Assembly (NCBI RefSeq): GCF_002261185.1 | Contig: NZ_NEVQ01000008.1 | Location: 62,001-126,000 of the forward strand | From: Bordetella genomosp. 4 | Lineage (GTDB): Bacteria > Pseudomonadota > Gammaproteobacteria > Burkholderiales > Burkholderiaceae_B | Length of the DNA stretch: 64,000 bases | Direction of reading: 5' to 3' | Shown: positions 1 through 64,000 of the stretch, in pieces | How the letters are laid out: each line of letters starts with the position of its first letter | Position numbering within the stretch: position 1 is the stretch's first letter | The notes under the pieces: model-generated | What the model was told of the DNA's origin: nothing | Database searches by the model: none | Seen by the model: the letters and a program-made list of their open reading frames with translations, nothing else | Made by a program: the position numbers and the translations under genes

Positions 1-389
<389 letters not shown>

Positions 390-419
390 TCATTATCTTT
401 AAGGGGATGCCCAATTATA

Positions 420-2789
420 ATGAGCCCTATGCCGCGTATTTCAACTGCTTCTCCGCGCGCCTCGCGCAACACCCGTAACGGCCCTTCGCCGCTGCAAACG
501 CGTATTTCCGCTTTGCTGCGCGAGGCCCGCTGGATTCTGTTCGCCGCCCTGGCCGCCTGGCTGACACTGGTGCTGGCCACCTGGTCGCCCTCCGATCCGG
601 GATGGTCGCATTCTGTGACTAATGGTGCGATTCACAACCGAGGGGGCACCCTCGGGGCCTACCTGTCGGACATTTTGTTGTATTTGTTCGGCTATTCCGC
701 CTGGTGGTGGGTAGTCCTGCTGTTGCATCGGGTGCGGGCCGGCTATCGTCGCCTGGCCAGCCAGTTGCGCGCCGATGGCAAGCAGCCCGAGGTCCTGCCG
801 CGTGTCCACTGGGAAGAAGGCGTCGGATTTTTCCTGGTGTTGATCGGTTCGCTCGGCATCGAGGCATTACGACTGTATAGCTGGGGCATGCATTTGCCGG
901 GCGGCACCGATGGCGAAAGCGGTGCTGGCGGCGTGATCGGCCAAATGTTGGCCAGCAACCTCGCGCAGGGCGTCGGTTTCACCGGCGCGACCCTGGCGCT
1001 GCTGGTATTGATCGCGATCGGCCTGAGCCTGTTTTTCTCGTTCTCGTGGCTGCATGTGGCCGAGCGCGTCGGCGCCTGGCTCGAGGGGATGGCGCGTCGC
1101 ATACGCGAGTCCTATACCGCTCGCCAGGATCGCAAGGTCGGTGAGGTCGCCAAGGCCGTCCGTACCGAGCAGGTCGAAGCCAAACACGAAAAACTGACGC
1201 ACGAACAGCCCGTGCGCATCGAGCCCGCGATCACGGTGGTGCCGCGGTCGGATCGCGTCGAAAAGGAAAAGCAGCAGACTTTGTTTGCCCCGCCGTCAGG
1301 CGAGGGCGATCTGCCCGCGATCAGTTTGCTCGATCCTCCTACGCCGAACCAGGAAACGGTGTCGGCCGAGACCATCGAGTTCACGTCTCGGCTCATCGAA
1401 AAGAAACTCGCCGATTTTGGCGTGAACGTGACGGTGGTGGCGGCCCAGGCTGGACCAGTCATTACTCGTTACGAAATCGAGCCGGCTACCGGTGTGAAAG
1501 GCAGCCAGATCGTCAATCTGGCCAAAGACCTGGCGCGTGCGTTGAGCCTGGTCAGTATCCGTGTGGTGGAAACCATCCCGGGCAAGAACCTAATGGGGCT
1601 GGAGCTTCCCAATCCACGCCGTCAGATGGTCAAGCTATCCGAAATCCTGGGTTCGCAAACCTATCACGCCAGCCATTCTGTCGTAACGATGGCGCTGGGC
1701 AAGGACATCGCCGGGAATCCGGTGGTCGCCGATCTGGCCAAAATGCCTCACTTGCTGGTGGCCGGTACGACAGGCTCGGGTAAGTCGGTCGGTATCAATG
1801 CCATGATTCTGTCGCTGCTGTACAAAGCCGGTCCGGCCGACACGCGATTGATTCTGATCGATCCCAAGATGCTGGAAATGAGCGTCTATGAGGGCATTCC
1901 GCATCTGCTCGCGCCGGTGGTCACGGACATGCGCCATGCCGCCAACGCGCTGAACTGGTGCGTAGGCGAAATGGAAAAGCGCTATCGCCTGATGAGCAAG
2001 ATGGGCGTGCGCAACCTGGCCGGCTACAACACCAAGATCCGCGACGCGATCAAGCGTGAAGCCCCGATCCCCAACCCATTCTCGCTGACGCCGGATCAGC
2101 CCGAGCCGCTTTCGCCGCTGCCCACTATTGTGGTGGTCATCGACGAGTTGGCCGACCTGATGATGGTGGTGGGTAAAAAGATCGAAGAACTCATCGCTCG
2201 CCTGGCGCAGAAGGCCCGGGCTGCGGGCATTCACTTGATCCTCGCTACGCAGCGTCCCAGCGTGGACGTGATCACGGGCCTGATCAAGGCCAACATCCCC
2301 ACGCGTATCGCATTCCAGGTGTCGTCCAAGATCGACTCGCGCACCATTCTGGATCAGATGGGTGCGGAAACGCTGCTGGGGCAGGGCGATATGCTGTACA
2401 TGCCTCCCGGCACAGGTTTGCCGGTGCGGGTGCACGGCGCCTTTGTGCATGACGACGAGGTTCACCGCGTGGTCGAGCATCTGAAGGCCCAGGGCGAGCC
2501 CAACTACATCGAAGGTTTGCTCGAGGGCGCTCTCGAGGGTGAGACGGGCGATGGCGTGGGCAGTGTCACAGGCATGAGCGACGCCGAAAGCGATCCGATG
2601 TATGACCAGGCATGCGAGATTGTCCTGAAACACCGCCGCGCGTCGATCTCGCTCGTGCAGCGCCATCTGCGAATTGGTTACAACCGTGCGGCCCGGTTAC
2701 TGGAGCAAATGGAGCAATCGGGTATGGTGTCTGCAATGCAATCCAACGGCAACCGGGAAATCCTGGTGCCGTCCAAAGAGGAAGCCTGA
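420..2789 (+). CDS. ftsK: DNA translocase FtsK
   Basis: Septal DNA pump that clears chromosomes from the closing division site and activates XerCD recombination at dif. The predicted 789-residue protein has hydrophobic segments within roughly residues 30-210, a charged linker (about 215-300), the RecA-like motor with Walker [12 protein letters not shown] near residue 448 and Walker B-like [13 protein letters not shown], and a winged-helix gamma domain near the C-terminus ([19 protein letters not shown]) that reads KOPS sites. The linker is short compared with E. coli FtsK, which is usual in this group. I chose the ATG at 420; 17 upstream codons are open but lack a better start, and ATG 429 is possible. 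A TATAAT lies at 415-420, so the transcript may be nearly leaderless. The stop overlaps the lolA start. Confidence 0.96.
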
Positions 2790-3436
2790 TGCTCGGTTCA
2801 CGTCGTCCTTGGGCTGTCGCCATTGCGACGGCCACTACCGCCGTCTGGTTGTCGCTCAGTCCCTTGACTGCGGCGGCTGCCGATGCGCGCACCCAACTCA
2901 AGGCCTTTGTCTCGCAAGTCAATAGCGCGACGGGCAAGTTCACGCAAACCACGACCGGACCACAAGGGGGGGCGCAGCGTGCACAGAGCGGCGACTTCGC
3001 CTTTCAGCGGCCGGGTAAATTCAAATGGGCGGTGAGTCAGCCCTATGAGCAACTGGTGATATCCGACGGGCAGCAGTTGTTCCAATACGATCCTGATCTG
3101 GCTCAGGTCACGACTCGCCAGGTGGATCAGGCCATTGGTACCTCGCCAGCCGCCATCTTGTTTGGCTCCGGTGATCTGGAGCAGGCGTTCGAGGTGACTC
3201 CCTTGCCTGCGCGCGATGGCCTGGAATGGTTGCGTGCCAAGCCTCGCAACGCCGACGCAGGGTTTGCGCAAGTCGACATCGGTCTGCAAAACAACCTTCC
3301 CTCGCGAGTCGAGTTGCTGGATTCCTTTGGGCAAACCACGCGCGTCGATCTGTCTCAGATTCAATCCAATCCATCCCTGCCCGCCAACGAATTTCGCTTT
3401 GTGCCGCCTGCGGGCGTGGACGTGGTCAAGATGTGA
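2789..3436 (+). CDS. lolA: Outer-membrane lipoprotein carrier protein LolA
   Basis: Periplasmic chaperone that accepts lipoproteins from the LolCDE transporter and hands them to LolB. The 215-residue product starts with a signal peptide ([20 protein letters not shown], then an Ala-rich cleavage region near residue 31). The mature part has the LolA pattern: [29 protein letters not shown], then [19 protein letters not shown]. The ATG at 2789 overlaps the ftsK stop in a TGATG arrangement, which points to translational coupling; the reading frame is open upstream, but that stretch lies inside ftsK. ftsK-lolA-rarA is the usual order in many proteobacteria, which supports the call. Confidence 0.95.
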
Positions 3437-3481
3437 TCTGGGTTGCCGTGCAACCTGCCGTAATCCTGCCGTAGCGCTGTC

Positions 3482-4819
3482 ATGAGCGACGATCTCTTTG
3501 CTGCCGATCCCGCACACCGGCCTTATGTTCCACTGGCCGAGCGATTGCGGCCGCGCACGCTCACCGAAGTCGTAGGGCAGTCCCATTTGCTGGGGCCCGA
3601 CAAGCCGCTACGCGTGGCGTTTGAATCCGGCCGTCCGCACTCCATGATTTTCTGGGGGCCGCCAGGGGTGGGTAAAACCACGCTGGCGCGCTTGATGGCG
3701 GATGGTTTCGATGCGCAGTTCATCGCCATTTCCGCCGTATTGGGCGGGGTCAAGGACATCCGCGACGCGGTTGTCACGGCGCAGATTGCCCAAGGGCAAG
3801 GCCGCCGCACGATTTTGTTTGTCGATGAGGTGCATCGATTCAACAAGGCGCAGCAAGACGCGTTTTTGCCCTATGTGGAAAGCGGACTGTTCACCTTTAT
3901 CGGCGCCACGACAGAAAACCCGTCATTCGAAGTGAACTCGGCGCTGTTGTCGCGCGCGCGTGTTTACGTGCTGCAGTCGCTCAACGCCGAGGAACTGCAG
4001 CAGCTCATTGATCGGGCCATCGAGGCGCTGAACGAAGGGCGTGATACGGCAAACCGGATTCGCATCCAGCCCGACGCGCGTGAGCAATTAGCCGCCTGGG
4101 CCGATGGGGATGCGCGACGATTGATCAGTGCCGTCGAGGTCGTGGCCGAGTCGGCCCAGGCCGCGGGCCGTGACGAGATCGATGCGGAGTGGCTGGAAAT
4201 TTCGCTGTCGCAGAACTTGCGCCGCTTTGACAAGGGGGGCGATGCGTTCTACGACCAGATCAGCGCCTTGCATAAATCCGTGCGGGGCTCTGATCCCGAT
4301 GCGGCCTTGTATTGGCTGTCGCGCATGCTGGATGGCGGAGGCGATCCGCGCTATCTGTCCCGCAGGCTCGTGCGCATGGCGTGGGAGGACATCGGCCTGG
4401 CAGACCCGCGCGCCATGCAGATTGCCAATGACGCTGCATTGACCTACGAGCGGCTGGGCAGCCCCGAGGGCGAACTGGCGCTCGGCCAGGCCGTGATTTA
4501 TCTTGCGGTCGCGGCCAAGAGCAACGCGGGCTATAACGCCTACAACCAGGCCAGGGCCTTTGTAAAACAGGACAAGAGCCGCGAAGTGCCCGTGCATTTA
4601 CGCAACGCACCGACCAAGCTCATGAAAGAACTCGGCTACGGTCACGCCTATCGCTACGCCCATGACGAGCCCCACGCCTACGCTGCCGGAGAAAAGTATT
4701 TTCCTGAGGGCATAGGCGAGCCCCGCTGGTATCGGCCCGTTCCCCGCGGCCTGGAAATCAAAATCGCGGAAAAGCTGGCTTTCCTGAGAAAGCTCGACGA
4801 AGAAGCCGGCAAGAAATAA
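3482..4819 (+). CDS. rarA: Replication-associated recombination protein A (AAA+ ATPase)
   Basis: RarA/MgsA is a tetrameric AAA+ ATPase related to clamp loaders that acts at stalled replication forks. The 445-residue protein has Walker A GPPGVGKTT near residue 60, Walker B ILFVDEVHRFNK near residue 115, sensor 1 FIGATTENPSFEVN, and the C-terminal MgsA domain with GSDPDAALYWLSRMLDGG and RAMQIANDAAL. Length and domain order are normal for the family. It starts 45 bases after lolA, most likely in the same transcript. Confidence 0.96.
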   Translation: MSDDLFAADPAHRPYVPLAERLRPRTLTEVVGQSHLLGPDKPLRVAFESGRPHSMIFWGPPGVGKTTLARLMADGFDAQFIAISAVLGGVKDIRDAVVTAQIAQGQGRRTILFVDEVHRFNKAQQDAFLPYVESGLFTFIGATTENPSFEVNSALLSRARVYVLQSLNAEELQQLIDRAIEALNEGRDTANRIRIQPDAREQLAAWADGDARRLISAVEVVAESAQAAGRDEIDAEWLEISLSQNLRRFDKGGDAFYDQISALHKSVRGSDPDAALYWLSRMLDGGGDPRYLSRRLVRMAWEDIGLADPRAMQIANDAALTYERLGSPEGELALGQAVIYLAVAAKSNAGYNAYNQARAFVKQDKSREVPVHLRNAPTKLMKELGYGHAYRYAHDEPHAYAAGEKYFPEGIGEPRWYRPVPRGLEIKIAEKLAFLRKLDEEAGKK

Positions 4820-4910
4820 AAGGCTAAAATCCAAAGGTTTGCCGCGAATTGGCTTTAGCGCTTCGCCGCAAAATTGACTTTTCCACTTCCAAAGCAATTT
4901 GGAACCGTAT

Positions 4911-4930
4911 CGGTGGCCGCCATGCCACCG
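4911..4930. other. Hairpin in the serS leader
   Basis: CGGTGGC and GCCACCG pair across a six-base loop just upstream of serS. There is no T-run after it, so it is not a standard terminator. A possible -35 TTGACT lies at 4874-4879, but I see no convincing -10. Function unknown. Confidence 0.35.
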
Positions 4931-4946
4931 TATTTCATTAACCTGA

Positions 4947-6308
<1,362 letters not shown>

Positions 6309-6462
6309 TATCGCCGGCAGGGCCAAGGCTGCCATGGCGCAGCACCGGCCCTGTCACGCACGTCCGGTCCGCATCCCAAGTAAAAATCGTGTCGTCCGGG
6401 CCAAGGCGTCCCTCGCGGCTGGCGCGCGCGAGCGTTCTTTTTCCTGTCTTCTCCCCGCCGTC

Positions 6463-7650
6463 ATGGTCGCGATAAAAACTTCGCTTTATTCCTGGTTGAT
6501 GCGTTTCTGGCCTCAGCCGTTGCACGTCCATGGGCGAGAGCGTATCCGGGCCTGCGTGGGGGCCTTGCTGGGGCTGACCGTCACTGGGGTGGTGTCGAGC
6601 GCGTTCGGCCATTCAGGGTCGCATTTCATGTTGATTGCGCCCATGGGAGCCTCCGCCGTTCTATTGTTTGCGGTGCCCTCCAGTCCCTTGGCGCAACCTT
6701 GGTCCGTGATCGGCGGTAACCTGGTGGCGTCCCTGGTCGGCGTCACCGCCGCGAGATGGCTGCCGGACCCGTTGATGGCGGCATCGATTGCCGTCTCAGT
6801 GTCTATCGCACTCATGTTTGTGTTGCGCTGCGTGCATCCGCCATCAGGCGCCGTTGCTTTGACGGCGGTTCTGGGCGACAGTGCTGTGCATTCGGCAGGG
6901 TATGCCTTTGTGCTCGAACCTGTGATGCTGAATTCGTGCGTCATCTTGATCTGCGCGCTGTTCTACCACGGCATTACTCGCCATCATTACCCGCACGTCT
7001 TGTCTCGCAAGGACGACGAGGCTGCCGTGGAGGACGAGTGGGCAGGTTTCATGCGCCAGGATATCGAGCAAATCCTGGACGAGCGGGATGAATTGCTCTC
7101 GGTCGATTCCGAGGACATTTACCAGGTACTGCGCGAGGCCGTCTCCCGCGCCCACGAGCGTCGTACCAAAAGCGTACGGTGCAGCGATGTGATGGTGCCT
7201 GCCGCGGCGACCTTGCGGCCCGCAACCACCATGCGCCAAGCCTGGAAGGTACTGAAGCGTCTCGACGTTCCAGGGTTGCCGGTGGCCGACGGAGCAGGGC
7301 GTTATCAAGGAATGGTGACGCTGGTCGATCTCTTATTGAGGGCCCGTTCGTCGGGCCGGGGTGGCTGGGCGCTTTGGCCTGGGGCCGCCGGACTGGGAAC
7401 ACCGCTGCGTGATGTGTTGTCTACCGACGCGCCGACAGTGACGCCCCAGACCTTGCTATCTGTTGCCGCGCCGAAAGTCCTGAACTCGCCCGCGCACTGC
7501 GTGCCTGTGATTGATGGCTTGGGCATGCTGCGCGGCGTCGTGACGCCCGCGCAGTTGGTTCACGATAGCTATCTGGATAATCTGGGCCTGCCACTGAACT
7601 CGCCTTCAACAGAGTCTTCAGTTATCCGGCCCACTCACATCGCAATCTAG
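6463..7650 (+). CDS. HPP-family membrane protein with CBS domain pair
   Basis: The 395-residue protein has an N-terminal HPP-family membrane domain: several hydrophobic helices between about residues 25 and 175, with the name-giving HPP motif in RCVHPPSGAVAL near residue 125. The C-terminal half holds two CBS motifs (SDVMVPAAATLRPATTMRQA and LRDVLSTDAPTVTPQTLLSV), which usually bind adenine nucleotides and regulate transport. HPP proteins have been linked to nitrite transport in plastids and cyanobacteria; the bacterial substrate is not known here. I chose the ATG at 6463 (MVAIKTSLY) because the upstream 43 codons are basic, Pro-rich and unlike the family, and a long open frame alone is weak evidence. 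It stands as a single gene after serS. Confidence 0.85.
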   Translation: MVAIKTSLYSWLMRFWPQPLHVHGRERIRACVGALLGLTVTGVVSSAFGHSGSHFMLIAPMGASAVLLFAVPSSPLAQPWSVIGGNLVASLVGVTAARWLPDPLMAASIAVSVSIALMFVLRCVHPPSGAVALTAVLGDSAVHSAGYAFVLEPVMLNSCVILICALFYHGITRHHYPHVLSRKDDEAAVEDEWAGFMRQDIEQILDERDELLSVDSEDIYQVLREAVSRAHERRTKSVRCSDVMVPAAATLRPATTMRQAWKVLKRLDVPGLPVADGAGRYQGMVTLVDLLLRARSSGRGGWALWPGAAGLGTPLRDVLSTDAPTVTPQTLLSVAAPKVLNSPAHCVPVIDGLGMLRGVVTPAQLVHDSYLDNLGLPLNSPSTESSVIRPTHIAI

Positions 7651-7848
7651 CGTTCTGCGTCTGGGCCGCATGAAATCCCGGCCGATTGCCATATTTCTGT
7701 CTTGTTGCCTCAGTATCCTTCCACCCATTCTCTGATCTTTGATGTCAGCAAATGTGTGTGCGTAAAATAGGGCCGCATCTTTGAGGCACAATATGCATCA
7801 CCCGCGACAACGGGAATTTGCTGTCAATGATTAAGGGGGTAGATAGAG

Positions 7849-8097
7849 ATGAGTTCGAGGATGATCGGTGATTTTCGTGTGCGTTGCGATGTCGTTGAAG
7901 ACGACGAATTAGGCTTCAAAGTGCGAGTCTGGACTCGCCGCGTTGGAGGCACCGCTCCCGAGAAAAGCTGGCCTGTACCCGGCCAGTCGCCGTTCTCAAC
8001 CCGCACCGAAGCCGAGCAGGGTAGCCTGCAGGTCTTCGAGGGCATCAATGGAGTGAGATTCAATGGTGAACCAGAGTTCGCGCACACGTCCGCATAA
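7849..8097 (+). CDS. Small conserved-looking protein of unknown function
   Basis: An 82-residue soluble protein (MSSRMIGDFRVRCDVVEDDE). A good Shine-Dalgarno-like AAGGGGG lies upstream of the ATG, and codon use fits the neighbours, so it is probably a real gene. It is acidic at the N-terminus, contains no hydrophobic segment and no motif I recognise. About 200 bases of non-coding DNA precede it and its direction is opposite to the next gene. No function is proposed. Confidence 0.6.
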   Translation: MSSRMIGDFRVRCDVVEDDELGFKVRVWTRRVGGTAPEKSWPVPGQSPFSTRTEAEQGSLQVFEGINGVRFNGEPEFAHTSA

Positions 8098-8260
8098 CGG
8101 CTGGTGGCGTGCGCCCAGCACCCCGCGGCGCATGCCCAGCAAGCCTGCACCCGTCAGTGATCAATCGGCCGGGTGAGCAGATAGTTCGTCTGCGCGGCAA
8201 CGCGTAGCCGGATCAATAGCCGCTTGATTTCTGGGCAGGCTGTTCGCCGGCCAATAAAAA

Positions 8261-8282
8261 GGGCGGCATTGACATGCCGCCC
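8261..8282 (-). terminator. Rho-independent terminator after the PXPV-repeat gene
   Basis: Read on the minus strand, GGGCGGCAT and ATGCCGCCC form a nine-base stem with a four-base loop, followed by a T-rich run (8254-8260). It lies 27 bases after the stop of the minus-strand gene at 8309. Confidence 0.8.
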
Positions 8283-8308
8283 CGTGCGCTGCAGAAGTTG
8301 CAGACAGA

Positions 8309-8629
8309 TCAATCGTCGTAATGGCGATGATGATGGTGGCGCCCGTGGCCCTTCCACTTGTGCCCATGCTTGCCGCGCCAGTGGCGGTGGCCATCACCGT
8401 AGTAATAAACCGGTGCTGGGCGAACATAACGCGGCGCACGGTAGACCACCGGCGGGTCGTAATACACAGGCCGGGGTTCGACGTAAACCGGTTGCGGCGC
8501 CACATACACTGGCGCAGGGTAAATGATGCCCGGCAAACCGATAGAGACGCCAATATCGACGCGTGCCATGGCGGCGCTCGACATCAGCAGCCCCGCAGCG
8601 CTGATCCCGGCAATAATCCACTTTTTCAT
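8309..8629 (-). CDS. Exported PXPV-repeat, His-rich protein
   Basis: A 106-residue protein with a clear signal peptide (MKKWIIAGISAAGLLMSSAA, cleavage probably after AMA), then Tyr/Pro/Val repeats (YPAPVYVAPQPVYVEPRPVY) typical of the PXPV family, and a His/Gly/Lys-rich tail (GRHHHHRHYDD). Proteins of this kind are common in Burkholderiales and are exported, but their role is not established. The His-rich tail could bind metal, which is inference. I chose ATG 8629, preceded by GGCAGG at good spacing, rather than the GTG two codons upstream. A terminator follows. Confidence 0.75.
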   Translation of the reverse strand: MKKWIIAGISAAGLLMSSAAMARVDIGVSIGLPGIIYPAPVYVAPQPVYVEPRPVYYDPPVVYRAPRYVRPAPVYYYGDGHRHWRGKHGHKWKGHGRHHHHRHYDD

Positions 8630-8907
8630 ATGCACCTGCCTTGCTGCTGAAAGCAGCCGAGTTGATAGAACGGCCCTATTTTCGGGTTTTTCCTCATTCA
8701 GAACGTGAACGAACGTGCTGCAATAGCGACAATCCGCTACAGAGCGGTTCCGTTCAACAGCGGAATTGACGCGTTGCAGCGCGACTCCTCGAGTGAGCTC
8801 AGCAGGGCGGAGAAGCCCTCTGTAATTGACTGAAATTTCCTTGGTACACTGGCGCTCAGACGCTGCAGTTACATTTAAACACCAAGGTTTGTCGATATAC
8901 TGGACTC

Positions 8908-9105
8908 ATGGAAACGAAAACGCACGATCTCAAGCCCGGCTATTACTGGTACACCATGGAGAGCGATCCCCTGGCCATCATTCACATTCATGATGACGGA
9001 GGTGCGACCCTGATGGGAACGGACTATAGACTGCAAGCCCAGGGCGTTGCCGACATGATCCAGCAAGGCGAGCGGTTTTTCTGGATTGAGCCCCCAGCCT
9101 TGTAA
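8908..9105 (+). CDS. Small protein of unknown function
   Basis: A 65-residue soluble protein (METKTHDLKPGYYWYTMESD, later FFWIEPPAL). Composition and codon use look like a real gene; there are no recognisable motifs. No Shine-Dalgarno sequence is visible, while TATACT sits at 8896-8901, only seven bases before the ATG, so the mRNA could be leaderless. It converges on the MarC-family gene with 22 bases between the stops. Confidence 0.55.
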   Translation: METKTHDLKPGYYWYTMESDPLAIIHIHDDGGATLMGTDYRLQAQGVADMIQQGERFFWIEPPAL

Positions 9106-9127
9106 TGGGGCTAGGGCGGGGGTTTGC

Positions 9128-9832
9128 CTAAGCCGGCACGGGCTTTCCAATTAATTCAAAAACGCCGTTGATGCCGAACTGCACTCCCATGCAGATCAGC
9201 AAAAAGCCCATTACGCGCGATATGGCGTCGATGCCGGACTGACCCAGTACGCGATTGATGCGGTCCGCGCTGCGCAGGCAAATCCAGAAAACCGCGGCCA
9301 CGAGGGCCGCGACCACAATCACCGCCAAGTGCTCGCTGATTCTCAAGCCGCCTTCGCTGTGCATGGTGGAGGCGCTGCTGATGATCAGAGCAATCGTGCC
9401 GGGCCCTGCTGTACCTGGCAGTGCCAGAGGGATGAACGAAATATCGCGCGGGGGCGGCCGATGCGGTCCGTGGGGCGTGTCGATACGGACAGTGGGTTCG
9501 TTGGGCGCCATATCCATCTGCACGGCTGCCTCGGTTTGGTTGACATCGGGGAACAGCATGCCAAAACCGATATAGGCCACAATCAAGCCGCCCGCGATGC
9601 GCAGGCCGGGAATCGAGATGCCAAAGCCTGTCATGATCGCGTTACCGGCATAGAAGCACACCAAAATGATGCCTGCCACGTAAAACGTGGCCCGATCGAC
9701 CTGACGGTTGCGCTCCTCGCGGGTATATCCCCGGCTCAACGCCAGCAAGAGGGTGACGCTAGTCAAAGGATTGGCGACGGGCAGCAACGTGAACAGCCCC
9801 AGGCCCACCAGTTTCAGAAAATCCAGTATCAA
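9128..9832 (-). CDS. MarC/UPF0056 family integral membrane protein
   Basis: A roughly 234-residue membrane protein of the MarC family, inner-membrane proteins of uncertain transport function (the older multiple-antibiotic-resistance link in E. coli was not upheld). Family features are FLKLVGLGLFTLLPVANPLT at the N-terminus, IAGGLIVAYIGFGML in the middle and about six hydrophobic helices. A charged loop near residues 115-140 separates the two halves. The likely start is TTG 9832, overlapping the stop of the upstream histidine kinase gene in a TTGA arrangement; the upstream extension to 9913 would be read from inside the kinase gene. It is probably the third gene of the regulator-kinase-marC transcript, so it may be a target or partner of this two-component pair (inference). 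Confidence 0.8.
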   Translation of the reverse strand: MILDFLKLVGLGLFTLLPVANPLTSVTLLLALSRGYTREERNRQVDRATFYVAGIILVCFYAGNAIMTGFGISIPGLRIAGGLIVAYIGFGMLFPDVNQTEAAVQMDMAPNEPTVRIDTPHGPHRPPPRDISFIPLALPGTAGPGTIALIISSASTMHSEGGLRISEHLAVIVVAALVAAVFWICLRSADRINRVLGQSGIDAISRVMGFLLICMGVQFGINGVFELIGKPVPA

Positions 9833-11259
9833 GCGACGTCTCCGGAAATGGGCTGGTGTTTGGGCAGAGCCGATTTGGCATCGGTCCCCTGGGGAAACTG
9901 CAACTGCACACATAGCCCTGGTTCGGCATTGTGGAGCGTCATCTGGCCGGCATGCAAGCGGGCGATCGCCATGACCGTGGCCAGCCCCAATCCGTAGCCT
10001 GGCACATGCTGATGCGCGCGGTAAAAGCGCTCGCCAATCCGGTGGATCTTGTCGGTGGGAATGCCAGGGCCGTTGTCGGTCACAGTCAGTGTGGTGTGAT
10101 GTGCGGTCTGCGTGACCTCGATGTGGATGCGTGCGCCGTGGCCCGCGTATTTCAGGGCGTTATCCACCAGCGTCACCAGTGCACCCGCGAGCAAGTCTGG
10201 GTCGCCGCGCAGGGGGGCGGGCCCGCTCGTGTGCAAGGTGAGTCGGGCGTCTTGTTCCTCGGCCACCGCTTCGTACAAATCGGCCACGTCTGCCGCGATG
10301 ACATCCAGGTGTACCGGTTCGAAATGTTTGCGTCGCGCGCCGGACTCCAGTTCCGCGATCTGGAGCAATTTTTCCGAGATTTTGACCAGGTCGTCGAGCT
10401 CCGCCGACAAGCGGTCAACGTTCGCCCGAATCTCTTGCCGCGTCGCCGTGTTCCAGTCTATGGTGCGCAACCGCACCTGCATACGGGTCAACGGCGTGCG
10501 CAATTGGTGCGCCACCGCATCGGAGACATTGCGTACCCCATGCATGAGCCGTTCGATGCGATCCAGCATGCCGTTGATATCGCTGGACAGCAGCGCAAAT
10601 TCATCTTGTTTGGGATGTTCGGGGATGCGCTGCCCCCACTGGCCTGCGCCAAACTGGGCGGCCGTGTGGCGGATCACCTCGACACGGCGCTGCAAGACCC
10701 GGCGAAACAGCGCAGCGCCGAGCAAGACAAGCAGCGCAATCACTCCCGTTGCCGCCAGACTGACCTTCTGAATCACGTCGGTCAGATCATAGAGATCGCG
10801 TAAATCGTGGCCGATGATCAGGATCGAACCATCGCGCAGCCTGCGCGCCACCAGATAGCCGTGCGCCGGTTCTCCTCGCAGCAGCACCGAACGCATCACC
10901 CCGCTGCCATTGAGCGGAGCATCGCTGGGGTCCCACGCGATATTGCCCACCAGCATACGGCCGACCGGATCCAGCAGCATGAACATTTCTGTGTCGCTAT
11001 TGACGTGATCTGCCATTTCCAGCGATATCTCGCGTGCCAGGCCTGGCAGCCCGCCTTGCTCGAAGTGCGCGTTCAGGCGCTGGGCTGTGATCTGGACTTG
11101 GCGCGAGAACTGCGCTTCCAGGATTTTCACGCTCTGGTAATACACAAACATCAGAGACAGCAATGACGTCAACAACGCCAGAATGCTGTAGTTCAGCGTC
11201 AGGCGAAATGCGACCGAGCTCCAGATGGCGCCCAGCATCTGTCCCAGGCGGCGAATCAC
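9829..11259 (-). CDS. Sensor histidine kinase of a two-component system
   Basis: A 476-residue inner-membrane kinase. Hydrophobic segments at about residues 20-42 and 165-185 bracket a periplasmic sensor region of roughly 120 residues. A HAMP linker follows (about 186-240). The phospho-accepting His is H251 in SDAVAHQLRTPLTRM. The ATP-binding domain shows the N box LVDNALKYAG, the G1 box VTDNGPGIP and a G2 box GLGLATVMAIARLH. Its start overlaps the stop of the response regulator gene by four bases, so the two are translationally coupled. The signal is unknown; the sensor domain has no motif I recognise. Confidence 0.92.
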   Translation of the reverse strand: MIRRLGQMLGAIWSSVAFRLTLNYSILALLTSLLSLMFVYYQSVKILEAQFSRQVQITAQRLNAHFEQGGLPGLAREISLEMADHVNSDTEMFMLLDPVGRMLVGNIAWDPSDAPLNGSGVMRSVLLRGEPAHGYLVARRLRDGSILIIGHDLRDLYDLTDVIQKVSLAATGVIALLVLLGAALFRRVLQRRVEVIRHTAAQFGAGQWGQRIPEHPKQDEFALLSSDINGMLDRIERLMHGVRNVSDAVAHQLRTPLTRMQVRLRTIDWNTATRQEIRANVDRLSAELDDLVKISEKLLQIAELESGARRKHFEPVHLDVIAADVADLYEAVAEEQDARLTLHTSGPAPLRGDPDLLAGALVTLVDNALKYAGHGARIHIEVTQTAHHTTLTVTDNGPGIPTDKIHRIGERFYRAHQHVPGYGLGLATVMAIARLHAGQMTLHNAEPGLCVQLQFPQGTDAKSALPKHQPISGDVA

Positions 11260-11972
11260 GCGGCGCCTTGTTTGCCGTCGCCCTCGATTTGGGGCTGCGC
11301 AGACAGTCGATAACCAACGCCGCGCACCGTATGAATCAAGGGCGTATCCGTGTCGCCATCGATTTTTTGCCGTAATCGGCTGATGTGCACGTCAATGACA
11401 TTGGTTTGGGGGTCATAGCGATAGCCCCAGACCGTAGCCAGCAGCATGGTGCGTGTCAGCACCTGATCCGCGTTATTCATCATGTAAGCCAGCAGCTTGT
11501 ATTCACGCGGCTGCAAGGCGATCTGGCGGCCGCCTCGCGTCACGCGTCCGCTGACCAGATCCAGAGATAAATCCGCGACGGTCAACTGGCGCCGGTCATA
11601 TTGGGGTGAAGAACGGCGTATCAGCGCCTCAACACGTGCCGCCAGTTCAGGAAAGGCAAAGGGTTTAGTCAGATAGTCGTCGCCGCCGGCTTTCAGCCCC
11701 CGGACCCGTTCGTCCAGAGCGGTCAGCGCGCTGAGCACCAGCACCGGCGTTTTCTTGCCCAATGCCCGCAGGGACCACAAAATCGACAGCCCATCGACGT
11801 CATTGGGCAACATGCGGTCCAGAATGATGGCGTCCCAATTTTCCGCGGTGGCACGTTGCAAGGCGGTGGGACCGTCCATGCTGATGACCGGGTCATAGCC
11901 CAGTTCCTTCAGTCCATTAGCGATATAGCGGGCATTATCGGCGTCGTCTTCGACGATCAGGCAGCGCCACAT
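11256..11972 (-). CDS. OmpR-family response regulator
   Basis: A 238-residue DNA-binding regulator paired with the downstream kinase. The receiver domain shows acidic residues D10/D11 (IVEDDADN), the phosphorylation site D52 (AIILDRMLP) and K103 (YLTKPFAFPEL). The C-terminal winged helix has LQPREYKLLAYMMNNADQVL and VIDVHISRLRQKID, typical of the OmpR/PhoB class. Its promoter must lie in the 137-base gap to the divergent marR gene, which is AT-richer than the genes. Confidence 0.93.
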   Translation of the reverse strand: MWRCLIVEDDADNARYIANGLKELGYDPVISMDGPTALQRATAENWDAIILDRMLPNDVDGLSILWSLRALGKKTPVLVLSALTALDERVRGLKAGGDDYLTKPFAFPELAARVEALIRRSSPQYDRRQLTVADLSLDLVSGRVTRGGRQIALQPREYKLLAYMMNNADQVLTRTMLLATVWGYRYDPQTNVIDVHISRLRQKIDGDTDTPLIHTVRGVGYRLSAQPQIEGDGKQGAA

Positions 11973-12109
11973 GGTTCCCCCCTTTAATCATGGAAAGAGC
12001 TGTAGCGGCGCATTCTAACGTACGTGCCGGCATGCCCTGGAACAGCATAGAGCTTGCTGGCAACATTGCCAATCCTTAATGATTCTGTAATGACCATAAG
12101 CCGCAGAGC

Positions 12110-12565
12110 ATGCGTACCATCGTCAGTGCTATGGATACTCTCGCTTCTCACGCATTTGAACAGCGCACTACGCTGCAGTCGTCGGATTTCGCCATGTTGG
12201 CCGATTTCCGATACGAATTGCGCCGTTTCGCGCTCTTCAGCGAGTCAGAGGCTCAGGCACACGGCCTGGCGCCTCAGCAGCATCAGGCGTTGCTGGCGAT
12301 CAAAGGCCTGGCGGTGGCTCCTACCGTGACCGAGCTCTCCCAGCGTCTCTGCGTCAAGTCCCACACCGCTGCTGAACTCGTCAACCGGCTGGCGCACATG
12401 GGAATGATCACACGCCAGACGGACCCCAGAGACGGACGCCGTGCGTTGCTACACCTGACTCCCTTGGCCGAGCGCACCTTGGAATCCCTATCAGCAGTGC
12501 ATCAAGAACAACTGCAGAACATTCGTCCCCTGCTATTGGGGTTGCTCGAGAAATTCAGTCAATAG
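12110..12565 (+). CDS. MarR-family transcriptional regulator
   Basis: A 151-residue winged-helix repressor-type protein. The core reads PTVTELSQRLCVKSHTAAEL, followed by MITRQTDPRDGRRALLHLTP, the recognition helix and beta-wing pattern of MarR. Such proteins usually sense small aromatic compounds or oxidants and repress a neighbouring gene. The start at 12110 has only a weak AGAG upstream; ATG 12131 (MDTLASHAF) is an alternative. It is divergent from the two-component operon. Confidence 0.85.
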   Translation: MRTIVSAMDTLASHAFEQRTTLQSSDFAMLADFRYELRRFALFSESEAQAHGLAPQQHQALLAIKGLAVAPTVTELSQRLCVKSHTAAELVNRLAHMGMITRQTDPRDGRRALLHLTPLAERTLESLSAVHQEQLQNIRPLLLGLLEKFSQ

Positions 12566-12597
12566 AAGCTTGCCGCAGTATTCATGTTTACCGAAGG

Positions 12598-13251
12598 TTA
12601 TTCCTGCGGGAAATTGCTGAATATCCGTGTGATTTGCTGATCGGCCGCGATACTGGCTGGCGTGACCAGCAACTGTTCTTGTATTCGTTGCCAGCATCCG
12701 GCCTGGTCAGTGGCCTGGCAGTCAGGGTGTCTTTCCCATCGTGCCAGAAACAATGTCCGGACTGCTGGATTATCTACGGCCAGCGTGCCGAAACGCTCTG
12801 TTTTGCCGAGCGTAATCCCCGCCGCCTTGAACGCATAGTAGGGCAACTCGCTGCAATAGATCGCGTCCGGTTCGAGGCGAAAGAAAATATCGTAAGGGCG
12901 GCCCGTATAACGAGATGCCTCGGCAAGCGCTGTCTGGATACTCTCAGGCGTAGCTGTGTTCAACCGGTAGACGGCATACTGACCCTGCTGTCCCCGTGCC
13001 AGGAATTTGGCTAGCGGCGTCTCGCTAACCGTGCGAGCCGCCTCGATGACCACGGGGCCGGATGGAGTCAGCCGAACAATGCCCATGTGGGTGTAGCGGC
13101 TTTTTGTGGCGATGCGGATCGCAGCGGACTGCGGCCCTGCGGAGTCCTGGAACACCAAGTCGCCGGTACGCCATTCGGTAAAGTCATGGGCGTACGCCGG
13201 CAGGGTGATCAATGCGAGCGACAGGATGACAGTAGTGACGCGGATAGGCAT
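12598..13251 (-). CDS. Exported YiiX-like permuted papain-fold (NlpC/P60-type) hydrolase
   Basis: A 217-residue protein with a signal peptide (MPIRVTTVILSLALITLPAY, cleavage likely after AHA or nearby). The catalytic pattern of the YiiX/YebB circularly permuted NlpC/P60 group is visible: His55 in SRYTHMGIV, followed by Glu69 in VVIEAA, and Cys133 in DAIYCSELPY. These enzymes are predicted amidases or thioesterases acting on peptide or lipid amide bonds in the envelope; the substrate is unknown. It converges on marR. No Shine-Dalgarno sequence stands out. Confidence 0.75.
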   Translation of the reverse strand: MPIRVTTVILSLALITLPAYAHDFTEWRTGDLVFQDSAGPQSAAIRIATKSRYTHMGIVRLTPSGPVVIEAARTVSETPLAKFLARGQQGQYAVYRLNTATPESIQTALAEASRYTGRPYDIFFRLEPDAIYCSELPYYAFKAAGITLGKTERFGTLAVDNPAVRTLFLARWERHPDCQATDQAGCWQRIQEQLLVTPASIAADQQITRIFSNFPQE

Positions 13252-13408
13252 AGGGGTTGAGGAACGAGATACGCGGACACCGCGTTGCTATCGAGATTGA
13301 CTTCCAGAGATTGTATTGCGCTAGCATGCTGAGCGCCGCTCGGCTCTCGTGCTTACAGTCGCGGACCGACCAATCGATGAAAACGGCCTTATTCGGAAGA
13401 CGAAAATC

Positions 13409-14479
13409 ATGGTGAAGATCGCTGACTTCGGCAGCTTTGAAACAGTGCCTCCTCTCGTGACGGCGCTAATCGAGAGTGACATTGCTGCGCTCGATGCGGC
13501 CTTGGCGAGCGGATTGGATATCGAAGCCGAGATCGAGCTGAGCGAGTACACACAAGAGATTCCGCTGGTGCTGGCGCTCGCGGTGCAGGCGAGTGCTTCT
13601 GTGCATTGGCTGGTCGAACACAGAGCCAATTTGAATCGAGCCGATGCGCCTGCTTTTCCGATCGCCGCTCGATACGCAAACCCCGACATGATGCGCTATC
13701 TCGTACGGCACGGCGCCGATGTCCATGCTCGAAAGAAAGTCGGTGGCGATGCCTATCAACAAGCGTTGTATGGCAAAAAGATAGCGCATCTCCCTGTTAT
13801 CGAGTCGCTGGGCCATAGCGTCGCAGAATATGGCGGGGAGGCGTTTCGTTCTGCTGTGTTTGATCGTGATGAGCGGGCAGTTGAGTTTTTCCTTGCGCAC
13901 GGTGTGGATGTCAATTTCAGGACACGGGATCAAGTGTTTTCCGATAGCGCGACACCATTGTTGGTTGCCGCCCGTAATCGCGACGCGAAAATGTGTCGCC
14001 TGCTGGTGGAGCACGGTGCGGACGCGCTGATTACGAATCGCGATGGCGAACGGCCTTACACCGTCGCCGTCGAGCAGGGCGATGACGAACTGGCAGCGTA
14101 TTTCAAGTCCCTGGAACCGACGGAATTGCACAGCGTGATCAACAAACTATACGAATTAAAGCCGTACAAGCTGCCGCAGGAATTGGTGGATTTCTTGCAA
14201 AGCGAACGACGGCGCATCGACTTGCCGGGCTGCGACGTCGGTTTCGTCGAGTTTTTGGGGCTGACGGACACGGTGCCGATTAAGGCCGGTCGCAAGAAGA
14301 TGCTGCGATTAAGTCGCGAATCGGGCGATTATTCGGACACTCTACTCGTATGGAATCCGAAATCCCAGCGCATCGGCTATTGGGATGTCGAGCACCAGGA
14401 ATATGGCGATATTGCTTCGTTCAAAGACTTTATGGATCGTCCTGCACAGTATATGAACAAGGTGGTCAATGGCGAGTAG
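13409..14479 (+). CDS. Ankyrin-repeat protein with a possible SUKH-like C-terminus
   Basis: A 356-residue cytoplasmic protein. Ankyrin repeats occupy about residues 10-235, with several clear units (MRYLVRHGADVHARKK, AVEFFLAHGVDVNFR, MCRLLVEHGADALITN). The C-terminal 110 residues (KLPQELVDFLQSERRRIDLP to IASFKDFMDRPA) resemble the SMI1/KNR4-type SUKH fold by pattern (a tyrosine/aspartate-rich sheet with YWDVEHQEYG), but this is weak. Ankyrin and SUKH domains are both common in immunity proteins of bacterial toxin systems; no toxin gene is adjacent. I chose ATG 13409 because the 20 upstream codons look non-coding. Confidence 0.65.
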   Translation: MVKIADFGSFETVPPLVTALIESDIAALDAALASGLDIEAEIELSEYTQEIPLVLALAVQASASVHWLVEHRANLNRADAPAFPIAARYANPDMMRYLVRHGADVHARKKVGGDAYQQALYGKKIAHLPVIESLGHSVAEYGGEAFRSAVFDRDERAVEFFLAHGVDVNFRTRDQVFSDSATPLLVAARNRDAKMCRLLVEHGADALITNRDGERPYTVAVEQGDDELAAYFKSLEPTELHSVINKLYELKPYKLPQELVDFLQSERRRIDLPGCDVGFVEFLGLTDTVPIKAGRKKMLRLSRESGDYSDTLLVWNPKSQRIGYWDVEHQEYGDIASFKDFMDRPAQYMNKVVNGE

Positions 14480-14542
14480 GTGACTGGCCTGACCCGGAAG
14501 CACGATGCCGTGACGTGCTCCGCAGATCCATGCTGGTAAAAA

Positions 14543-15472
14543 CTAGCGTTGAGGTGAAGGCGCCGCATGATTGCTGAATGATGCGCGAGGACGGTCTTGC
14601 GCGCTCAGTATCCAATCGCGAAAGGCGGCAATCTTCCTCACCTGCTGTCTGTTGTCGGGGCAGACGAGATAGTAAGCGAACTCCTCCATGTTCGTGGCGG
14701 GAAGCAACTGGATCAATTTTCCGTTCGCCAGTTCGTCCTCGACCAGGGCTGCTGGCAAAAGTCCTGCGCCTTGACCGGCAAGCACCGCCTTGAGCATAAG
14801 CCCGCTGTCGTCGAAGGACGGACCGCGCACCGCTATTCGTTCAGCGACGTTGTGCACGTCAAACCACAAGCTCCAACCTTTTCGTTCGGCATCGTGAACC
14901 TGCGGCCAGTGTGCAAGATCAGACGGGTGAGTCGGGGCCCCCAATTTTTCTACCAGATCAGGCGTCGCCGCAGCGATCATCTCGACCGTCACGACACGAT
15001 CGCTGCGCAGGCCAGGATAACGGCCCATCCCGTGTCGAATCGCAACATCCACGTCCGAGCGAGAAAAATCGACGAGTGCATTGCTCGTGACAATCTGAAG
15101 ATCAATGTCAGGCTGCGCTTCACGAAAGGACGCTAATCGGGGGACCAACCAGGCGGACGCGAAGAAGGGTGTGACGCTAACGGTGAGCAGGCCAGACTCG
15201 GTCTGGGCCGCAATCCGCTCGGATGCCTCCGTGATCTGACGAAACGCGTTGCGTATGGCAGGCAGGTAGTCGCGGCCGGCGTCGGTCAAATAGATTCCCC
15301 GCGTCACCCGATCGAACAGCTTCACTCCCAGATTTTCCTCCAGAATCTTGAGCATCTGGCTGACTGCTCCCGGCGTCACGCACAACTCTTCTGCGGCGAG
15401 CTTGACCGATAGATGACGGGCAGTGGCCTCGAACGCCTTGAGAGCATTGAGAGGGGGAAGTCGGCGAGCCAT
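14543..15472 (-). CDS. LysR-family regulator (GcvA-like)
   Basis: A 309-residue LysR regulator with an N-terminal helix-turn-helix (MARRLPPLNALKAFEATARH, then LCVTPGAVSQMLKILEE) and a substrate-binding-like effector domain (TVSVTPFFASAWLVPRL, VDVAIRHGMGRYPGL). The GcvA-like subgroup often controls a divergent operon, here the amidase-MFS pair. The 176-base intergenic region is AT-rich and probably holds its operator. Confidence 0.88.
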   Translation of the reverse strand: MARRLPPLNALKAFEATARHLSVKLAAEELCVTPGAVSQMLKILEENLGVKLFDRVTRGIYLTDAGRDYLPAIRNAFRQITEASERIAAQTESGLLTVSVTPFFASAWLVPRLASFREAQPDIDLQIVTSNALVDFSRSDVDVAIRHGMGRYPGLRSDRVVTVEMIAAATPDLVEKLGAPTHPSDLAHWPQVHDAERKGWSLWFDVHNVAERIAVRGPSFDDSGLMLKAVLAGQGAGLLPAALVEDELANGKLIQLLPATNMEEFAYYLVCPDNRQQVRKIAAFRDWILSAQDRPRASFSNHAAPSPQR

Positions 15473-15494
15473 GAATTAGAAAATCTATCTCAAT

Positions 15495-15509
15495 AGAATT
15501 AATTATTCT
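15495..15509. promoter_or_regulatory. Possible LysR operator
   Basis: AGAAT and ATTCT form an imperfect dyad with a five-base centre in the AT-rich region between the divergent lysR and amidase genes. Position and dyad symmetry suit a LysR site; no experimental or comparative support is available here. Confidence 0.3.
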
Positions 15510-15648
15510 GGTTTGTAGAGTGTGATAACGGCAGATTAATCTCCATATTTATCGCACGTCAACGTTGCGGCGGGTGAGTAGATATTTAAAGTTTCTAAAT
15601 CATATGGGCGCGGCTCGACGTGGGCGCCCGGTAACAGGGCTAAGACGA

Positions 15649-17088
15649 ATGTCATTCGAGGTAGAGTTCCGTGATCTGATCGATGTGGGTGGGCTAATCG
15701 CCCAGCGAGCGCTTACCTCTGCGGAGGTCACTAAAGGGCTTCTGGCGCGCATTCAACGGATAGACGGTGGATTGAAGGCGTATGCGCGGCTCTTGGGCGA
15801 CAGCGCAATCCGCCAAGCGGAGACGGCAGATCGGGAAATTGCGGCAGGCATTCGTCGAGGGCCGCTCCACGGTGTTCCCATCGCGGTGAAGGACCTCTGT
15901 TGGGTCGAGGGCGCCCCTACTGCGGCTGGGACTGCGATCCATAAGGATTTTGTTCCAACACGAGACGCGACCGTTGTTCGAAAGCTGAAAGAAGCGGGGG
16001 CGGTGCTGATCGGTAAAACGCAGCTTACCGAGGGAGCGTATTCTGACTACCATCCTTCGATACCTCCGGTGCGCAACCCGTGGAATGATGACTATTGGGC
16101 GGGCATTTCTTCTAGCGGCTCGGCTGTCGCGGCCGCAGCCGGCCTGTGTTTTGGGGCGATTGCTTCCGATACAGGCGGGTCCATTCGCTGGCCTTCGGCC
16201 GCTAATGGAGTGAGCGGCCTCAAACCAACCTGGGGCCGTGTCAGCCGCTATGGAACATTCGACCTTGCGCCTTCGCTGGATCATATCGGCCCGATCGCTC
16301 GGAGCGTCGCTGATGTTGCGGCTATCCTCAGCGCAATAGCCGGGGACGATCTCGATGATCCGACGGCCACCCGCCGTCCGGTCGGCGACTACATCGCCGA
16401 TACGGTCGTCGACGTATGCGGCAGGCGGATCGGTATCGACCGGCGTTGGAATAGCGAAGATGTTGATCCCGAGGTGCAGGCGGCATTGACCGAAGCCCGC
16501 GCTGTCTTCTCTGACCTTGGTGTCGAGATTGTGGACGTGTCGTTTCCTGATGTTCGCCAGATCGTGGCCGATTGGACGCCGAACTGCGCTGTCGAGGCAG
16601 CTGTTGCGCATCAATCGACCTATCCGCGACACAAGGAGCAGTACGGCTCTATTCTGTCATCGGTCATTGAGAATGGGATGGTGGTTTCGGGGATGGAATA
16701 TCAACGGATATTGCTCCGCCGGGCGATTTTCCGCGGGCAGGTCGAAGCTTTGTTCTCGTCGGTCGATGCCATCCTGACTCCCATCCATCCGTTTGCTCCC
16801 CTTGCATTAAGCACAATCGCGACGCTCGGAGAGCAGCCGGAACTGATTGCGAAGCTGCAACGCTATACCTGCCCCTTCGATATGAGCGGACATCCGGCAC
16901 TCGCATTCCCTGGGGGATTCTCGACGGAAGGGGTGCCAATCGGCCTGCAATTGATCGCGGCCTCATTCGATGAGGCTTCTCTTTTTAGCCTCGGGTCGGC
17001 ATTTCAGCGCGTAACGAATTGGCATCGCCGCCACCCCGACCTCGATGGGCGGCGGATAGGATCTCAGATTCCAGGAGTAGCGGGATGA
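15649..17088 (+). CDS. Amidase signature family hydrolase
   Basis: A 479-residue amidase with the Ser-cisSer-Lys triad: Lys81 in VPIAVKDLCW, Ser154 in AGISSSGSA and Ser178 in SDTGGSIRWPSA. Family members hydrolyse amides such as aliphatic or aryl amides, urea derivatives, or Glu-tRNA(Gln); the absence of gatC/gatB argues against the last. I chose ATG 15649 (MSFEVEFRDL); a 28-codon upstream extension is open but basic and unlike the family. It lies in front of an MFS carrier, suggesting uptake and hydrolysis of one amide compound under the divergent LysR. Confidence 0.82.
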   Translation: MSFEVEFRDLIDVGGLIAQRALTSAEVTKGLLARIQRIDGGLKAYARLLGDSAIRQAETADREIAAGIRRGPLHGVPIAVKDLCWVEGAPTAAGTAIHKDFVPTRDATVVRKLKEAGAVLIGKTQLTEGAYSDYHPSIPPVRNPWNDDYWAGISSSGSAVAAAAGLCFGAIASDTGGSIRWPSAANGVSGLKPTWGRVSRYGTFDLAPSLDHIGPIARSVADVAAILSAIAGDDLDDPTATRRPVGDYIADTVVDVCGRRIGIDRRWNSEDVDPEVQAALTEARAVFSDLGVEIVDVSFPDVRQIVADWTPNCAVEAAVAHQSTYPRHKEQYGSILSSVIENGMVVSGMEYQRILLRRAIFRGQVEALFSSVDAILTPIHPFAPLALSTIATLGEQPELIAKLQRYTCPFDMSGHPALAFPGGFSTEGVPIGLQLIAASFDEASLFSLGSAFQRVTNWHRRHPDLDGRRIGSQIPGVAG

Positions 17089-17161
17089 GCATGACTGACC
17101 GGGCCATCGCCCTGTTTCGTTGCGCGAAAATGCTGTGCTATCCGGCTCATGGGCGTAAGAG

Positions 17162-18403
17162 ATGACCTTCAAAAAGCTGCCTTTCGGCATTTTCTATGGC
17201 TGGCTCGTTGTCGCCGCGGCCTTTGTCATAACCTTCGTCGGCTTCGGAAGCGCCTACACGTTCAGTTCATTCTTTGAGTCGCTTCAGCATGAGTTCGGTG
17301 CGTCGCGCGGGTCAGTATCTTTGGTTTTCTCGCTGGCGGGGTTTCTCTATTTTGCGCTTGGTATCGTGTCCGCACCGCTCTCAGACCGGTATGGCGTAAA
17401 GGTGCTTTCCGCAGCCGGGATGATTCTCGTCGGGTCGGGGCTTATTCTGGCCGGACGGGCGCAATCCATTATGCAGGTGTATGCAGCCTATAGCGTCGGC
17501 ATCGGCTTTGGCATTGGTAGTGCCTATGTGCCTGCACTCGGTGCGGTGCAGCGTTGGTTTGTCATTCGTCGCGGTTTTGCGTCCGGCCTTGCGGTCAGCG
17601 GCATCGGGGTCGGAACCCTCCTACTGCCGCCATTCGCGACATGGCTGATCTCGCACATCGGGTGGCGCAGCGCGTACACGACGCTCGGCATCGTCTCCAT
17701 CATTCTCGGCATTCTGGCAGCCTTGCTGATGGAGGACGATCCGGCGAAACGCGGACTGCAGCCAGACGGCGGGCATCGTACCCCTGTGTCGCAAGCCCAT
17801 TCCCCGCAATCGGGCCTGTCCGTGGGACAAGCCATCCGAACGCGACGCTTCATCGAGTTATATCTCGCATCGCTCATTGGCGCGCTTGGTGTGTTTGTCC
17901 CTTTCGTCCATCTGGCGCCTTACGCGATCGACCACGATGCTTCCGCAGCAACTGCGGTGTGGCTGCTTGGTGCCATCGGTATCGGCAGTACGGCAGGCCG
18001 TTTCTTTCTCGGCGGCATTGCCGACAAGATGGGTAGAGAGCGGTTTCTGGTGGCCATGTATATCGGCATGGCTGCTTCTTTTGCGATATGGGCTGTCAGC
18101 TCGTCCGTCTATCCGCTCGCTTTGTTCGCGATCGTTTTCGGCCTGTTTTATGGGGGTTGGGTTGCGATCCTGCCGGCAGTGGTGGCCGACATGTTCGGCG
18201 GGCGCCAAGCTGGCCGCATCATTGGCGTTCTATATACCAGCGTCGCGGTAGGTGCACTCATCGGGCCGAGCGCCGCTGGCTTCGCCTACGATGTCAGCCA
18301 GAGCTATTTGATTCCGATCGCGGCCAGCGTTGTATTAAATGTTATCGCGGCGATCATCACCGTTATGGCGGCATATCGACCGGCCGCGTCGAAGGCAGAC
18401 TGA
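17162..18403 (+). CDS. MFS transporter
   Basis: A 413-residue major facilitator with about 12 hydrophobic helices, the cytoplasmic loop motif LSDRYGVKVL after helix 2 and the corresponding loop IADKMGRERF in the second half. The fold and length resemble the monocarboxylate/oxalate-formate-like (OFA) group, but the substrate cannot be read from sequence. It starts 73 bases after the amidase stop and ends about 100 bases before tRNA-Ser. Codon use is somewhat less GC-rich than housekeeping genes. Confidence 0.85.
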   Translation: MTFKKLPFGIFYGWLVVAAAFVITFVGFGSAYTFSSFFESLQHEFGASRGSVSLVFSLAGFLYFALGIVSAPLSDRYGVKVLSAAGMILVGSGLILAGRAQSIMQVYAAYSVGIGFGIGSAYVPALGAVQRWFVIRRGFASGLAVSGIGVGTLLLPPFATWLISHIGWRSAYTTLGIVSIILGILAALLMEDDPAKRGLQPDGGHRTPVSQAHSPQSGLSVGQAIRTRRFIELYLASLIGALGVFVPFVHLAPYAIDHDASAATAVWLLGAIGIGSTAGRFFLGGIADKMGRERFLVAMYIGMAASFAIWAVSSSVYPLALFAIVFGLFYGGWVAILPAVVADMFGGRQAGRIIGVLYTSVAVGALIGPSAAGFAYDVSQSYLIPIAASVVLNVIAAIITVMAAYRPAASKAD

Positions 18404-18464
18404 CGAAGCGGCTGGTTCAATCAATGCAAGCAGCGTCTCTAGCAGCTTTTCTGAGCAAAACAAA

Positions 18465-18482
18465 AGGCCCCTTGCGGGGCCT
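18465..18482 (-). terminator. Rho-independent terminator of the tRNA-Ser gene
   Basis: On the minus strand GGCCCC, a short GCAA loop and GGGGCC are followed by TTTTGTTTT. It lies 25 bases beyond the tRNA 3' end. Confidence 0.8.
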
Positions 18483-18507
18483 GATCGTATTCCAGGCAAT
18501 GGGTGCC

Positions 18508-18597
18508 TGGCGGAGAGGGTGGGATTCGAACCCACGATACGCCTAAACGTATACCGGATTTCGAGTCCGGCGCATTCGACCACTCTGCCACCTCTCC
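18508..18597 (-). tRNA. tRNA-Ser (anticodon CGA)
   Basis: The reverse strand begins GGAGAGGTGGCAGAGTGG and ends TTCGAATCCCACCC followed by the acceptor strand CTCTCC, G and an encoded CCA. The anticodon arm is CCGGA-CTCGAAA-TCCGG, giving anticodon CGA, which reads UCG. A long variable arm (about 16 bases) marks a class II tRNA. Length with CCA is 90 bases. Confidence 0.96.
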
Positions 18598-18820
18598 GGC
18601 GGTGCTGTACGGGTTATTTATCGATCGGCACCATGGTCGCGCGCCGATGAACGTAGAGCAGCAAAGCCAAGCATTATACCTGAATTTTTCGCAAGGCAAC
18701 AAGGCCTGTTATGTCCCCGATGCGGGTGGGGCCTAGAACGGTTGTCATGCCGAGGCCAGTTACACTTGGACTCAGCGTCGGCCAACAGGCCGCGGCCCGA
18801 TCTCACACAGGAGAACTTGC

Positions 18821-19603
18821 ATGCTCAAAGGAAAAGTTGCGATTGTTACCGGCTCCACCAGCGGTATCGGTTTGGGCATTGCCACGGCTTTCGCGCAGCA
18901 GGGCGCGGATATTGTGCTCAACGGTTTTGGCGATGCCGCTGAGATTGAAAAACTGCGGGCCGACCTCGCGAGCCAGTTTGGCGTGAACGTCCTTTATGAC
19001 GGCGCGGATCTGTCCAAGGGCGAAGCCGTGCGTCAGCTCGTGGCCAATACCGTGCAATCGTTGGGGCGCATCGATATTCTGGTGAACAACGCCGGCATCC
19101 AGCACACCGCGCTCATCGAGGACTTCCCCGTCGAAAAATGGGACGCCATTCTGGCGCTGAACCTGTCGGCTGTCTTTCACGGCAGCGCCGCGGCGCTGCC
19201 CCATATGAAAAAGCAAGGCTGGGGGCGCATCATCAATATTGCCTCGGCACACGGGTTGGTTGGTTCACCGAATAAATCGGCCTACGTGGCTGCCAAACAC
19301 GGCGTGGTGGGATTGACCAAAGTAACCGCGTTGGAAACCGCAGGCAGCGGCGTGACGGCGAACGCGATTTGCCCGGGGTGGGTGCGTACACCGTTGGTCG
19401 AAAAGCAGATCACGGCCCTGGCGGAACAACATCATGTGGATCAGGACGAAGCCGCTCGAGACCTGCTGAGCGAAAAGCAGCCATCGCTGCAGTTCGTCAC
19501 GCCGGAGCAACTCGGCGGGACGGCCGTATTTCTCGCTTCCGACGCTGCGGCGCAGATCACGGGTACGACCGTCTCGGTAGACGGCGGCTGGACCGCGCGC
19601 TAA
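18821..19603 (+). CDS. D-3-hydroxybutyrate dehydrogenase (SDR family)
   Basis: A 260-residue short-chain dehydrogenase that converts 3-hydroxybutyrate to acetoacetate with NAD+. The Rossmann motif TGSTSGIGLGIA lies near the N-terminus, NNAG near residue 88, and the catalytic Ser/Tyr/Lys are in NIASAHGLVGSPNKSAYVAAKHG. The sequence SAHGLVGSPNKSAYVAAKHG and the VKTEQ-like segment VEKQITALAEQ are characteristic of BdhA/HbdH rather than FabG. It would act in breakdown of polyhydroxybutyrate. It precedes yaaA by 31 bases. Confidence 0.88.
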   Translation: MLKGKVAIVTGSTSGIGLGIATAFAQQGADIVLNGFGDAAEIEKLRADLASQFGVNVLYDGADLSKGEAVRQLVANTVQSLGRIDILVNNAGIQHTALIEDFPVEKWDAILALNLSAVFHGSAAALPHMKKQGWGRIINIASAHGLVGSPNKSAYVAAKHGVVGLTKVTALETAGSGVTANAICPGWVRTPLVEKQITALAEQHHVDQDEAARDLLSEKQPSLQFVTPEQLGGTAVFLASDAAAQITGTTVSVDGGWTAR

Positions 19604-19634
19604 CTATTTCTAATCGATCAAGGAACTCTGGCAC

Positions 19635-20405
19635 ATGCTGTTTTTGCTTTCTCCCGCCAAAAAATTGGATTACGACACGCCGGTTCACATCGAGCAGCAC
19701 ACGCAGCCCTTGTTTGTGAATCAGGCTGCGGGGTTGATCAAGGTCTTGAAGAAACTGTCAGCCTCGGAAGTCTCCGATCTGATGAGTTTGAGCCCCGCGC
19801 TGGCTGAGTTGAACGTGAACCGCTATGGGGCCTGGACGACGAAGTTCACGCAGCACAATTCCCGTCAGGCGGTGCTGGCCTTTAATGGCGATGTCTACGA
19901 GGGCCTGCAGGCCGAGAGCCTGTCGGCGGCCCGCCTGGAGTGGGCACAGGAGCATGTTGCCATTCTCAGCGGGTTGTACGGTGTGCTGCGTCCCTTGGAT
20001 TTGATGCAGCCGTACCGGCTGGAAATGGGTACGCGTCTGGTCACGCCCAAAGGCAAGAACCTGTACGAATACTGGGGCAGTACCATTGCGGACTATCTGA
20101 ATGAACGCCTTGCTACCCAGAAAAACCCGATCATCGTGAATCTGGCGTCCGAGGAATATTTCAAATCGGTCGACCAAAAAGTCCTCAAGGCGCGCGTGGT
20201 GCAGTGCGTTTTTCAGGATTGGAAAAACGGCGCCTGGAAAGTCATCAGCTTTCATGCCAAACGTGCGCGCGGATTGATGGCGCGGTACGCCATTGAGCAC
20301 AAGGTTTCCAAACCCGAAGGCCTGCAGAAGTTCGACGTCGAGGGTTACGCCTATGATGGCGCTGCCTCCAGCGCAGACAAACTGGTGTTTCGACGCAAGG
20401 TTTAA
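19635..20405 (+). CDS. yaaA: Peroxide stress protein YaaA (UPF0246)
   Basis: A 256-residue cytoplasmic protein matching the YaaA/DUF328 family from MLFLLSPAKKLDYDTP through GLYGVLRPLDLMQPYRLEMG to NLASEEYFKSV. In E. coli YaaA lowers free iron and protects DNA during peroxide stress; a DNA-binding role is reported. Length is standard. It sits between the dehydrogenase and an MFS gene, with short gaps. Confidence 0.93.
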   Translation: MLFLLSPAKKLDYDTPVHIEQHTQPLFVNQAAGLIKVLKKLSASEVSDLMSLSPALAELNVNRYGAWTTKFTQHNSRQAVLAFNGDVYEGLQAESLSAARLEWAQEHVAILSGLYGVLRPLDLMQPYRLEMGTRLVTPKGKNLYEYWGSTIADYLNERLATQKNPIIVNLASEEYFKSVDQKVLKARVVQCVFQDWKNGAWKVISFHAKRARGLMARYAIEHKVSKPEGLQKFDVEGYAYDGAASSADKLVFRRKV

Positions 20406-20419
20406 TACGCCGTTCAACT

Positions 20420-21643
20420 ATGTCCGCTGGATTGCGCGTTTTTCTGTTTTTCTCGCTGGGGTACCTGGTTTCGTACCTGTTCCGCGGCGTCAATATCGGT
20501 TTCGGGCCCATTCTGGCGCAGGAACTGCATCTGACTGCCGGCGACCTGGGGACGTTGACGAGCCTGTATTTTCTGGGGTTTTCGTTGATGCAAATTCCCG
20601 CAGGCGTGTTTCTGGACACGTGGGGACCTCGGCGGGTTAATGCAGTGATGCTGCTCGTCGCGGCGGCGGGCACCTTGGTTTACGGTTTGTCGGAAACATT
20701 GACGGGCCTCATGGTCGGCCGCTTGTTGATTGGCGCTGGCGTCTGTGTGTGTCTGGGCGCGGCCTTTCAGGCCTTGGCGCAAACCTTTCCATTGGCACGC
20801 CTGCCCATGATCAACGGTTTGGTCATGGCTGTCGGCGGCTTGGGTGGCGTACTTGTCGGGTCGCCGCTTTCCTGGGCGTTGCACAGCAGCTCGTGGCAGG
20901 CGATCAGTATCGCATTGGCAGGTTTCACCGTGGCCGTAGCGGGGTTGATCTGGTTTGGTGCGCCGCGCGAAAGCGCACATCATCGCAGGGCCCCCAGTTT
21001 GTCGTCACAGCTGCGTGGCACCTGGGCCCTGTTGCGTGATGGGCGATATTGGCGCCTGGTGTCCTTGCCGGTGATGACGGGCGGCGCGTTTTACGGTGTG
21101 CAGTCGTTGTGGGTGCGGCCCTATCTGACAGATGTCAACGGTCTGGATGCCGCGCATGCGGCAGGTTTAGTGTCGTTGATGGGCTTTGCCATGATGGCCG
21201 GTAATGTGGGGTTGGGCGCCATGGCTCGTCGCATGGAGCGGCTGGGATTGGGGTTGTATGGGTTTGGCGGGCTATGCATGGTGTTGTTCATGCTGACTCA
21301 GGCGTTGATCATGCTGCGTGCGCCCGTGCCTCTGGAAATGCTGTGGGCTGGCTATGGCGCGTTCGGCTCGGCCAACATCCTGGTTTACGCTTTCCTGGCG
21401 GGCGAGTTTCCACCAGAGTTGTTGGGTCGCGTCGCATCGACGACGAACTTGCTGATGTTCTTGACGATCTTTTTGTGCCAGGTTGGCATCGGCTGGGTGG
21501 TCGACTTATGGCCGGGGCAGGGTGGTACGTATCCGTCGGCCGCACACCTGGCTGCCTGGGGAATCGTGCTGGCCCTGCAAGTAGCGGCTGCGATTTGGTA
21601 TTTCTGGCCGGAAAAGGGCGGCAAGCGGCAGCGTGCTGTGTGA
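20420..21643 (+). CDS. MFS transporter
   Basis: A 407-residue major facilitator with about 12 hydrophobic segments. An N-terminal SLGYLVSYLFRGVNIGFGPI and a GDLGTLTSLYFLGFSLMQIP segment place it near the nitrate/cyanate-type or hexuronate-like MFS groups, but I cannot fix the substrate. It begins 14 bases after yaaA, so cotranscription is likely. It faces the minus-strand FUSC gene. Confidence 0.82.
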   Translation: MSAGLRVFLFFSLGYLVSYLFRGVNIGFGPILAQELHLTAGDLGTLTSLYFLGFSLMQIPAGVFLDTWGPRRVNAVMLLVAAAGTLVYGLSETLTGLMVGRLLIGAGVCVCLGAAFQALAQTFPLARLPMINGLVMAVGGLGGVLVGSPLSWALHSSSWQAISIALAGFTVAVAGLIWFGAPRESAHHRRAPSLSSQLRGTWALLRDGRYWRLVSLPVMTGGAFYGVQSLWVRPYLTDVNGLDAAHAAGLVSLMGFAMMAGNVGLGAMARRMERLGLGLYGFGGLCMVLFMLTQALIMLRAPVPLEMLWAGYGAFGSANILVYAFLAGEFPPELLGRVASTTNLLMFLTIFLCQVGIGWVVDLWPGQGGTYPSAAHLAAWGIVLALQVAAAIWYFWPEKGGKRQRAV

Positions 21644-21769
21644 CGCGTGCTATGCATGGCGAACGCGGCGGCACCATCGATACCGTGTGTCGTCGCGTAC
21701 GGTGACGTCAGCGCTCGTGGACCCGCGGGCGCTGGCCGCTGCGCCCCTGTCGTCACGCGGTCTGCGCAA

Positions 21770-23995
21770 TCAAGACTGAACGGGTATGGCCGACGGACGG
21801 CTTTGCGGCGGATCTGCGACCGCTGTCATTTCCTGGCGGATTTGCGTGGATGCGCGCAGCATCTGCTTGATGGGATACGCCAGCGCCGCCAGTTCGCCCG
21901 TAGTGTCGAATTGAGTGGGCAAGTCCGTCGATGCCGGGCTGCTGTCGTCGAGCAAATCCACCATACCCTTTAGCGCCTTGCGCATCGGTTCGGGCGTCTC
22001 TTTCAATCCCGCGAGCAAGGGAATGGCCGCCGTGATCTGCGAGGCCATGATGTGGTTTTGAATGAGCAGATTGTTGAATTCCGGCACGTTCACCTGATGA
22101 GAGCGCGGCTCGCTCATCATGCGATAGAACGCTTCGGCATAATTGCTGAAGGCAATGTGCACGTTCTTGCGCGCAAGGCGCCAGGAGATATCGGCCTGGG
22201 CGGGTGAGGGCACGTCGTCTGATGGCGCCATGCCCGCGTTTGCCGCCTGCATGGCTCTGACATAGCTCATGCCCGTACGCAAGTATTCGCGATTGGCGTT
22301 GGTGGCCGCGCGTGCCAGCGGCTTCATATAACGCGCTTCCCACCAAGGCAACACGTAGCTGCATATGAGCGCAATGGCGCAGCCCATGGCAGTATCGAGC
22401 GCGCGTTCGCCAATGACCTCCATGGATACTGTGCCCGGGGCTACGAAGTGAAATACCATGACCACGAACAGCGTATTGAAAATCGCGCTCGCCATGTAAT
22501 TCAATTGCACCAGGCTATTGCCCATGATGCAGGCGATGAGCAGAACGCCAAATAGTATGGTCGGCTGAGTCGTGACGTGAAACAGCAGCAGCGCCAGCAG
22601 GCAGCCGATCAATGTTCCCATCAGGCGCCAGCCGTTGCGTTGACGGGTCAATGCGAAGCCGGGCTTCATGATGATGACGATCGTCAGCAGAACCCAGTAG
22701 CTATGTGCCGAGGAGACTTGCGGCGTCATCCATTGGCCGATTAATCCCATCGCCAGTGCGGCGGCCAGCGTGACGCGCACCGCATAGCGGAAATACGGGG
22801 AATCCAGCCGCAGGTTGCTGGTAATCATCCCTATGCGCAGCTCCTGGCGCGACATGAACTGCGTCAGCGATTTGTCGATGCGCAGCTCGTCGGTAGGCTG
22901 CGCATCCATGCGCGCGTCGGTGTGGTCAGCCAGTTTGCTCACGATGCGCGAGGCGTTGCGCAGCCGCCGCAATACTTGCACGATGAGAGCCAGCGTTTCG
23001 GGCTCGCGTTCGCTCATGCCCTGTTGTTTGAACTGTTCGATTTCGTATTCGATGGCGCGCAATTCCGCCTTGGGGCTGCTGCGATACTGCACGGCGCGTC
23101 CGCGCGAGACGTCCAGCGCGATGCGGTTCAATTCCAGCGACATTTTGACCAGCGCGTCACGCATGAATAGCAGGCAATCATGGCCGGCCAGTACTCGGCG
23201 TAACGATGCATAGTCCGTATGCGAGGCGACGAGCGTATCGAGCAACTGGAGCATGTTGACAAACATGTTCCACAGCATGACGCGCTCGCTGTCGCCGTAG
23301 CCGCGCCCTCGCGGCAGTGTGCGCAGCACGATATCGCGTGCTGACTGATGTTTTTCCGTCATCACCGATTGTGATTGGATCAACTCGCGGTAGATGTCGT
23401 CCAGGTCGGTCGTTTCATCGTAAAAACGGCTGCGCGCAGCCATGTAGTCCGCCGTGGCAAATAGCGCTACGGACATGGCCTGACGCTCTTCGCGCAGCCA
23501 GAATACGCGGCTGAAGGCCAAGCTGAACGCCAGATAAAACAGCGCGCCGCCCAAGGTCGCCAAGGCGTGGGGCAACACTTGGCTCGGCGTCATCGGCGAA
23601 TGCATGGTCAGCGTCATGATCAGCAGCCCGCCGAAACCAATCAGGCCGCCGCGTTTGCCAAAGACTGAAAACATCGAAAAAATAAAGCACTGACCGATGA
23701 TCGCCAGCCATAGCAACACAGGGTAGGTCGACGCTGCGCCAGTGAGTGCGACCGCCATCGTGGCCAGTAACGCCCCACCGAGCATCTCATTGGTGCGGTG
23801 CCGTTGAGGACCGCCCGGTTGATCGATGATGGCCAGACACTGTGCGCCAAACGTCGCGACCAGACCAAAGGCGTATTCGCCAAAAATACCGCCCAGCACC
23901 AAGACGGGCAGCAACATGCCCACCCCTTGCCGTACTCCGCCAAAAAAGTAGTGGCTATAAAGAAAGCGCGGAATACTGGCAATACGAAAGTCCAT
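21770..23995 (-). CDS. YccS/YhfK-type FUSC family inner-membrane protein
   Basis: A 741-residue membrane protein with two clusters of hydrophobic helices (about residues 20-160 and 390-520), each followed by a long cytoplasmic helical region. This duplicated layout and the segment WMTPQVSSAHSYWVLLTIVI with TRQRNGWRLMGTLIGCL are typical of YccS/YhfK and aromatic acid efflux AaeB-like FUSC proteins. Probable role is efflux of aromatic or related acids; the substrate is unknown. It stands alone, divergent from the ilv operon across a long structured gap. Confidence 0.82.
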   Translation of the reverse strand: MDFRIASIPRFLYSHYFFGGVRQGVGMLLPVLVLGGIFGEYAFGLVATFGAQCLAIIDQPGGPQRHRTNEMLGGALLATMAVALTGAASTYPVLLWLAIIGQCFIFSMFSVFGKRGGLIGFGGLLIMTLTMHSPMTPSQVLPHALATLGGALFYLAFSLAFSRVFWLREERQAMSVALFATADYMAARSRFYDETTDLDDIYRELIQSQSVMTEKHQSARDIVLRTLPRGRGYGDSERVMLWNMFVNMLQLLDTLVASHTDYASLRRVLAGHDCLLFMRDALVKMSLELNRIALDVSRGRAVQYRSSPKAELRAIEYEIEQFKQQGMSEREPETLALIVQVLRRLRNASRIVSKLADHTDARMDAQPTDELRIDKSLTQFMSRQELRIGMITSNLRLDSPYFRYAVRVTLAAALAMGLIGQWMTPQVSSAHSYWVLLTIVIIMKPGFALTRQRNGWRLMGTLIGCLLALLLFHVTTQPTILFGVLLIACIMGNSLVQLNYMASAIFNTLFVVMVFHFVAPGTVSMEVIGERALDTAMGCAIALICSYVLPWWEARYMKPLARAATNANREYLRTGMSYVRAMQAANAGMAPSDDVPSPAQADISWRLARKNVHIAFSNYAEAFYRMMSEPRSHQVNVPEFNNLLIQNHIMASQITAAIPLLAGLKETPEPMRKALKGMVDLLDDSSPASTDLPTQFDTTGELAALAYPIKQMLRASTQIRQEMTAVADPPQSRPSAIPVQS

Positions 23996-24107
23996 GAACG
24001 GGCCGCTTTGAAGATGTGATGACGCAAGTATAGAAACAAGTGCGGGCGTGGGGGGCGATAGCTGCGTCTGGGCGCGGGCGTGGCGGTACGGGAGGGTTCT
24101 TAAGCCG

Positions 24108-24316
24108 TTTGCGGCGGCCCGGCCGGGATGGCAGGCGGGACTGGTCGGCTGACTCGTCCCCTGAACGGGGACTCGGCCTGCGTCCGTGACTCCTCGGCGG
24201 GCCGGGGGCCAAACTCGCTTCGCTCAAACATGGCCCCCGGACTGCCCCCGCCGAGGAGTCACGGACTGGGCAGCCTCCGACAGTCCCGCCTGCCATCCCG
24301 GCCGGGCCGCCGCAAA
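24108..24316. repeat. Nested perfect inverted-repeat element (209 bases)
   Basis: The outer arms, 24108-24143 and 24281-24316, are 36-base perfect reverse complements. Inside lies a second pair, 24182-24201 and 24247-24266 (20 bases, perfect), and a third pair, 24202-24211 and 24231-24240 (10 bases). A small hairpin, GTCCCC/GGGGAC, sits at 24156-24172. The element is very GC-rich. There is no transposase gene and no clear target-site duplication, so it is either a non-autonomous palindromic repeat or a structured RNA or cruciform element. All arms were checked base by base in the sequence. Confidence 0.85.
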
Positions 24317-24388
24317 CTCACGGTTGAGGAATCGCTTCGGTCCCCGGAGGGCTTTCTTTTTTTATGGGGGCGGATGAGTGTGGGGAAT

Positions 24389-24520
24389 ATGCTAATCGCC
24401 GATTTGCTCCTAATGCCGCAACGCGGTAAATTCGCTCTCTTGCGCCAGTCTGCCTATCCGATGCTGGCGCTCAGGCAAGCGTGCCGCCCAGACTACATTC
24501 CAGGCGCTACGCCCCAGTAA
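24389..24520 (+). CDS. Possible leucine-rich leader peptide of the ilv operon
   Basis: A 43-codon frame starting MLIADLLLMPQRGKFALLRQ is preceded by GGGGA at good spacing. Its first eight codons include Leu four times and Ile once, with two CTA Leu codons, which are rare in GC-rich genomes. A perfect stem GCGCCAG/CTGGCGC (24442-24470) follows the Leu codons, and a terminator-like hairpin lies at 24578-24600. This resembles classic attenuation of branched-chain amino-acid operons, but I can only infer it. Confidence 0.35.
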   Translation: MLIADLLLMPQRGKFALLRQSAYPMLALRQACRPDYIPGATPQ

Positions 24521-24577
24521 TACCTGCTGTTGGCCGCGTCACAAGCGTGTGTTGCCAAGGCTTCCATTTCGACCTCG

Positions 24578-24600
24578 AACGTCCCCGTGGGGCGTTTTGC
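24578..24600 (+). terminator. Terminator-like hairpin in the ilvB leader (possible attenuator)
   Basis: AACG, a bulged T and CCC pair with GGG and CGTT around a CGTG loop, followed by a short TTTT. The stem is short and the T-run weak, so it may be an attenuator or chance. Confidence 0.3.
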
Positions 24601-24774
24601 ACTGCGTTCCCGACGAATGCGTGCCAGGTTGGCAAGGTGTTTGGGTGGCGAGGTTCCGTGAATCTCAAAGCGCCAGATCATGTTGTCGGCGTTGGTATTC
24701 GTTCGGTTGCTGCCGTATCAGGGCGTGCAACAGTCAGGAAAACAGGGCCGGTCCTGAAACAGGAAATGAATATC

Positions 24775-26490
24775 ATGGAAACCATAGGCGCCGATATACT
24801 CGTGCGCTGCCTGGCCGAAGAAGGCGTCGAGCACGTTTTCGGCTATCCCGGCGGCGCTGTGCTGTACATCTACGACGCAATTTTCAAGCAAGACAAATTT
24901 CAGCATATCCTGGTGCGCCACGAGCAAGCTGCCGTGCATGCCGCCGATGCCTATTCGCGCGCGTCGCAAAAGGTCGGCGTATGTATCGTCACCAGCGGCC
25001 CCGGCGTGACGAATGCCGTCACGGGCATCGCCACCGCGTACATGGACTCGATCCCGATGGTCATCATCAGCGGACAAGTCCCCACGGCGGCCATAGGCGA
25101 GGATGCCTTCCAGGAATGCGATACCGTGGGGATCACACGTCCCTGCGTCAAGCACAACTTCCTGGTGCGTGACGTCAAGGATCTGGCCGATACCCTGCGC
25201 AAAGCCTTCTATATCGCCCGCACCGGCCGTCCCGGCCCCGTGTTGGTGGATGTGCCCAAAGACGTCAGCCTGCAGCCGTGTAAATACGTCCCCGCCAAGG
25301 GCGAGATCAGCATGCGCTCGTACGCGCCCGTCAACAAAGGCCACCAGGGGCAAATCAAAAAAGCCGTGCAGATGCTGCTGGCTGCCGAGCGCCCCATGAT
25401 TTACTCGGGCGGCGGCGTCATCCTGTCGGATGCTTCGGACGAGCTGCGCCGCGTGGCTGAGTTGCTGGGTGCACCTTGCACCAACACGCTGATGGGCTTG
25501 GGTGCCATGCCGGCGACCAATCGTCAATTCGTGGGCATGCCGGGCATGCATGGCACCTACGAGGCCAACATGGCGATGCAGCACTGCGATGTGCTGTTGG
25601 CTGTGGGCGCGCGCTTTGACGACCGCGTGATCGGCAATCCCCGTCATTTTGCGCAAAACGCGCGCAAAATCATCCATATCGATATCGACCCCTCGTCGAT
25701 TTCCAAGCGGGTGCGGGTGGATGTGCCGATCGTGGGCAACGTGAAGGACGTGCTGATCGAACTCATCGCGCAATACAACGCCGCGAGAGCCGAAGCCAAG
25801 CCGGCTTCGCAGGAAAAATGGTGGCAGCAGATCGAGGCATGGCGAGGCAAGGAATGCCTGAAATATGCCCCCTCCGACGAGGTCATCAAGCCGCAATTCG
25901 TGGTGGAAAAGCTCTGGGAAGTCACCGGCGGCGACGCCTTCGTGACCTCCGATGTGGGCCAGCACCAGATGTGGGCGGCACAGTACTACAAGTTCGACAA
26001 GCCGCGCCGCTGGATCAATTCCGGTGGCCTGGGCACCATGGGTGTGGGCTTGCCGTATGCCATGGGGGTACAGATGGCGAATCCGGGATCGGAAATCGCC
26101 GTGATCACGGGTGAAGCATCGATTCAGATGAACATCCAAGAGCTGTCCACCTGCCAGCAATATCATCTGACGCCCAAAATCATCTGCCTGAACAACCGTT
26201 TCCTCGGCATGGTCCGGCAGTGGCAGCAGATCGATTACGGCTCGCGCTATTCCGAGTCGTATATGGATTCGCTGCCCGATTTTGTGAAAGTGGCCGAGGC
26301 ATATGGTCACGTGGGTTTGCGTATCGAACGTCCGGCTGATGTCGAGCCTGCGCTGCGCGAAGCATTCAAGAAGCACAAGGATCGCCTGGTCTTCCTGGAT
26401 TTCATTACGGACCGCACAGAAAACGTGTGGCCCATGGTGAAAGCCGGCCGCGGGCTGACCGAGATGCTGCTCGGTTCCGAAGACCTGTAA
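24775..26490 (+). CDS. ilvB: Acetolactate synthase large subunit
   Basis: Catalytic subunit of acetohydroxyacid synthase, a ThDP- and FAD-dependent enzyme making acetolactate or acetohydroxybutyrate in Val, Leu and Ile synthesis. The 571-residue protein begins METIGADILVRCLAEEG, with GYPGGAVLYIYDAI including the ThDP-activating Glu region, the central FAD domain, and the C-terminal ThDP/Mg domain TSDVGQHQMWAAQYY. The usual GDG of the ThDP motif reads ITGEASIQMNIQEL, so Glu replaces Asp. I chose ATG 24775, ten bases after AGGA; ATG 24766 lies too close to it, and the 94 further upstream codons are unlike the family. Together with ilvH and ilvC it forms one operon. Confidence 0.95.
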   Translation: METIGADILVRCLAEEGVEHVFGYPGGAVLYIYDAIFKQDKFQHILVRHEQAAVHAADAYSRASQKVGVCIVTSGPGVTNAVTGIATAYMDSIPMVIISGQVPTAAIGEDAFQECDTVGITRPCVKHNFLVRDVKDLADTLRKAFYIARTGRPGPVLVDVPKDVSLQPCKYVPAKGEISMRSYAPVNKGHQGQIKKAVQMLLAAERPMIYSGGGVILSDASDELRRVAELLGAPCTNTLMGLGAMPATNRQFVGMPGMHGTYEANMAMQHCDVLLAVGARFDDRVIGNPRHFAQNARKIIHIDIDPSSISKRVRVDVPIVGNVKDVLIELIAQYNAARAEAKPASQEKWWQQIEAWRGKECLKYAPSDEVIKPQFVVEKLWEVTGGDAFVTSDVGQHQMWAAQYYKFDKPRRWINSGGLGTMGVGLPYAMGVQMANPGSEIAVITGEASIQMNIQELSTCQQYHLTPKIICLNNRFLGMVRQWQQIDYGSRYSESYMDSLPDFVKVAEAYGHVGLRIERPADVEPALREAFKKHKDRLVFLDFITDRTENVWPMVKAGRGLTEMLLGSEDL

Positions 26491-26500
26491 GGAGGCGGTC

Positions 26501-26992
26501 ATGAAACATGTGATTTCCGTGTTGATGGAAAACGAACCCGGTGCGCTGTCGCGCGTCGTGGGGTTGTTTTCTGCGCGTGGCTACAACATCGAGACCCTGA
26601 CCGTGGCCCCGACCGAGGACTCGACCTTGTCGCGTCTGACGGTGGTGACGGTCGGCTCGGACGAGGTCATCGAGCAGATCACCAAACATTTGAACCGTCT
26701 GGTCGATGTGGTCAAGGTCGTCGATCTGACCGAAGGGCCGCACATCGAGCGCGAGCTGATGTTGATCAAAGTCCGGGCTGTCGGTAAGGAGCGCGAAGAA
26801 ATGAAGCGCATGGCCGATATTTTCCGTGGCAGCATCATCGATGTGACCGACAAGACGTACACCATTGAACTGACCGGCACGCAGGACAAGGTGCAGGCAT
26901 TCATTGACGCCCTGGATCGCAGCGCCATCCTGGAAACCGTGCGCACCGGCGTGTCCGGCATCGGGCGCGGCGAACGGATCCTGAAGATCTAA
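26501..26992 (+). CDS. ilvH: Acetolactate synthase small regulatory subunit
   Basis: Regulatory partner of IlvB that confers valine feedback and raises activity. The 163-residue protein has the N-terminal ACT domain (MKHVISVLMENEPGALSRVV, GYNIETLTVAPTED) and a second ferredoxin-like half (ELMLIKVRAVGKEREEMKRM, then VRTGVSGIGRGERILKI). Length matches the IlvH class. A Shine-Dalgarno GGAGG lies within the ten bases after the ilvB stop. Confidence 0.96.
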   Translation: MKHVISVLMENEPGALSRVVGLFSARGYNIETLTVAPTEDSTLSRLTVVTVGSDEVIEQITKHLNRLVDVVKVVDLTEGPHIERELMLIKVRAVGKEREEMKRMADIFRGSIIDVTDKTYTIELTGTQDKVQAFIDALDRSAILETVRTGVSGIGRGERILKI

Positions 26993-27040
26993 CAGGCATT
27001 TTTGCCTACACCCCTACTGCATTAACTGAATTCAAAATAA

Positions 27041-28072
<1,032 letters not shown>

Positions 28073-28118
28073 GGTCGCATTAGTCCCGCTTTGCCCCGCG
28101 AAGAGGCAGGGCAAGAAA

Positions 28119-28148
28119 GGCATCCTTTCCCAAGGATGCCTTTTTTTT
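28119..28148 (+). terminator. Rho-independent terminator of ilvBHC
   Basis: GGCATCCTT and AAGGATGCC form a perfect nine-base stem with a TCCC loop, followed by eight T (28141-28148). It lies 47 bases after ilvC. Confidence 0.92.
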
Positions 28149-28435
28149 GCCGCCGGGCCGCCCCAAGGCAAAAAGCGCCCCCTTGGGGGGGCAGCAAGCC
28201 GAAGGCGCAGCGTGGGGGGGCGCTTTTTTTGCCGCCGGGCGGACTCAGTAAAGACGCCGGCCTTGGGGCATAAGCCCCGGTGCAGCGCAGTCTCGGCAGA
28301 CCATTGGGTGCCCCGGCAAATTCCGGCTGGCACGCCAGTTGCGATGGGCCAGCAAGCCGTTAGCACGGCGTTAGCGGCCTTTTTTCCTTACGAATGAGTT
28401 AACCTTTCAGCTATTCGCCGCCACTTTTTGTAAAT
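28149..28435. repeat. Intergenic repeat region with a second terminator-like inverted repeat
   Basis: The gap from ilvC to pssA is 363 bases. Beyond the terminator, arms at 28167-28182 (GGCAAAAAGCGCCCCC) and 28216-28233 are near-perfect reverse complements around a GC-rich centre that itself contains G-runs. A direct repeat of seven T plus GCCGCCGGGC occurs at 28142-28158 and 28224-28240. This looks like a dispersed intergenic repeat of the type common in this family, here acting as a further bidirectional terminator. From 28241 to 28435 I see no gene; T-rich stretches at 28380-28430 may hold the pssA promoter. Confidence 0.6.
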
Positions 28436-29209
28436 ATGCCCAATTTTTCAATGCGAGATTCTGAAAATCGTCATCGCAGCATCTATTTGCTGCCCAACGC
28501 CTTTACCACCGCGGCGCTGTTTGCCGGCTTTTATGCCGTGGTGCAGGCGATGAACGATCGTTTCGAAACCGCCGCCATTGCGATTTTCGTTGCCCTGGTG
28601 CTGGATGGGATGGATGGCCGGGTGGCGCGGCTGACCAATACCCAATCGGCGTTCGGCGAACAATACGACTCCCTGTCGGACATGACCTCGTTCGGCGTTG
28701 CGCCGGCGCTGGTGATGTACGAGTGGGCGCTGCATGATCTGGGCCGCTGGGGATGGCTGGCCGCATTCGTGTATGTGGCAGGAGCCGCTCTGCGCCTGGC
28801 CCGCTTCAATACCAATATCGGCGTCGTCGATAAACGCTATTTCCAGGGGCTGCCCAGCCCGGCTGCCGCTGCGCTGGTGGCGGGTTTTGTCTGGCTGGCG
28901 ATCGATAACAAGCTACCCCTTCAGGATGGTGTGCTGAGCTGGGTGGCGTTCGCCCTGACCATGTATGCGGGCGTCACCATGGTGTCGAATGCCTCGTTCT
29001 TCAGCGGCAAGAGCTTTGCCCTGGGCCGTAGCGTGCCGTTCTGGGGCATTTTGCTCGTGGTCGCCGTCTTCGTCTTTGTTTCCAGCGATCCCCCGGTAGT
29101 CCTGTTCGGCCTGTTCGTGCTCTATGGCCTGTCCGGATGGGTAGTGATGTTCTGGCGCTGGAATCGCGCCAGAAAGTTTCAGCAAGAACGCCGCTCGCAC
29201 CCGGATTGA
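28436..29209 (+). CDS. pssA: CDP-diacylglycerol--serine O-phosphatidyltransferase
   Basis: Inner-membrane enzyme that makes phosphatidylserine, the precursor of phosphatidylethanolamine. The 257-residue protein carries the CDP-alcohol phosphatidyltransferase signature: DGMDGRVAR, then eight residues, G, three residues, D, three residues, D (LDGMDGRVARLTN to YDSLSDMTSFG, about residues 57-87). Several hydrophobic helices surround it. Length fits type II PssA. No Shine-Dalgarno sequence is visible before ATG 28436; ATG 28451 (MRDSENRHRS) is an alternative start. ilvBHC-pssA is a known neighbourhood in Burkholderiales. Confidence 0.93.
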   Translation: MPNFSMRDSENRHRSIYLLPNAFTTAALFAGFYAVVQAMNDRFETAAIAIFVALVLDGMDGRVARLTNTQSAFGEQYDSLSDMTSFGVAPALVMYEWALHDLGRWGWLAAFVYVAGAALRLARFNTNIGVVDKRYFQGLPSPAAAALVAGFVWLAIDNKLPLQDGVLSWVAFALTMYAGVTMVSNASFFSGKSFALGRSVPFWGILLVVAVFVFVSSDPPVVLFGLFVLYGLSGWVVMFWRWNRARKFQQERRSHPD

Positions 29210-29284
29210 GCCAGTCCGCATTGAGGCAAAACGCGCATTGCCACAGTCCTGTGGTGTGCGCGCCCTAAGGACTGGAAAACCTCC

Positions 29285-29806
29285 TCAGCGCCAACGCCTG
29301 TCCTCGTCGTACAACGGGTCAGGCCCGGGATGAAAACGGGTCACGCTATTGCCGTCTCGTCCCATGTAGACGTACATCAGCGAATTCCATACGCCCGACT
29401 GCTTATAGCGATACGCCCAGACGGTTTCGCGCACGCTGGGCAGGCCTACGCCCGAGATATCGGCCGGCGGGCCGAACTCGCACTGCACTTGCTCCGCCGT
29501 CATGCCTTGCGCCAAATGCTGCTTGAAATAGGGATCGGTCAGGATAGGAACGATCTGCTCGGTGCGTCCGTCGGCAGTGAGATCCGTGCCCCAGGCATAC
29601 TGGCCGGACGGCTGGGTGGTCCAGATGACGCGATGCGTGCCGTCGGCCCGGGTGCATTCAAAATTGGGCCGGCCAAACTGGCTGGTAACCTCGGCCATCG
29701 GGGCGCCGGGCGGCACCTGGGCAAGATTGGCGCAGGCTGACAGGGCACCGAGCGCGGCGGTCAGCGCCACGGCGCGGCTTGCCAAGCGGTAAATATGACG
29801 GGGCAT
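29285..29806 (-). CDS. Predicted outer-membrane lipoprotein, SmpA/OmlA-like fold possible
   Basis: A 173-residue lipoprotein: signal peptide MPRHIYRLASRAVALTAALG followed by the lipobox LSAC. The mature part has two similar halves, PPGAPMAEVTSQFGRPNFEC and LAQGMTAEQVQCEFGPPADI, each resembling the start of a SmpA/OmlA (BamE-like) unit. This two-fold pattern is visible directly; a role in envelope assembly is only inferred. GGAG at good spacing before ATG 29806 decides the start over an upstream ATG at 29833. Confidence 0.75.
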   Translation of the reverse strand: MPRHIYRLASRAVALTAALGALSACANLAQVPPGAPMAEVTSQFGRPNFECTRADGTHRVIWTTQPSGQYAWGTDLTADGRTEQIVPILTDPYFKQHLAQGMTAEQVQCEFGPPADISGVGLPSVRETVWAYRYKQSGVWNSLMYVYMGRDGNSVTRFHPGPDPLYDEDRRWR

Positions 29807-29905
29807 GGCGATTCTCCGGAGGGCGGCGGCCATGGGGCCAGCACCCGAAAAGGGCGGCCAGACGACGGGTATTCCGGCCTAGTAGGGTAATTCTAGCGAA
29901 TCGGC

Positions 29906-29911
29906 TATAAT
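29906..29911 (+). promoter_or_regulatory. Probable -10 element of the rpsO promoter
   Basis: A consensus TATAAT lies 178 bases before rpsO. No good -35 hexamer is seen at the normal spacing. Transcription from here would give a leader of about 170 bases. Confidence 0.45.
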
Positions 29912-29921
29912 TCCATCCTTG

Positions 29922-30066
29922 ATTTGCCCGGCTATTGTGTATGGCCGGGCAAATTGATATTGAACGCACGTCAAAAAGTTGTACAAAAAGTCGTATTTCG
30001 CGCATGCCAGCGCCTGCGCAACTGTTTGCCGTTTTTAAAACCACGGTAGGGCACCTCGGCCCTGCC
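29922..30066 (+). promoter_or_regulatory. rpsO: Structured rpsO 5' leader
   Basis: Two hairpins lie between the putative promoter and rpsO. The first, ATTTGCCCGGC with GCCGGGCAAAT (29922-29932 and 29944-29954), has an eleven-base perfect stem. The second, GGTAGGGC with GCCCTGCC (30045-30052 and 30059-30066), contains a G-U pair next to a G-C pair, the kind of element S15 recognises in known leader RNAs. It ends ten bases before the Shine-Dalgarno GAAGAGG. Autoregulation by S15 is inferred. Confidence 0.45.
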
Positions 30067-30088
30067 GCCAGTCCGAAGAGGTCATTCC

Positions 30089-30358
30089 ATGTCCGTAGCT
30101 GACATCAAAAAAGCCGACATCGTCGCTCAGTTTCAACGCGCCCAAGGCGATACCGGTTCCCCCGAAGTCCAAGTAGCTCTGCTGACCGCTCGTATCAACG
30201 AGTTGACCGGTCACTTCAAAGAACACATGAAGGACCACCATTCGCGCCGCGGTCTGCTGCGCATGGTCAGCCGTCGTCGCAAACTGCTCGACTACCTCAA
30301 GGGTCGCAATCCCGATTCGTACCGCGCACTGATCGAAAAACTCGGTCTGCGCAAGTGA
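30089..30358 (+). CDS. rpsO: 30S ribosomal protein S15
   Basis: Primary 16S rRNA-binding protein of the 30S subunit. The 89-residue protein has the usual length and signature: [40 protein letters not shown] and [27 protein letters not shown] precedes the ATG at seven bases. rpsO-pnp is the standard pair. Confidence 0.98.
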
Positions 30359-30386
30359 TCGACGGGGCAGGCTCCCCATGACACAA

Positions 30387-30427
30387 CCGTGGTCGGTGCG
30401 GCGTATGTCGCAGCGGCCACGGTTTTT
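30387..30427 (+). terminator. Hairpin with T-run between rpsO and pnp
   Basis: CCGTGGTCG pairs with CGGCCACGG (one G-U), extended by TGCG/CGCA inside, and is followed by TTTTT (30423-30427). It can act as a partial terminator after rpsO. In E. coli the pnp leader hairpin at this place is cut by RNase III in pnp autoregulation, so this could be the equivalent site (inference). Confidence 0.7.
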
Positions 30428-30448
30428 CATTTGTAAGGAATTCTCGTC

Positions 30449-32608
30449 ATGTTCAATAAAGTGACTAAATCGTTCCAATACGGCCAGCATACGGTCGTGC
30501 TGGAAACCGGCGAGATCGCCCGTCAGGCCTCCGGCGCTGTGCTGGTGTCGGTGGACGATACGGTTGTATTGGCCACCGTCGTGGCCGCCAAAAAGGCAAA
30601 ACCCGGTCAGACGTTCTTTCCGCTGACGGTCGACTACATCGAAAAAAGCTACGCTGCGGGCCGTATCCCCGGTGGCTTCTTCAAGCGCGAAGGCAAACCC
30701 TCCGAAAAGGAAACCCTGACCTCGCGCCTGATCGATCGCCCGTTGCGTCCCTTGTTCCCCGAAGGCTTCTACAACGAAGTCCAAGTGGTGCTGCACACCC
30801 TGTCGGTCAATCCCGACATCGACCCCGATATCCCGGCCATGATCGGCGCCTCCGCCGCCTTGGCGATCTCGGGCATTCCGTTCAATGGTCCGATCGGCGC
30901 TGCTCGCGTAGCCTACATTGATGACCAATACGTGCTGAACCCCACCGCTTCGCAGTTGAAGTCGTCCAAGATGGACCTGGTGGTCGCCGGTACCGAAAAT
31001 GCCGTGCTGATGGTCGAGTCCGAAGCACAGCAGCTGTCTGAAGAAGTCATGCTCGGTGGCGTGGTGTATGGCCACGAGCAAATGCAGGCTGCCATCAACG
31101 CCATCCACGAGTTGGTGCGCGAGGCCGGCAAGCCCGACTGGGAATGGCAAGCCGCTCCCAAAAACGAGGCCCTGATTGCTGCAGTGACTGCCGCTGCCCA
31201 AGACAGCCTGGTCGCTGCCTATCAGGTTCGCCAGAAACAAGCCCGCACGACGCAACTGCGTGACGTCTACGCCGACGTACATGCCAAGCTGGCCGAGCAG
31301 GCCGCTGCTGCTGGCCAGGACGCTCCCGACGCAGTCGAAGTCGACAACATTCTGTTCGATCTCGAGGCCCGCATCGTTCGCGGTCAGATCCTGAATGGCG
31401 AACCCCGCATCGACGGCCGCGACACCCGCACCGTGCGCCCCATCAGCGTGCGCCTGGGTGTGTTGCCCCGTGCACACGGCAGCGCCTTGTTCACCCGCGG
31501 TGAAACGCAGGCTCTGGTTGTCGCCACGCTGGGCACCAAGCAAGACGAGCAGATCATCGACGCGCTCATGGGCGAGTACCGTGACCGCTTCATGCTGCAC
31601 TACAACATGCCTCCGTTTGCGACCGGCGAAACCGGCCGTATCGGTGTGCCCAAGCGCCGCGAAATCGGCCATGGCCGCCTGGCCAAGCGTGCATTGGTGT
31701 CCTTGCTGCCTCCTCACGAAGATTTCCAATACACCATCCGCCTGGTGTCGGAAATCACCGAATCCAACGGCTCGTCGTCGATGGCATCGGTCTGCGGTGG
31801 CTCGTTGGCCATGATGGATGCGGGCGTGCCGCTGCAGGATCACGTGGCCGGTGTGGCCATGGGCTTGATCCTGGACGACGGCAAATTCGCCGTTCTGACC
31901 GACATCCTGGGTGACGAAGATCACCTGGGCGATATGGACTTCAAGGTAGCCGGTACGAAAAACGGTATTACCGCGCTGCAGATGGACATCAAGATCCAGG
32001 GCATCACCAAGGAAATCATGCAGGTCGCGCTGGCACAAGCCCGTGAAGGCCGCCTGCATATCCTGGGCAAGATGACCGAAGCCCTCGAGGGTTCGCGTGG
32101 TGAGCTGTCGGCCTTTGCGCCGCGCATGCTGACCATCAAGATCAACCCCGAGAAGATCCGTGACGTGATCGGCAAGGGCGGCGCTACCATCCGCTCCCTC
32201 ACCGAAGAAACCGGCACCCAGATCGACATCTCTGATGACGGCACGATCGTGATCTCCAGCGTGGACGAGGCTCAGGCCAAAGAAGCCCAGCGCCGTATCG
32301 TCGAGCTGACCGCGGATGTCGAAGTCGGCCAGGTTTACGACGGTTCGGTCCTGCGCCTGCTGGATTTCGGCGCCATCGTGCAAGTGCTGCCTGGCCGTGA
32401 CGGCTTGCTGCACATCTCGGAAATCGCCAACTACCGCATCGCCAACATCAACGATGTGCTCAAGGTCGGCCAACAGGTCCGCGTCAAGGTCATCGAGGCC
32501 GATGACAAGGGCCGTCTGCGTCTGTCCATCAAAGCCATCGGCGGGATCGAGCAACAGCAGCAACCCGGTGCTGAAGCCGCCCCTCAATCGGCGCCGCAAG
32601 CTGAATAA
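30449..32608 (+). CDS. pnp: Polyribonucleotide nucleotidyltransferase (PNPase)
   Basis: Trimeric 3'-5' phosphorolytic RNase of the degradosome. The 719-residue protein has two RNase PH domains (first half from [20 protein letters not shown]; second from about residue 320, [19 protein letters not shown], with [13 protein letters not shown]). A KH domain follows ([20 protein letters not shown], about residue 570) and then an S1 domain ([20 protein letters not shown]). Length is normal. The tail is Gln/Ala-rich. GGAATTC with AAGGAA before the ATG supplies the Shine-Dalgarno sequence. Confidence 0.98.
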
Positions 32609-32629
32609 GCTTTGCGTTTCTTGAGCAAA

Positions 32630-32660
32630 AACAGCACCGAAAGGTGCTGTTTTTGTTTTG
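32630..32660 (+). terminator. Rho-independent terminator of pnp
   Basis: AACAGCACC, a GAAA loop and GGTGCTGTT form a nine-base stem, followed by a T-rich run. It lies 21 bases after the pnp stop. Confidence 0.92.
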
Positions 32661-32677
32661 ATCTGCGGTAAATTCCT

Positions 32678-32715
32678 GGACGCAAGGACGCAAGGACGCA
32701 AGGACGCAAGGACGC
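32678..32715. repeat. Octamer tandem repeat (GGACGCAA, 4.75 copies)
   Basis: Four exact GGACGCAA units and a partial fifth lie between the pnp terminator and the next gene. Octamer tracts of this sort can change copy number by slipped-strand mispairing. It sits 66 bases upstream of the lipoprotein start. Confidence 0.9.
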
Positions 32716-32781
32716 GGGCACATGGTGTACCTGCAGCGATACGATGGAGCGCTCATTGATTAGTACAGGAATCATACGGGC

Positions 32782-33507
32782 ATGAGGTGCCCACGGTGGG
32801 TAGCCTGGATATGTGCGAGCGGCAGCCTGTTGTGGGCGGCCGGCTGTTCGCTAGGGCAGCCCGAGGCCGTCGGCCCGGAAAGCGAAGAGATGTCCATGGA
32901 TCAGTTTGCGCAAACTGATTTCAACCGGACCGTCACCCTGGAAATTCGCGACAACCTGGACAGCCTGTACAGCTTGTTGGATAAACTCTATCGCCGCAAT
33001 CCTCGCGAGTGGCGCAAATCCGGCGTCCCCACACAAGAAGCCGCCGTGGCCCGGGTGAGAAAAATGATCGAAACCCGCACGCCCCCTGCTGATCTGAGTG
33101 GCTTGCGCGATATCCAGATCCTGGCTGTCTCGCTGGATCCTGCCTATACCCGCGACCGCGTCGCTGCCTTTATTTATGGTCTGGCAGATACGCTGATCGC
33201 TGCCCACAACGACAAAACGCGTATTTACGTGTCCGATGTGCTGCATGGGCAACGGATCTACAACGCCGCGCGCAACGTCGAGGCCGCTGCGTGGTTGCTC
33301 GCATCTCGCCGCAATGTGGCAGACGAGCCTTTGTTATTGGCCAACGAAATATCGCCCACCGTGACCAACCTCAGTTTCGAGCGCGAATTCGGCGCCATTA
33401 TTGGCCGACTGGATTTGATTGCAAATCTGCTGGGCGAGAACGACCGGCGCATCGGGATCAATTATGCGCAGGGACTGCTGTTCTTTAATTTCCTGCCCGT
33501 GCGATGA
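32782..33507 (+). CDS. Predicted lipoprotein of unknown function
   Basis: A 241-residue protein with a signal peptide ending in the lipobox LWAAGC (MRCPRWVAWICASGSLLWAA), hence probably membrane-anchored in the periplasm. The mature part is mostly helical (LEIRDNLDSLYSLLDKLYRR and later MLDLIANLLG-like helices) with no enzymatic motif. No clear Shine-Dalgarno sequence precedes ATG 32782. An octamer repeat lies upstream in the probable promoter zone. Conserved-looking, but I do not recognise the family. Confidence 0.7.
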   Translation: MRCPRWVAWICASGSLLWAAGCSLGQPEAVGPESEEMSMDQFAQTDFNRTVTLEIRDNLDSLYSLLDKLYRRNPREWRKSGVPTQEAAVARVRKMIETRTPPADLSGLRDIQILAVSLDPAYTRDRVAAFIYGLADTLIAAHNDKTRIYVSDVLHGQRIYNAARNVEAAAWLLASRRNVADEPLLLANEISPTVTNLSFEREFGAIIGRLDLIANLLGENDRRIGINYAQGLLFFNFLPVR

Positions 33508-33623
33508 GGATTTACACTCATGGTCCCGGCCGCCGCGTGTGGCTGTGATGAACCTGCCTATGTATCTGACAGCTATTTCCGTCCTTACAGAAGCGGATTC
33601 CACGATTCTTACTGGATTCGACC

Positions 33624-34841
33624 GTGATCGATCTCGCCGCCATACAAGCCGCCCGCGCCCGTCTGCAAGGGCAAGTGCATAAAACGCCATTTACGCACTC
33701 GCGCACGCTCTCCGATATCCTGGGCGCCGAGATCTGGCTGAAATTCGAAAACCTGCAATTCACTGCCTCGTTCAAAGAGCGGGGCGCGCTAAATCGAATG
33801 CTGGCGCTGACGCCGCAAGAGCGCAGCAAGGGCGTCATTGCGGTGTCCGCAGGAAACCACGCACAAGGCGTGGCCTATCATGCGCAGCGCATGGGGGTGC
33901 CGGCGGTGATCGTCATGCCGCGATTCACGCCTACGGTCAAAGTCGCCAATACGCGGCGCTTCGGTGCAGAAGTCGTCTTGCATGGCGATACCTTTGACGA
34001 CGCGAAAGCCCATGGCTACGAACTCGTACGGGAGCGCGGCCTGATCATGATCCATCCTTACGACGACGAGGCGGTCATCGCCGGGCAGGGCACCCTGGCG
34101 TTGGAAATGCTGGAGGACAAACCAGACCTGGACGCGATGGTCATCGCCATCGGTGGCGGCGGCTTGATCAGCGGCATTGCGACCGCCGCGAAAGCAATCA
34201 AACCGGGTATCGAAATCGTCGGCGTCCAAACCGAGCGGTTTCCGTCCATGTACGCTGCCGTGAAGGGCGCGTCGATGACTGCCGGCCACTACACGATCGC
34301 AGAAGGCATCGCGGTGAAATCCCCAGGCGCGATCACCCAAGAGATCGTTCGTCGCGCGGTTGATCGTATCGAATTGGTCAGCGAGAGCGATATCGAGCAC
34401 GCTATCGTCGTGCTTCTGGAAATCGAAAAAACCGTTGTCGAAGGGGCGGGAGCGGCCGGCCTGGCTGCGTTGCTACGCGATCAAGCCGAAGGCGGCCAAC
34501 GTTTCCACGGCAAACGCGTTGCGTTGGTGCTGACCGGCGGCAACATCGATCCTTTGATGCTGGGCGAGTTGATCGAACGCGGCATGGTGCGCGCAGGCCG
34601 GCTGGCGCGTATCCGGGTAGATCTGCGCGATCTGCCCGGCGCCTTGGCGCACGCCACCAAACTGATCGCGGATGCCCAGGCCAACATTACCGAGGTGCAC
34701 CACCAACGCGCCTTTACGGCATTGCCCGTACGGAACGTCGAAGTCGATTTCGTATTGCAGACCCGAGGCCCCGAGCATATTCAGGAAGTGATCGATGTGT
34801 TGAATGCCGCAGGGTTCGCGGCGAGCAATCACGATCATTGA
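33624..34841 (+). CDS. Threonine ammonia-lyase with C-terminal ACT domain
   Basis: PLP enzyme that deaminates threonine (or serine) to 2-oxobutyrate (or pyruvate). In the 405-residue protein, Lys51 in TASFKERGALNRML binds PLP, the phosphate loop is seen as IGGGGLISGI, and a single ACT-like domain ends the protein (RIRVDLRDLPGALAHATKLI to about residue 400). One ACT domain and this length fit the TIGR01127 type rather than the two-ACT biosynthetic IlvA. The start is GTG 33624. 2-Oxobutyrate is the isoleucine precursor used by the AHAS encoded upstream, although the genes are not one operon. Confidence 0.88.
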   Translation: MIDLAAIQAARARLQGQVHKTPFTHSRTLSDILGAEIWLKFENLQFTASFKERGALNRMLALTPQERSKGVIAVSAGNHAQGVAYHAQRMGVPAVIVMPRFTPTVKVANTRRFGAEVVLHGDTFDDAKAHGYELVRERGLIMIHPYDDEAVIAGQGTLALEMLEDKPDLDAMVIAIGGGGLISGIATAAKAIKPGIEIVGVQTERFPSMYAAVKGASMTAGHYTIAEGIAVKSPGAITQEIVRRAVDRIELVSESDIEHAIVVLLEIEKTVVEGAGAAGLAALLRDQAEGGQRFHGKRVALVLTGGNIDPLMLGELIERGMVRAGRLARIRVDLRDLPGALAHATKLIADAQANITEVHHQRAFTALPVRNVEVDFVLQTRGPEHIQEVIDVLNAAGFAASNHDH

Positions 34842-34857
34842 GCGTCTGAGCCGCGCG

Positions 34858-35511
34858 TCACAGCCCGTCGCGCGCGACCAATGCCTTCAGCCGGTATAGC
34901 CGCTCGCGATGCAGCGTTGCGTCCAGCGGTTCTGGATCCCGCCCCAGCGCAATATAGTCTGCCGGTATCGCCCGGATTGATGCACGCAGCCGGTCCGCAT
35001 CGTCTTGCCACCATTGAGACAGCAATTTATCTGGGTTAAATACATCCATCCCCTGGCGCCGCAGCTCGGAACGGCGAAAGTCTTTCAGATTCCAGGTGGT
35101 CACCAATACCTGGGGCGGTTGCTGCAAACCGCAGCGGGCTCGCTGGGCGAGCCCCGCCGCGATGACATGAAAATCCTTGGGATCGCTGTAACGTAACCCG
35201 GCTTCGTATGCCTGCAGATCGCCTTGGCTTGCTTGCGGGAACCGTTCGTTCATTTCCGCCCATTGCGTCTCCAGCACATCCAGGGGGATATCCCAGAGCC
35301 GAGCAGCATTCCGGCGCCATTCCTCGCCGATGCGTTCGCTCCATACAGGCTGATAGACGCCATGGGCCGCCAGACTCAGCATCAGGCGGCGCATGATGCC
35401 GGACATCAGGACACAGGCATCCAGCACGACAAAGGGGGACGAAGCAGAGGGAAGGACAGGCACGGCAGCCGGCGCCAGGCAGCGCCTCGAAAAATAAGTG
35501 ACGGCCGTCAC
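34858..35511 (-). CDS. PIN-domain protein
   Basis: A 217-residue protein with the acidic residues of the PIN nuclease fold: FVVLDACVLMSG near residue 30, YSDPKDFHVIAAGL, and VLVTTWNLKDFRR. PIN proteins often are ribonuclease toxins of VapBC pairs, but no antitoxin-like gene is adjacent and this protein is longer than VapC (about 130). It resembles the longer solitary PIN class. The start is GTG 35511. It converges on the threonine ammonia-lyase gene. Confidence 0.72.
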   Translation of the reverse strand: MTAVTYFSRRCLAPAAVPVLPSASSPFVVLDACVLMSGIMRRLMLSLAAHGVYQPVWSERIGEEWRRNAARLWDIPLDVLETQWAEMNERFPQASQGDLQAYEAGLRYSDPKDFHVIAAGLAQRARCGLQQPPQVLVTTWNLKDFRRSELRRQGMDVFNPDKLLSQWWQDDADRLRASIRAIPADYIALGRDPEPLDATLHRERLYRLKALVARDGL

Positions 35512-35785
35512 TGTAACAGGAACCCCCTCAGGCTTTGTGGTAACAAGAGGTAGCCGCGAGGCCAGGCATCCTATTGGGCAGAATCTGCTGGCGTTTCAGA
35601 TAGTTATAGATTCGTTGCATCTATTAGGGAAAACCGCCTTGAGTCCCTATTTTTCTTCCAGTAGCTTGCGATGATTAGTCTATAACGGGCCATTTTGCGT
35701 GGTTTACATGACATTGGCATGAACGCCGTGGATGTTCAGTCGTGTGCCTGCGGCAACGGCCGGAGATAGTCTCTGGAGAAAGTTT

Positions 35786-37666
35786 GTGGATATTCCTAGC
35801 GTCCTTCAGTCTCGCCCCATCATTGCCCACACGGCAGTCAACGGCCTGACATTCCGGCAAATGGCAGGATACGAGGGGTTGTCGCAACTGTTCGAGTTCG
35901 AAGTCGAGCTGCTGGCGGACAATTTCAACCTGGATTTGAAACAACTGCTGGGCAAGCCCTTGACCCTGGAATTAGCGACCTCATCCGCGAAGCGTTATCT
36001 CGGCGGGCACGTGGTGCGTTGCGTCATGGTCGGGCGCGAAAACAGCGTCTCGCGTAATTACATATATAAAGCCACGGTGAAACCGTGGCTGTGGTATCTG
36101 ACGCAGACCTCGGATAACAAGATTTTCCAGCAGAAAAACGTCCCCGATATCATCAAAGAAGTGCTCGGGGAATACGGATATCCGTTCGAAATGAAACTCA
36201 CGGGCAGCTATCGCTCGTGGGAATACTGCGTTCAATATCAGGAAACGGATTTTGCCTTCATCAGCCGGCTGATGGAGCACGAAGGGATTTACTACTACTT
36301 CAAGCATGATAAAGACCAGCACACCCTGGTCATGACTGACGATATTGCCTCGCATAGCCCCGTGCCTGGCTACGAGACGATTCCGTATTACGGCCCTGAC
36401 CGGGTCGCGACGCCCCAGGAAGAGTGCATCTCGATGTGGGAAGTCTCGGCCCAGGTGACACCCGATGGCTATGCCACGGTGGACTACGACTTTACAAAGC
36501 CGGGGGCGAGCCTGGACGCGATGTCCAAGCGCAAGGGCGGCTCAGAGCCGGGCAACCTCGAAATGTTCGAATGGCAGGGCGGTTTCCAAGAGGCTCAGCA
36601 TGGCGAGCAATACGCTCGTATTCGTCTGGAGGAATTGCAAAGTATTCAGGAACAAAACCTGGGGTTGAGCAACGCTCGAGGCCTGGCGCCGGGGCATTTG
36701 TTTACCTTGCGCAATCACCCACGCAAAGCGGAAAACCGCGAATATCTGGTGGTGATGGTGAACTACCGGATGAGCGTAGGCGGCTACTCCAGTGGCAGCG
36801 GCACCGAGGAGTTCTACGAGGAGTCATTCTCGGCACTGCCCTCGAACGTGCAATATCGCGCGCCGCGCACGACCCCGATTCCGCGCACGCACGGCCCGCA
36901 GACGGCGCGCGTGGTCGGACCGGCGGGCAAGGAAATCTGGACCGACAAATACGGCCGGATCAAAATCCAGTTCCACTGGGATCGCTACGGTCAGAAAAAC
37001 GAAAGCAGTTCGTGCTGGGTACGGGTATCTAGCCCATGGGCCGGTGGTGGATTTGGCGGCCTGCAACTGCCGCGGGTAAATGACGAAGTGGTTGTTGATT
37101 TCATCGGCGGCTGCCCCGATCGGCCGATTGTCTTGGGGCGCGTTTATAACGCCAATAACATGCCGCCGGTGGAATTGCCCGGAAATGCGAACCAAAGCGG
37201 ATTCCGCAGCCAGTCGGTCTATGGCGATCCGACGATGTGCAACAAGATGATCTTCGATGACACGCTGGGGGCGGAGTTGGTGCATCAGCGGGCGCAGAAG
37301 GATCATTGTCATGAAGTGGTGAACGATCACAATCACACCGTCGGATGTAATTACACCGTAGACGTGTGCGGACACTACAGCATCACGGCTGGCTCATTGG
37401 GGGTATTGATCAAAGGCACGACCGATCTGACGCACAAAGCGCAGACGACGGTCAACATGAAAGCCTATAACCGCACTATCGAAGGGCCGGTCATTACCAA
37501 GACGACGGGCGACGTGGGCGCCTCTACAGAAGGAGTGCTGACAACCAAGCAGGTCGGTGCGCAATCCGTGACGGAAGAAGGCGACGTGACGCACAGCCTG
37601 ACAGGCAATTATGGTTCGACCCATTTTGGCGATTTCAAATTGGTCATCCACGGCAATGTCGGTTGA
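35786..37666 (+). CDS. Type VI secretion tip protein VgrG
   Basis: Spike protein on which Hcp tubes of the T6SS are tipped. The 626-residue product has the gp27-like part (SRPIIAHTAVNGLTFRQMAG, FEFEVELLADNFNLDLKQLL, DFAFISRLMEHEGIYYYFKH) and then the gp5-like OB/needle part (KIQFHWDRYGQKNESSSCWV, VRVSSPWAGGGFGGLQLPRV, DEVVVDFIGGCPDRPIVLGR). It ends in a beta-rich needle with no long extension carrying an effector, so a cargo likely binds separately. I chose GTG 35786, with GGAGAA upstream, over ATG 35732. No T6SS core gene is present nearby. Confidence 0.95.
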   Translation: MDIPSVLQSRPIIAHTAVNGLTFRQMAGYEGLSQLFEFEVELLADNFNLDLKQLLGKPLTLELATSSAKRYLGGHVVRCVMVGRENSVSRNYIYKATVKPWLWYLTQTSDNKIFQQKNVPDIIKEVLGEYGYPFEMKLTGSYRSWEYCVQYQETDFAFISRLMEHEGIYYYFKHDKDQHTLVMTDDIASHSPVPGYETIPYYGPDRVATPQEECISMWEVSAQVTPDGYATVDYDFTKPGASLDAMSKRKGGSEPGNLEMFEWQGGFQEAQHGEQYARIRLEELQSIQEQNLGLSNARGLAPGHLFTLRNHPRKAENREYLVVMVNYRMSVGGYSSGSGTEEFYEESFSALPSNVQYRAPRTTPIPRTHGPQTARVVGPAGKEIWTDKYGRIKIQFHWDRYGQKNESSSCWVRVSSPWAGGGFGGLQLPRVNDEVVVDFIGGCPDRPIVLGRVYNANNMPPVELPGNANQSGFRSQSVYGDPTMCNKMIFDDTLGAELVHQRAQKDHCHEVVNDHNHTVGCNYTVDVCGHYSITAGSLGVLIKGTTDLTHKAQTTVNMKAYNRTIEGPVITKTTGDVGASTEGVLTTKQVGAQSVTEEGDVTHSLTGNYGSTHFGDFKLVIHGNVG

Positions 37667-37729
37667 CGAAGCCGTGCTCATGGCAATCGGGATACCCGGT
37701 TTCTCCATTTAACTCTACAGGTGGCTCGT

Positions 37730-38503
37730 ATGAGTAAATCGGATCTGGAAAAGCTTACCGATGAGTTGCGCATTAGCCAGGGGGCCGAGGCGCCGAGAAC
37801 GCCGACGCTTCAGGAGGTGTCCGATCTCGCTTCGAACCACGGTGCGCCGTTGTCGCCGCAGGAGAGCAAAGCAGCCGAGAATCTGATCAGCACGTTCGCA
37901 AGCAGTAACGGCATTCCCTGGCTGGGGACGAGTTCCATGGCGGCTCCGGTTACTCCACCGGTTGCCGAACAAGCACTTGCGGCAAGTGTCAATGCAGCGG
38001 CAGGCGGCACGTTGATAGCAGCGGGGCTCGAATTCAAACAGAAGCTGACCGCGACGGTTCATGATGAGGTTGTCCTGACTTTCAAAGACTCCTATATCAA
38101 GAACACCTTGGGCGAGACCGTATACCACCACGAGGGGCCGGTAAAGATCGACGCAACCGACGTGCGTTTGAAAGCATCGAAAATCAATATCAATGCCTGG
38201 ATAGAGAAGAATACGGTAGAAGCCAGCAAGGAGTCATACCGCTATGCCACCAATATCAGTGTGGGCTCGCTCTCAGGCTTGCTGACGGCCACATCGAACA
38301 ACTCTGTAACTGGCATTGCCGGGGACTTCTCAGTATTCAATATGAGCCTGGGGGCAATCCGGCTGGGTACGGCCGCCGCTATGAGCCATTACGGTGATTC
38401 TCGAAATGGCAAAAAATTTGTCGCGCTCAAGAGCGCTACTTCCAAGTCGGACAGGGCAGCGAATCTCATTGCTACAGCCTTCACGATGCTCTTTATTATC
38501 TAG
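37730..38503 (+). CDS. VgrG-linked protein, first of three related proteins
   Basis: A 257-residue protein of unknown family. Residues 1-100 are helical and Ala-rich; the second half is beta-rich (TATVHDEVVLTFKDSYIKNT, VKIDATDVRLKASKININAW). It ends in a hydrophobic stretch (IATAFTMLFII). The segment VHDEVVLTFKDS aligns by eye with VHGDVKYVFNNT in the next gene and VQGIVIETNLSN in the third. AGGTGG precedes ATG 37730, nine bases downstream of a GTG. Cargo, adaptor or effector carried by VgrG are the options; no catalytic motif is seen. Confidence 0.65.
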   Translation: MSKSDLEKLTDELRISQGAEAPRTPTLQEVSDLASNHGAPLSPQESKAAENLISTFASSNGIPWLGTSSMAAPVTPPVAEQALAASVNAAAGGTLIAAGLEFKQKLTATVHDEVVLTFKDSYIKNTLGETVYHHEGPVKIDATDVRLKASKININAWIEKNTVEASKESYRYATNISVGSLSGLLTATSNNSVTGIAGDFSVFNMSLGAIRLGTAAAMSHYGDSRNGKKFVALKSATSKSDRAANLIATAFTMLFII

Positions 38504-38514
38504 TAGGCGGATTT

Positions 38515-39534
38515 ATGTCTCCTCCGACAGTGCTTCCCGGTTCGGATGCGGCCAAGGCGGTCGCCAAGGTGGGTCAATATGTTGCGGACCAAGGCGCTGG
38601 CTTGCAGTTGCCGGTGCTGGAGCAGTATGTCAAAGACGTCATTGTCGAGTATGGCGGTGATCCAGTAACGGCTGCGGCATCGGCGCGTACAGTCACTGTC
38701 ATGGCGGAGCGTGATCCCGCCAATACTCAAGGTATCGCCGAGCATATCGTTGCTAAAGCGGTATCGGATCCCAATACGATCAGTGATCGTATTCGCGAGA
38801 ATGTGCAGCGTGGTGTGGCCGAGCGCGGTGGACTGAACAGCCTGACCAAGGACGAACAAAAAGCCTTGGCTTACGACGAGGCATCAGGCGCTCTGCGTAG
38901 CGCGGGCATCACGGATACCCAGTCGCATGCCGACCTGAAAACGCGTATCAACGACTATATCGACCAAGGCGCGAGTCCTGAGGTGGCTGCCGCTGCTGCT
39001 GCCGCTCCTGCATTGGCTGCAGGCGGACCTGTAGCGGACTCTCTATCGATCTTCGGCTATCTGGTTATGTTGGTGCATGGCGATGTCAAGTATGTCTTCA
39101 ATAATACGGAGACCCTCAATGTCTCGGGTAGTGCTATCCACTCTCATATGAAGAGCGTCAAATACGACATGTCGGCATATAACTTCGATATCGTGTGCGA
39201 CACGATACAAACATCATCGACGAATGAGTTTTTGAATGGACGATTTCATATCGGCCTGGGCGTTGGCAATTATCCTGGCACGTACAAAGCACTCATGACG
39301 TCTGCCTTTAGTTTTTATGGCGGAGTAGGCAAGCTCGGGATGCAGTGGCGACCATTTACGCTGTACAGCCTAAACGGAACGAAGAAGCGCTTGTACTTGG
39401 CAGGCATAGACAATGACATGGTCATGTACAACCGAGCTATCGAAGAGGACAGGGACCATCGAGAAACATCAGTCCTCACCGTTGAGCAGGCCAAACAGGC
39501 TATCCAGCGTACCATCACAAAGTGGTTCAATTAA
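38515..39534 (+). CDS. VgrG-linked protein, second of three related proteins
   Basis: A 339-residue protein. Its N-terminus (SPPTVLPGSDAAKAVAKVGQ) and the motif DQGASPEVAAAAAAAPA recur in the next gene as FNVLPGSDAANAVQAV and KQGASPEMAAESAAT, so the two are paralogues. An Ala-rich helical half (residues 1-175) is followed by a beta-rich half (SIFGYLVMLVHGDVKYVFNN). Starts 11 bases after the previous gene; its stop overlaps the next start (TAATG). Function unknown. Confidence 0.7.
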   Translation: MSPPTVLPGSDAAKAVAKVGQYVADQGAGLQLPVLEQYVKDVIVEYGGDPVTAAASARTVTVMAERDPANTQGIAEHIVAKAVSDPNTISDRIRENVQRGVAERGGLNSLTKDEQKALAYDEASGALRSAGITDTQSHADLKTRINDYIDQGASPEVAAAAAAAPALAAGGPVADSLSIFGYLVMLVHGDVKYVFNNTETLNVSGSAIHSHMKSVKYDMSAYNFDIVCDTIQTSSTNEFLNGRFHIGLGVGNYPGTYKALMTSAFSFYGGVGKLGMQWRPFTLYSLNGTKKRLYLAGIDNDMVMYNRAIEEDRDHRETSVLTVEQAKQAIQRTITKWFN

Positions 39535-40598
39535 TGAACTTGCCATTCAACGTTCTACCCGGATCTGATGCTGCGAACGCTGTCCAGGCAGTGCGGGACC
39601 TGGATGGATTGACCCTGGCTAATTTCGAAGAACAAATCGGGCCGATCTTGAAGCAGTATCACGTGGATCCGGTCACGGCGTCAGCATTGAATGAGACCGC
39701 CCGTCAGGTCACGACGAATAACCCGAATATCGAGTTGAAGCCGCTGACCGAAAGTCTGGTGGGTACAGCCATCGCTGACCCTCGCGTGGCGGGCAACAAT
39801 GCTCGTCAAGCAGTCCGTGCCGGCGGTGATTTGAGCCTTAGTGATCGGGAGAAGCTGGCCGTCGAAGCTGCTGGCATCGAGGCAGAGAAAGCCGGTGGGA
39901 GTAAAACTCTGGCGGAAAGCAAAGCCAAAGAGGCTCTTAAACAAGGCGCTAGCCCTGAAATGGCTGCGGAATCTGCGGCCACCGCTGCGGTTGCTAGTGC
40001 CGTAGCAAGCAATCCGGAATTCGCGTCAGGCTTGGAAGTCTTTGGCTATTTCAAGGCGATGGTGCAGGGGATAGTGATAGAAACGAACCTCAGCAACGAA
40101 CGGCATGAAGTCAAAAACAAGACAGACTGGATCATCGGCGCGGCTTTTATTCAGAATACGGCTGTCGACTTGACGGTGGATTGTCACTATTACCATGCAC
40201 ACGCGCAGCGCGATGTCAGCCGTCGTACCTATGCGCTGAATACATATTTGGCCGGCTATTACATGACTTCGCCGGATCCATGGACGTTCACCGGCATGTC
40301 GGTGGGAGCCTCGGTTGCGACCGGCTCTGTCTATAAAGACATTATTTCCCCCGGTGTTATCAAAGTCACCAAGGCAAAGAAAGACTTCTATTATGCCGGG
40401 ATGACAGTAGAGGGCGTGGACAAGACTATGTCGAGTGCGCACCGGATGGCCGATAAAGGTTTGATCAAAATAAAGTTGAAGAGCACCCTGACATTCCTGG
40501 GAGGAAATCCAAAATTCAGCAGCATTCCTCCGATGCTTGGCAGCCTCTCCTCCAAGCTCAAGAGCAAGATTTCTCGTAGCGGGAACTCTGGCCCATGA
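39534..40598 (+). CDS. VgrG-linked protein, third of three related proteins
   Basis: A 354-residue paralogue of the previous gene, with the same layout: N-terminal VLPGSDAANAV, a helical Ala/Glu-rich part (residues 30-165), then a beta-rich part starting LEVFGYFKAMVQGIVIETN. The basic Ser-rich C-terminus (KLKSKISRSGNSGP) is unlike the second paralogue. I chose ATG 39534, inside a TAATG overlap, not GTG 39522. It overlaps the next gene by four bases (ATGA), indicating coupled translation. No toxin motif seen. Confidence 0.7.
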   Translation: MNLPFNVLPGSDAANAVQAVRDLDGLTLANFEEQIGPILKQYHVDPVTASALNETARQVTTNNPNIELKPLTESLVGTAIADPRVAGNNARQAVRAGGDLSLSDREKLAVEAAGIEAEKAGGSKTLAESKAKEALKQGASPEMAAESAATAAVASAVASNPEFASGLEVFGYFKAMVQGIVIETNLSNERHEVKNKTDWIIGAAFIQNTAVDLTVDCHYYHAHAQRDVSRRTYALNTYLAGYYMTSPDPWTFTGMSVGASVATGSVYKDIISPGVIKVTKAKKDFYYAGMTVEGVDKTMSSAHRMADKGLIKIKLKSTLTFLGGNPKFSSIPPMLGSLSSKLKSKISRSGNSGP

Positions 40599-43228
40599 AA
40601 ATTATCAAGCCGGTGCGACTGACTGTGATGCCCCGCCCGTATCGGTGGCGGGGCCAGGTGGGCTTGTCCGTGGCGGTTGCTGCTCTGGTACACCACGGAA
40701 GCGAAGGGGCCCGCATTCAGGCGGAGCATACCTTAGTCAATGATGTGTTGCCTGAACTGGATGCGGATGAGGTGCTGGATTTTGTCATGCCGAAACCTCA
40801 TCCAGAGTACATGGTGAGCGGCAGCGCCTATACGGTGCATCAGGAGGACAAGACGCGATGCGTTGTCAGTGTGCGTGTCGGCGACAAGCGCAAGGATGGT
40901 CTGGTCTTCGGTAATCGTTACTGGATGGGAGACCGGATCACCGAGCCTCAGCCGTTTGAGGCCATGCCTTTGACCTGGAGCAATTCATTCGGCGGCAGTA
41001 CGTTTCCCGAAAACCCTTTGGGCACGGGGCTTGATGCGGTTGAGGTGAATGGCATTGAGGCAATTCGTCTACCCAACCTGGAGTCTCCCGTTGAGCGTAT
41101 TCACACGCGCGGCCAGCGCGTCGAACCCTATAACTTCGGACAGATTCGGGTTGACTGGCCGCAGCGGTTAGAGAAATTCGGTTCGTGCGATGAAAAATGG
41201 GTGAATACCATTGGCGCGGGCTTTTTTGACGATCTGCAATTGTCAGCTTTCAATGCTGCGCCCGATGACCAGGTCTGGCAGGATCGCGATGCGCTGTTCA
41301 TGGACGAGGACTTCGAGTTCTGGAATATGCATCCAGAATTGCATTGCTGGTCGGGTCGTCTGCTGGACGTTCGGGCCCGTTGTTTCATCAAACGTCAGGA
41401 CGCCGATGATCTGGACGAGGTACCGTTGAGGCCCACGACCGTTTGGTTTTTGCCGAATCGGACCAGCTATGTACTGATTTTTCATGGGCAGATTCCTATC
41501 GCCGATGATGATGCGATGGATGTGCAAGCCATCATGGCGGCCATGGAGCATCAAGCTCAGGAACGCTCCATGGATCACTATCGGCATATTTATGCGCGGC
41601 GTACGAATTTCGACACCGCGGCGCTCGATACGCTACGCGACGCTGACTTGATGCCTGCAGATATTCTGGCTCCGTGGTTGGAAGACGTCCCGCTGGGGAA
41701 GCAGGCGCTGGTGTCGAAATTGACCGATCGTTTGCGCCGAGACACGGGAGCCTACCCATCCGGAGGGTTCATCGGGCCGGTCAAGCCGGTGACGCTGGCA
41801 GATCTGACCGAGATGGCGGAGCAGTATCAGGTCTCACATGACGAGATCATGGCGAGTCACCAAAAAGAAAGACAAAAGGCATTTGAGGAGATGCATCGCA
41901 GCGTGGAAAGCAGCGGCTCCAAAGAGGATGCTGCGTTGCTGAGTGCCATTGCTGAGGCCACGTCACCCAAAGATGGCGGGATCACTCTGCCCCAGGTCGG
42001 CCCGCCCGATTTGGACGCGGTATTTCAGACCGTCCGTTCATCGGATTCGCGCCAATCGCTGCGCAAGGCATTTTCAGGCAAAGAGGCCGCTGGCAGTACG
42101 CCCCGCGAAGTTTATGACCATAGCAAGCGAGCCCTGAAGCAGATCTATCTCTATTCAGTACATTATCAGCAAGGGGTGGCTCGTGTGGGGCCGCATCGCG
42201 CACAGCAAATTCGTGAACAGGTAGAGAAAAAGTACCGGCTGAGCAAGAATCTGTCCGACATGGATTTAACGGGAGCAGATCTGTCGGGTATGAATCTGTC
42301 AGGAGCAGATTTTTCGCGTACCTGGTTGGAGAAAGTCGACTTCACGAATACCGATCTGACTGGCGCCAAGTTTGAAGAAACCGTACTGGCAAGAGGCTCC
42401 TTTACTGATTGCCGTCTGGATGGCGCGGTCTTTACGCGGGCCAATATTAGCGACGCCGTTTTTACAAATACCTCGTTTGGCAGTGCGACGCTGGACAAGG
42501 TAATCTGTGAGCTGCCGGTGCGGTTCGATCACTGCACTTTCGAGTCTGGAAAAATGACGCGATTCCGTATGCAACGCAGCGAGTTCAGGGATTGCGTGAT
42601 GCGTGATATGGAGCTGAGCGACGTTTCGTTTGAGCACGCGCTTTTTTCCAACGTTGATATCGCTGATACGCATTTCGACAAGATCAGCTTCGAGCAATCG
42701 AGTATTGATGATCTACGTATCGAGGCGAGCGTGATAAACGGTTGCGTTATGCTTGAGAGTACCTTTCATCGTTGGCATATGCAGGGTTCGCTGATGAGCA
42801 AATGTGCCTTCATGACTGATATCAAGTTCAGCGAATGCAGACTGGGAGGGAATCATTTTCAGCAAACTACATTCCGCGCCGTGGATTTTTCACGCGTGAG
42901 CTTTCAGGGAGCGACGTTGGACCAATGCGATTTTTCGCAGGCCAATCTCTATGGATGCGATATGCGGAAAATTCAGACACCGCAGTCTGTGTTTGTACGG
43001 ACGTGCTTCGATATGGCTGATCTGTCGGGCAGCAACCTGATGCAGGGAAATTTCCAGAAAGCGACCTTTGTGGGGGCCAATCTCTCGGGCTGCAATCTGT
43101 TCCGTGCTGACATGTCTGAGACGCTGCTGGATGCGTCTACCAGGATTGAGAATCCCTATGTGCGACGTACGCGCTTGGCTCCCTATCGCCAGGGGCAGCA
43201 CGCACGCCTTGGGGGGGGAGCGGTATGA
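40595..43228 (+). CDS. DUF2169 domain fused to pentapeptide repeats
   Basis: An 877-residue protein. The N-terminal DUF2169 domain (about residues 1-330) begins IKPVRLTVMPRPYRWRGQVG and contains LTWSNSFGGSTFPENPLGTG. After a helical middle part (about 330-530) comes a pentapeptide-repeat beta-helix to the end, with A(D/N)LSG-type units (DLTGADLSGMNLSGADFSRT, then ANLSGCNLFRADMSETLLDA). DUF2169 proteins occur in T6SS vgrG clusters and are thought to assist loading of PAAR or effector cargo; the exact role is not settled. The start overlaps the stop of the third paralogue. Confidence 0.88.
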   Translation: MKIIKPVRLTVMPRPYRWRGQVGLSVAVAALVHHGSEGARIQAEHTLVNDVLPELDADEVLDFVMPKPHPEYMVSGSAYTVHQEDKTRCVVSVRVGDKRKDGLVFGNRYWMGDRITEPQPFEAMPLTWSNSFGGSTFPENPLGTGLDAVEVNGIEAIRLPNLESPVERIHTRGQRVEPYNFGQIRVDWPQRLEKFGSCDEKWVNTIGAGFFDDLQLSAFNAAPDDQVWQDRDALFMDEDFEFWNMHPELHCWSGRLLDVRARCFIKRQDADDLDEVPLRPTTVWFLPNRTSYVLIFHGQIPIADDDAMDVQAIMAAMEHQAQERSMDHYRHIYARRTNFDTAALDTLRDADLMPADILAPWLEDVPLGKQALVSKLTDRLRRDTGAYPSGGFIGPVKPVTLADLTEMAEQYQVSHDEIMASHQKERQKAFEEMHRSVESSGSKEDAALLSAIAEATSPKDGGITLPQVGPPDLDAVFQTVRSSDSRQSLRKAFSGKEAAGSTPREVYDHSKRALKQIYLYSVHYQQGVARVGPHRAQQIREQVEKKYRLSKNLSDMDLTGADLSGMNLSGADFSRTWLEKVDFTNTDLTGAKFEETVLARGSFTDCRLDGAVFTRANISDAVFTNTSFGSATLDKVICELPVRFDHCTFESGKMTRFRMQRSEFRDCVMRDMELSDVSFEHALFSNVDIADTHFDKISFEQSSIDDLRIEASVINGCVMLESTFHRWHMQGSLMSKCAFMTDIKFSECRLGGNHFQQTTFRAVDFSRVSFQGATLDQCDFSQANLYGCDMRKIQTPQSVFVRTCFDMADLSGSNLMQGNFQKATFVGANLSGCNLFRADMSETLLDASTRIENPYVRRTRLAPYRQGQHARLGGGAV

Positions 43229-44268
43229 GCAAAGCGCACATTCTTGCACACGCCCATACGTTGGAAAAAATGGCGAACCTCGATGTTCGCAATGAAGTAT
43301 TCCAAGGGGATGCGTTGACAGGCATGGTATTCGATCAAGTCGATTTTTCGGGTACCCGGTTTCTGAATTGCATCATGCACGAGTGCGTGTTTATTGATTG
43401 TTTGTTCTCAGGAACACTGTTTCACGGGTCCGATCTGGCACATAGCCTGTTTTCATCGTGCACGATGAAAAGCTCGATGTTCGACGGATGTAATTTGTCT
43501 GAGACGCAGTTCGACGACTGTGGCTTGCAAAATGCTACTGTTCGCCATTGCGAACTCGAAAAAGTGGCATTCTCTCACTGTGATGCAACGCAGGCCGTTC
43601 TGCGCGATTTGATCCTACGTGATGCCGATGTGCTTGATTCGTGTCTGACCGAGACAGATTTTACGGGCACGGATCTATCCAAATGCCTGTTTCATGAGCT
43701 TGATTTACGCAGCACTGTTTTCACCCGGGCGGTGATGAAGGACATGGGGATGTCGGGCTGCAATTTGGCAGGCCAGAATCTCTCTGGTCAAGACCTGTCT
43801 GGCACGCAATTGAACGAAGCGATACTGACGAACGTGAATCTGGCAGATTGCCGATTAGTGATGTGCAACTTCAGTGATGCCGAAATCACGGATGCGAGCT
43901 TTGCTCAGGCAGATCTGCGCAATAGCCTGTTTATTAACGCCACCATGGAGAACGTGGTCTTTATTGGCGCCACGATGAACCAGAGCATATGGAATGGCGC
44001 GTTGGTTCAGCGAGCGGATTTTGATGGCGCAGATCTCGGCATGAGTGTGTTCAACAGAACGTCTTTTGAACATTGCCAGTTTCGCGACAGCGACATGCAG
44101 TATGCCGATTTTTCGTATTCCGGTTTGAAATCGTGCGGCTTTGATGGCGTCTTGATGAACAATACCCGGTTTCATAGGGCATTGGTCGATTCGGACGATA
44201 TCAAACGACGTCTCGGCGCCGTAGAGCGTGATGACGAGTTGTTCGAAGCCGAACTGTGGAGTGCTTGA
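43225..44268 (+). CDS. Pentapeptide-repeat protein
   Basis: A 347-residue protein made almost wholly of pentapeptide repeats (DFSGTRFLNC, NLSETQFDDC, DLSKCLFHEL, NLSGQDLSGTQLNEA), predicted as a long right-handed beta-helix. Cysteine is unusually frequent at the unit ends. It overlaps the DUF2169 gene by four bases and probably functions with it, perhaps as a scaffold in loading the spike. No signal peptide. Confidence 0.85.
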   Translation: MSKAHILAHAHTLEKMANLDVRNEVFQGDALTGMVFDQVDFSGTRFLNCIMHECVFIDCLFSGTLFHGSDLAHSLFSSCTMKSSMFDGCNLSETQFDDCGLQNATVRHCELEKVAFSHCDATQAVLRDLILRDADVLDSCLTETDFTGTDLSKCLFHELDLRSTVFTRAVMKDMGMSGCNLAGQNLSGQDLSGTQLNEAILTNVNLADCRLVMCNFSDAEITDASFAQADLRNSLFINATMENVVFIGATMNQSIWNGALVQRADFDGADLGMSVFNRTSFEHCQFRDSDMQYADFSYSGLKSCGFDGVLMNNTRFHRALVDSDDIKRRLGAVERDDELFEAELWSA

Positions 44269-44285
44269 TCCTTCAGGAGAAAACT

Positions 44286-44654
44286 ATGCCTTTTTGGGGA
44301 TGTATGGGTAGTGGCCGCAGTATCGGGCTGGGACCTTATCTTACCGGCGTTTCGAAGAATGACATGCTTAGCTGCATGAAATTGCCGACCACCAACATCT
44401 TTATTCAGAAGAAACCGGCACACAACATTTTTTCGGTGGCGCCATTGACGATAGACTTGCCTTCGGGGGTTCTGGGGGTGGCGACCGGGACGCTGTTTAT
44501 GTTAGGCGCCACTATTGCGTTGTTTTCATTCACGGTGATTGCATGCGGTGGATTCGTGATTCGCTGGCTGTGCCTGGCGCTTCAGAATTTCTGGAATACA
44601 TTAGGCATGTATCTGAAGATGGACCAGAAAAAAGTGCTGGTTCTTGCTGCTTGA
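44286..44654 (+). CDS. Small membrane protein of the vgrG island
   Basis: A 122-residue protein (MPFWGCMGSGRSIGLGPYLT). The middle (about residues 60-95) is strongly hydrophobic, probably one or two membrane helices (VATGTLFMLGATIALFSFTV). AGGAG precedes ATG 44286, which decides this start over ATG 44256. Its small N-terminus is Gly/Cys-rich, but I see no PAAR motif. It could be a membrane-acting effector or its partner; no function is assigned. Confidence 0.6.
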   Translation: MPFWGCMGSGRSIGLGPYLTGVSKNDMLSCMKLPTTNIFIQKKPAHNIFSVAPLTIDLPSGVLGVATGTLFMLGATIALFSFTVIACGGFVIRWLCLALQNFWNTLGMYLKMDQKKVLVLAA

Positions 44655-44693
44655 TGCCGATCGTTCTCTGACGGTGGCGCACGGATATTTACG

Positions 44694-45215
44694 ATGGCCC
44701 TCTATCGTCTGGCGACAGTCTTTGGCTATGTGCTATTGATCGGCGCAGTAGCTTTTTTCATCGGTTACTTTGCGCTGATGGTACTAGTCACCGGTTTTTT
44801 TGGTAATGAATCGGTTTTGAAGTGGGCAATGGGGGCCTTTTTTCTCGGTATTTTGTTGTTCCAAGCTCGTGCCTTAGTGGTTGATTTTTTGGCTGAACGG
44901 GTTGTTAAACACGGAGTACGTACAACCGGCCGGGTGGTTGCCGTCGAGCATAGCGGCAAGCAAGAGGTCGGCGACAGAGTGTGGGCAGACTGGTATCAAG
45001 TTATTGTCCAAATGGCTCCGCTGCCGGGTTTGACCGGCGAGCGCCAAGCTCATATAGAACAACTCTTCATGAAGGGTGCGACGGCTTGGCTGAAGCAGGG
45101 TGCAACTGTACCTATCAAATATGCGCCCGATTTGAGATTGGCGATCATCGATCATGAGCAGGCGTATCCGCGTCTGCACGCTGGTTCACAGTTTGCCTGG
45201 CGTAGGCTTCGATGA
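44694..45215 (+). CDS. Membrane protein, possible DUF3592-like fold
   Basis: A 173-residue protein with two hydrophobic helices near the N-terminus (YVLLIGAVAFFIGYFALMVL and WAMGAFFLGILLFQARALVV) followed by a cytosolic or periplasmic beta-rich domain with GVRTTGRVVAVEHSGKQEVG and VPIKYAPDLRLAII, a pattern reminiscent of DUF3592 proteins. As the last gene of the vgrG operon it is in the usual place of an immunity protein, but that is position only. Confidence 0.6.
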   Translation: MALYRLATVFGYVLLIGAVAFFIGYFALMVLVTGFFGNESVLKWAMGAFFLGILLFQARALVVDFLAERVVKHGVRTTGRVVAVEHSGKQEVGDRVWADWYQVIVQMAPLPGLTGERQAHIEQLFMKGATAWLKQGATVPIKYAPDLRLAIIDHEQAYPRLHAGSQFAWRRLR

Positions 45216-45424
45216 CGAGCTTCGGCGCGATCTAATTATTTATCAGGCTGGGTACCTATTTCGTTCCGACGACAGTAGGGAGGGCTTCGCTTGCCAACCG
45301 CAGGTCTTGACGTCCTCCAACGCTCCTGGTGCGTGCTCATCGCGCTTTACACCCCATCGCATAGACGCGGCTTGACCTGCACAGCCGTTGATTGCCCGCC
45401 CCGTTTCAGGGTGGGCGCACTTCT

Positions 45425-45432
45425 TGTATACA
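45425..45432. promoter_or_regulatory. TGTATACA palindrome, first copy
   Basis: Perfect palindrome TGTATACA within TTGTATACAT, of the kind bound by FadR/VanR-type GntR regulators. A second copy lies exactly 101 bases downstream. No GntR gene is in the window. Confidence 0.35.
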
Positions 45433-45524
45433 TCGAATTTTCCTGAATGAGCACCAGTTTGGAAGTGCTATGTCTGCCTTTAAGTACTAACCCTAGCTGT
45501 TTGTGTATGCATTTAATCCATATC

Positions 45525-45534
45525 ATGTATACAT
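45525..45534. promoter_or_regulatory. ATGTATACAT palindrome, second copy
   Basis: Perfect palindrome 38 bases before the SDR gene; its TGTATACA core is identical to the upstream copy. Close to the start, it would suit a repressor site. Confidence 0.4.
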
Positions 45535-45572
45535 AAATCGCCGTTACGTGCTCACAAGAGGATTCAGGGAAT

Positions 45573-46355
45573 ATGGATTTGCAGCTGACAGGGAAGAAAA
45601 TTCTCATTACAGGGGCTTCGCAGGGCATAGGGGAAGGCCTGGCCCACGCATTTGCTGCGGAAGGTTGCGACTTGCACCTGACGGCGCGTTCGGCCGACAA
45701 GCTGGATGAATTGCGCCGAGAGATCCAGGAGCGCCAGCAGGTCAAAGTCACCGTGACCGCCGTCGACATGACTGTCGAGGGCGCGTGCGAGCAAATCGTG
45801 GCCGAGGCGGGCGACGTCGATGTCTTGATCAACAACGCCGGCGTGATCCCCAGCGGCACGCTATTCGACATCGACGGCAAGAAATGGCGCGACGGCTGGG
45901 CGCTGAAAGGCTTTGGCTACGCCGACATGATCCGTCTCGTTTATCCCCGGATGAAACAGCGCGGGGGGGGCGTCATTCTCAACAATATCGGCAACGGCGG
46001 CGAGGTCTGCGACCCGAACTACATCGAGGGCGCAGCCGGTAATGCATCGCTGATGGCGCTCACGCGCGCCCTGGGCGGCGTCAGCCTGGACGACAACATC
46101 CGCGTCGTCGGCGTGAACCCCGGTCCGGTGGATACGAGCCGCATCTACAACATGCTCAAGAAATTCGCGGAAAACCGGCTCGGCGACGCAGACCGGTATG
46201 AGGAACTGCTGGAACGCTATCCGCTAGGCCGGCCCGCCAAAGTGCACGAGATCACGGATCTATTCCTGTTCCTGGCCTCTTTCCGTTCCGGCTACACGTC
46301 GGGAACGGTGTTCACGGTCGATGGCGGCATTGCTTCGCGCCGCGCCGTGGTGTGA
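45573..46355 (+). CDS. Short-chain dehydrogenase/reductase
   Basis: A 260-residue NAD(P)-dependent oxidoreductase. Cofactor motif ITGASQGIGEGLAHAF, NNAGVIPSG near residue 90; the expected catalytic Ser is replaced in GGVILNNIGNGGEV, and the Tyr in the YxxxK position appears as YIEGAAGNASLM. The canonical Tyr-Lys pair is therefore not evident, so activity may be unusual or lost. AGGGA lies upstream of ATG 45573. First gene of a five-gene catabolic-type operon. Confidence 0.82.
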   Translation: MDLQLTGKKILITGASQGIGEGLAHAFAAEGCDLHLTARSADKLDELRREIQERQQVKVTVTAVDMTVEGACEQIVAEAGDVDVLINNAGVIPSGTLFDIDGKKWRDGWALKGFGYADMIRLVYPRMKQRGGGVILNNIGNGGEVCDPNYIEGAAGNASLMALTRALGGVSLDDNIRVVGVNPGPVDTSRIYNMLKKFAENRLGDADRYEELLERYPLGRPAKVHEITDLFLFLASFRSGYTSGTVFTVDGGIASRRAVV

Positions 46356-46381
46356 CGACTGCTCATCCTTTGTAGAACACC

Positions 46382-47515
46382 ATGAAAAACTTCCAAGTCC
46401 GCAATCAATATTTTGACAAGCTGTGCAACACCCCTGGATTGATGTGGTTGGGCCAGAACACCAACCACTATCCGCCGCACGATTCCGTGCGCGATGCCGT
46501 GATTCAGGCCCTCGACAGCGGTGAATACCACGCCTACGCGCCGCCTGCCGGTTTCGAGGAACTGCGTCAGCTCATCCGCGAAGACATGGGCATCCCCGAC
46601 GCCTCAGTGCTGGTGACCGACGGCGCCGTCGAAGCGCTCTACAACGTCTGCAGCAATATCTGCGAGCCCGGCACGGATTTCGTCACCACGGATCCCAGCT
46701 GGGCGTGGCCGATCCATTTCGCTAAAAAGGCCGGCGCGAATGTGATCGAGCTGCCCATCTACAACGCCGAACAGCACTACAAACTGACAGTCGGGCAACT
46801 GCGCGCAGCCGTCACAGAAAAGACCCGGGTCATCTATCTGGTTGATCCGAATAATCCGCTGGGTACCTGCCACACCGAGGACGAAATCAAGGCCTTTACC
46901 GAGATTGCACGGTCGGTCGGGGCGTACTTGATTCACGACGCGACATACAGCAGTTTCGCCGAGCACTTCACGCCCGCGTTCCGCTTCTATCCAGAAAAGT
47001 CTATCCAGATCTACAGTTTTTCCAAATGGTTGGGCTTGGCGGGAATGCGCCTGGGCGCCGTGTTGGCTCATGAGGATCTGGTGGAGCGTTTCGCATCGGC
47101 CCCGCCCAACAATCTCGGCAGCAATGTGCTTTCACAGCGTGCAGCCATTGCCGGGTTGAGGACCAAGGCGCAGTGGTTTCCCGAGATATGGCGGCGTCAG
47201 CGCCGCAATCAGGAGGTCGTCGCCCGTGCGGCATTGGCGATCCCGGGTTTTGCGGTGCCGGTTTATCCGTCGCACGCGAACCTGCTGGTAATCGAAACGA
47301 TAGACGCGGGCATCAAACCCGAAGCATTGGTCGCCGCGTATCAGACGCGCGGCGTCATGATTCGCCAGGGCTCCTATCACACCAAGCGCTTTGGCCATCG
47401 TTTCGTCAAGGTGAGCTTGACGGTGCCAGAGGCCTGGGCAGATCGCTTTTGTGAGTTGTTGCCCGAGATGGTGGCCTTGGCGCGCACCATCGATGTCCCT
47501 GAAAACCTGTTCTGA
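46382..47515 (+). CDS. PLP-dependent class I/II aminotransferase
   Basis: A 377-residue fold-type I aminotransferase. The PLP-binding Lys is in IYSFSKWLGLAGMRLGAVLA; substrate-binding LVDPNNPLGT and the final basic site RFVKVSLTVPEAW are present. The subgroup resembles histidinol-phosphate or aspartate-type aminotransferases, but the substrate is unclear. Twenty-six bases after the SDR gene. Confidence 0.85.
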   Translation: MKNFQVRNQYFDKLCNTPGLMWLGQNTNHYPPHDSVRDAVIQALDSGEYHAYAPPAGFEELRQLIREDMGIPDASVLVTDGAVEALYNVCSNICEPGTDFVTTDPSWAWPIHFAKKAGANVIELPIYNAEQHYKLTVGQLRAAVTEKTRVIYLVDPNNPLGTCHTEDEIKAFTEIARSVGAYLIHDATYSSFAEHFTPAFRFYPEKSIQIYSFSKWLGLAGMRLGAVLAHEDLVERFASAPPNNLGSNVLSQRAAIAGLRTKAQWFPEIWRRQRRNQEVVARAALAIPGFAVPVYPSHANLLVIETIDAGIKPEALVAAYQTRGVMIRQGSYHTKRFGHRFVKVSLTVPEAWADRFCELLPEMVALARTIDVPENLF

Positions 47516-47526
47516 GCGGAGCGCAC

Positions 47527-48408
47527 ATGCCGACTATCACGACTTCCGACAATATCCAGCTCTATTACGAAGAGGCGGGCGAGGGCGAGCCGATTATTTT
47601 CGTTCACGAGTTCGGCGGCGATATGCGTAGCTGGGAACCGCAAATGCGCTATTTTTCACGGCGTCATCGCTGCATTGCGTTCAACGCCAGGGGCTATCCG
47701 CCGTCCGATGTGCCAGAGAATCTGGAGCAGTATTCGCAACGTCGTGCGGCGTTGGATATTGTCGATGTGCTCGATGCGTTGCAGATCCCTAAAGCTCACG
47801 TGGTGGGATTGTCGATGGGAGGTTTTGCCACGGTTCATCTGGGCTTGATCGCACCCGAGCGCGCGCTGTCGCTGGTCGTGGCCGGTGCGGGTTACGGCGC
47901 GGAAAAGGAGCACGAGGAATACTTCCGTAATGTGTCGCTCGAGGTCGCCGCTCAGTTCGAAAAACAAGGATCGAAGGAGTTTTCCAAAACCTACGCGATG
48001 GCGGCATCGCGTATTGCCTATTTGCTCAAGGATCCACGTGGCTGGGCGGAGTTTGCCGAACAGTTGTCGCAACATTCAGCGACCGGATCCGCAATGACGA
48101 TGCGCGGCGTCCAGGCGCGCAGGCCTTCTTTATATGATCTGGAGGATGAGCTGAAAGCCATGCCGGTCCCCACATTGATCGTAGTCGGAGACGAAGACGA
48201 TCATTGCCTGCAACCTGGCATTTTCCTCAAAAAGACTATCCCTGCATCGGGTTTGGCAGTGCTGCCCAAAGCCGGCCACACGTTGAATATCGAAGAGCCT
48301 GCGCTGTTCAATCAGCTGGTCGCCGAGTTTCTGGCCACGGTGTCGCAGAACCGCTGGCTGCCTCGTGATCCCCGCGCGATGCCGTCGCAGATTATGAAAA
48401 CGTCGTGA
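47527..48408 (+). CDS. Alpha/beta hydrolase
   Basis: A 293-residue hydrolase with the oxyanion segment FVHEFGGDMRSWEPQ, nucleophile elbow GLSMGG (residue about 98), acid VVGDEDDHC and His in AGHTLN. The family is broad (esterases, C-C bond hydrolases). It begins 11 bases after the aminotransferase gene. Confidence 0.85.
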   Translation: MPTITTSDNIQLYYEEAGEGEPIIFVHEFGGDMRSWEPQMRYFSRRHRCIAFNARGYPPSDVPENLEQYSQRRAALDIVDVLDALQIPKAHVVGLSMGGFATVHLGLIAPERALSLVVAGAGYGAEKEHEEYFRNVSLEVAAQFEKQGSKEFSKTYAMAASRIAYLLKDPRGWAEFAEQLSQHSATGSAMTMRGVQARRPSLYDLEDELKAMPVPTLIVVGDEDDHCLQPGIFLKKTIPASGLAVLPKAGHTLNIEEPALFNQLVAEFLATVSQNRWLPRDPRAMPSQIMKTS

Positions 48409-48463
48409 CGTCGCGGTTTTTCAGAAAACAACGTATCCCCATTTCACATCGGAGCGGTCACGG

Positions 48464-49708
48464 ATGAGCAAGCGGGCATCTTCCTACGTGTCGCAGCAGC
48501 GTTTGTGGGATCGCCACGAATCGCTGGCACGCATTGGCGCTACTGCGGCAGGTGGCGTCAACCGCCAAGCCTTGTCGCTGGAGGACATCGCCGCATGTCG
48601 CCAACTGATCGAATGGGGAAAATCCTTCGGCCTGCAGCCGTCGCGTGACGAGGCGGGAAATATTTTTCTGCGCTTGGCTGGCAGGGATGCGCTGGCGACG
48701 CCTGTCATTTCCGGCTCGCATCTGGATAGCCAACCTACGGGCGGAAAATACGATGGCGCATACGGTGTGTTGGCGGCGTTAGAGGCGTGTCAGTCGATCG
48801 TCGAGTCGGGTATTCAGCCGCAGCGACCGATCGATGTGGTGGCCTGGATGAACGAAGAAGGGTCGCGCTTTGCGCCCGGGATGATGGGTGCAGCGGTGTT
48901 TGCGGGCGTGCGCAGCCTCGCCGACATCGAGACCGTCCGAGATCAACAGGGCATTTCCGTGGGCCAGGCACTGAGCAATGCCAAACAAGCCTTGGCCGAT
49001 ATTCCGCCGCGAGATTTTGGAGGACCGGTCTTCGCCTATGTAGAGGCGCACATCGAGCAGGGCCCTTTGCTGGAACGACTGAAAAAAACCATCGGTGTAG
49101 TCAGTGGGATTCAGGGCAAACGCACGTTTGTCGTAAGTATCGATGGCGAAGCCTCTCATGCGGGAACGTCGTTGCGCAGCGAGCGCAAGGATGCGCTGCT
49201 GGCGGCAGTGCGCATGATTCAGGCGCTGACCGCGCGCATGCATGACGAGCAAGACATCGTGAAATTCACGATAGGCCGGATCAACGTGACGCCGAATGCG
49301 CCCTCGGTGGTGCCCAGCAGCGTGCGCTTTTCTATCGATCTGCGTCATCCGGACTCGGCGGTGCTCACTGCGCTGGGCGATGCCATCGCAGGTATTTGCG
49401 ACGCCCATGCTGCACCCTGCAAGGTCCGCGTCGAGGAGCTCTCCAGCGCCATGTCGCTGGAGTTTCCGCAGGCAATGCGGCAACGCATCCGCGATGCGGC
49501 CGATACGCTGGGTATTTCCCGGATGGAGATCTTGTCGGCGGCCGGGCACGACGCGAGATATCTGCATCCGATCTGCCCATCGGCGATGCTTTTCATCCCT
49601 TGTCGCGAGGGCATTACCCATAACGAGGCCGAATCGATTACCGCGGCAGACGCGGCCGATGGGGCGAGAGTGTTGACTGAGGTGCTGGTGAGTTTGGCGG
49701 GTTCGTAG
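48464..49708 (+). CDS. M20-family amidohydrolase (allantoate/N-carbamoyl-amino-acid type)
   Basis: A 414-residue metal-dependent amidohydrolase. Binuclear metal ligands are seen in GSHLDSQPTGGKYDGAYG (His, Asp), NEEGSRF (Glu pair), EAHIEQGPLLE (His) and ITHNEAES (His). The layout is that of N-carbamoyl-L-amino acid or allantoate amidohydrolases. It probably releases ammonia from an amide or carbamoyl substrate. Fifty-five bases after the hydrolase gene. Confidence 0.87.
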   Translation: MSKRASSYVSQQRLWDRHESLARIGATAAGGVNRQALSLEDIAACRQLIEWGKSFGLQPSRDEAGNIFLRLAGRDALATPVISGSHLDSQPTGGKYDGAYGVLAALEACQSIVESGIQPQRPIDVVAWMNEEGSRFAPGMMGAAVFAGVRSLADIETVRDQQGISVGQALSNAKQALADIPPRDFGGPVFAYVEAHIEQGPLLERLKKTIGVVSGIQGKRTFVVSIDGEASHAGTSLRSERKDALLAAVRMIQALTARMHDEQDIVKFTIGRINVTPNAPSVVPSSVRFSIDLRHPDSAVLTALGDAIAGICDAHAAPCKVRVEELSSAMSLEFPQAMRQRIRDAADTLGISRMEILSAAGHDARYLHPICPSAMLFIPCREGITHNEAESITAADAADGARVLTEVLVSLAGS

Positions 49709-49737
49709 TCCAACAATTGATAAAGCGAGGGGAAACC

Positions 49738-51050
49738 GTGAATAACGCTGTGCTTTCGTCACCTGCTACGTTACCGATGGATATGGAAAAGCGCTTGTAT
49801 CGCAAGATCACTTGGCGCCTGATTCCGTTTCTGATGTTTTGCTACGTGGCGGCGTACATTGATAGAGTGAATGTCGGGTTTGCAAAGCTTCAGATGCTGG
49901 ATGAGCTAGGCTTCAGCGAAACCGTTTATGGGCTAGGGGCGGGCATATTCTTTTCGGCTATTTCGTGTTCGAGGTGCCTAGCAATCTGATTCTGCGTAAA
50001 GTCGGTGCGCGAGTCTGGATCGCGCGGATCATGCTCACCTGGGGGCTGATTTCTGCGGCCTTTGTGTGGGTCTCGACGCCGACGCAATACTACGTTCTAC
50101 GGTTTCTGCTTGGTGCTGCCGAAGCGGGGTTCTATCCCGGCGTGATTTACTACTTGATGTCTTGGTATCCGCCGAAACGACGTTCACAAATCATTGCGCT
50201 GTTCATGGTGGCGATTCCCGTGGCGGGCATATTGGGTGGGCCGATTTCCGGTTGGATCATCTCGGCATTCCACCAGACTCATGGGTATTCGGGATGGCAG
50301 TGGATGTTCTTTCTCGAAGCGTTGCCATCTATCGTGCTAGGGGTGGCGACGCTGTTTGTGCTCGATAGCAGTCCCGAGAAAGCGAAGTGGTTGAGCACAG
50401 CAGAAAAGGCCCATATTGCCAAGGATCTGGAGGTGCCCAGCAATCTCCATGGACAGGTGCTGTCGTCTGTCGCGCATATCTTCAAAGATCCGCGCATGCT
50501 GCTGCTGTCGCTGATCTATTTCTGCGTCATCATGGGGCAGTATGGGTTGACATTCTGGATGCCCACGCTGATCAAGGCTTCGGGCGTTACCGGGGTGTTG
50601 AATATCGGCTTGCTGTCGGCCGTGCCTTATATCGTGGCGATCGTCGCGATGTTGAGTTTCGGACGCAGCTCTGATCGTACGGGTGAGCGTCGATGGCATG
50701 TCATCATTCCCATGCTCATGGGGGCGGTCGGGTATCTCATCGTTGCGATGTCTGGCAATCACGTTCCCATGGCGTTGATCGGGCTGTCGCTGGCCGCGGC
50801 CGGGGTTATTACACCGGGGCCATTATTCTGGGCTTTACCTTCCGCATTCCTGGTGGGCAGTGCTGCTGCCGCAGGAGTAGCGGCGATCAATGCGTTTGCA
50901 GGCTTGGCTGGATTTGTCAGCCCTTATTTCATCGGATGGCTGCGCGATTTGACCCAGAGTTCGACGATCGCAATGTATATCTCTGCGGCAGTGTTGTTGG
51001 TCGGCGCGCTGTTGGTGCTGATGATTCCGGCAAAGCTCGTGAATCGTTGA
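49738..51050 (+). pseudogene. MFS (anion:cation symporter type) transporter, frameshifted
   Basis: Two frames together make one MFS carrier: the first ends after GAGIFFSAISCSRCLAI and the second continues FEVPSNLILRKVGARVWIAR. Adding one T to the TTTT run at 49951-49954 restores the family sequence GIFFFGYFVFEVPSNLIL. It is either a real single-base deletion or a sequencing error. The start is GTG 49738 after AGGGG. It ends the SDR-aminotransferase-hydrolase-amidohydrolase operon and presumably imported its substrate. Confidence 0.8.
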
Positions 51051-51176
51051 GCTAGGCACCCGCAAAAAAGGAAGGGATTTTGTCTACGGGTAAATCCCTA
51101 TCCGACCAGGCTATGCGTAGGCTAAAAGCCTTTCCGGGATCTCCCGAACCGCTTGCGTAATGAATTTTTATGAAAA

Positions 51177-51195
51177 AATAATAACAATTCTTATT
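51177..51195. promoter_or_regulatory. Possible Fur box
   Basis: The 19 bases match the classical Fur consensus at 13 positions by direct comparison. It lies 74 bases before the receptor start, in very AT-rich DNA, and fits iron control of a siderophore receptor. Confidence 0.45.
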
Positions 51196-51268
51196 TTTAT
51201 TCAATAAAATGCCGGCGTTGGCTGAATCAGCCTGTCTTTGTTCTCGTATCGGGAAGCATAAGAACGTC

Positions 51269-53482
51269 ATGCATTCATTTTTCCATCACGCGCATGGACG
51301 AGATGTTGGTCAGTCCAGGGGTTTCTGCACGCTTGCTATCGCCATGCATTCGGCGTTTGTCCTCATGGCGCTTTCGGCGCAGGCCTACGCTCAGCAAACC
51401 GCGACTGACGCTGCCACCTTGCCTGCGGTGACCGTGACGGGCGCGATCGACACCGACCCGGCGAACACGCCTTTTGCGGGCGGGCAAGTCAATGCCGGCA
51501 GTGATCTCGGGCTGCTCGGCAGCACCAGTTTCATGGACACGCCGTTCAATCAGATCAGCTATACGTCAGAGTTGATCGAGCAACAACAGGCGCGCTCGCT
51601 TGCCGATCTGGTGGAGAATGATCCTTCTGTTCGCTTGGGTTCTGCGCGCACCAATATCCAGGAACAGTTCACGATCCGGGGGCTGAATTTCAACAGTCAG
51701 GACGTGGCCTTCAACGGTATGTACGGCTTGTCGCCATACTGGCGCGTGCCGCTGGAAATCGCCGAGAGCGTAGAGGTGTTGAAGGGGCCATCCGCGTTGT
51801 TGAGCGGCATGGCGCCGGGCGGCAACGTGGCAGGCGCCATCAATATCGTTCCGAAACGCGCCTATGACGATCCTCTGACACGGGTCACGGTCAACTACGT
51901 GTCCGACTCGCAGGTTGGAGCCCATCTGGATATGGGACGGCGTTTCGGGGAAAACAACGAGTGGGGTATCCGGCTCAACGCCATGTATAGCGATGGCAGT
52001 ACGACGATTGACAAGCAGAGCGAGCGAGATCACTTGATCTCGCTAGGCCTGGATTATCGGGGCGAACGCTTGCGGGCGTCGTTCGATGTGATGAACCAAA
52101 AGCAGACCATCGACAACGTGGTGCGTCAATTTGCGATGTCGCCTGGCCTCACCTCGATCCCCTCTGCACCGGATACGGATCTGAATTATCCCGGATATGG
52201 CCGTAGTGTTGTCGAGGACACGATGGTGGCGGGGCGGGTCGAGTATGACATCAACGACAATCTCTCAGTGCATGGCGCTATCGGCCGCCGCTACGACAAG
52301 ATGAACGCCATCGCGGGCAATATCACATTGCTGAACGAGCAGGGTGATTTTGTTTCCTCACCCGCCTGGCAAATCATGAAGCCCGCCACCACCAGCATGG
52401 AATTCGGCGTGAACGGCCAATTCGAAACTGGTCCGATCAAACACAAGGTAGCCGCCAGTTTCTCGCGCCTGAACGACAGTGCGGACATAGGTTTCGTGTT
52501 TCCCTGGAGCGACGTGTACCTGAGCAATCTGTATTCGCCCACGTCTGCGAGCACGCCCAGCACGGATGGCATCAGTAATCCTACTGGGGCGTACCAGCGG
52601 GCTACGCTTACCAGCTACGCGTTGGCCGACACGCTGTCCATTCTGGATGACAGCGTTCAACTGACTGTTGGCGCACGACGGCAATCCGTGGAAAACCAGA
52701 ACTACGATGTTTTCACTCACGAGCCCTCTGGCGAGAAGTACAAGGAGTTCGCGGTAACGCCGGTAGTGGGACTGTTGGTCAAGCCCGTATCCAATCTGTC
52801 GCTCTACGCCAATTACATCGAGGGCTTGTCCCTGGGCGCGTCGGCGTTGCCGCCCACCGTGACGACCGCCACGGCCTTGCCGCCGATGAAGACCAAGCAA
52901 ATGGAAATCGGCGCCAAGTATGACTGGGGCACGTTTGCGACGACGATCAGCCTGTTCCAGATCAAGCGGCCCAGCGCGACAACCATGAATGGCGCGCTGT
53001 CAGAGAACGGCAAGCAGATCAATCGCGGTATCGAGTTCAACGCTTTCGGCGAAGTCGTGCGTGATGTGCGCGTGCTTGGGGGATTGACCCTGATGCGTGG
53101 AAAGCTGGACAAAATGGCCGACGGTGTTTACGAAGGCAATGATGCGATTGGCGTGCCCCGTGTCCAGGCGTCTCTGGGCGTCGATTGGGACAATGTCATG
53201 ACTCCCGGATTTGGCGTGAACGCGCGCGTGGTCTACACCGGCTCGCAATATGTCGATCAGGCCAACGAGCTCAAGATCCCTTCCGCGACGCGCGTAGACG
53301 TGGGGGCGCGGTACCGGACCAAGATCGCTGGCAATGGCTTGACGTTGCGCTTGAACGTCGAGAATCTGTTCGACGAGTCGTACTGGGCGACCTCGAGTTC
53401 GACGAGCAATCTGGACACCGGGGGCTACCTGTATCTGGGTACTGGCCGTACGGTCTTGCTGTCGGCCACGATGGATTTCTAA
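51269..53482 (+). CDS. TonB-dependent siderophore receptor
   Basis: A 737-residue outer-membrane receptor. A signal peptide (MHSAFVLMALSAQAYA region) is followed by the TonB box-like segment LPAVTVTGAI, the plug domain (ARSLADLVENDPSVRLGSAR, QEQFTIRGLNFNSQDVAFNG, SVEVLKGPSALLSGMAPGGN) and a beta-barrel ending with aromatic residue F (LLSATMDF). The plug matches FhuA/FoxA-type siderophore receptors. ATG 51269 was chosen; ATG 51344 also leaves a signal peptide. The nearby Fur box fits. The ligand is unknown. Confidence 0.87.
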   Translation: MHSFFHHAHGRDVGQSRGFCTLAIAMHSAFVLMALSAQAYAQQTATDAATLPAVTVTGAIDTDPANTPFAGGQVNAGSDLGLLGSTSFMDTPFNQISYTSELIEQQQARSLADLVENDPSVRLGSARTNIQEQFTIRGLNFNSQDVAFNGMYGLSPYWRVPLEIAESVEVLKGPSALLSGMAPGGNVAGAINIVPKRAYDDPLTRVTVNYVSDSQVGAHLDMGRRFGENNEWGIRLNAMYSDGSTTIDKQSERDHLISLGLDYRGERLRASFDVMNQKQTIDNVVRQFAMSPGLTSIPSAPDTDLNYPGYGRSVVEDTMVAGRVEYDINDNLSVHGAIGRRYDKMNAIAGNITLLNEQGDFVSSPAWQIMKPATTSMEFGVNGQFETGPIKHKVAASFSRLNDSADIGFVFPWSDVYLSNLYSPTSASTPSTDGISNPTGAYQRATLTSYALADTLSILDDSVQLTVGARRQSVENQNYDVFTHEPSGEKYKEFAVTPVVGLLVKPVSNLSLYANYIEGLSLGASALPPTVTTATALPPMKTKQMEIGAKYDWGTFATTISLFQIKRPSATTMNGALSENGKQINRGIEFNAFGEVVRDVRVLGGLTLMRGKLDKMADGVYEGNDAIGVPRVQASLGVDWDNVMTPGFGVNARVVYTGSQYVDQANELKIPSATRVDVGARYRTKIAGNGLTLRLNVENLFDESYWATSSSTSNLDTGGYLYLGTGRTVLLSATMDF

Positions 53483-53548
53483 AGTCATTTCGGTGACAGC
53501 AGCTTGGGGTATCGTTGCAGTCGTATCTTTTCTGCTCATCGATTTCCC

Positions 53549-54454
53549 ATGGCCACCTCCAAGCGACCCCCACAGACGCCGTCCGCCACCGCAGAATTTC
53601 AGAGGAGCTCGCCGCAAGCCATGCTGGCGCGTATCCAGAGTCTATTGCCATCGATGGGGGCGGCATCGCAGCGCATCGGTGAATTCGTCATCCGCCATCC
53701 TGCGGACGTGGTCCACATGTCGGTCAGCGAAGTCGCCGAGCGCACGCAGTGCAGCGAAGGCAGTGTGGTCGGCTTTTGCAAACTGCTGGGCGCCACCGGG
53801 TTTCAACAGCTGAAAATCGCACTGGCTCAGCAGATCGTGCAGCCGGTGCAATACATTCACGAGGACCTGGCCGCGCAGGATACGCCCGCCCAGGTCGTCA
53901 GCAAAATTTTCCACAGCAATATCCAGACCTTGCAGGAAACCGAATCGGTGCTGGACGTGGAAGCACTGTCTGCGGCCGTGGAACTGATTCGCGGCGCCCG
54001 TCGCGTGGAAATCTATGGCATCGGCAGCTCGGCGGTTATCGCCCATGATGCCCACTACCGCATGTTGCGGATCGGCCTGCACGCAACGGCAGTCACCGAC
54101 TCGCATGTGCAGGCCATCAGCGCGTCGCTGACCGGGCCTGATGTGGCGGTGCTGACCATTTCTCATTCGGGCAGCACGCACGAGACGGTGTTGGCGACAC
54201 GGCTCGCCAAAGAGGCTGGCGCTCGGACGGTGTGCATCACTAATTTCGGGAAATCGCCGATCCAGGAATATGCAGATGTGGTGCTGCACACCATATCGCG
54301 CGAGACCCGGTTTCGCACGGAGGCGATGACGAGCCGTCTGGCTCAATTGGCCATCATTGACACCTTGATTGCCTGCCTGGCCTTGTCCGACTATGACAAG
54401 GCGGTTTCGACCTTGCGCAGTACCTTCGACGTGCTTTCGAACAAGCGTTACTGA
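53549..54454 (+). CDS. RpiR/MurR-family transcriptional regulator
   Basis: A 301-residue regulator with an N-terminal HTH_6 domain (LPSMGAASQRIGEFVIRHPA, SVSEVAERTQCSEGSVVGFC) and a C-terminal SIS sugar-isomerase domain (VEIYGIGSSAVIAHDAHYRM, ISHSGSTHETVLATRLAKEA) that senses phosphosugars or other phosphate esters. ATG 53549 was preferred to 53504. It starts 66 bases after the receptor gene; its target could be the catabolic operon or the neighbouring phosphatase and phospholipase genes. Confidence 0.88.
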   Translation: MATSKRPPQTPSATAEFQRSSPQAMLARIQSLLPSMGAASQRIGEFVIRHPADVVHMSVSEVAERTQCSEGSVVGFCKLLGATGFQQLKIALAQQIVQPVQYIHEDLAAQDTPAQVVSKIFHSNIQTLQETESVLDVEALSAAVELIRGARRVEIYGIGSSAVIAHDAHYRMLRIGLHATAVTDSHVQAISASLTGPDVAVLTISHSGSTHETVLATRLAKEAGARTVCITNFGKSPIQEYADVVLHTISRETRFRTEAMTSRLAQLAIIDTLIACLALSDYDKAVSTLRSTFDVLSNKRY

Positions 54455-55296
54455 TAGTCGTTGCCGCTCACGACGCCCTCAGGCAGCACATGCCTGCGCG
54501 GGCATGTGGCTCCGAGCAACCGAGCCACGTCAGGCGCATCGGCATGGGGCGCGTTGCCGACCAGCAGATAGCCAATTCCCAAGCGTGCCGCGCCCAGTGC
54601 GTCGGTACGCACGTTGTCGCCGATGACCGTGACATCCGCCGGCTGCAAATTCAGGCGGCGCAGTCCTTCTTGGAACAGCATTGGGGCCGGCTTGCCGAGT
54701 ATGTCCGCACGGGTGCCGGGCACGCAGGCCAACAGCGCCTGCAGCAGCGCTCCAGTCTCGGGTATCACCGACCCATTGGGGCCCGGGTGGGTCAGGTCGC
54801 CGTTGCTGACCATCAGGATGGCGCCAGATGTCAGCTCTCGGGTCAGGGCCTGCAGCGCGGTGTAGTTGAAACCGACATCACGTGCCAGCAGCACGATGTC
54901 CGCATCCTGTGTCACCACTGTCAGGCCCAGTCCTGCTGCGCATGCCTGCAAGCGCTCAGAGCCGCGCAGCATCAGCTTGCTGTGCGGGTGGTGACGGGCG
55001 ATATGGTGCAGGGCCTGTTCGCCGGCCAGAACGAGAGAGTTGGCCTTGACCGGCAGGCCCAACGCCTGCAACCGTAGGGCCAGGCTGGTGGCTGTGTCCG
55101 TAGAGTTATTGGAAACGATCACATAGCGTCCAGACCAGCGGGACAGTAAGTCCGCGGCCCCTGGAATCACTTCGTGTCCCCGGATCAGCGTGCCGTCCAG
55201 GTCCAGGATCAGGCCGCGCGAGCGCTGCATCCATGAAGGCTCGGCAAGCGGGCAATCTGGCGGGGTTGGCAGGGATGGGCTGGCAATGCAAGTCAT
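54448..55296 (-). CDS. HAD-IIA family phosphatase (NagD-like)
   Basis: A 282-residue HAD hydrolase. Motif I LILDLDGTLIRGHEV, motif II VSNNSTD, and motif IV VIGDNVRTDALGAARLGIGYL are visible, with a C2 cap in between. NagD-like enzymes dephosphorylate small phosphate esters. The start is uncertain (ATG 55296 or 55230). The stop overlaps the RpiR stop region by seven bases in convergent direction. Confidence 0.8.
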   Translation of the reverse strand: MTCIASPSLPTPPDCPLAEPSWMQRSRGLILDLDGTLIRGHEVIPGAADLLSRWSGRYVIVSNNSTDTATSLALRLQALGLPVKANSLVLAGEQALHHIARHHPHSKLMLRGSERLQACAAGLGLTVVTQDADIVLLARDVGFNYTALQALTRELTSGAILMVSNGDLTHPGPNGSVIPETGALLQALLACVPGTRADILGKPAPMLFQEGLRRLNLQPADVTVIGDNVRTDALGAARLGIGYLLVGNAPHADAPDVARLLGATCPRRHVLPEGVVSGNDYQ

Positions 55297-55537
55297 AGAC
55301 GCAGATGACGCGCACAGGCGCGAGTTGAGATCGATAGAGCACGAAAGCAGCTCAACCAACAGAAGCGCGAAATTCTATCTGAATAAAATTCAAAACAAAA
55401 ATTTTTTAATTGAACTTTTTTCATTTGATTGTCATGTCGTACGCCTAATCTGCGGTTCGGAATCAGGACAGCTCTCACGGCACCCCATTGCGTTGCTGCC
55501 ATCCAGGTCCCGCAACGTTCCATCACCAGGAGTATTC

Positions 55538-55705
55538 ATGACCCCGTACTTTGCACCGGGCCGCGCCCTTGTTGCGGCCATCGCTCTGAGCCTGACGCTC
55601 GCCGCCTGCGGCAGCGGCCATGACGATTCGGACGATGACACCTCGTCGCCGCCTGATGTCGAACAGCCCGAGCAGCCTGCGCCACAGCTGCGCTGTGCAC
55701 CTTGA
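55538..55705 (+). CDS. Tiny lipoprotein upstream of phospholipase C
   Basis: A 55-residue protein: signal peptide MTPYFAPGRALVAAIALSLT and lipobox LAAC, then a short acidic Asp/Pro-rich tail (GSGHDDSDDDTSSPPDVEQP). AGGAG lies six bases before the ATG. Its size resembles entericidin-type small lipoproteins. The stop lies 41 bases before the phospholipase start, so the two are likely cotranscribed. Confidence 0.7.
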   Translation: MTPYFAPGRALVAAIALSLTLAACGSGHDDSDDDTSSPPDVEQPEQPAPQLRCAP

Positions 55706-55746
55706 ACACTCGCCCCGACCGACCAACTCCCACGCAAGAGCACCCC

Positions 55747-58002
55747 ATGACCAAGATCTCCAACCCGCATTCAGCTGGCGTTTCCCCTGATCAGCCAGGA
55801 CGCAGGCAGTTCTTTCGCGCGTCGGCCAAGGCTGCCGGTGCGCTGTCCGCCATGGCATTGCTGCCGGCCTCGATCCAGCGCGCGCTCGCGATTCCTGCCG
55901 CCGTCGACACAGGCACCATCAAAGACATCAAGCACGTCGTGATCCTGATGCAGGAGAACCGATCGTTCGACCACTACTTCGGTACGATGCGTGGCGTGCG
56001 GGGCTTTGGTGATCGCTTTCCGATTCCGTTGACCAACGGCAAGTCGGTATTTTTCCAGCCCAATCCCAGCGGCGGCCAGGAGATCCAGCCGTTTCATCGC
56101 GACTCCAGGACGGGCAATGCGCTGATCGGTTCGGGTACTCCTCACAACTTCCCTGACCAGCAAGCCGCATGGAATCAAGGAAAGATGGATCGTTGGATTC
56201 AATTCAAGAATCAGGCGACGATGGGCTTTTTCATGCGCGAAGACATTCCGTTTCAGTTCGCGCTGGCCGACGCCTTTACGATTTGCGACGGCTATCACTG
56301 TTCCATCCTCACTGGCACGGATCCGAACCGAATCGTTTTCTGGTCGGGCACCAATGCAAATCCCGTGTTGCTCAAGCAGGGAATCAACAGCACGGACACG
56401 GACTCCGAACCCGTCAATTCACGCTGCTGGCCAAATCCGTCCAACTGGGTGGCAGGCCGGGCGCAGCAGGCGGACGGCTCTGGGCAAATCGATCCCGAGA
56501 CGGGGGCCTACAACTACAAATACACCAACAGCGCCTTCAAGTGGGACACGTTGCCGGATCTGCTCGAACGCGCCGGCGTGAGCTGGCACATCTATCAGAA
56601 CATGAACAATAACTGGACCGGAGCGATGCATGGCTGCCTGGCATTCCAGAGTTTCCGCAGCGCTCAGCCCGGCTCACCGATCTATGAGCATGGCCTGACG
56701 GGTGGTCCCGACAAGGAAGACGGCGCAGTCAACTTCCTCGCCCAACTCAAGCAAGACGTGTTGAACGGCACGCTGCCCGAGGTGTCCTGGGTGTTGCCCA
56801 CGCAAGATCTGGCCGAGCACCCCGGCAGCAAGGAAGGCGTCGCCGGTGCAGCCGATTTCGTCGCGGAAGTGCTGGATGCGCTGACCTCCAATCCCGAGGT
56901 GTGGAGCAAGACCGCCGTCTTCGTCACCTTTGACGAGAATGATGGTTTCTTTGACCATCTGCCTATGCCGGCGGTGCCATCCTATGACGCCAACGGTACC
57001 TTGATGGGCAAATCCACTGTGCCGTTGGAAGGGGAGTATTTCGACGCTTCTGTGGGCAATTATCTGTTGGCCGATGACACGACCAGCGGAAAGATTCGCC
57101 CGTGGGGGCTGAGCTCGCGTGTCCCGATGTATGTGCTGTCGCCGTGGAGCAAGGGCGGGTGGGTCAACTCGGAAGTGTTCGATCACACCTCCGTGGGCCG
57201 GTTTCTGGAAAAGCGTTTCGACATCACGGTAGACGCCATCAGTCCATGGCATCGCGCGGTCTGCGGCGACCTGACCTCGTGCTTTGATTTTGTCAGTCCG
57301 AACGACCCGGTGATGCCCAAGTTGCCAGACACGAGCAACTATCCTGCGATCAATGCGGCACAGCGGCTGCTGCCTACGACTACGGTGACGCAAGCCCCCG
57401 CTGTGCCGCAACCGTTGTATCAGGAGACCGGCACTCGACTGTCACGGGCGCTGCCTTATGAACTGCACACCAGCGCGAGGGTCGGGCAGGATGGAGCCGT
57501 CGAACTGCTGTTCAGCAATACCGGCACGGTCGGTGCCGTGTTCCACGTCTATGACAAACGCAACCTGGATCTGATCCCCCGCCGCTACACCGTCGAGGCA
57601 GGCAAGTCGCTGTCGGACACGTGGAATGGTGGCGATTATGATCTGTGGGTCTATAGCACTAACGGTTTCGTGCGGACGTTCTCCGGCAATACGCGGCAAG
57701 GTGCCGCCCTGGAAGTGCAAGTGTGCTATGAGCCCGCCGGCAGCGCGCTATACGTGAAGGTGAGCAACCATGGCACCGCCGCGATGCAGGCCTCGCTGCG
57801 GGCCAATGCGTATCGCACGGACGGCCCGTGGACCTTGGCCATTGAACCAGGCGCGGTTGCGGAACATCACTGGTCCATCGCGGACAGTGGCAATTGGTAC
57901 GACTTCAGCGTGACCGCCGAGGGCTTTGAGCGGCGCTTCGCCGGTCGCATGGAGACCGGCAGCCACAGCGTGAGCGATCCCGCTATGGCGCTGCATCTCT
58001 GA
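55747..58002 (+). CDS. Phosphocholine-specific phospholipase C (Tat-exported)
   Basis: A 751-residue secreted enzyme that cleaves phosphatidylcholine or sphingomyelin to phosphocholine and diacylglycerol or ceramide. A twin-arginine signal (GRRQFFRASAKAAGALSA, RR at residues 19-20) is followed by the phosphoesterase domain with ILMQENRSFDHYFGTMRGVR and VTFDENDGFFDHL. Two C-terminal beta domains of the DUF756 type follow (ALPYELHTSARVGQDGAVEL; VQVCYEPAGSALYVKVSNHG). The order and length match the PlcH/PlcN class. Phosphocholine may be used by the neighbouring phosphatase; this is inference. Confidence 0.92.
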   Translation: MTKISNPHSAGVSPDQPGRRQFFRASAKAAGALSAMALLPASIQRALAIPAAVDTGTIKDIKHVVILMQENRSFDHYFGTMRGVRGFGDRFPIPLTNGKSVFFQPNPSGGQEIQPFHRDSRTGNALIGSGTPHNFPDQQAAWNQGKMDRWIQFKNQATMGFFMREDIPFQFALADAFTICDGYHCSILTGTDPNRIVFWSGTNANPVLLKQGINSTDTDSEPVNSRCWPNPSNWVAGRAQQADGSGQIDPETGAYNYKYTNSAFKWDTLPDLLERAGVSWHIYQNMNNNWTGAMHGCLAFQSFRSAQPGSPIYEHGLTGGPDKEDGAVNFLAQLKQDVLNGTLPEVSWVLPTQDLAEHPGSKEGVAGAADFVAEVLDALTSNPEVWSKTAVFVTFDENDGFFDHLPMPAVPSYDANGTLMGKSTVPLEGEYFDASVGNYLLADDTTSGKIRPWGLSSRVPMYVLSPWSKGGWVNSEVFDHTSVGRFLEKRFDITVDAISPWHRAVCGDLTSCFDFVSPNDPVMPKLPDTSNYPAINAAQRLLPTTTVTQAPAVPQPLYQETGTRLSRALPYELHTSARVGQDGAVELLFSNTGTVGAVFHVYDKRNLDLIPRRYTVEAGKSLSDTWNGGDYDLWVYSTNGFVRTFSGNTRQGAALEVQVCYEPAGSALYVKVSNHGTAAMQASLRANAYRTDGPWTLAIEPGAVAEHHWSIADSGNWYDFSVTAEGFERRFAGRMETGSHSVSDPAMALHL

Positions 58003-58109
58003 CCGTTGAACGTACGAACTGCCGGGCGCGTTTCAGGGGCGGGCCCGGCGGGTAGTTTGGCGCCTATCATTACCTTCTTTCCTACGAACGTAAGACTATC
58101 GCGCCGGCC

Positions 58110-59033
58110 ATGAAATCCGCCCCTATTGCTCCATCGCCCTCGCGCGATATCGATCTCGTTACGCTGCGTCTCTTCGTTGCCGCTCTGGAAGAGGGCAGTC
58201 TGGCCCGAGCCGCTGCCAGGGAGAACATTGTCCCGTCCGCCGTCAGCAAACGCATGTCCGAGCTGGAGGAAATCCTCGGTGTGCCGTTGCTCGAACGCGG
58301 CGTTAAAGGTGTCCAGGCGACCGTAGCTGGCGCGGCATTGGCGGTGCAGGCCAGGCTGCTTTTGCAGGGTATGGGCCGTATGCGGGCAGAGATGGCCGGT
58401 TTTGCCACAGGCGTGCGTGGCCAGATCCGCCTTGCTGTCAGCGTTGCTGCGTTATCCGGCGAGCTGCCTGCGTATATTCAATCGTTTCGTCGCACGCATC
58501 CGCAGATTGATCTTTCCTTATTGGAAGACACGACACAGGAAGCCTTTCGTGCCGTACTGGAGGGCGCCGCCGACATCGCCGTCGGTTCGGATTTCGGGCA
58601 CGAGGGTTTGCAGGTTTTTCCGTGGGAGCATTGCGTATTGGCCGCCGTCGTACCCGGCCAGCACCTGCTGGCTGACTACGACATTCTGGATTATGCGCAA
58701 TTGCTGCCCTTTGAGCAGATCGAGTTGAATCGCGAAAACGGCATCAGCGGTGTACTCGAGCAAACGGCTCGCGAGGCAGGCGTCACACGCCGCATCAGCG
58801 CCCGGGTCAGCGCGCACGAAACGATTTGCATGCTGGTGGCGCGAGGCCTGGGCGTGGCTGTAGTGCCACTCTATCTGCAGGCCCGGCACACCCATTTGGA
58901 TATTCGATTTATCCCCTTGTCAGGCCCTTGGGCGAGCACGCCAGTCTGTATCGCCGTCAAGGATGCGAGCGCCTTGTCGCCTGCCGCCTGGGTGCTGTTG
59001 AATCATTTGGGTGTGCCTGCGCCGGATTCGTGA
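58110..59033 (+). CDS. LysR-family transcriptional regulator
   Basis: A 307-residue LysR protein. The helix-turn-helix reads LARAAARENIVPSAVSKRMS, followed by ELEEILGVPLLERGVKGVQA and an effector-binding domain. It lies 180 bases before the CoA-transferase gene in the same direction and may control it. Confidence 0.87.
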   Translation: MKSAPIAPSPSRDIDLVTLRLFVAALEEGSLARAAARENIVPSAVSKRMSELEEILGVPLLERGVKGVQATVAGAALAVQARLLLQGMGRMRAEMAGFATGVRGQIRLAVSVAALSGELPAYIQSFRRTHPQIDLSLLEDTTQEAFRAVLEGAADIAVGSDFGHEGLQVFPWEHCVLAAVVPGQHLLADYDILDYAQLLPFEQIELNRENGISGVLEQTAREAGVTRRISARVSAHETICMLVARGLGVAVVPLYLQARHTHLDIRFIPLSGPWASTPVCIAVKDASALSPAAWVLLNHLGVPAPDS

Positions 59034-59213
59034 TCGGGACGGTACTCAGGGCTATCCCGGATGTTCCGAAACGAGAATGCCCCCGTGCTGAAAGATTGCT
59101 ACCCACGATGCGCCGGTCCCGATGATCATTAAAAGATGATTCGTTGGTGGCGGCATTTCGAGCGTTTCCATATGCCGCCTCGTTGTTATTCAGCAGGCTA
59201 GCAGGAGACATCG

Positions 59214-60422
59214 ATGACCGCAGCACCGGGATCCGCTTTTATGGATCAGGCCGAACTGCCGCTACGTGGCATCAAGGTATTGGAACTTTCTCACATGATC
59301 ATGGGGCCAGCCACGGGCTTGTCGCTGGCTGATCTGGGCGCCGAGGTCATCAAAGTGGAGCCGATCGATGGCGATCGCACGCGCCGCTTGAAAGGATCCG
59401 GCATCGGCTATTTTCCGGTTTTCAATCGCAATAAGAAAAGCCTTACGATCGACCTGAAGCATCCCGAGGGTCAAGCTGTCGTTTGCCAATTGGCGCTAGA
59501 GGCCGACATGCTGGTGGAAAATTTTCGTGATGGCAGCCTGGCGCAATATGGGCTGGACTATGAGTCTCTGTCTGCCGAAAATCCGGGCCTGATTTACGTT
59601 TCGCTAAAGGGCTTTTTATCGGGGCCCTACAAGCACCGTACCGCACTGGATGAGGTGGTGCAGATGATGGGCGGCCTCGCGTACATCAACGGCAGCACAG
59701 ACTCGCCTCAGCGCGTGGCGCCCTCGGCGAATGACATCTTGGGCGGGACATTTGGTGTCGTCGGCGCGCTGGCGGCGCTGCATGATCGCCATCGCACGGG
59801 GCGTGGCAGACATGTGCGCTCGGGCTTGTTTGAAAACAACTTGCTGTTGGTTGCGCAGTTCATCGCGCAGTATCAACTGACGGGTCAGGCGCCGAAACCT
59901 TTCGGTTCGGAGCGCAAGCCGCCATGGGGGGTGTACGACATCTTTGATACGGCCGACGGCCGCGTGTTTGTCGCCGTCGTCAGCGATGCGCAATGGCGCA
60001 GTTTCTCGCAAAAATTCCTGCCTCCCGAGTGGGCGGCCGATCCACGCTTGAGCACTGCGGTGGATCGCGAGGCTGCGCGTTCCTGGTTGGTGCCTGGTGT
60101 CGCCGAAGTCCTAAAAAAATGGAAGACCGATGAGCTGTGCGAGGCATTGGAGGCTGCTCATTTGTCTTACGGTCCCATACGGCAGCCGCACGATCTGTTG
60201 GGCGATGCGCACTTGAATGCCGGGGGCGCGCTGCTCAAAACGCAATTGCCGGATGGAGCAGAGGTGTCGACGGCTGCGTTGCCTATTGAGTTTGATGGAC
60301 TCAAGGTAGGTAAACGTTCCGACCCGCCTGCGCAGGGTGGAGATACACAATCGATTCTGCAAGGGCTGGGACTGGACGCCACGCGTATCGAGGCCCTGCG
60401 CGCGGAGGGTGTGATTATTTGA
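59214..60422 (+). CDS. CaiB/BaiF family III CoA-transferase
   Basis: A 402-residue family III CoA-transferase. N-terminal LRGIKVLELSHMIMGPATGL, then DLGAEVIKVEPIDGDRTR and FNRNKKSLTIDLKHPEGQA, and the catalytic Asp region ENFRDGSLAQYGLDY. It would move CoA between succinyl-CoA or acetyl-CoA and a carboxylic acid. GCAGGAGA precedes the ATG. Located in front of a Bug protein and an HMG-CoA-lyase-type gene, it likely activates the same acid. Confidence 0.9.
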   Translation: MTAAPGSAFMDQAELPLRGIKVLELSHMIMGPATGLSLADLGAEVIKVEPIDGDRTRRLKGSGIGYFPVFNRNKKSLTIDLKHPEGQAVVCQLALEADMLVENFRDGSLAQYGLDYESLSAENPGLIYVSLKGFLSGPYKHRTALDEVVQMMGGLAYINGSTDSPQRVAPSANDILGGTFGVVGALAALHDRHRTGRGRHVRSGLFENNLLLVAQFIAQYQLTGQAPKPFGSERKPPWGVYDIFDTADGRVFVAVVSDAQWRSFSQKFLPPEWAADPRLSTAVDREAARSWLVPGVAEVLKKWKTDELCEALEAAHLSYGPIRQPHDLLGDAHLNAGGALLKTQLPDGAEVSTAALPIEFDGLKVGKRSDPPAQGGDTQSILQGLGLDATRIEALRAEGVII

Positions 60423-60483
60423 TCGTGTTCTAGGGTTCACGGGTGACAGAGGCGGATATATACCGCCGGGCAACCCGAGTTGC

Positions 60484-60512
60484 GCCATCCCTAAGGGCGT
60501 TTTTGGGATGGC
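60484..60512 (+). other. Hairpin upstream of the Bug gene
   Basis: GCCATCCC and GGGATGGC pair as an eight-base stem with a 13-base loop; the T-run lies inside the loop, not after the stem. It may stabilise the mRNA or limit readthrough; no firm function. Confidence 0.35.
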
Positions 60513-60549
60513 CCAGCATCAAAAAATCTACAACAAGGAGACATAGAAA

Positions 60550-61506
60550 ATGATACGCAAACTGTTCGCAGCGGCAGCGATGGCGGCTGCTTGTATGGCG
60601 CACGCACAAGACTACCCCACCAAGCCGATACGCATCATCATTCCGTCCACCCCGGGCGGGGGCACTGACTATATCGGCCGTTTGATGGGGAACAAACTAC
60701 ACGAGCTCAATGGCTGGGATGTCGTGCCGGAAAACAAGCCCGGTGCAGGAACGGCGTTGGGATTGGCCGAAGCAGCACGCGCACCGGCAGAGGGATATGA
60801 CCTCGTCATCGGCCAGTCCGACAACGTAACCTTGATTCCTTTGTTGATGAAGGTCGCCTATGACCCTGTCAAGGATCTGGCGCCTGTTGCGCTGGTGGCC
60901 ACCACGCCGATGGTCTTGCTGGTGTCAGACAAGTCTCCGTACAAGACTTTGCCGGAAGTGATTGCTGCTGCCAAGAAGAATCCTGGCTCGATTGCCTACG
61001 GCACGTCGGGCACTGGTGGCGGTGTGCATATCGCCATGGAGATGTTGCAGCATGAGGCCGGCTTCAAGATGCAACATGTGCCGTACAAAGGCTCGGCGCC
61101 CGCGTTGGCGGACTTGATGGGTGGGCATTTGCAGTTTGCCGGGTCGTCGATCTCGTCGGCTGCTACCTTGATTCAATCGGGAAAGATCCGGGCGCTGGCG
61201 GTGACGTCGCTAAAGCGCAACCCCGCCTTGCCTGATGTCCCTACGGTCGCCGAACTGGGTTACCCGGATTTCAGCGTAGTGACGTTCTATGGTGTGTTGG
61301 CACCCGCGAAAACGCCAACCTCCGTCGTGTCGCGGCTGAACGCAGATTTCAACAAACTCCTGGCACGCAAAGATGTGAAAGATGCACTCGCGTCGCAAGG
61401 ACTGGAAACCAACCCCATGTCCAGCGCAGCATTTGCCGAGTTGATCCAGGCAGACATCAGCAAAGCGCGCCAGACCATCAAGGATGCTGCGATCTCGGTG
61501 CAATAG
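60550..61506 (+). CDS. Bug-family tripartite tricarboxylate transporter binding protein
   Basis: A 318-residue periplasmic binding protein with a signal peptide (MIRKLFAAAAMAAACMAHA). Family features are YPTKPIRIIIPSTPGGGTD, VPENKPGAGTALGLAEAARA and YGTSGTGGGVHIAMEMLQ. Bug proteins bind carboxylic acids or amides for TctAB-type carriers; the membrane subunits are not in the window. AAGGAG precedes the ATG. It sits between the CoA-transferase and lyase genes. Confidence 0.92.
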   Translation: MIRKLFAAAAMAAACMAHAQDYPTKPIRIIIPSTPGGGTDYIGRLMGNKLHELNGWDVVPENKPGAGTALGLAEAARAPAEGYDLVIGQSDNVTLIPLLMKVAYDPVKDLAPVALVATTPMVLLVSDKSPYKTLPEVIAAAKKNPGSIAYGTSGTGGGVHIAMEMLQHEAGFKMQHVPYKGSAPALADLMGGHLQFAGSSISSAATLIQSGKIRALAVTSLKRNPALPDVPTVAELGYPDFSVVTFYGVLAPAKTPTSVVSRLNADFNKLLARKDVKDALASQGLETNPMSSAAFAELIQADISKARQTIKDAAISVQ

Positions 61507-61516
61507 GAGGGATGCC

Positions 61517-62437
61517 ATGAATCAACACGTCAGGCTCTGTGAAGTCGGCCCCCGCGATGGCTTGCAGATGGCAAAAGGCATGATGCCTGCTGCGGACAAA
61601 TTGCGTTGGATCAGGCAGTTGGCCAGTGCCGGACTGCGTGAGATAGAGGTGGGCAGCTTTGTCTCGCCCAAACTCGTGCCACAGATGGCCGATACGGGCG
61701 TCGTGCTGCCCGAGGCGTTGACGATTCCGGGCCTGACGGTTTGTGCATTGGCGTGCAATCTGCGAGGCGCGATGGCGGCTTACGAGGCGGGGGCGCATGT
61801 GCTGGCATTTCCCATCTCTGTGAGCGAAACCCACAGTCATGCCAACGTAGGCAAGGGCACTGACGCACAGATTGCAATGATGGCTTCCATTGTCGAATGG
61901 GTGCGGGCGCAATCGCGGCCCATGCGTATCGATGCTGCGGTCGCGACGGCCTTCGGCTGTTCGCTGGAGGGTGTTGTGCCTGTGGCCCGGGTGGCAGCAG
62001 TGGCAGAGGCCGTCGCACGTACCGGTGTGGATGAAATTGCCTTGGCCGATACAGTGGGCTATGCGCATCCGGCTCAAGTGCGCGATGCCGTGCGCGCCAC
62101 ACAGGATGCGATAGGTACCACGCTGACCAAATTGCATCTGCACGACACGATGGGGCTGGGCCTCGCAAATGTATTGGCCGGCCTGAACGAAGGCATCCGC
62201 GGTTTTGATTCCTGCCTGGGCGGATTGGGGGGATGCCCATTTGCGCCCGGGGCATCAGGCAATATCGTGACCGAAGACCTGGTGTTCATGCTCGAGAGCA
62301 TGGGGTATCAAACGGGGGTGGATTTGCCGCGCTTGCTGGATGCCAGAGCCATCTTGGCGCAGGCGCTGCCAGAGGATCCGTTGCGTAGCGGCGTTGCCGC
62401 TGCAGGGATTCCTAAAACCTTTACCTCCACGTCTTAG
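61517..62437 (+). CDS. Hydroxymethylglutaryl-CoA lyase (HMGL family)
   Basis: A 306-residue metal-dependent aldolase that splits HMG-CoA into acetyl-CoA and acetoacetate. Signatures: VRLCEVGPRDGLQMAK, HDTMGLGLANVLAG with the metal His, and the catalytic Cys in LGGLGGCPFAPGASGNIVTE. GGAGGGATGCC precedes ATG 61517, which decides the start. It begins ten bases after the Bug gene; coupling suggests one pathway. Family members acting on related acyl-CoAs exist, so the exact substrate is uncertain. Confidence 0.88.
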   Translation: MNQHVRLCEVGPRDGLQMAKGMMPAADKLRWIRQLASAGLREIEVGSFVSPKLVPQMADTGVVLPEALTIPGLTVCALACNLRGAMAAYEAGAHVLAFPISVSETHSHANVGKGTDAQIAMMASIVEWVRAQSRPMRIDAAVATAFGCSLEGVVPVARVAAVAEAVARTGVDEIALADTVGYAHPAQVRDAVRATQDAIGTTLTKLHLHDTMGLGLANVLAGLNEGIRGFDSCLGGLGGCPFAPGASGNIVTEDLVFMLESMGYQTGVDLPRLLDARAILAQALPEDPLRSGVAAAGIPKTFTSTS

Positions 62438-62446
62438 CAGGTCCGG

Positions 62447-63445
62447 TTATCTGCCGCGTGTTTGTTGGGGTGTTTCGCCGAAAGCCTGACGGTACGCCTG
62501 CGAAAACTCGCCCAGATGGGTAAAGCCAAAGCGTGTCGCGATTTCACTGATGGTGCCCACATCATCGCCGTGCAACAAGGTCTGTCGGACCGATTGCAGA
62601 CGCTGCATACGCAGCCATTGCAATGGCGATTGTCCGCATTCACTCTGGAACAAGGCTTGCAAGCGCCTGGCTGACAGGCCGCAGTGACTGGCTACCATGG
62701 CCACCGGCACGCGTTCGCCCTGATGTTCAAGCATATAGGCTTGCGCGCGTCGGATGGTCTGGGGCACGGAGGGCGGTGGTGCCGGCCAGAGGTGCTCTGC
62801 CATGCTGTGTGGTTGGTGCAGTAGCAAGGTGGTGGCCACCAGCATCTCGGTTTGGGCGAGCAAGGCCGCCTGGGTGGTGTTCTGACCCTGGCCCAGGCCC
62901 GAGCATCGCACCACCCATTGCAGCATAGGCATCAGCGCCTGCCAGCCAGCCGTATGCACGGGCATGATCGCATCGAAGCAGATGTCGGGAGCTTGGTCTT
63001 GTCCCGTCAGACGTTGCCAGGCGTCGGCGATGGCCGGGCGGTCCAGACGCAGCAGGACTTGTTCGTAGTCGTGGCTGACTCTGAAGTAAAAGCGCCTGTC
63101 GGGGCTGATGAGGAAAGCTTTATTGGGCGAAACCTCTATGCGACGCCCATCGAAATGAAACTCCGCGTGCCCTTGCGTGGGTAGCACGAGCAGGTAATAG
63201 CCGTCCAGGCCGTGACAATCGGGATCAATGCTGATGTCCGCCCCATACCCGTGCCTGCTCTTGAGTAATGACAGACCTCCGCAAGGAACCAGGTCCAGCC
63301 GGCTGTGGAGAATCCGCCCGCTATTGATTTTCAGTTGATAGGAATTGAGTACCTGGCCTATCTGTTGTCGCGCCTCATCGGGGTCTGCGGTATCGACGAT
63401 CCGATATTGATCGAATGGCACCTGGGAAAATAGGGACGAGATCAT
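62447..63445 (-). CDS. AraC-family transcriptional regulator
   Basis: A 332-residue protein: an N-terminal cupin-like sensing domain (about residues 10-180, with GHAEFHFDGRRIEVSPNKAF) and two C-terminal helix-turn-helix units (VAMVASHCGLSARRLQALFQ; ISEIATRFGFTHLGEFSQAY). The layout is that of AraC-binding-like activators. It converges on the lyase gene with nine bases between the stops. Confidence 0.87.
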   Translation of the reverse strand: MISSLFSQVPFDQYRIVDTADPDEARQQIGQVLNSYQLKINSGRILHSRLDLVPCGGLSLLKSRHGYGADISIDPDCHGLDGYYLLVLPTQGHAEFHFDGRRIEVSPNKAFLISPDRRFYFRVSHDYEQVLLRLDRPAIADAWQRLTGQDQAPDICFDAIMPVHTAGWQALMPMLQWVVRCSGLGQGQNTTQAALLAQTEMLVATTLLLHQPHSMAEHLWPAPPPSVPQTIRRAQAYMLEHQGERVPVAMVASHCGLSARRLQALFQSECGQSPLQWLRMQRLQSVRQTLLHGDDVGTISEIATRFGFTHLGEFSQAYRQAFGETPQQTRGR

Positions 63446-64000
63446 CTGAGCTCACGTGTAATGGATGTTTACATATTAATAGACAATCCTCGCGACGAGA
63501 TAAAAAAGCGCGTTTTTCCGATAGTAAATGGCGTGAAACCGATAGACGACCGCGGAGGCACGCTTAACCATAGCGCGCCGCGTATGCCTTTGCGGCATTT
63601 CGGGCAGGCAGCGCCGATTGCGGCGGTTGCCTCGTGTGAATCACCCTTGTTTTTTCCCTAGTAAGAGGCTCTCATGAAAGGCAAGACAAAGCGCGCCACG
63701 CTGCGTATTTCGATGTCGCAACCCAGTGCCCGTGTTTCACGCAAATGTGCGAACTCGCCGGTGAAATCGCCGAAGGTGAGTCCATTCGTATTAAGTTGCC
63801 TGACCTTTGCATCGTACGGCCCGATGATGCAACGCTACCGTGCAACCCGGACGCCGATTTTCTCGTCGATATGGTGCAGATGGGCGGCGTTCATGCAAGT
63901 CAAGCGCCGGCGGGTTAATGGCGCGATGCGATAACAAGTACGTTGTCGGATACCCGAGGATGTGAACCGATAGACGGCTCAGAGGGCCGGCATGGCCCTA
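63446..64000. other. Terminal 0.55 kb with little firm content
   Basis: An open frame 63461-63661 is too weak to call. A 12-base word AACCGATAGACG is repeated at 63537-63548 and 63967-63978. The last bases hold a stem AGGGCC/GGCCCT cut by the window edge. A broken small gene may lie at 63674-63918. Confidence 0.4.
63674..63918 (+). pseudogene. Possible small gene with a frameshift near the start
   Basis: ATG 63674 follows AAGAGG, but its frame (MKGKTKRATLRISMSQ) turns basic and unlike a protein. In the frame ending TAA 63916-63918 the same DNA reads ERQDKARHAAYFDVATQCPC and then MCELAGEIAEGESIRIKLPD, which looks like a real protein of about 80 residues with normal codon use. That frame has no start before ATG 63745. 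A frame change near the start would join the two; alternatively a 57-residue protein starts at 63745. Confidence 0.4.

Follow-up and report, generated by a model that had tools for sequence, protein, structure and literature searches.

A vgrG operon of the Bordetella petrii group carries a block exchanged between species and three mutually paralogous proteins outside the families searched

Introduction

The nearest described relatives of the locus analysed here are the Tvp sets, which were named only in 2025–2026. In the parts of the published account drawn on here, the class III Tvp system of Serratia marcescens comprises VgrG1, TvpAB, TvpB, TvpC, Paar1 and Vai1 and is assembled in two steps through a TvpC pre-complex; class III VgrG proteins usually have 700–800 aa and a long beta-prism, which is a tendency and not a strict criterion (PMC13373197). 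DUF2169 synteny type C, as given in the excerpted text of PMC11883445, combines a DUF2169–pentapeptide protein, DUF3540 and a PIPY domain. For Vibrio cholerae, exchangeable effector–immunity modules of the type VI secretion system (T6SS) with orphan immunity genes have been reported (PMC5361080, in the sections cited here).

Here we describe an operon of Bordetella genomosp. 4 that lies in a window of 64,000 nucleotides (the whole stretch of DNA that was analysed), and compare it across nine genomes of a single genus (Bordetella petrii group). As in the Serratia system, going by the portion of PMC13373197 cited, genes for VgrG, a DUF2169–pentapeptide fusion, a stand-alone pentapeptide protein and a small single-domain PAAR-like protein stand in one operon, to which a gene for a small membrane protein is linked, and by this analogy the chaperone logic is very probably the same. 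Unlike in Serratia, as described in the same portion, the TvpC (DUF3540) gene belongs to the T6SS core locus and not to the operon, the PAAR-like protein has no PIPY motif, and the paralogous proteins U1, U2 and U3 are added; VgrG, with 626–629 aa, is also short for the class III tendency given there. Synteny type C, in the excerpt of PMC11883445, likewise has, next to vgrG and a DUF4150-like gene, a multidomain DUF2169 protein extended by pentapeptides, but the Bordetella operon has neither DUF3540 nor the PIPY motif and has U1–U3 in addition. The Bordetella variant thus splits the parts of a Tvp set between the core locus, which holds TvpC, and a swappable block, which holds the rest; its tip protein does not carry the motif that names its family, and three proteins that match no library searched are added.

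Results

Operon layout and the spike-assembly genes

Inspection of the open reading frames of the window revealed eight of them on the + strand filling positions 35786–45215. An earlier note on this DNA had described eight same-direction genes joined by ATGA or TAATG overlaps and short gaps, and this description was accurate: a TAATG overlap lies at 39534, ATGA overlaps at 40595 and 43225, and the gaps measure 63, 11, 17 and 39 bases. Looking for the same gene order beside vgrG in other genomes, as the note had proposed, we found it identical in 9/9 genomes of the genus, beside ilvA and with the same left neighbours each time. Because the same eight genes recur in the same order in all nine, the operon is beyond chance. 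A promoter scan across the operon gave 6 sites (7.8 expected by chance), and terminator-like sites numbered 20, against an expectation of 9.8, most of them within genes and with both strands represented; the one richest in G–C pairs is at 45393–45417, behind P8.

The first gene, vgrG (35786..37666, +), encodes 626 aa from a GTG at 35786 and matches TIGR03361 (E 1.4e-180, 601.3 bits against a cut-off of 186.35) as well as PF05954, PF04717 and PF22178. An alternative ATG start at 35732 would add 18 residues, which are missing from the relatives' genes. The length of VgrG is 626–629 aa in 9/9 genomes, and VgrG proteins of other Tvp-type operons of the genus have 790 aa and 789–811 aa. The TvpAB-type protein (40595..43228, +; 877 aa) is a fusion of a DUF2169 domain (PF09937, E 4.7e-60) with pentapeptide repeats (PF00805, E 4e-36), so that both the VgrG and the DUF2169 identities named earlier were correct. 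It is followed by a TvpB-type stand-alone pentapeptide-repeat protein (43225..44268, +; 347 aa; PF13599, E 4.3e-41; PF00805, E 5.7e-36), the gene for which was found in 9/9 genomes.

The seventh gene (44286..44654, +; 122 aa) had been taken, together with the eighth, for a small membrane protein. PF13665 matches its product weakly in 9/9 members (best E 2.1e-6; in the window E 6e-5 and 23.6 bits, under the curated cut-off of 31), and it aligned with the canonical DUF4150-type protein that this genome also encodes (hhalign E 4.6e-6). These matches rule out a mere small membrane protein, and the product appears to be a divergent PAAR-like (DUF4150-related) spike-tip protein. The PIPY motif P[IV]P[YF] is found in 0/9 of these proteins and is present in that canonical protein. 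The product of the eighth gene, P8, has two hydrophobic N-terminal segments.

Judged by these homologies, the genes for VgrG, the DUF2169–pentapeptide fusion, the pentapeptide protein and the PAAR-like protein are a class III Tvp spike-assembly set, a kind already described. The view that the cargo is undescribed therefore holds for U1–U3, which match no family, but not for the whole operon, four of whose eight genes belong to a system described in 2025–2026 (PMC11883445 and PMC13373197, in the parts cited). By analogy with the role given in the same parts of these two papers, the DUF2169–pentapeptide protein is a probable spike-tip chaperone. As a counterpoint, a Tvp set that comes with a vgrG of its own may be no more than assembly gear.

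As noted earlier, the operon locus contains no T6SS core gene; such genes are present elsewhere in the same genome, and a core locus was found in all nine genomes, with TssC (VipB) in 9/9. The window's genome seems to lack clpV only because a stretch boundary cuts the gene: the match covers residues 1–879 of 899, free of stops, and runs until the stretch ends. The label "orphan" for this vgrG was misleading: in one species (G015, a draft genome of 100% completeness) it is the only vgrG match in the genome. None of the operon's genes encodes DUF3540 (TvpC), and 0/14 DUF3540 matches fall in operons of the window type. Instead, a DUF3540 gene adjoins tssF in the core locus of 9/9 genomes, between tssF and tssG (the G141 contig stops short of tssG). 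Elsewhere in G000 there is a complete canonical Tvp operon with vgrG, DUF2169–pentapeptide, pentapeptide, DUF3540 and DUF4150 genes in this order.

Three related proteins, U1, U2 and U3

Between vgrG and the TvpAB-type gene lie U1 (37730..38503, +; 257 aa), U2 (38515..39534, +; 339 aa) and U3 (39534..40598, +; 354 aa), each present in 9/9 genomes. U3 resembles U2 across most of its length (hhalign E 1.5e-29 across 280 columns), and this pair is the only one linked by plain BLAST; U1 joins both in profile comparisons through a core region common to all three. On the strength of these alignments the three are mutual paralogues, in agreement with the kinship proposed before. Their joint tree has three clades with one copy per genome in each.

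Against Pfam, NCBIfam and PHROGs, U1–U3 gave no credible match; the lowest E was 4.3e-4, for U2 against NF003323 (19.7 bits, cut-off 271). U1 of the window matched nothing in Pfam/NCBIfam up to E 1, and U2 and U1 against PDB sequences reached a lowest E of 0.16. No catalytic motif was recognised in U1–U3 and no effector family was matched, and the family searches that the earlier note had suggested gave no clear match to a described effector or adaptor family. Searches beyond the genus found no relatives. A match in G154 (E 1.7e-4) was rejected as, by eye, a His-rich metal-binding-type protein. A match in G247 (E 7.8e-4) covers 83 columns of a 1143-aa frame.

AF2 modelled residues 1–170 of U2 as an all-alpha N-terminal domain with helices of 14–19 residues (pLDDT 69–94 per 10-residue block); thereafter values fell to 23–37, leaving the C-terminal part without a model. 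The U1 model was poor over most of the protein, the C-terminus of which is hydrophobic, and the periodicity of hydrophobic residues in the U proteins gave a weak beta signal only. The best non-U match of the U1 core region was the VgrG C-terminus (E 0.0045; 0/150 column shuffles as good), a score that is one of 60 profile comparisons with U1–U3 (100 in all) and not significant after that.

Mean identity across the genomes was 37–46% for U1–U3, with U1 the most diverged (37%), against 85% for VgrG and 77% for core TvpC. The dN/dS ratios of U1–U3 were 0.10–0.26 where computable, with several dS values saturated; by this crude measure U1–U3 are under purifying selection, with no sign of positive selection.

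Exchange of a block between species

Within vgrG a breakpoint lies at alignment column 525, about base 37355. Residues 1 to about 520 of VgrG are conserved and share the inheritance of the core genes, and the last ~100 residues, the spike tip, go with an exchangeable block. Quartet trees were built for G103, G123, G081 and a fourth genome X, with six choices of X. The VgrG tip, U1, U2, U3, TvpAB, TvpB, the PAAR-like protein and P8 all favoured the grouping (103,081) in 6/6 choices, the margins being small for the VgrG tip and the PAAR-like protein in some of them; VgrG 1–520 and core TvpC favoured (103,123), likewise in 6/6. The first gene after P8 agrees with the core tree (eight genomes); on the left flank, a lipoprotein gene shows the core grouping in just 1/6 quartets and an 888-aa gene in 4/6. 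The block from the last ~100 VgrG residues to P8 has been exchanged at least once between related species, and the exchange of G103/G081 against G123 is robust. Around G000 and G015 the trees conflict more widely, which may be an artefact of long branches or composition because raw identities do not make these two genomes sisters. The trees of U1, U2 and TvpAB plus TvpB agree in 6/6 splits; shared trees of adjacent genes are explainable by linkage alone.

Recombination that exchanges blocks, and whose breakpoints include some in vgrG, is also described for the Vibrio cholerae modules in the sections of PMC5361080 cited. Unlike those modules, as they are presented there, the Bordetella block consists of the VgrG tip, the three U proteins, the tip protein and both probable chaperones, it has crossed species, and its toxin and immunity functions are putative.

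P8 and the sister operon

P8 (44694..45215, +; 173 aa) continues after its hydrophobic segments with a soluble C-terminal part. It is present in 9/9 genomes and is the fastest-diverging gene of the operon, with a mean identity of 29%. In G103, and only there (1/9), an extra P8 copy adjoins the resident one; it is of another type, 63% identical to the G053 type and 21% to its own neighbour. The extra copy may be the counterpart of the immunity-like genes that, according to the part of PMC5361080 used, persist in the Vibrio cholerae modules on the downstream side of the resident gene.

A sister operon consists, in 5/6 genomes, of vgrG, a 134–135-aa gene, tvpAB, tvpB, a PAAR gene with a C-terminal extension and a 200–202-aa gene; in the sixth genome it is cut by a contig end. 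A GH-E nuclease domain makes up this extension in the one PAAR protein scanned, and the last gene encodes a SUFU protein (2/2 scanned), a family that we take to provide toxin immunity. The sister operon's gene at the P8 position is, from these matches, likely an immunity gene, and by analogy P8 is a candidate immunity protein.

Discussion

We propose, with a probability of about 0.6, that the operon is an exchangeable cassette of spike tip, effector and immunity functions whose payload is a three-part assembly of U1–U3, with P8 protecting the producer. VgrG would form the spike and the PAAR-like protein its point, which the DUF2169–pentapeptide and pentapeptide proteins, as chaperones, would wrap and hold before firing; the core locus would supply in trans the TvpC (DUF3540) absent from the operon. 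U1, U2 and U3 may form one assembly riding on the VgrG tip, as a toxin, as an extension of the tip or in both roles; P8 may be a membrane protein that guards the producing cell. Homologous recombination would carry everything between the VgrG tip and P8, both included, from one species to another, one end lying in conserved vgrG sequence. A T6SS could in this way change its spike end together with the loading helpers while the rest of the machine stays unchanged. As candidates for effectors or for a spike assembly, U1–U3 had been rightly singled out: as a weapon they would be a new type of T6SS payload, and as structural proteins a new spike part.

A bolder form of the proposal, in which U1, U2 and U3 (one copy each) extend the threefold VgrG prism as an asymmetric heterotrimer and, once fired, act as a three-part membrane-active weapon with P8 as sole protector, so that the spike tip would itself be a diverged, exchangeable toxin of three genes, we regard as doubtful. 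Tripartite pore-forming toxins of the Hbl, Nhe and Ahl type have three paralogous proteins per operon and very long helices. U1–U3 would resemble them in logic only, as a trio of related products of a single operon with a possible joint action, perhaps at a membrane; unlike these toxins, U1–U3 match no family, and the modelled U2 helices, with 14–19 residues, are not very long.

U1–U3 might instead be purely structural or assembly proteins, for example a TvpC replacement or a baseplate-cavity filler, the toxic load residing elsewhere (VgrG tip, Hcp-borne effectors) and P8 being either an accessory membrane protein or one that confers immunity to the VgrG tip. We consider this unlikely. U1–U3 do sit in a Tvp operon without TvpC and occur in all nine genomes as a structural part would; the resemblance of the U1 core to the VgrG C-terminus would also fit, and the portion of PMC13373197 cited reports that in Serratia the VgrG1 pathway yielded no effector apart from VgrG1, which is proposed to be one itself, with Vai1 as the proposed immunity protein. 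However, DUF3540 in every core locus makes a TvpC replacement unneeded, the U1–VgrG score loses significance given the 60 comparisons, and U1–U3 diverge far faster than the structural parts VgrG and core TvpC. Rather unlikely, too, is that a single U protein is an ordinary cargo effector of an undescribed family to which P8 confers immunity, the other two being adaptor or loading proteins with no three-part assembly. Effector–adaptor–immunity sets are common beside vgrG, the operon has just one candidate immunity gene, and the stronger divergence of U1 would suit an effector; yet all three are paralogues in single copy with matching trees, which subunits of one assembly would fit better, and no DUF4123 or DUF1795 adaptor family is among the Pfam/NCBIfam matches.

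Very improbable is a recent foreign island, the whole operon having come from outside the genus with cargo that the local T6SS does not use. Its one support is base composition: GC is 50–57% per kb in the operon against about 58–62% in the left flank and 55–60% in the near right flank, lower as the earlier note had said, though the difference is moderate rather than large. Relatives of U1–U3 were not found outside the genus, and recent transfer of the whole island is contradicted by the shared site with its conserved left flank in nine of nine genomes and by the quartets, in which VgrG 1–520 groups like the core genes. What stands of the transfer that the note had read from low GC is an exchange of DNA in the operon's history: at one and the same ilvA site, a block inside the operon has moved.

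Layout of the operon and its site

All eight genes of the operon claimed by the earlier note were found as stated, on the + strand and with starts fitting those of relatives: vgrG (start 35786), the three related genes U1 (37730), U2 (38515) and U3 (39534), a DUF2169-pentapeptide gene of the TvpAB type (40595), a pentapeptide gene of the TvpB type (43225), a PAAR-like gene (44286) and P8 (44694). vgrG matched TIGR03361, and the fifth and sixth genes were likewise assigned by family matches. Between vgrG and U1 lie 63 bases and between U1 and U2 11, followed by TAATG, ATGA and ATGA overlaps and then gaps of 17 and 39 bases. The lower GC content noticed before was borne out by measurement, with 50–57% per kb in the operon vs about 58–62% to the left and 55–60% near right. 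In the other genomes, the operon genes were mostly, though not always (P8 of G015 and of G081, for instance), under the mean GC of their own 20-kb stretch (G numbers denote genomes of the genus, G000 being the window's own).

The four left neighbours (an 888-aa protein, a lipoprotein-like 241-aa protein, ilvA and a PIN-like protein) showed the same arrangement in all nine genomes of the genus. The 888-aa open frame (30035–32701), kept at the site in all nine, had no Pfam match at E 0.001.

Conflicting groupings of cassette and core

Mean pairwise identity across the nine genomes was 98% for TssC, 93% for TssF, 85% for VgrG, 77% for the TvpC of the core locus, 68% for PAAR-like, 53% for TvpAB, 48% for TvpB, 46% for U3, 43% for U2, 37% for U1 and 29% for P8, the fastest-diverging cassette gene. 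Along VgrG, identity per 40-column block was 83–98% to about column 520, then 53–61%.

The trees of U1, U2 and TvpAB+TvpB had all six splits in common, and five (U3), four (P8) and one (PAAR-like) of the six agreed with this cassette grouping. The U1–U3 trees shared no split with the core tree, several splits of which are weak. In fixed-tree tests of the two trees, each built from part of the same data, the core tree was rejected by U1, U2, U3, TvpAB, TvpB, PAAR-like, P8 and whole VgrG, and the cassette tree by core TvpC, by each of the four genes on the left flank and by four out of five core proteins, TssB being neutral. Within VgrG, the site likelihoods changed their preferred tree at column 525. 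Part of the conflict, the grouping of G000 with G015, may be an artefact, because raw identities give it no support.

The clean test for exchange of the cassette as a block used quartets of G103, G123 and G081 plus one fourth genome (six choices). G103 and G123 are 97% identical in VgrG 1–520 and 100% (rounded) in TssC; their identity is 53% in the VgrG tip (the last ~100 residues), 26–49% in U1–U3, TvpAB, TvpB and P8, and 78% in PAAR-like. Each of the eight cassette units favoured G103 with G081 in all six quartets, by margins that were small in some (0.3–7.4 log units for the VgrG tip, 0.2–24.9 for PAAR-like). G103 with G123 was favoured in all six by VgrG 1–520, core TvpC, TssA, TssF, ImpE and the PIN-like gene; among further core proteins it was favoured in 4/6 by TssC and, of the quartets available for each, in 4/5 by TssG and 4/4 by TssK, and on the left flank in 5/6 by ilvA, 4/6 by the 888-aa protein and 1/6 by the lipoprotein, which weakly favoured the other grouping in four of six. 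The first gene right of P8, encoding a VTT-domain membrane protein, followed the core tree in the eight genomes having it (cassette tree, AU p 0.0038), and the second favoured neither tree; the window's own right flank had no match to these two genes.

U1, U2 and U3

No credible match to U1, U2 or U3 was found in Pfam, NCBIfam or PHROGs, where the lowest E was 4.3e-4 (U2 vs NF003323, 19.7 bits vs a cut-off of 271), nor to U2 and U1 among PDB sequences. Profile comparison identified the three as paralogues (U2–U3 E 1.5e-29, U1–U2 1.1e-9, U1–U3 2.7e-9), and a 27-row tree resolved them into three clades, each with one copy per genome (support 90/95 for U3, at least 99/98 for the other two). Structure prediction supports an all-alpha N-terminal domain in U2, the sole part backed in this way.

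Occurrence was searched with profiles or single sequences. U1 was present in all nine genomes of the genus; across the phylum, 398 genomes gave two matches, one in the window's own genome and the other doubtful. For U3, nine of the 200 genomes searched at family level were positive, and two of 399 at order level; all of these belong to the genus. U2 matched 10 of 268 family genomes, nine of them in the genus; the tenth, outside it, was dismissed as chance. U2 had no match in 72,556 plasmid and 50,697 phage records, and none of 19 pattern hits in viral contigs was confirmed. Against genome contigs, the U3 alignment retrieved six loci, every one labelled Bordetella: B. petrii, genomosp. 2, genomosp. 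7 and unnamed species. A single U3 sequence retrieved none. A text search of the literature, incomplete in coverage, showed no paper on U1–U3 among the matches listed.

Core locus and other vgrG operons of the genus

VipB (TssC) was found in all nine genomes, and the core locus of the window's genome also included TssA, TssB, TssF, TssG, TssK, TssL, TssM, TagF and clpV. A DUF3540 (TvpC) gene lies within it between tssF and tssG (locus L040, G000:C9, 4891–5568); DUF3540 adjoins tssF in the core loci of all nine genomes, the G141 contig stopping short of tssG.

Each genome had one to three VgrG matches, the sole one in G015 being of the window type. Elsewhere in G000 lies a canonical class III operon (L043, G000:C16, 3612–10815, minus strand) with vgrG (790 aa), DUF2169-pentapeptide, pentapeptide, DUF3540 and DUF4150 genes. 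A near relative of it is present in G081 (L086).

Six genomes carry a sister vgrG locus (L109–L114) with ~56–60% identity to the window VgrG. In five the order is vgrG (789–811 aa), a 134–135-aa gene, tvpAB, tvpB, an extended PAAR protein and a 200–202-aa gene, and U genes are absent; the G141 copy, the sixth, is cut by the contig end. No DUF3540 match fell within the sister operons. A family scan confirmed TvpAB and TvpB in G123. In the scanned regions (L112 13102–14599 and L109 14105–14707), the extension of the one PAAR/PIPY protein scanned, that of G053, proved to be a nuclease domain of the GH-E type (PF14410, E 1.1e-23). The gene that follows matched SUFU (PF05076), a toxin-immunity family, in both G123 and G053. 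Extension and SUFU gene are thus likely an effector-immunity pair, with the gene behind the PAAR protein as the likely immunity gene.

In B. petrii, a split T6SSa is reported at Bpet0519–0524 and Bpet4101–4118 (PMC5045587, where the word vgrG is absent); the two regions probably correspond to this operon and to the core locus.

The PAAR-like protein and comparison with Tvp sets

The PAAR-like protein matched PF13665 (Toxin PAAR-like) weakly yet consistently, in all nine members (best E 2.1e-6), and no member has the PIPY motif. Its profile reached E 4.6e-6 against the canonical DUF4150-type protein of G000 and G081, and 0.029 or worse against the remaining 19 profiles compared. The protein of the window operon has no toxin domain. 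Among 268 family genomes, 48 matched the profile; since matches outside the genus start at profile position 25 or later, the first ~24 residues appear peculiar to the genus. In G156 and G171 (L032, L033) the protein is unusually divergent (54–56% identity to the window's vs 71–93% in others), with an altered C-terminus.

DUF2169 proteins have been shown to chaperone DUF4150/PIPY tips onto VgrG (PMC11883445). The Serratia account defines TvpAB, TvpB, TvpC and Paar1, and reports no separate effector and a predicted inner-membrane location for the immunity protein Vai1 (PMC13373197). Like that system, the window operon has TvpAB and TvpB features; its resemblance in the PAAR feature is weak. Unlike that system, the operon lacks an in-operon TvpC and a long VgrG, and we therefore class it as a variant rather than a plain member.

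P8 and a proposed mechanism

P8, a candidate immunity gene, occupies the position of the likely immunity gene in the sister operon, behind the PAAR protein. Near the N-terminus, seven of nine members carry at least two separate hydrophobic stretches, and G123 and G081 carry one. A family search with ten P8 sequences gave no match of weight (lowest E 0.0017, in one). Exactly one extra copy exists among the nine genomes, directly behind the resident P8 of G103 (L039 15665–16180), sharing 63% identity with the G053 type and 21% with its neighbor. It looks like a leftover immunity gene, in keeping with how orphan immunity genes of V. cholerae have been described (PMC5361080).

In the mechanism that we propose, TvpAB and TvpB would wrap the PAAR-like tip, with TvpC supplied from the core locus; the wrapped tip would then be passed to VgrG, and U1–U3 would be loaded onto the same tip. 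The presence of three paralogues but one immunity-like gene suggests that U1, U2 and U3 act together; they may extend the spike, kill target cells or do both.

Elsewhere in the window (12110–14479), a MarR-type regulator gene, an opposite-strand gene for a C92-type permuted papain-like amidase and an ankyrin-repeat gene adjoin.
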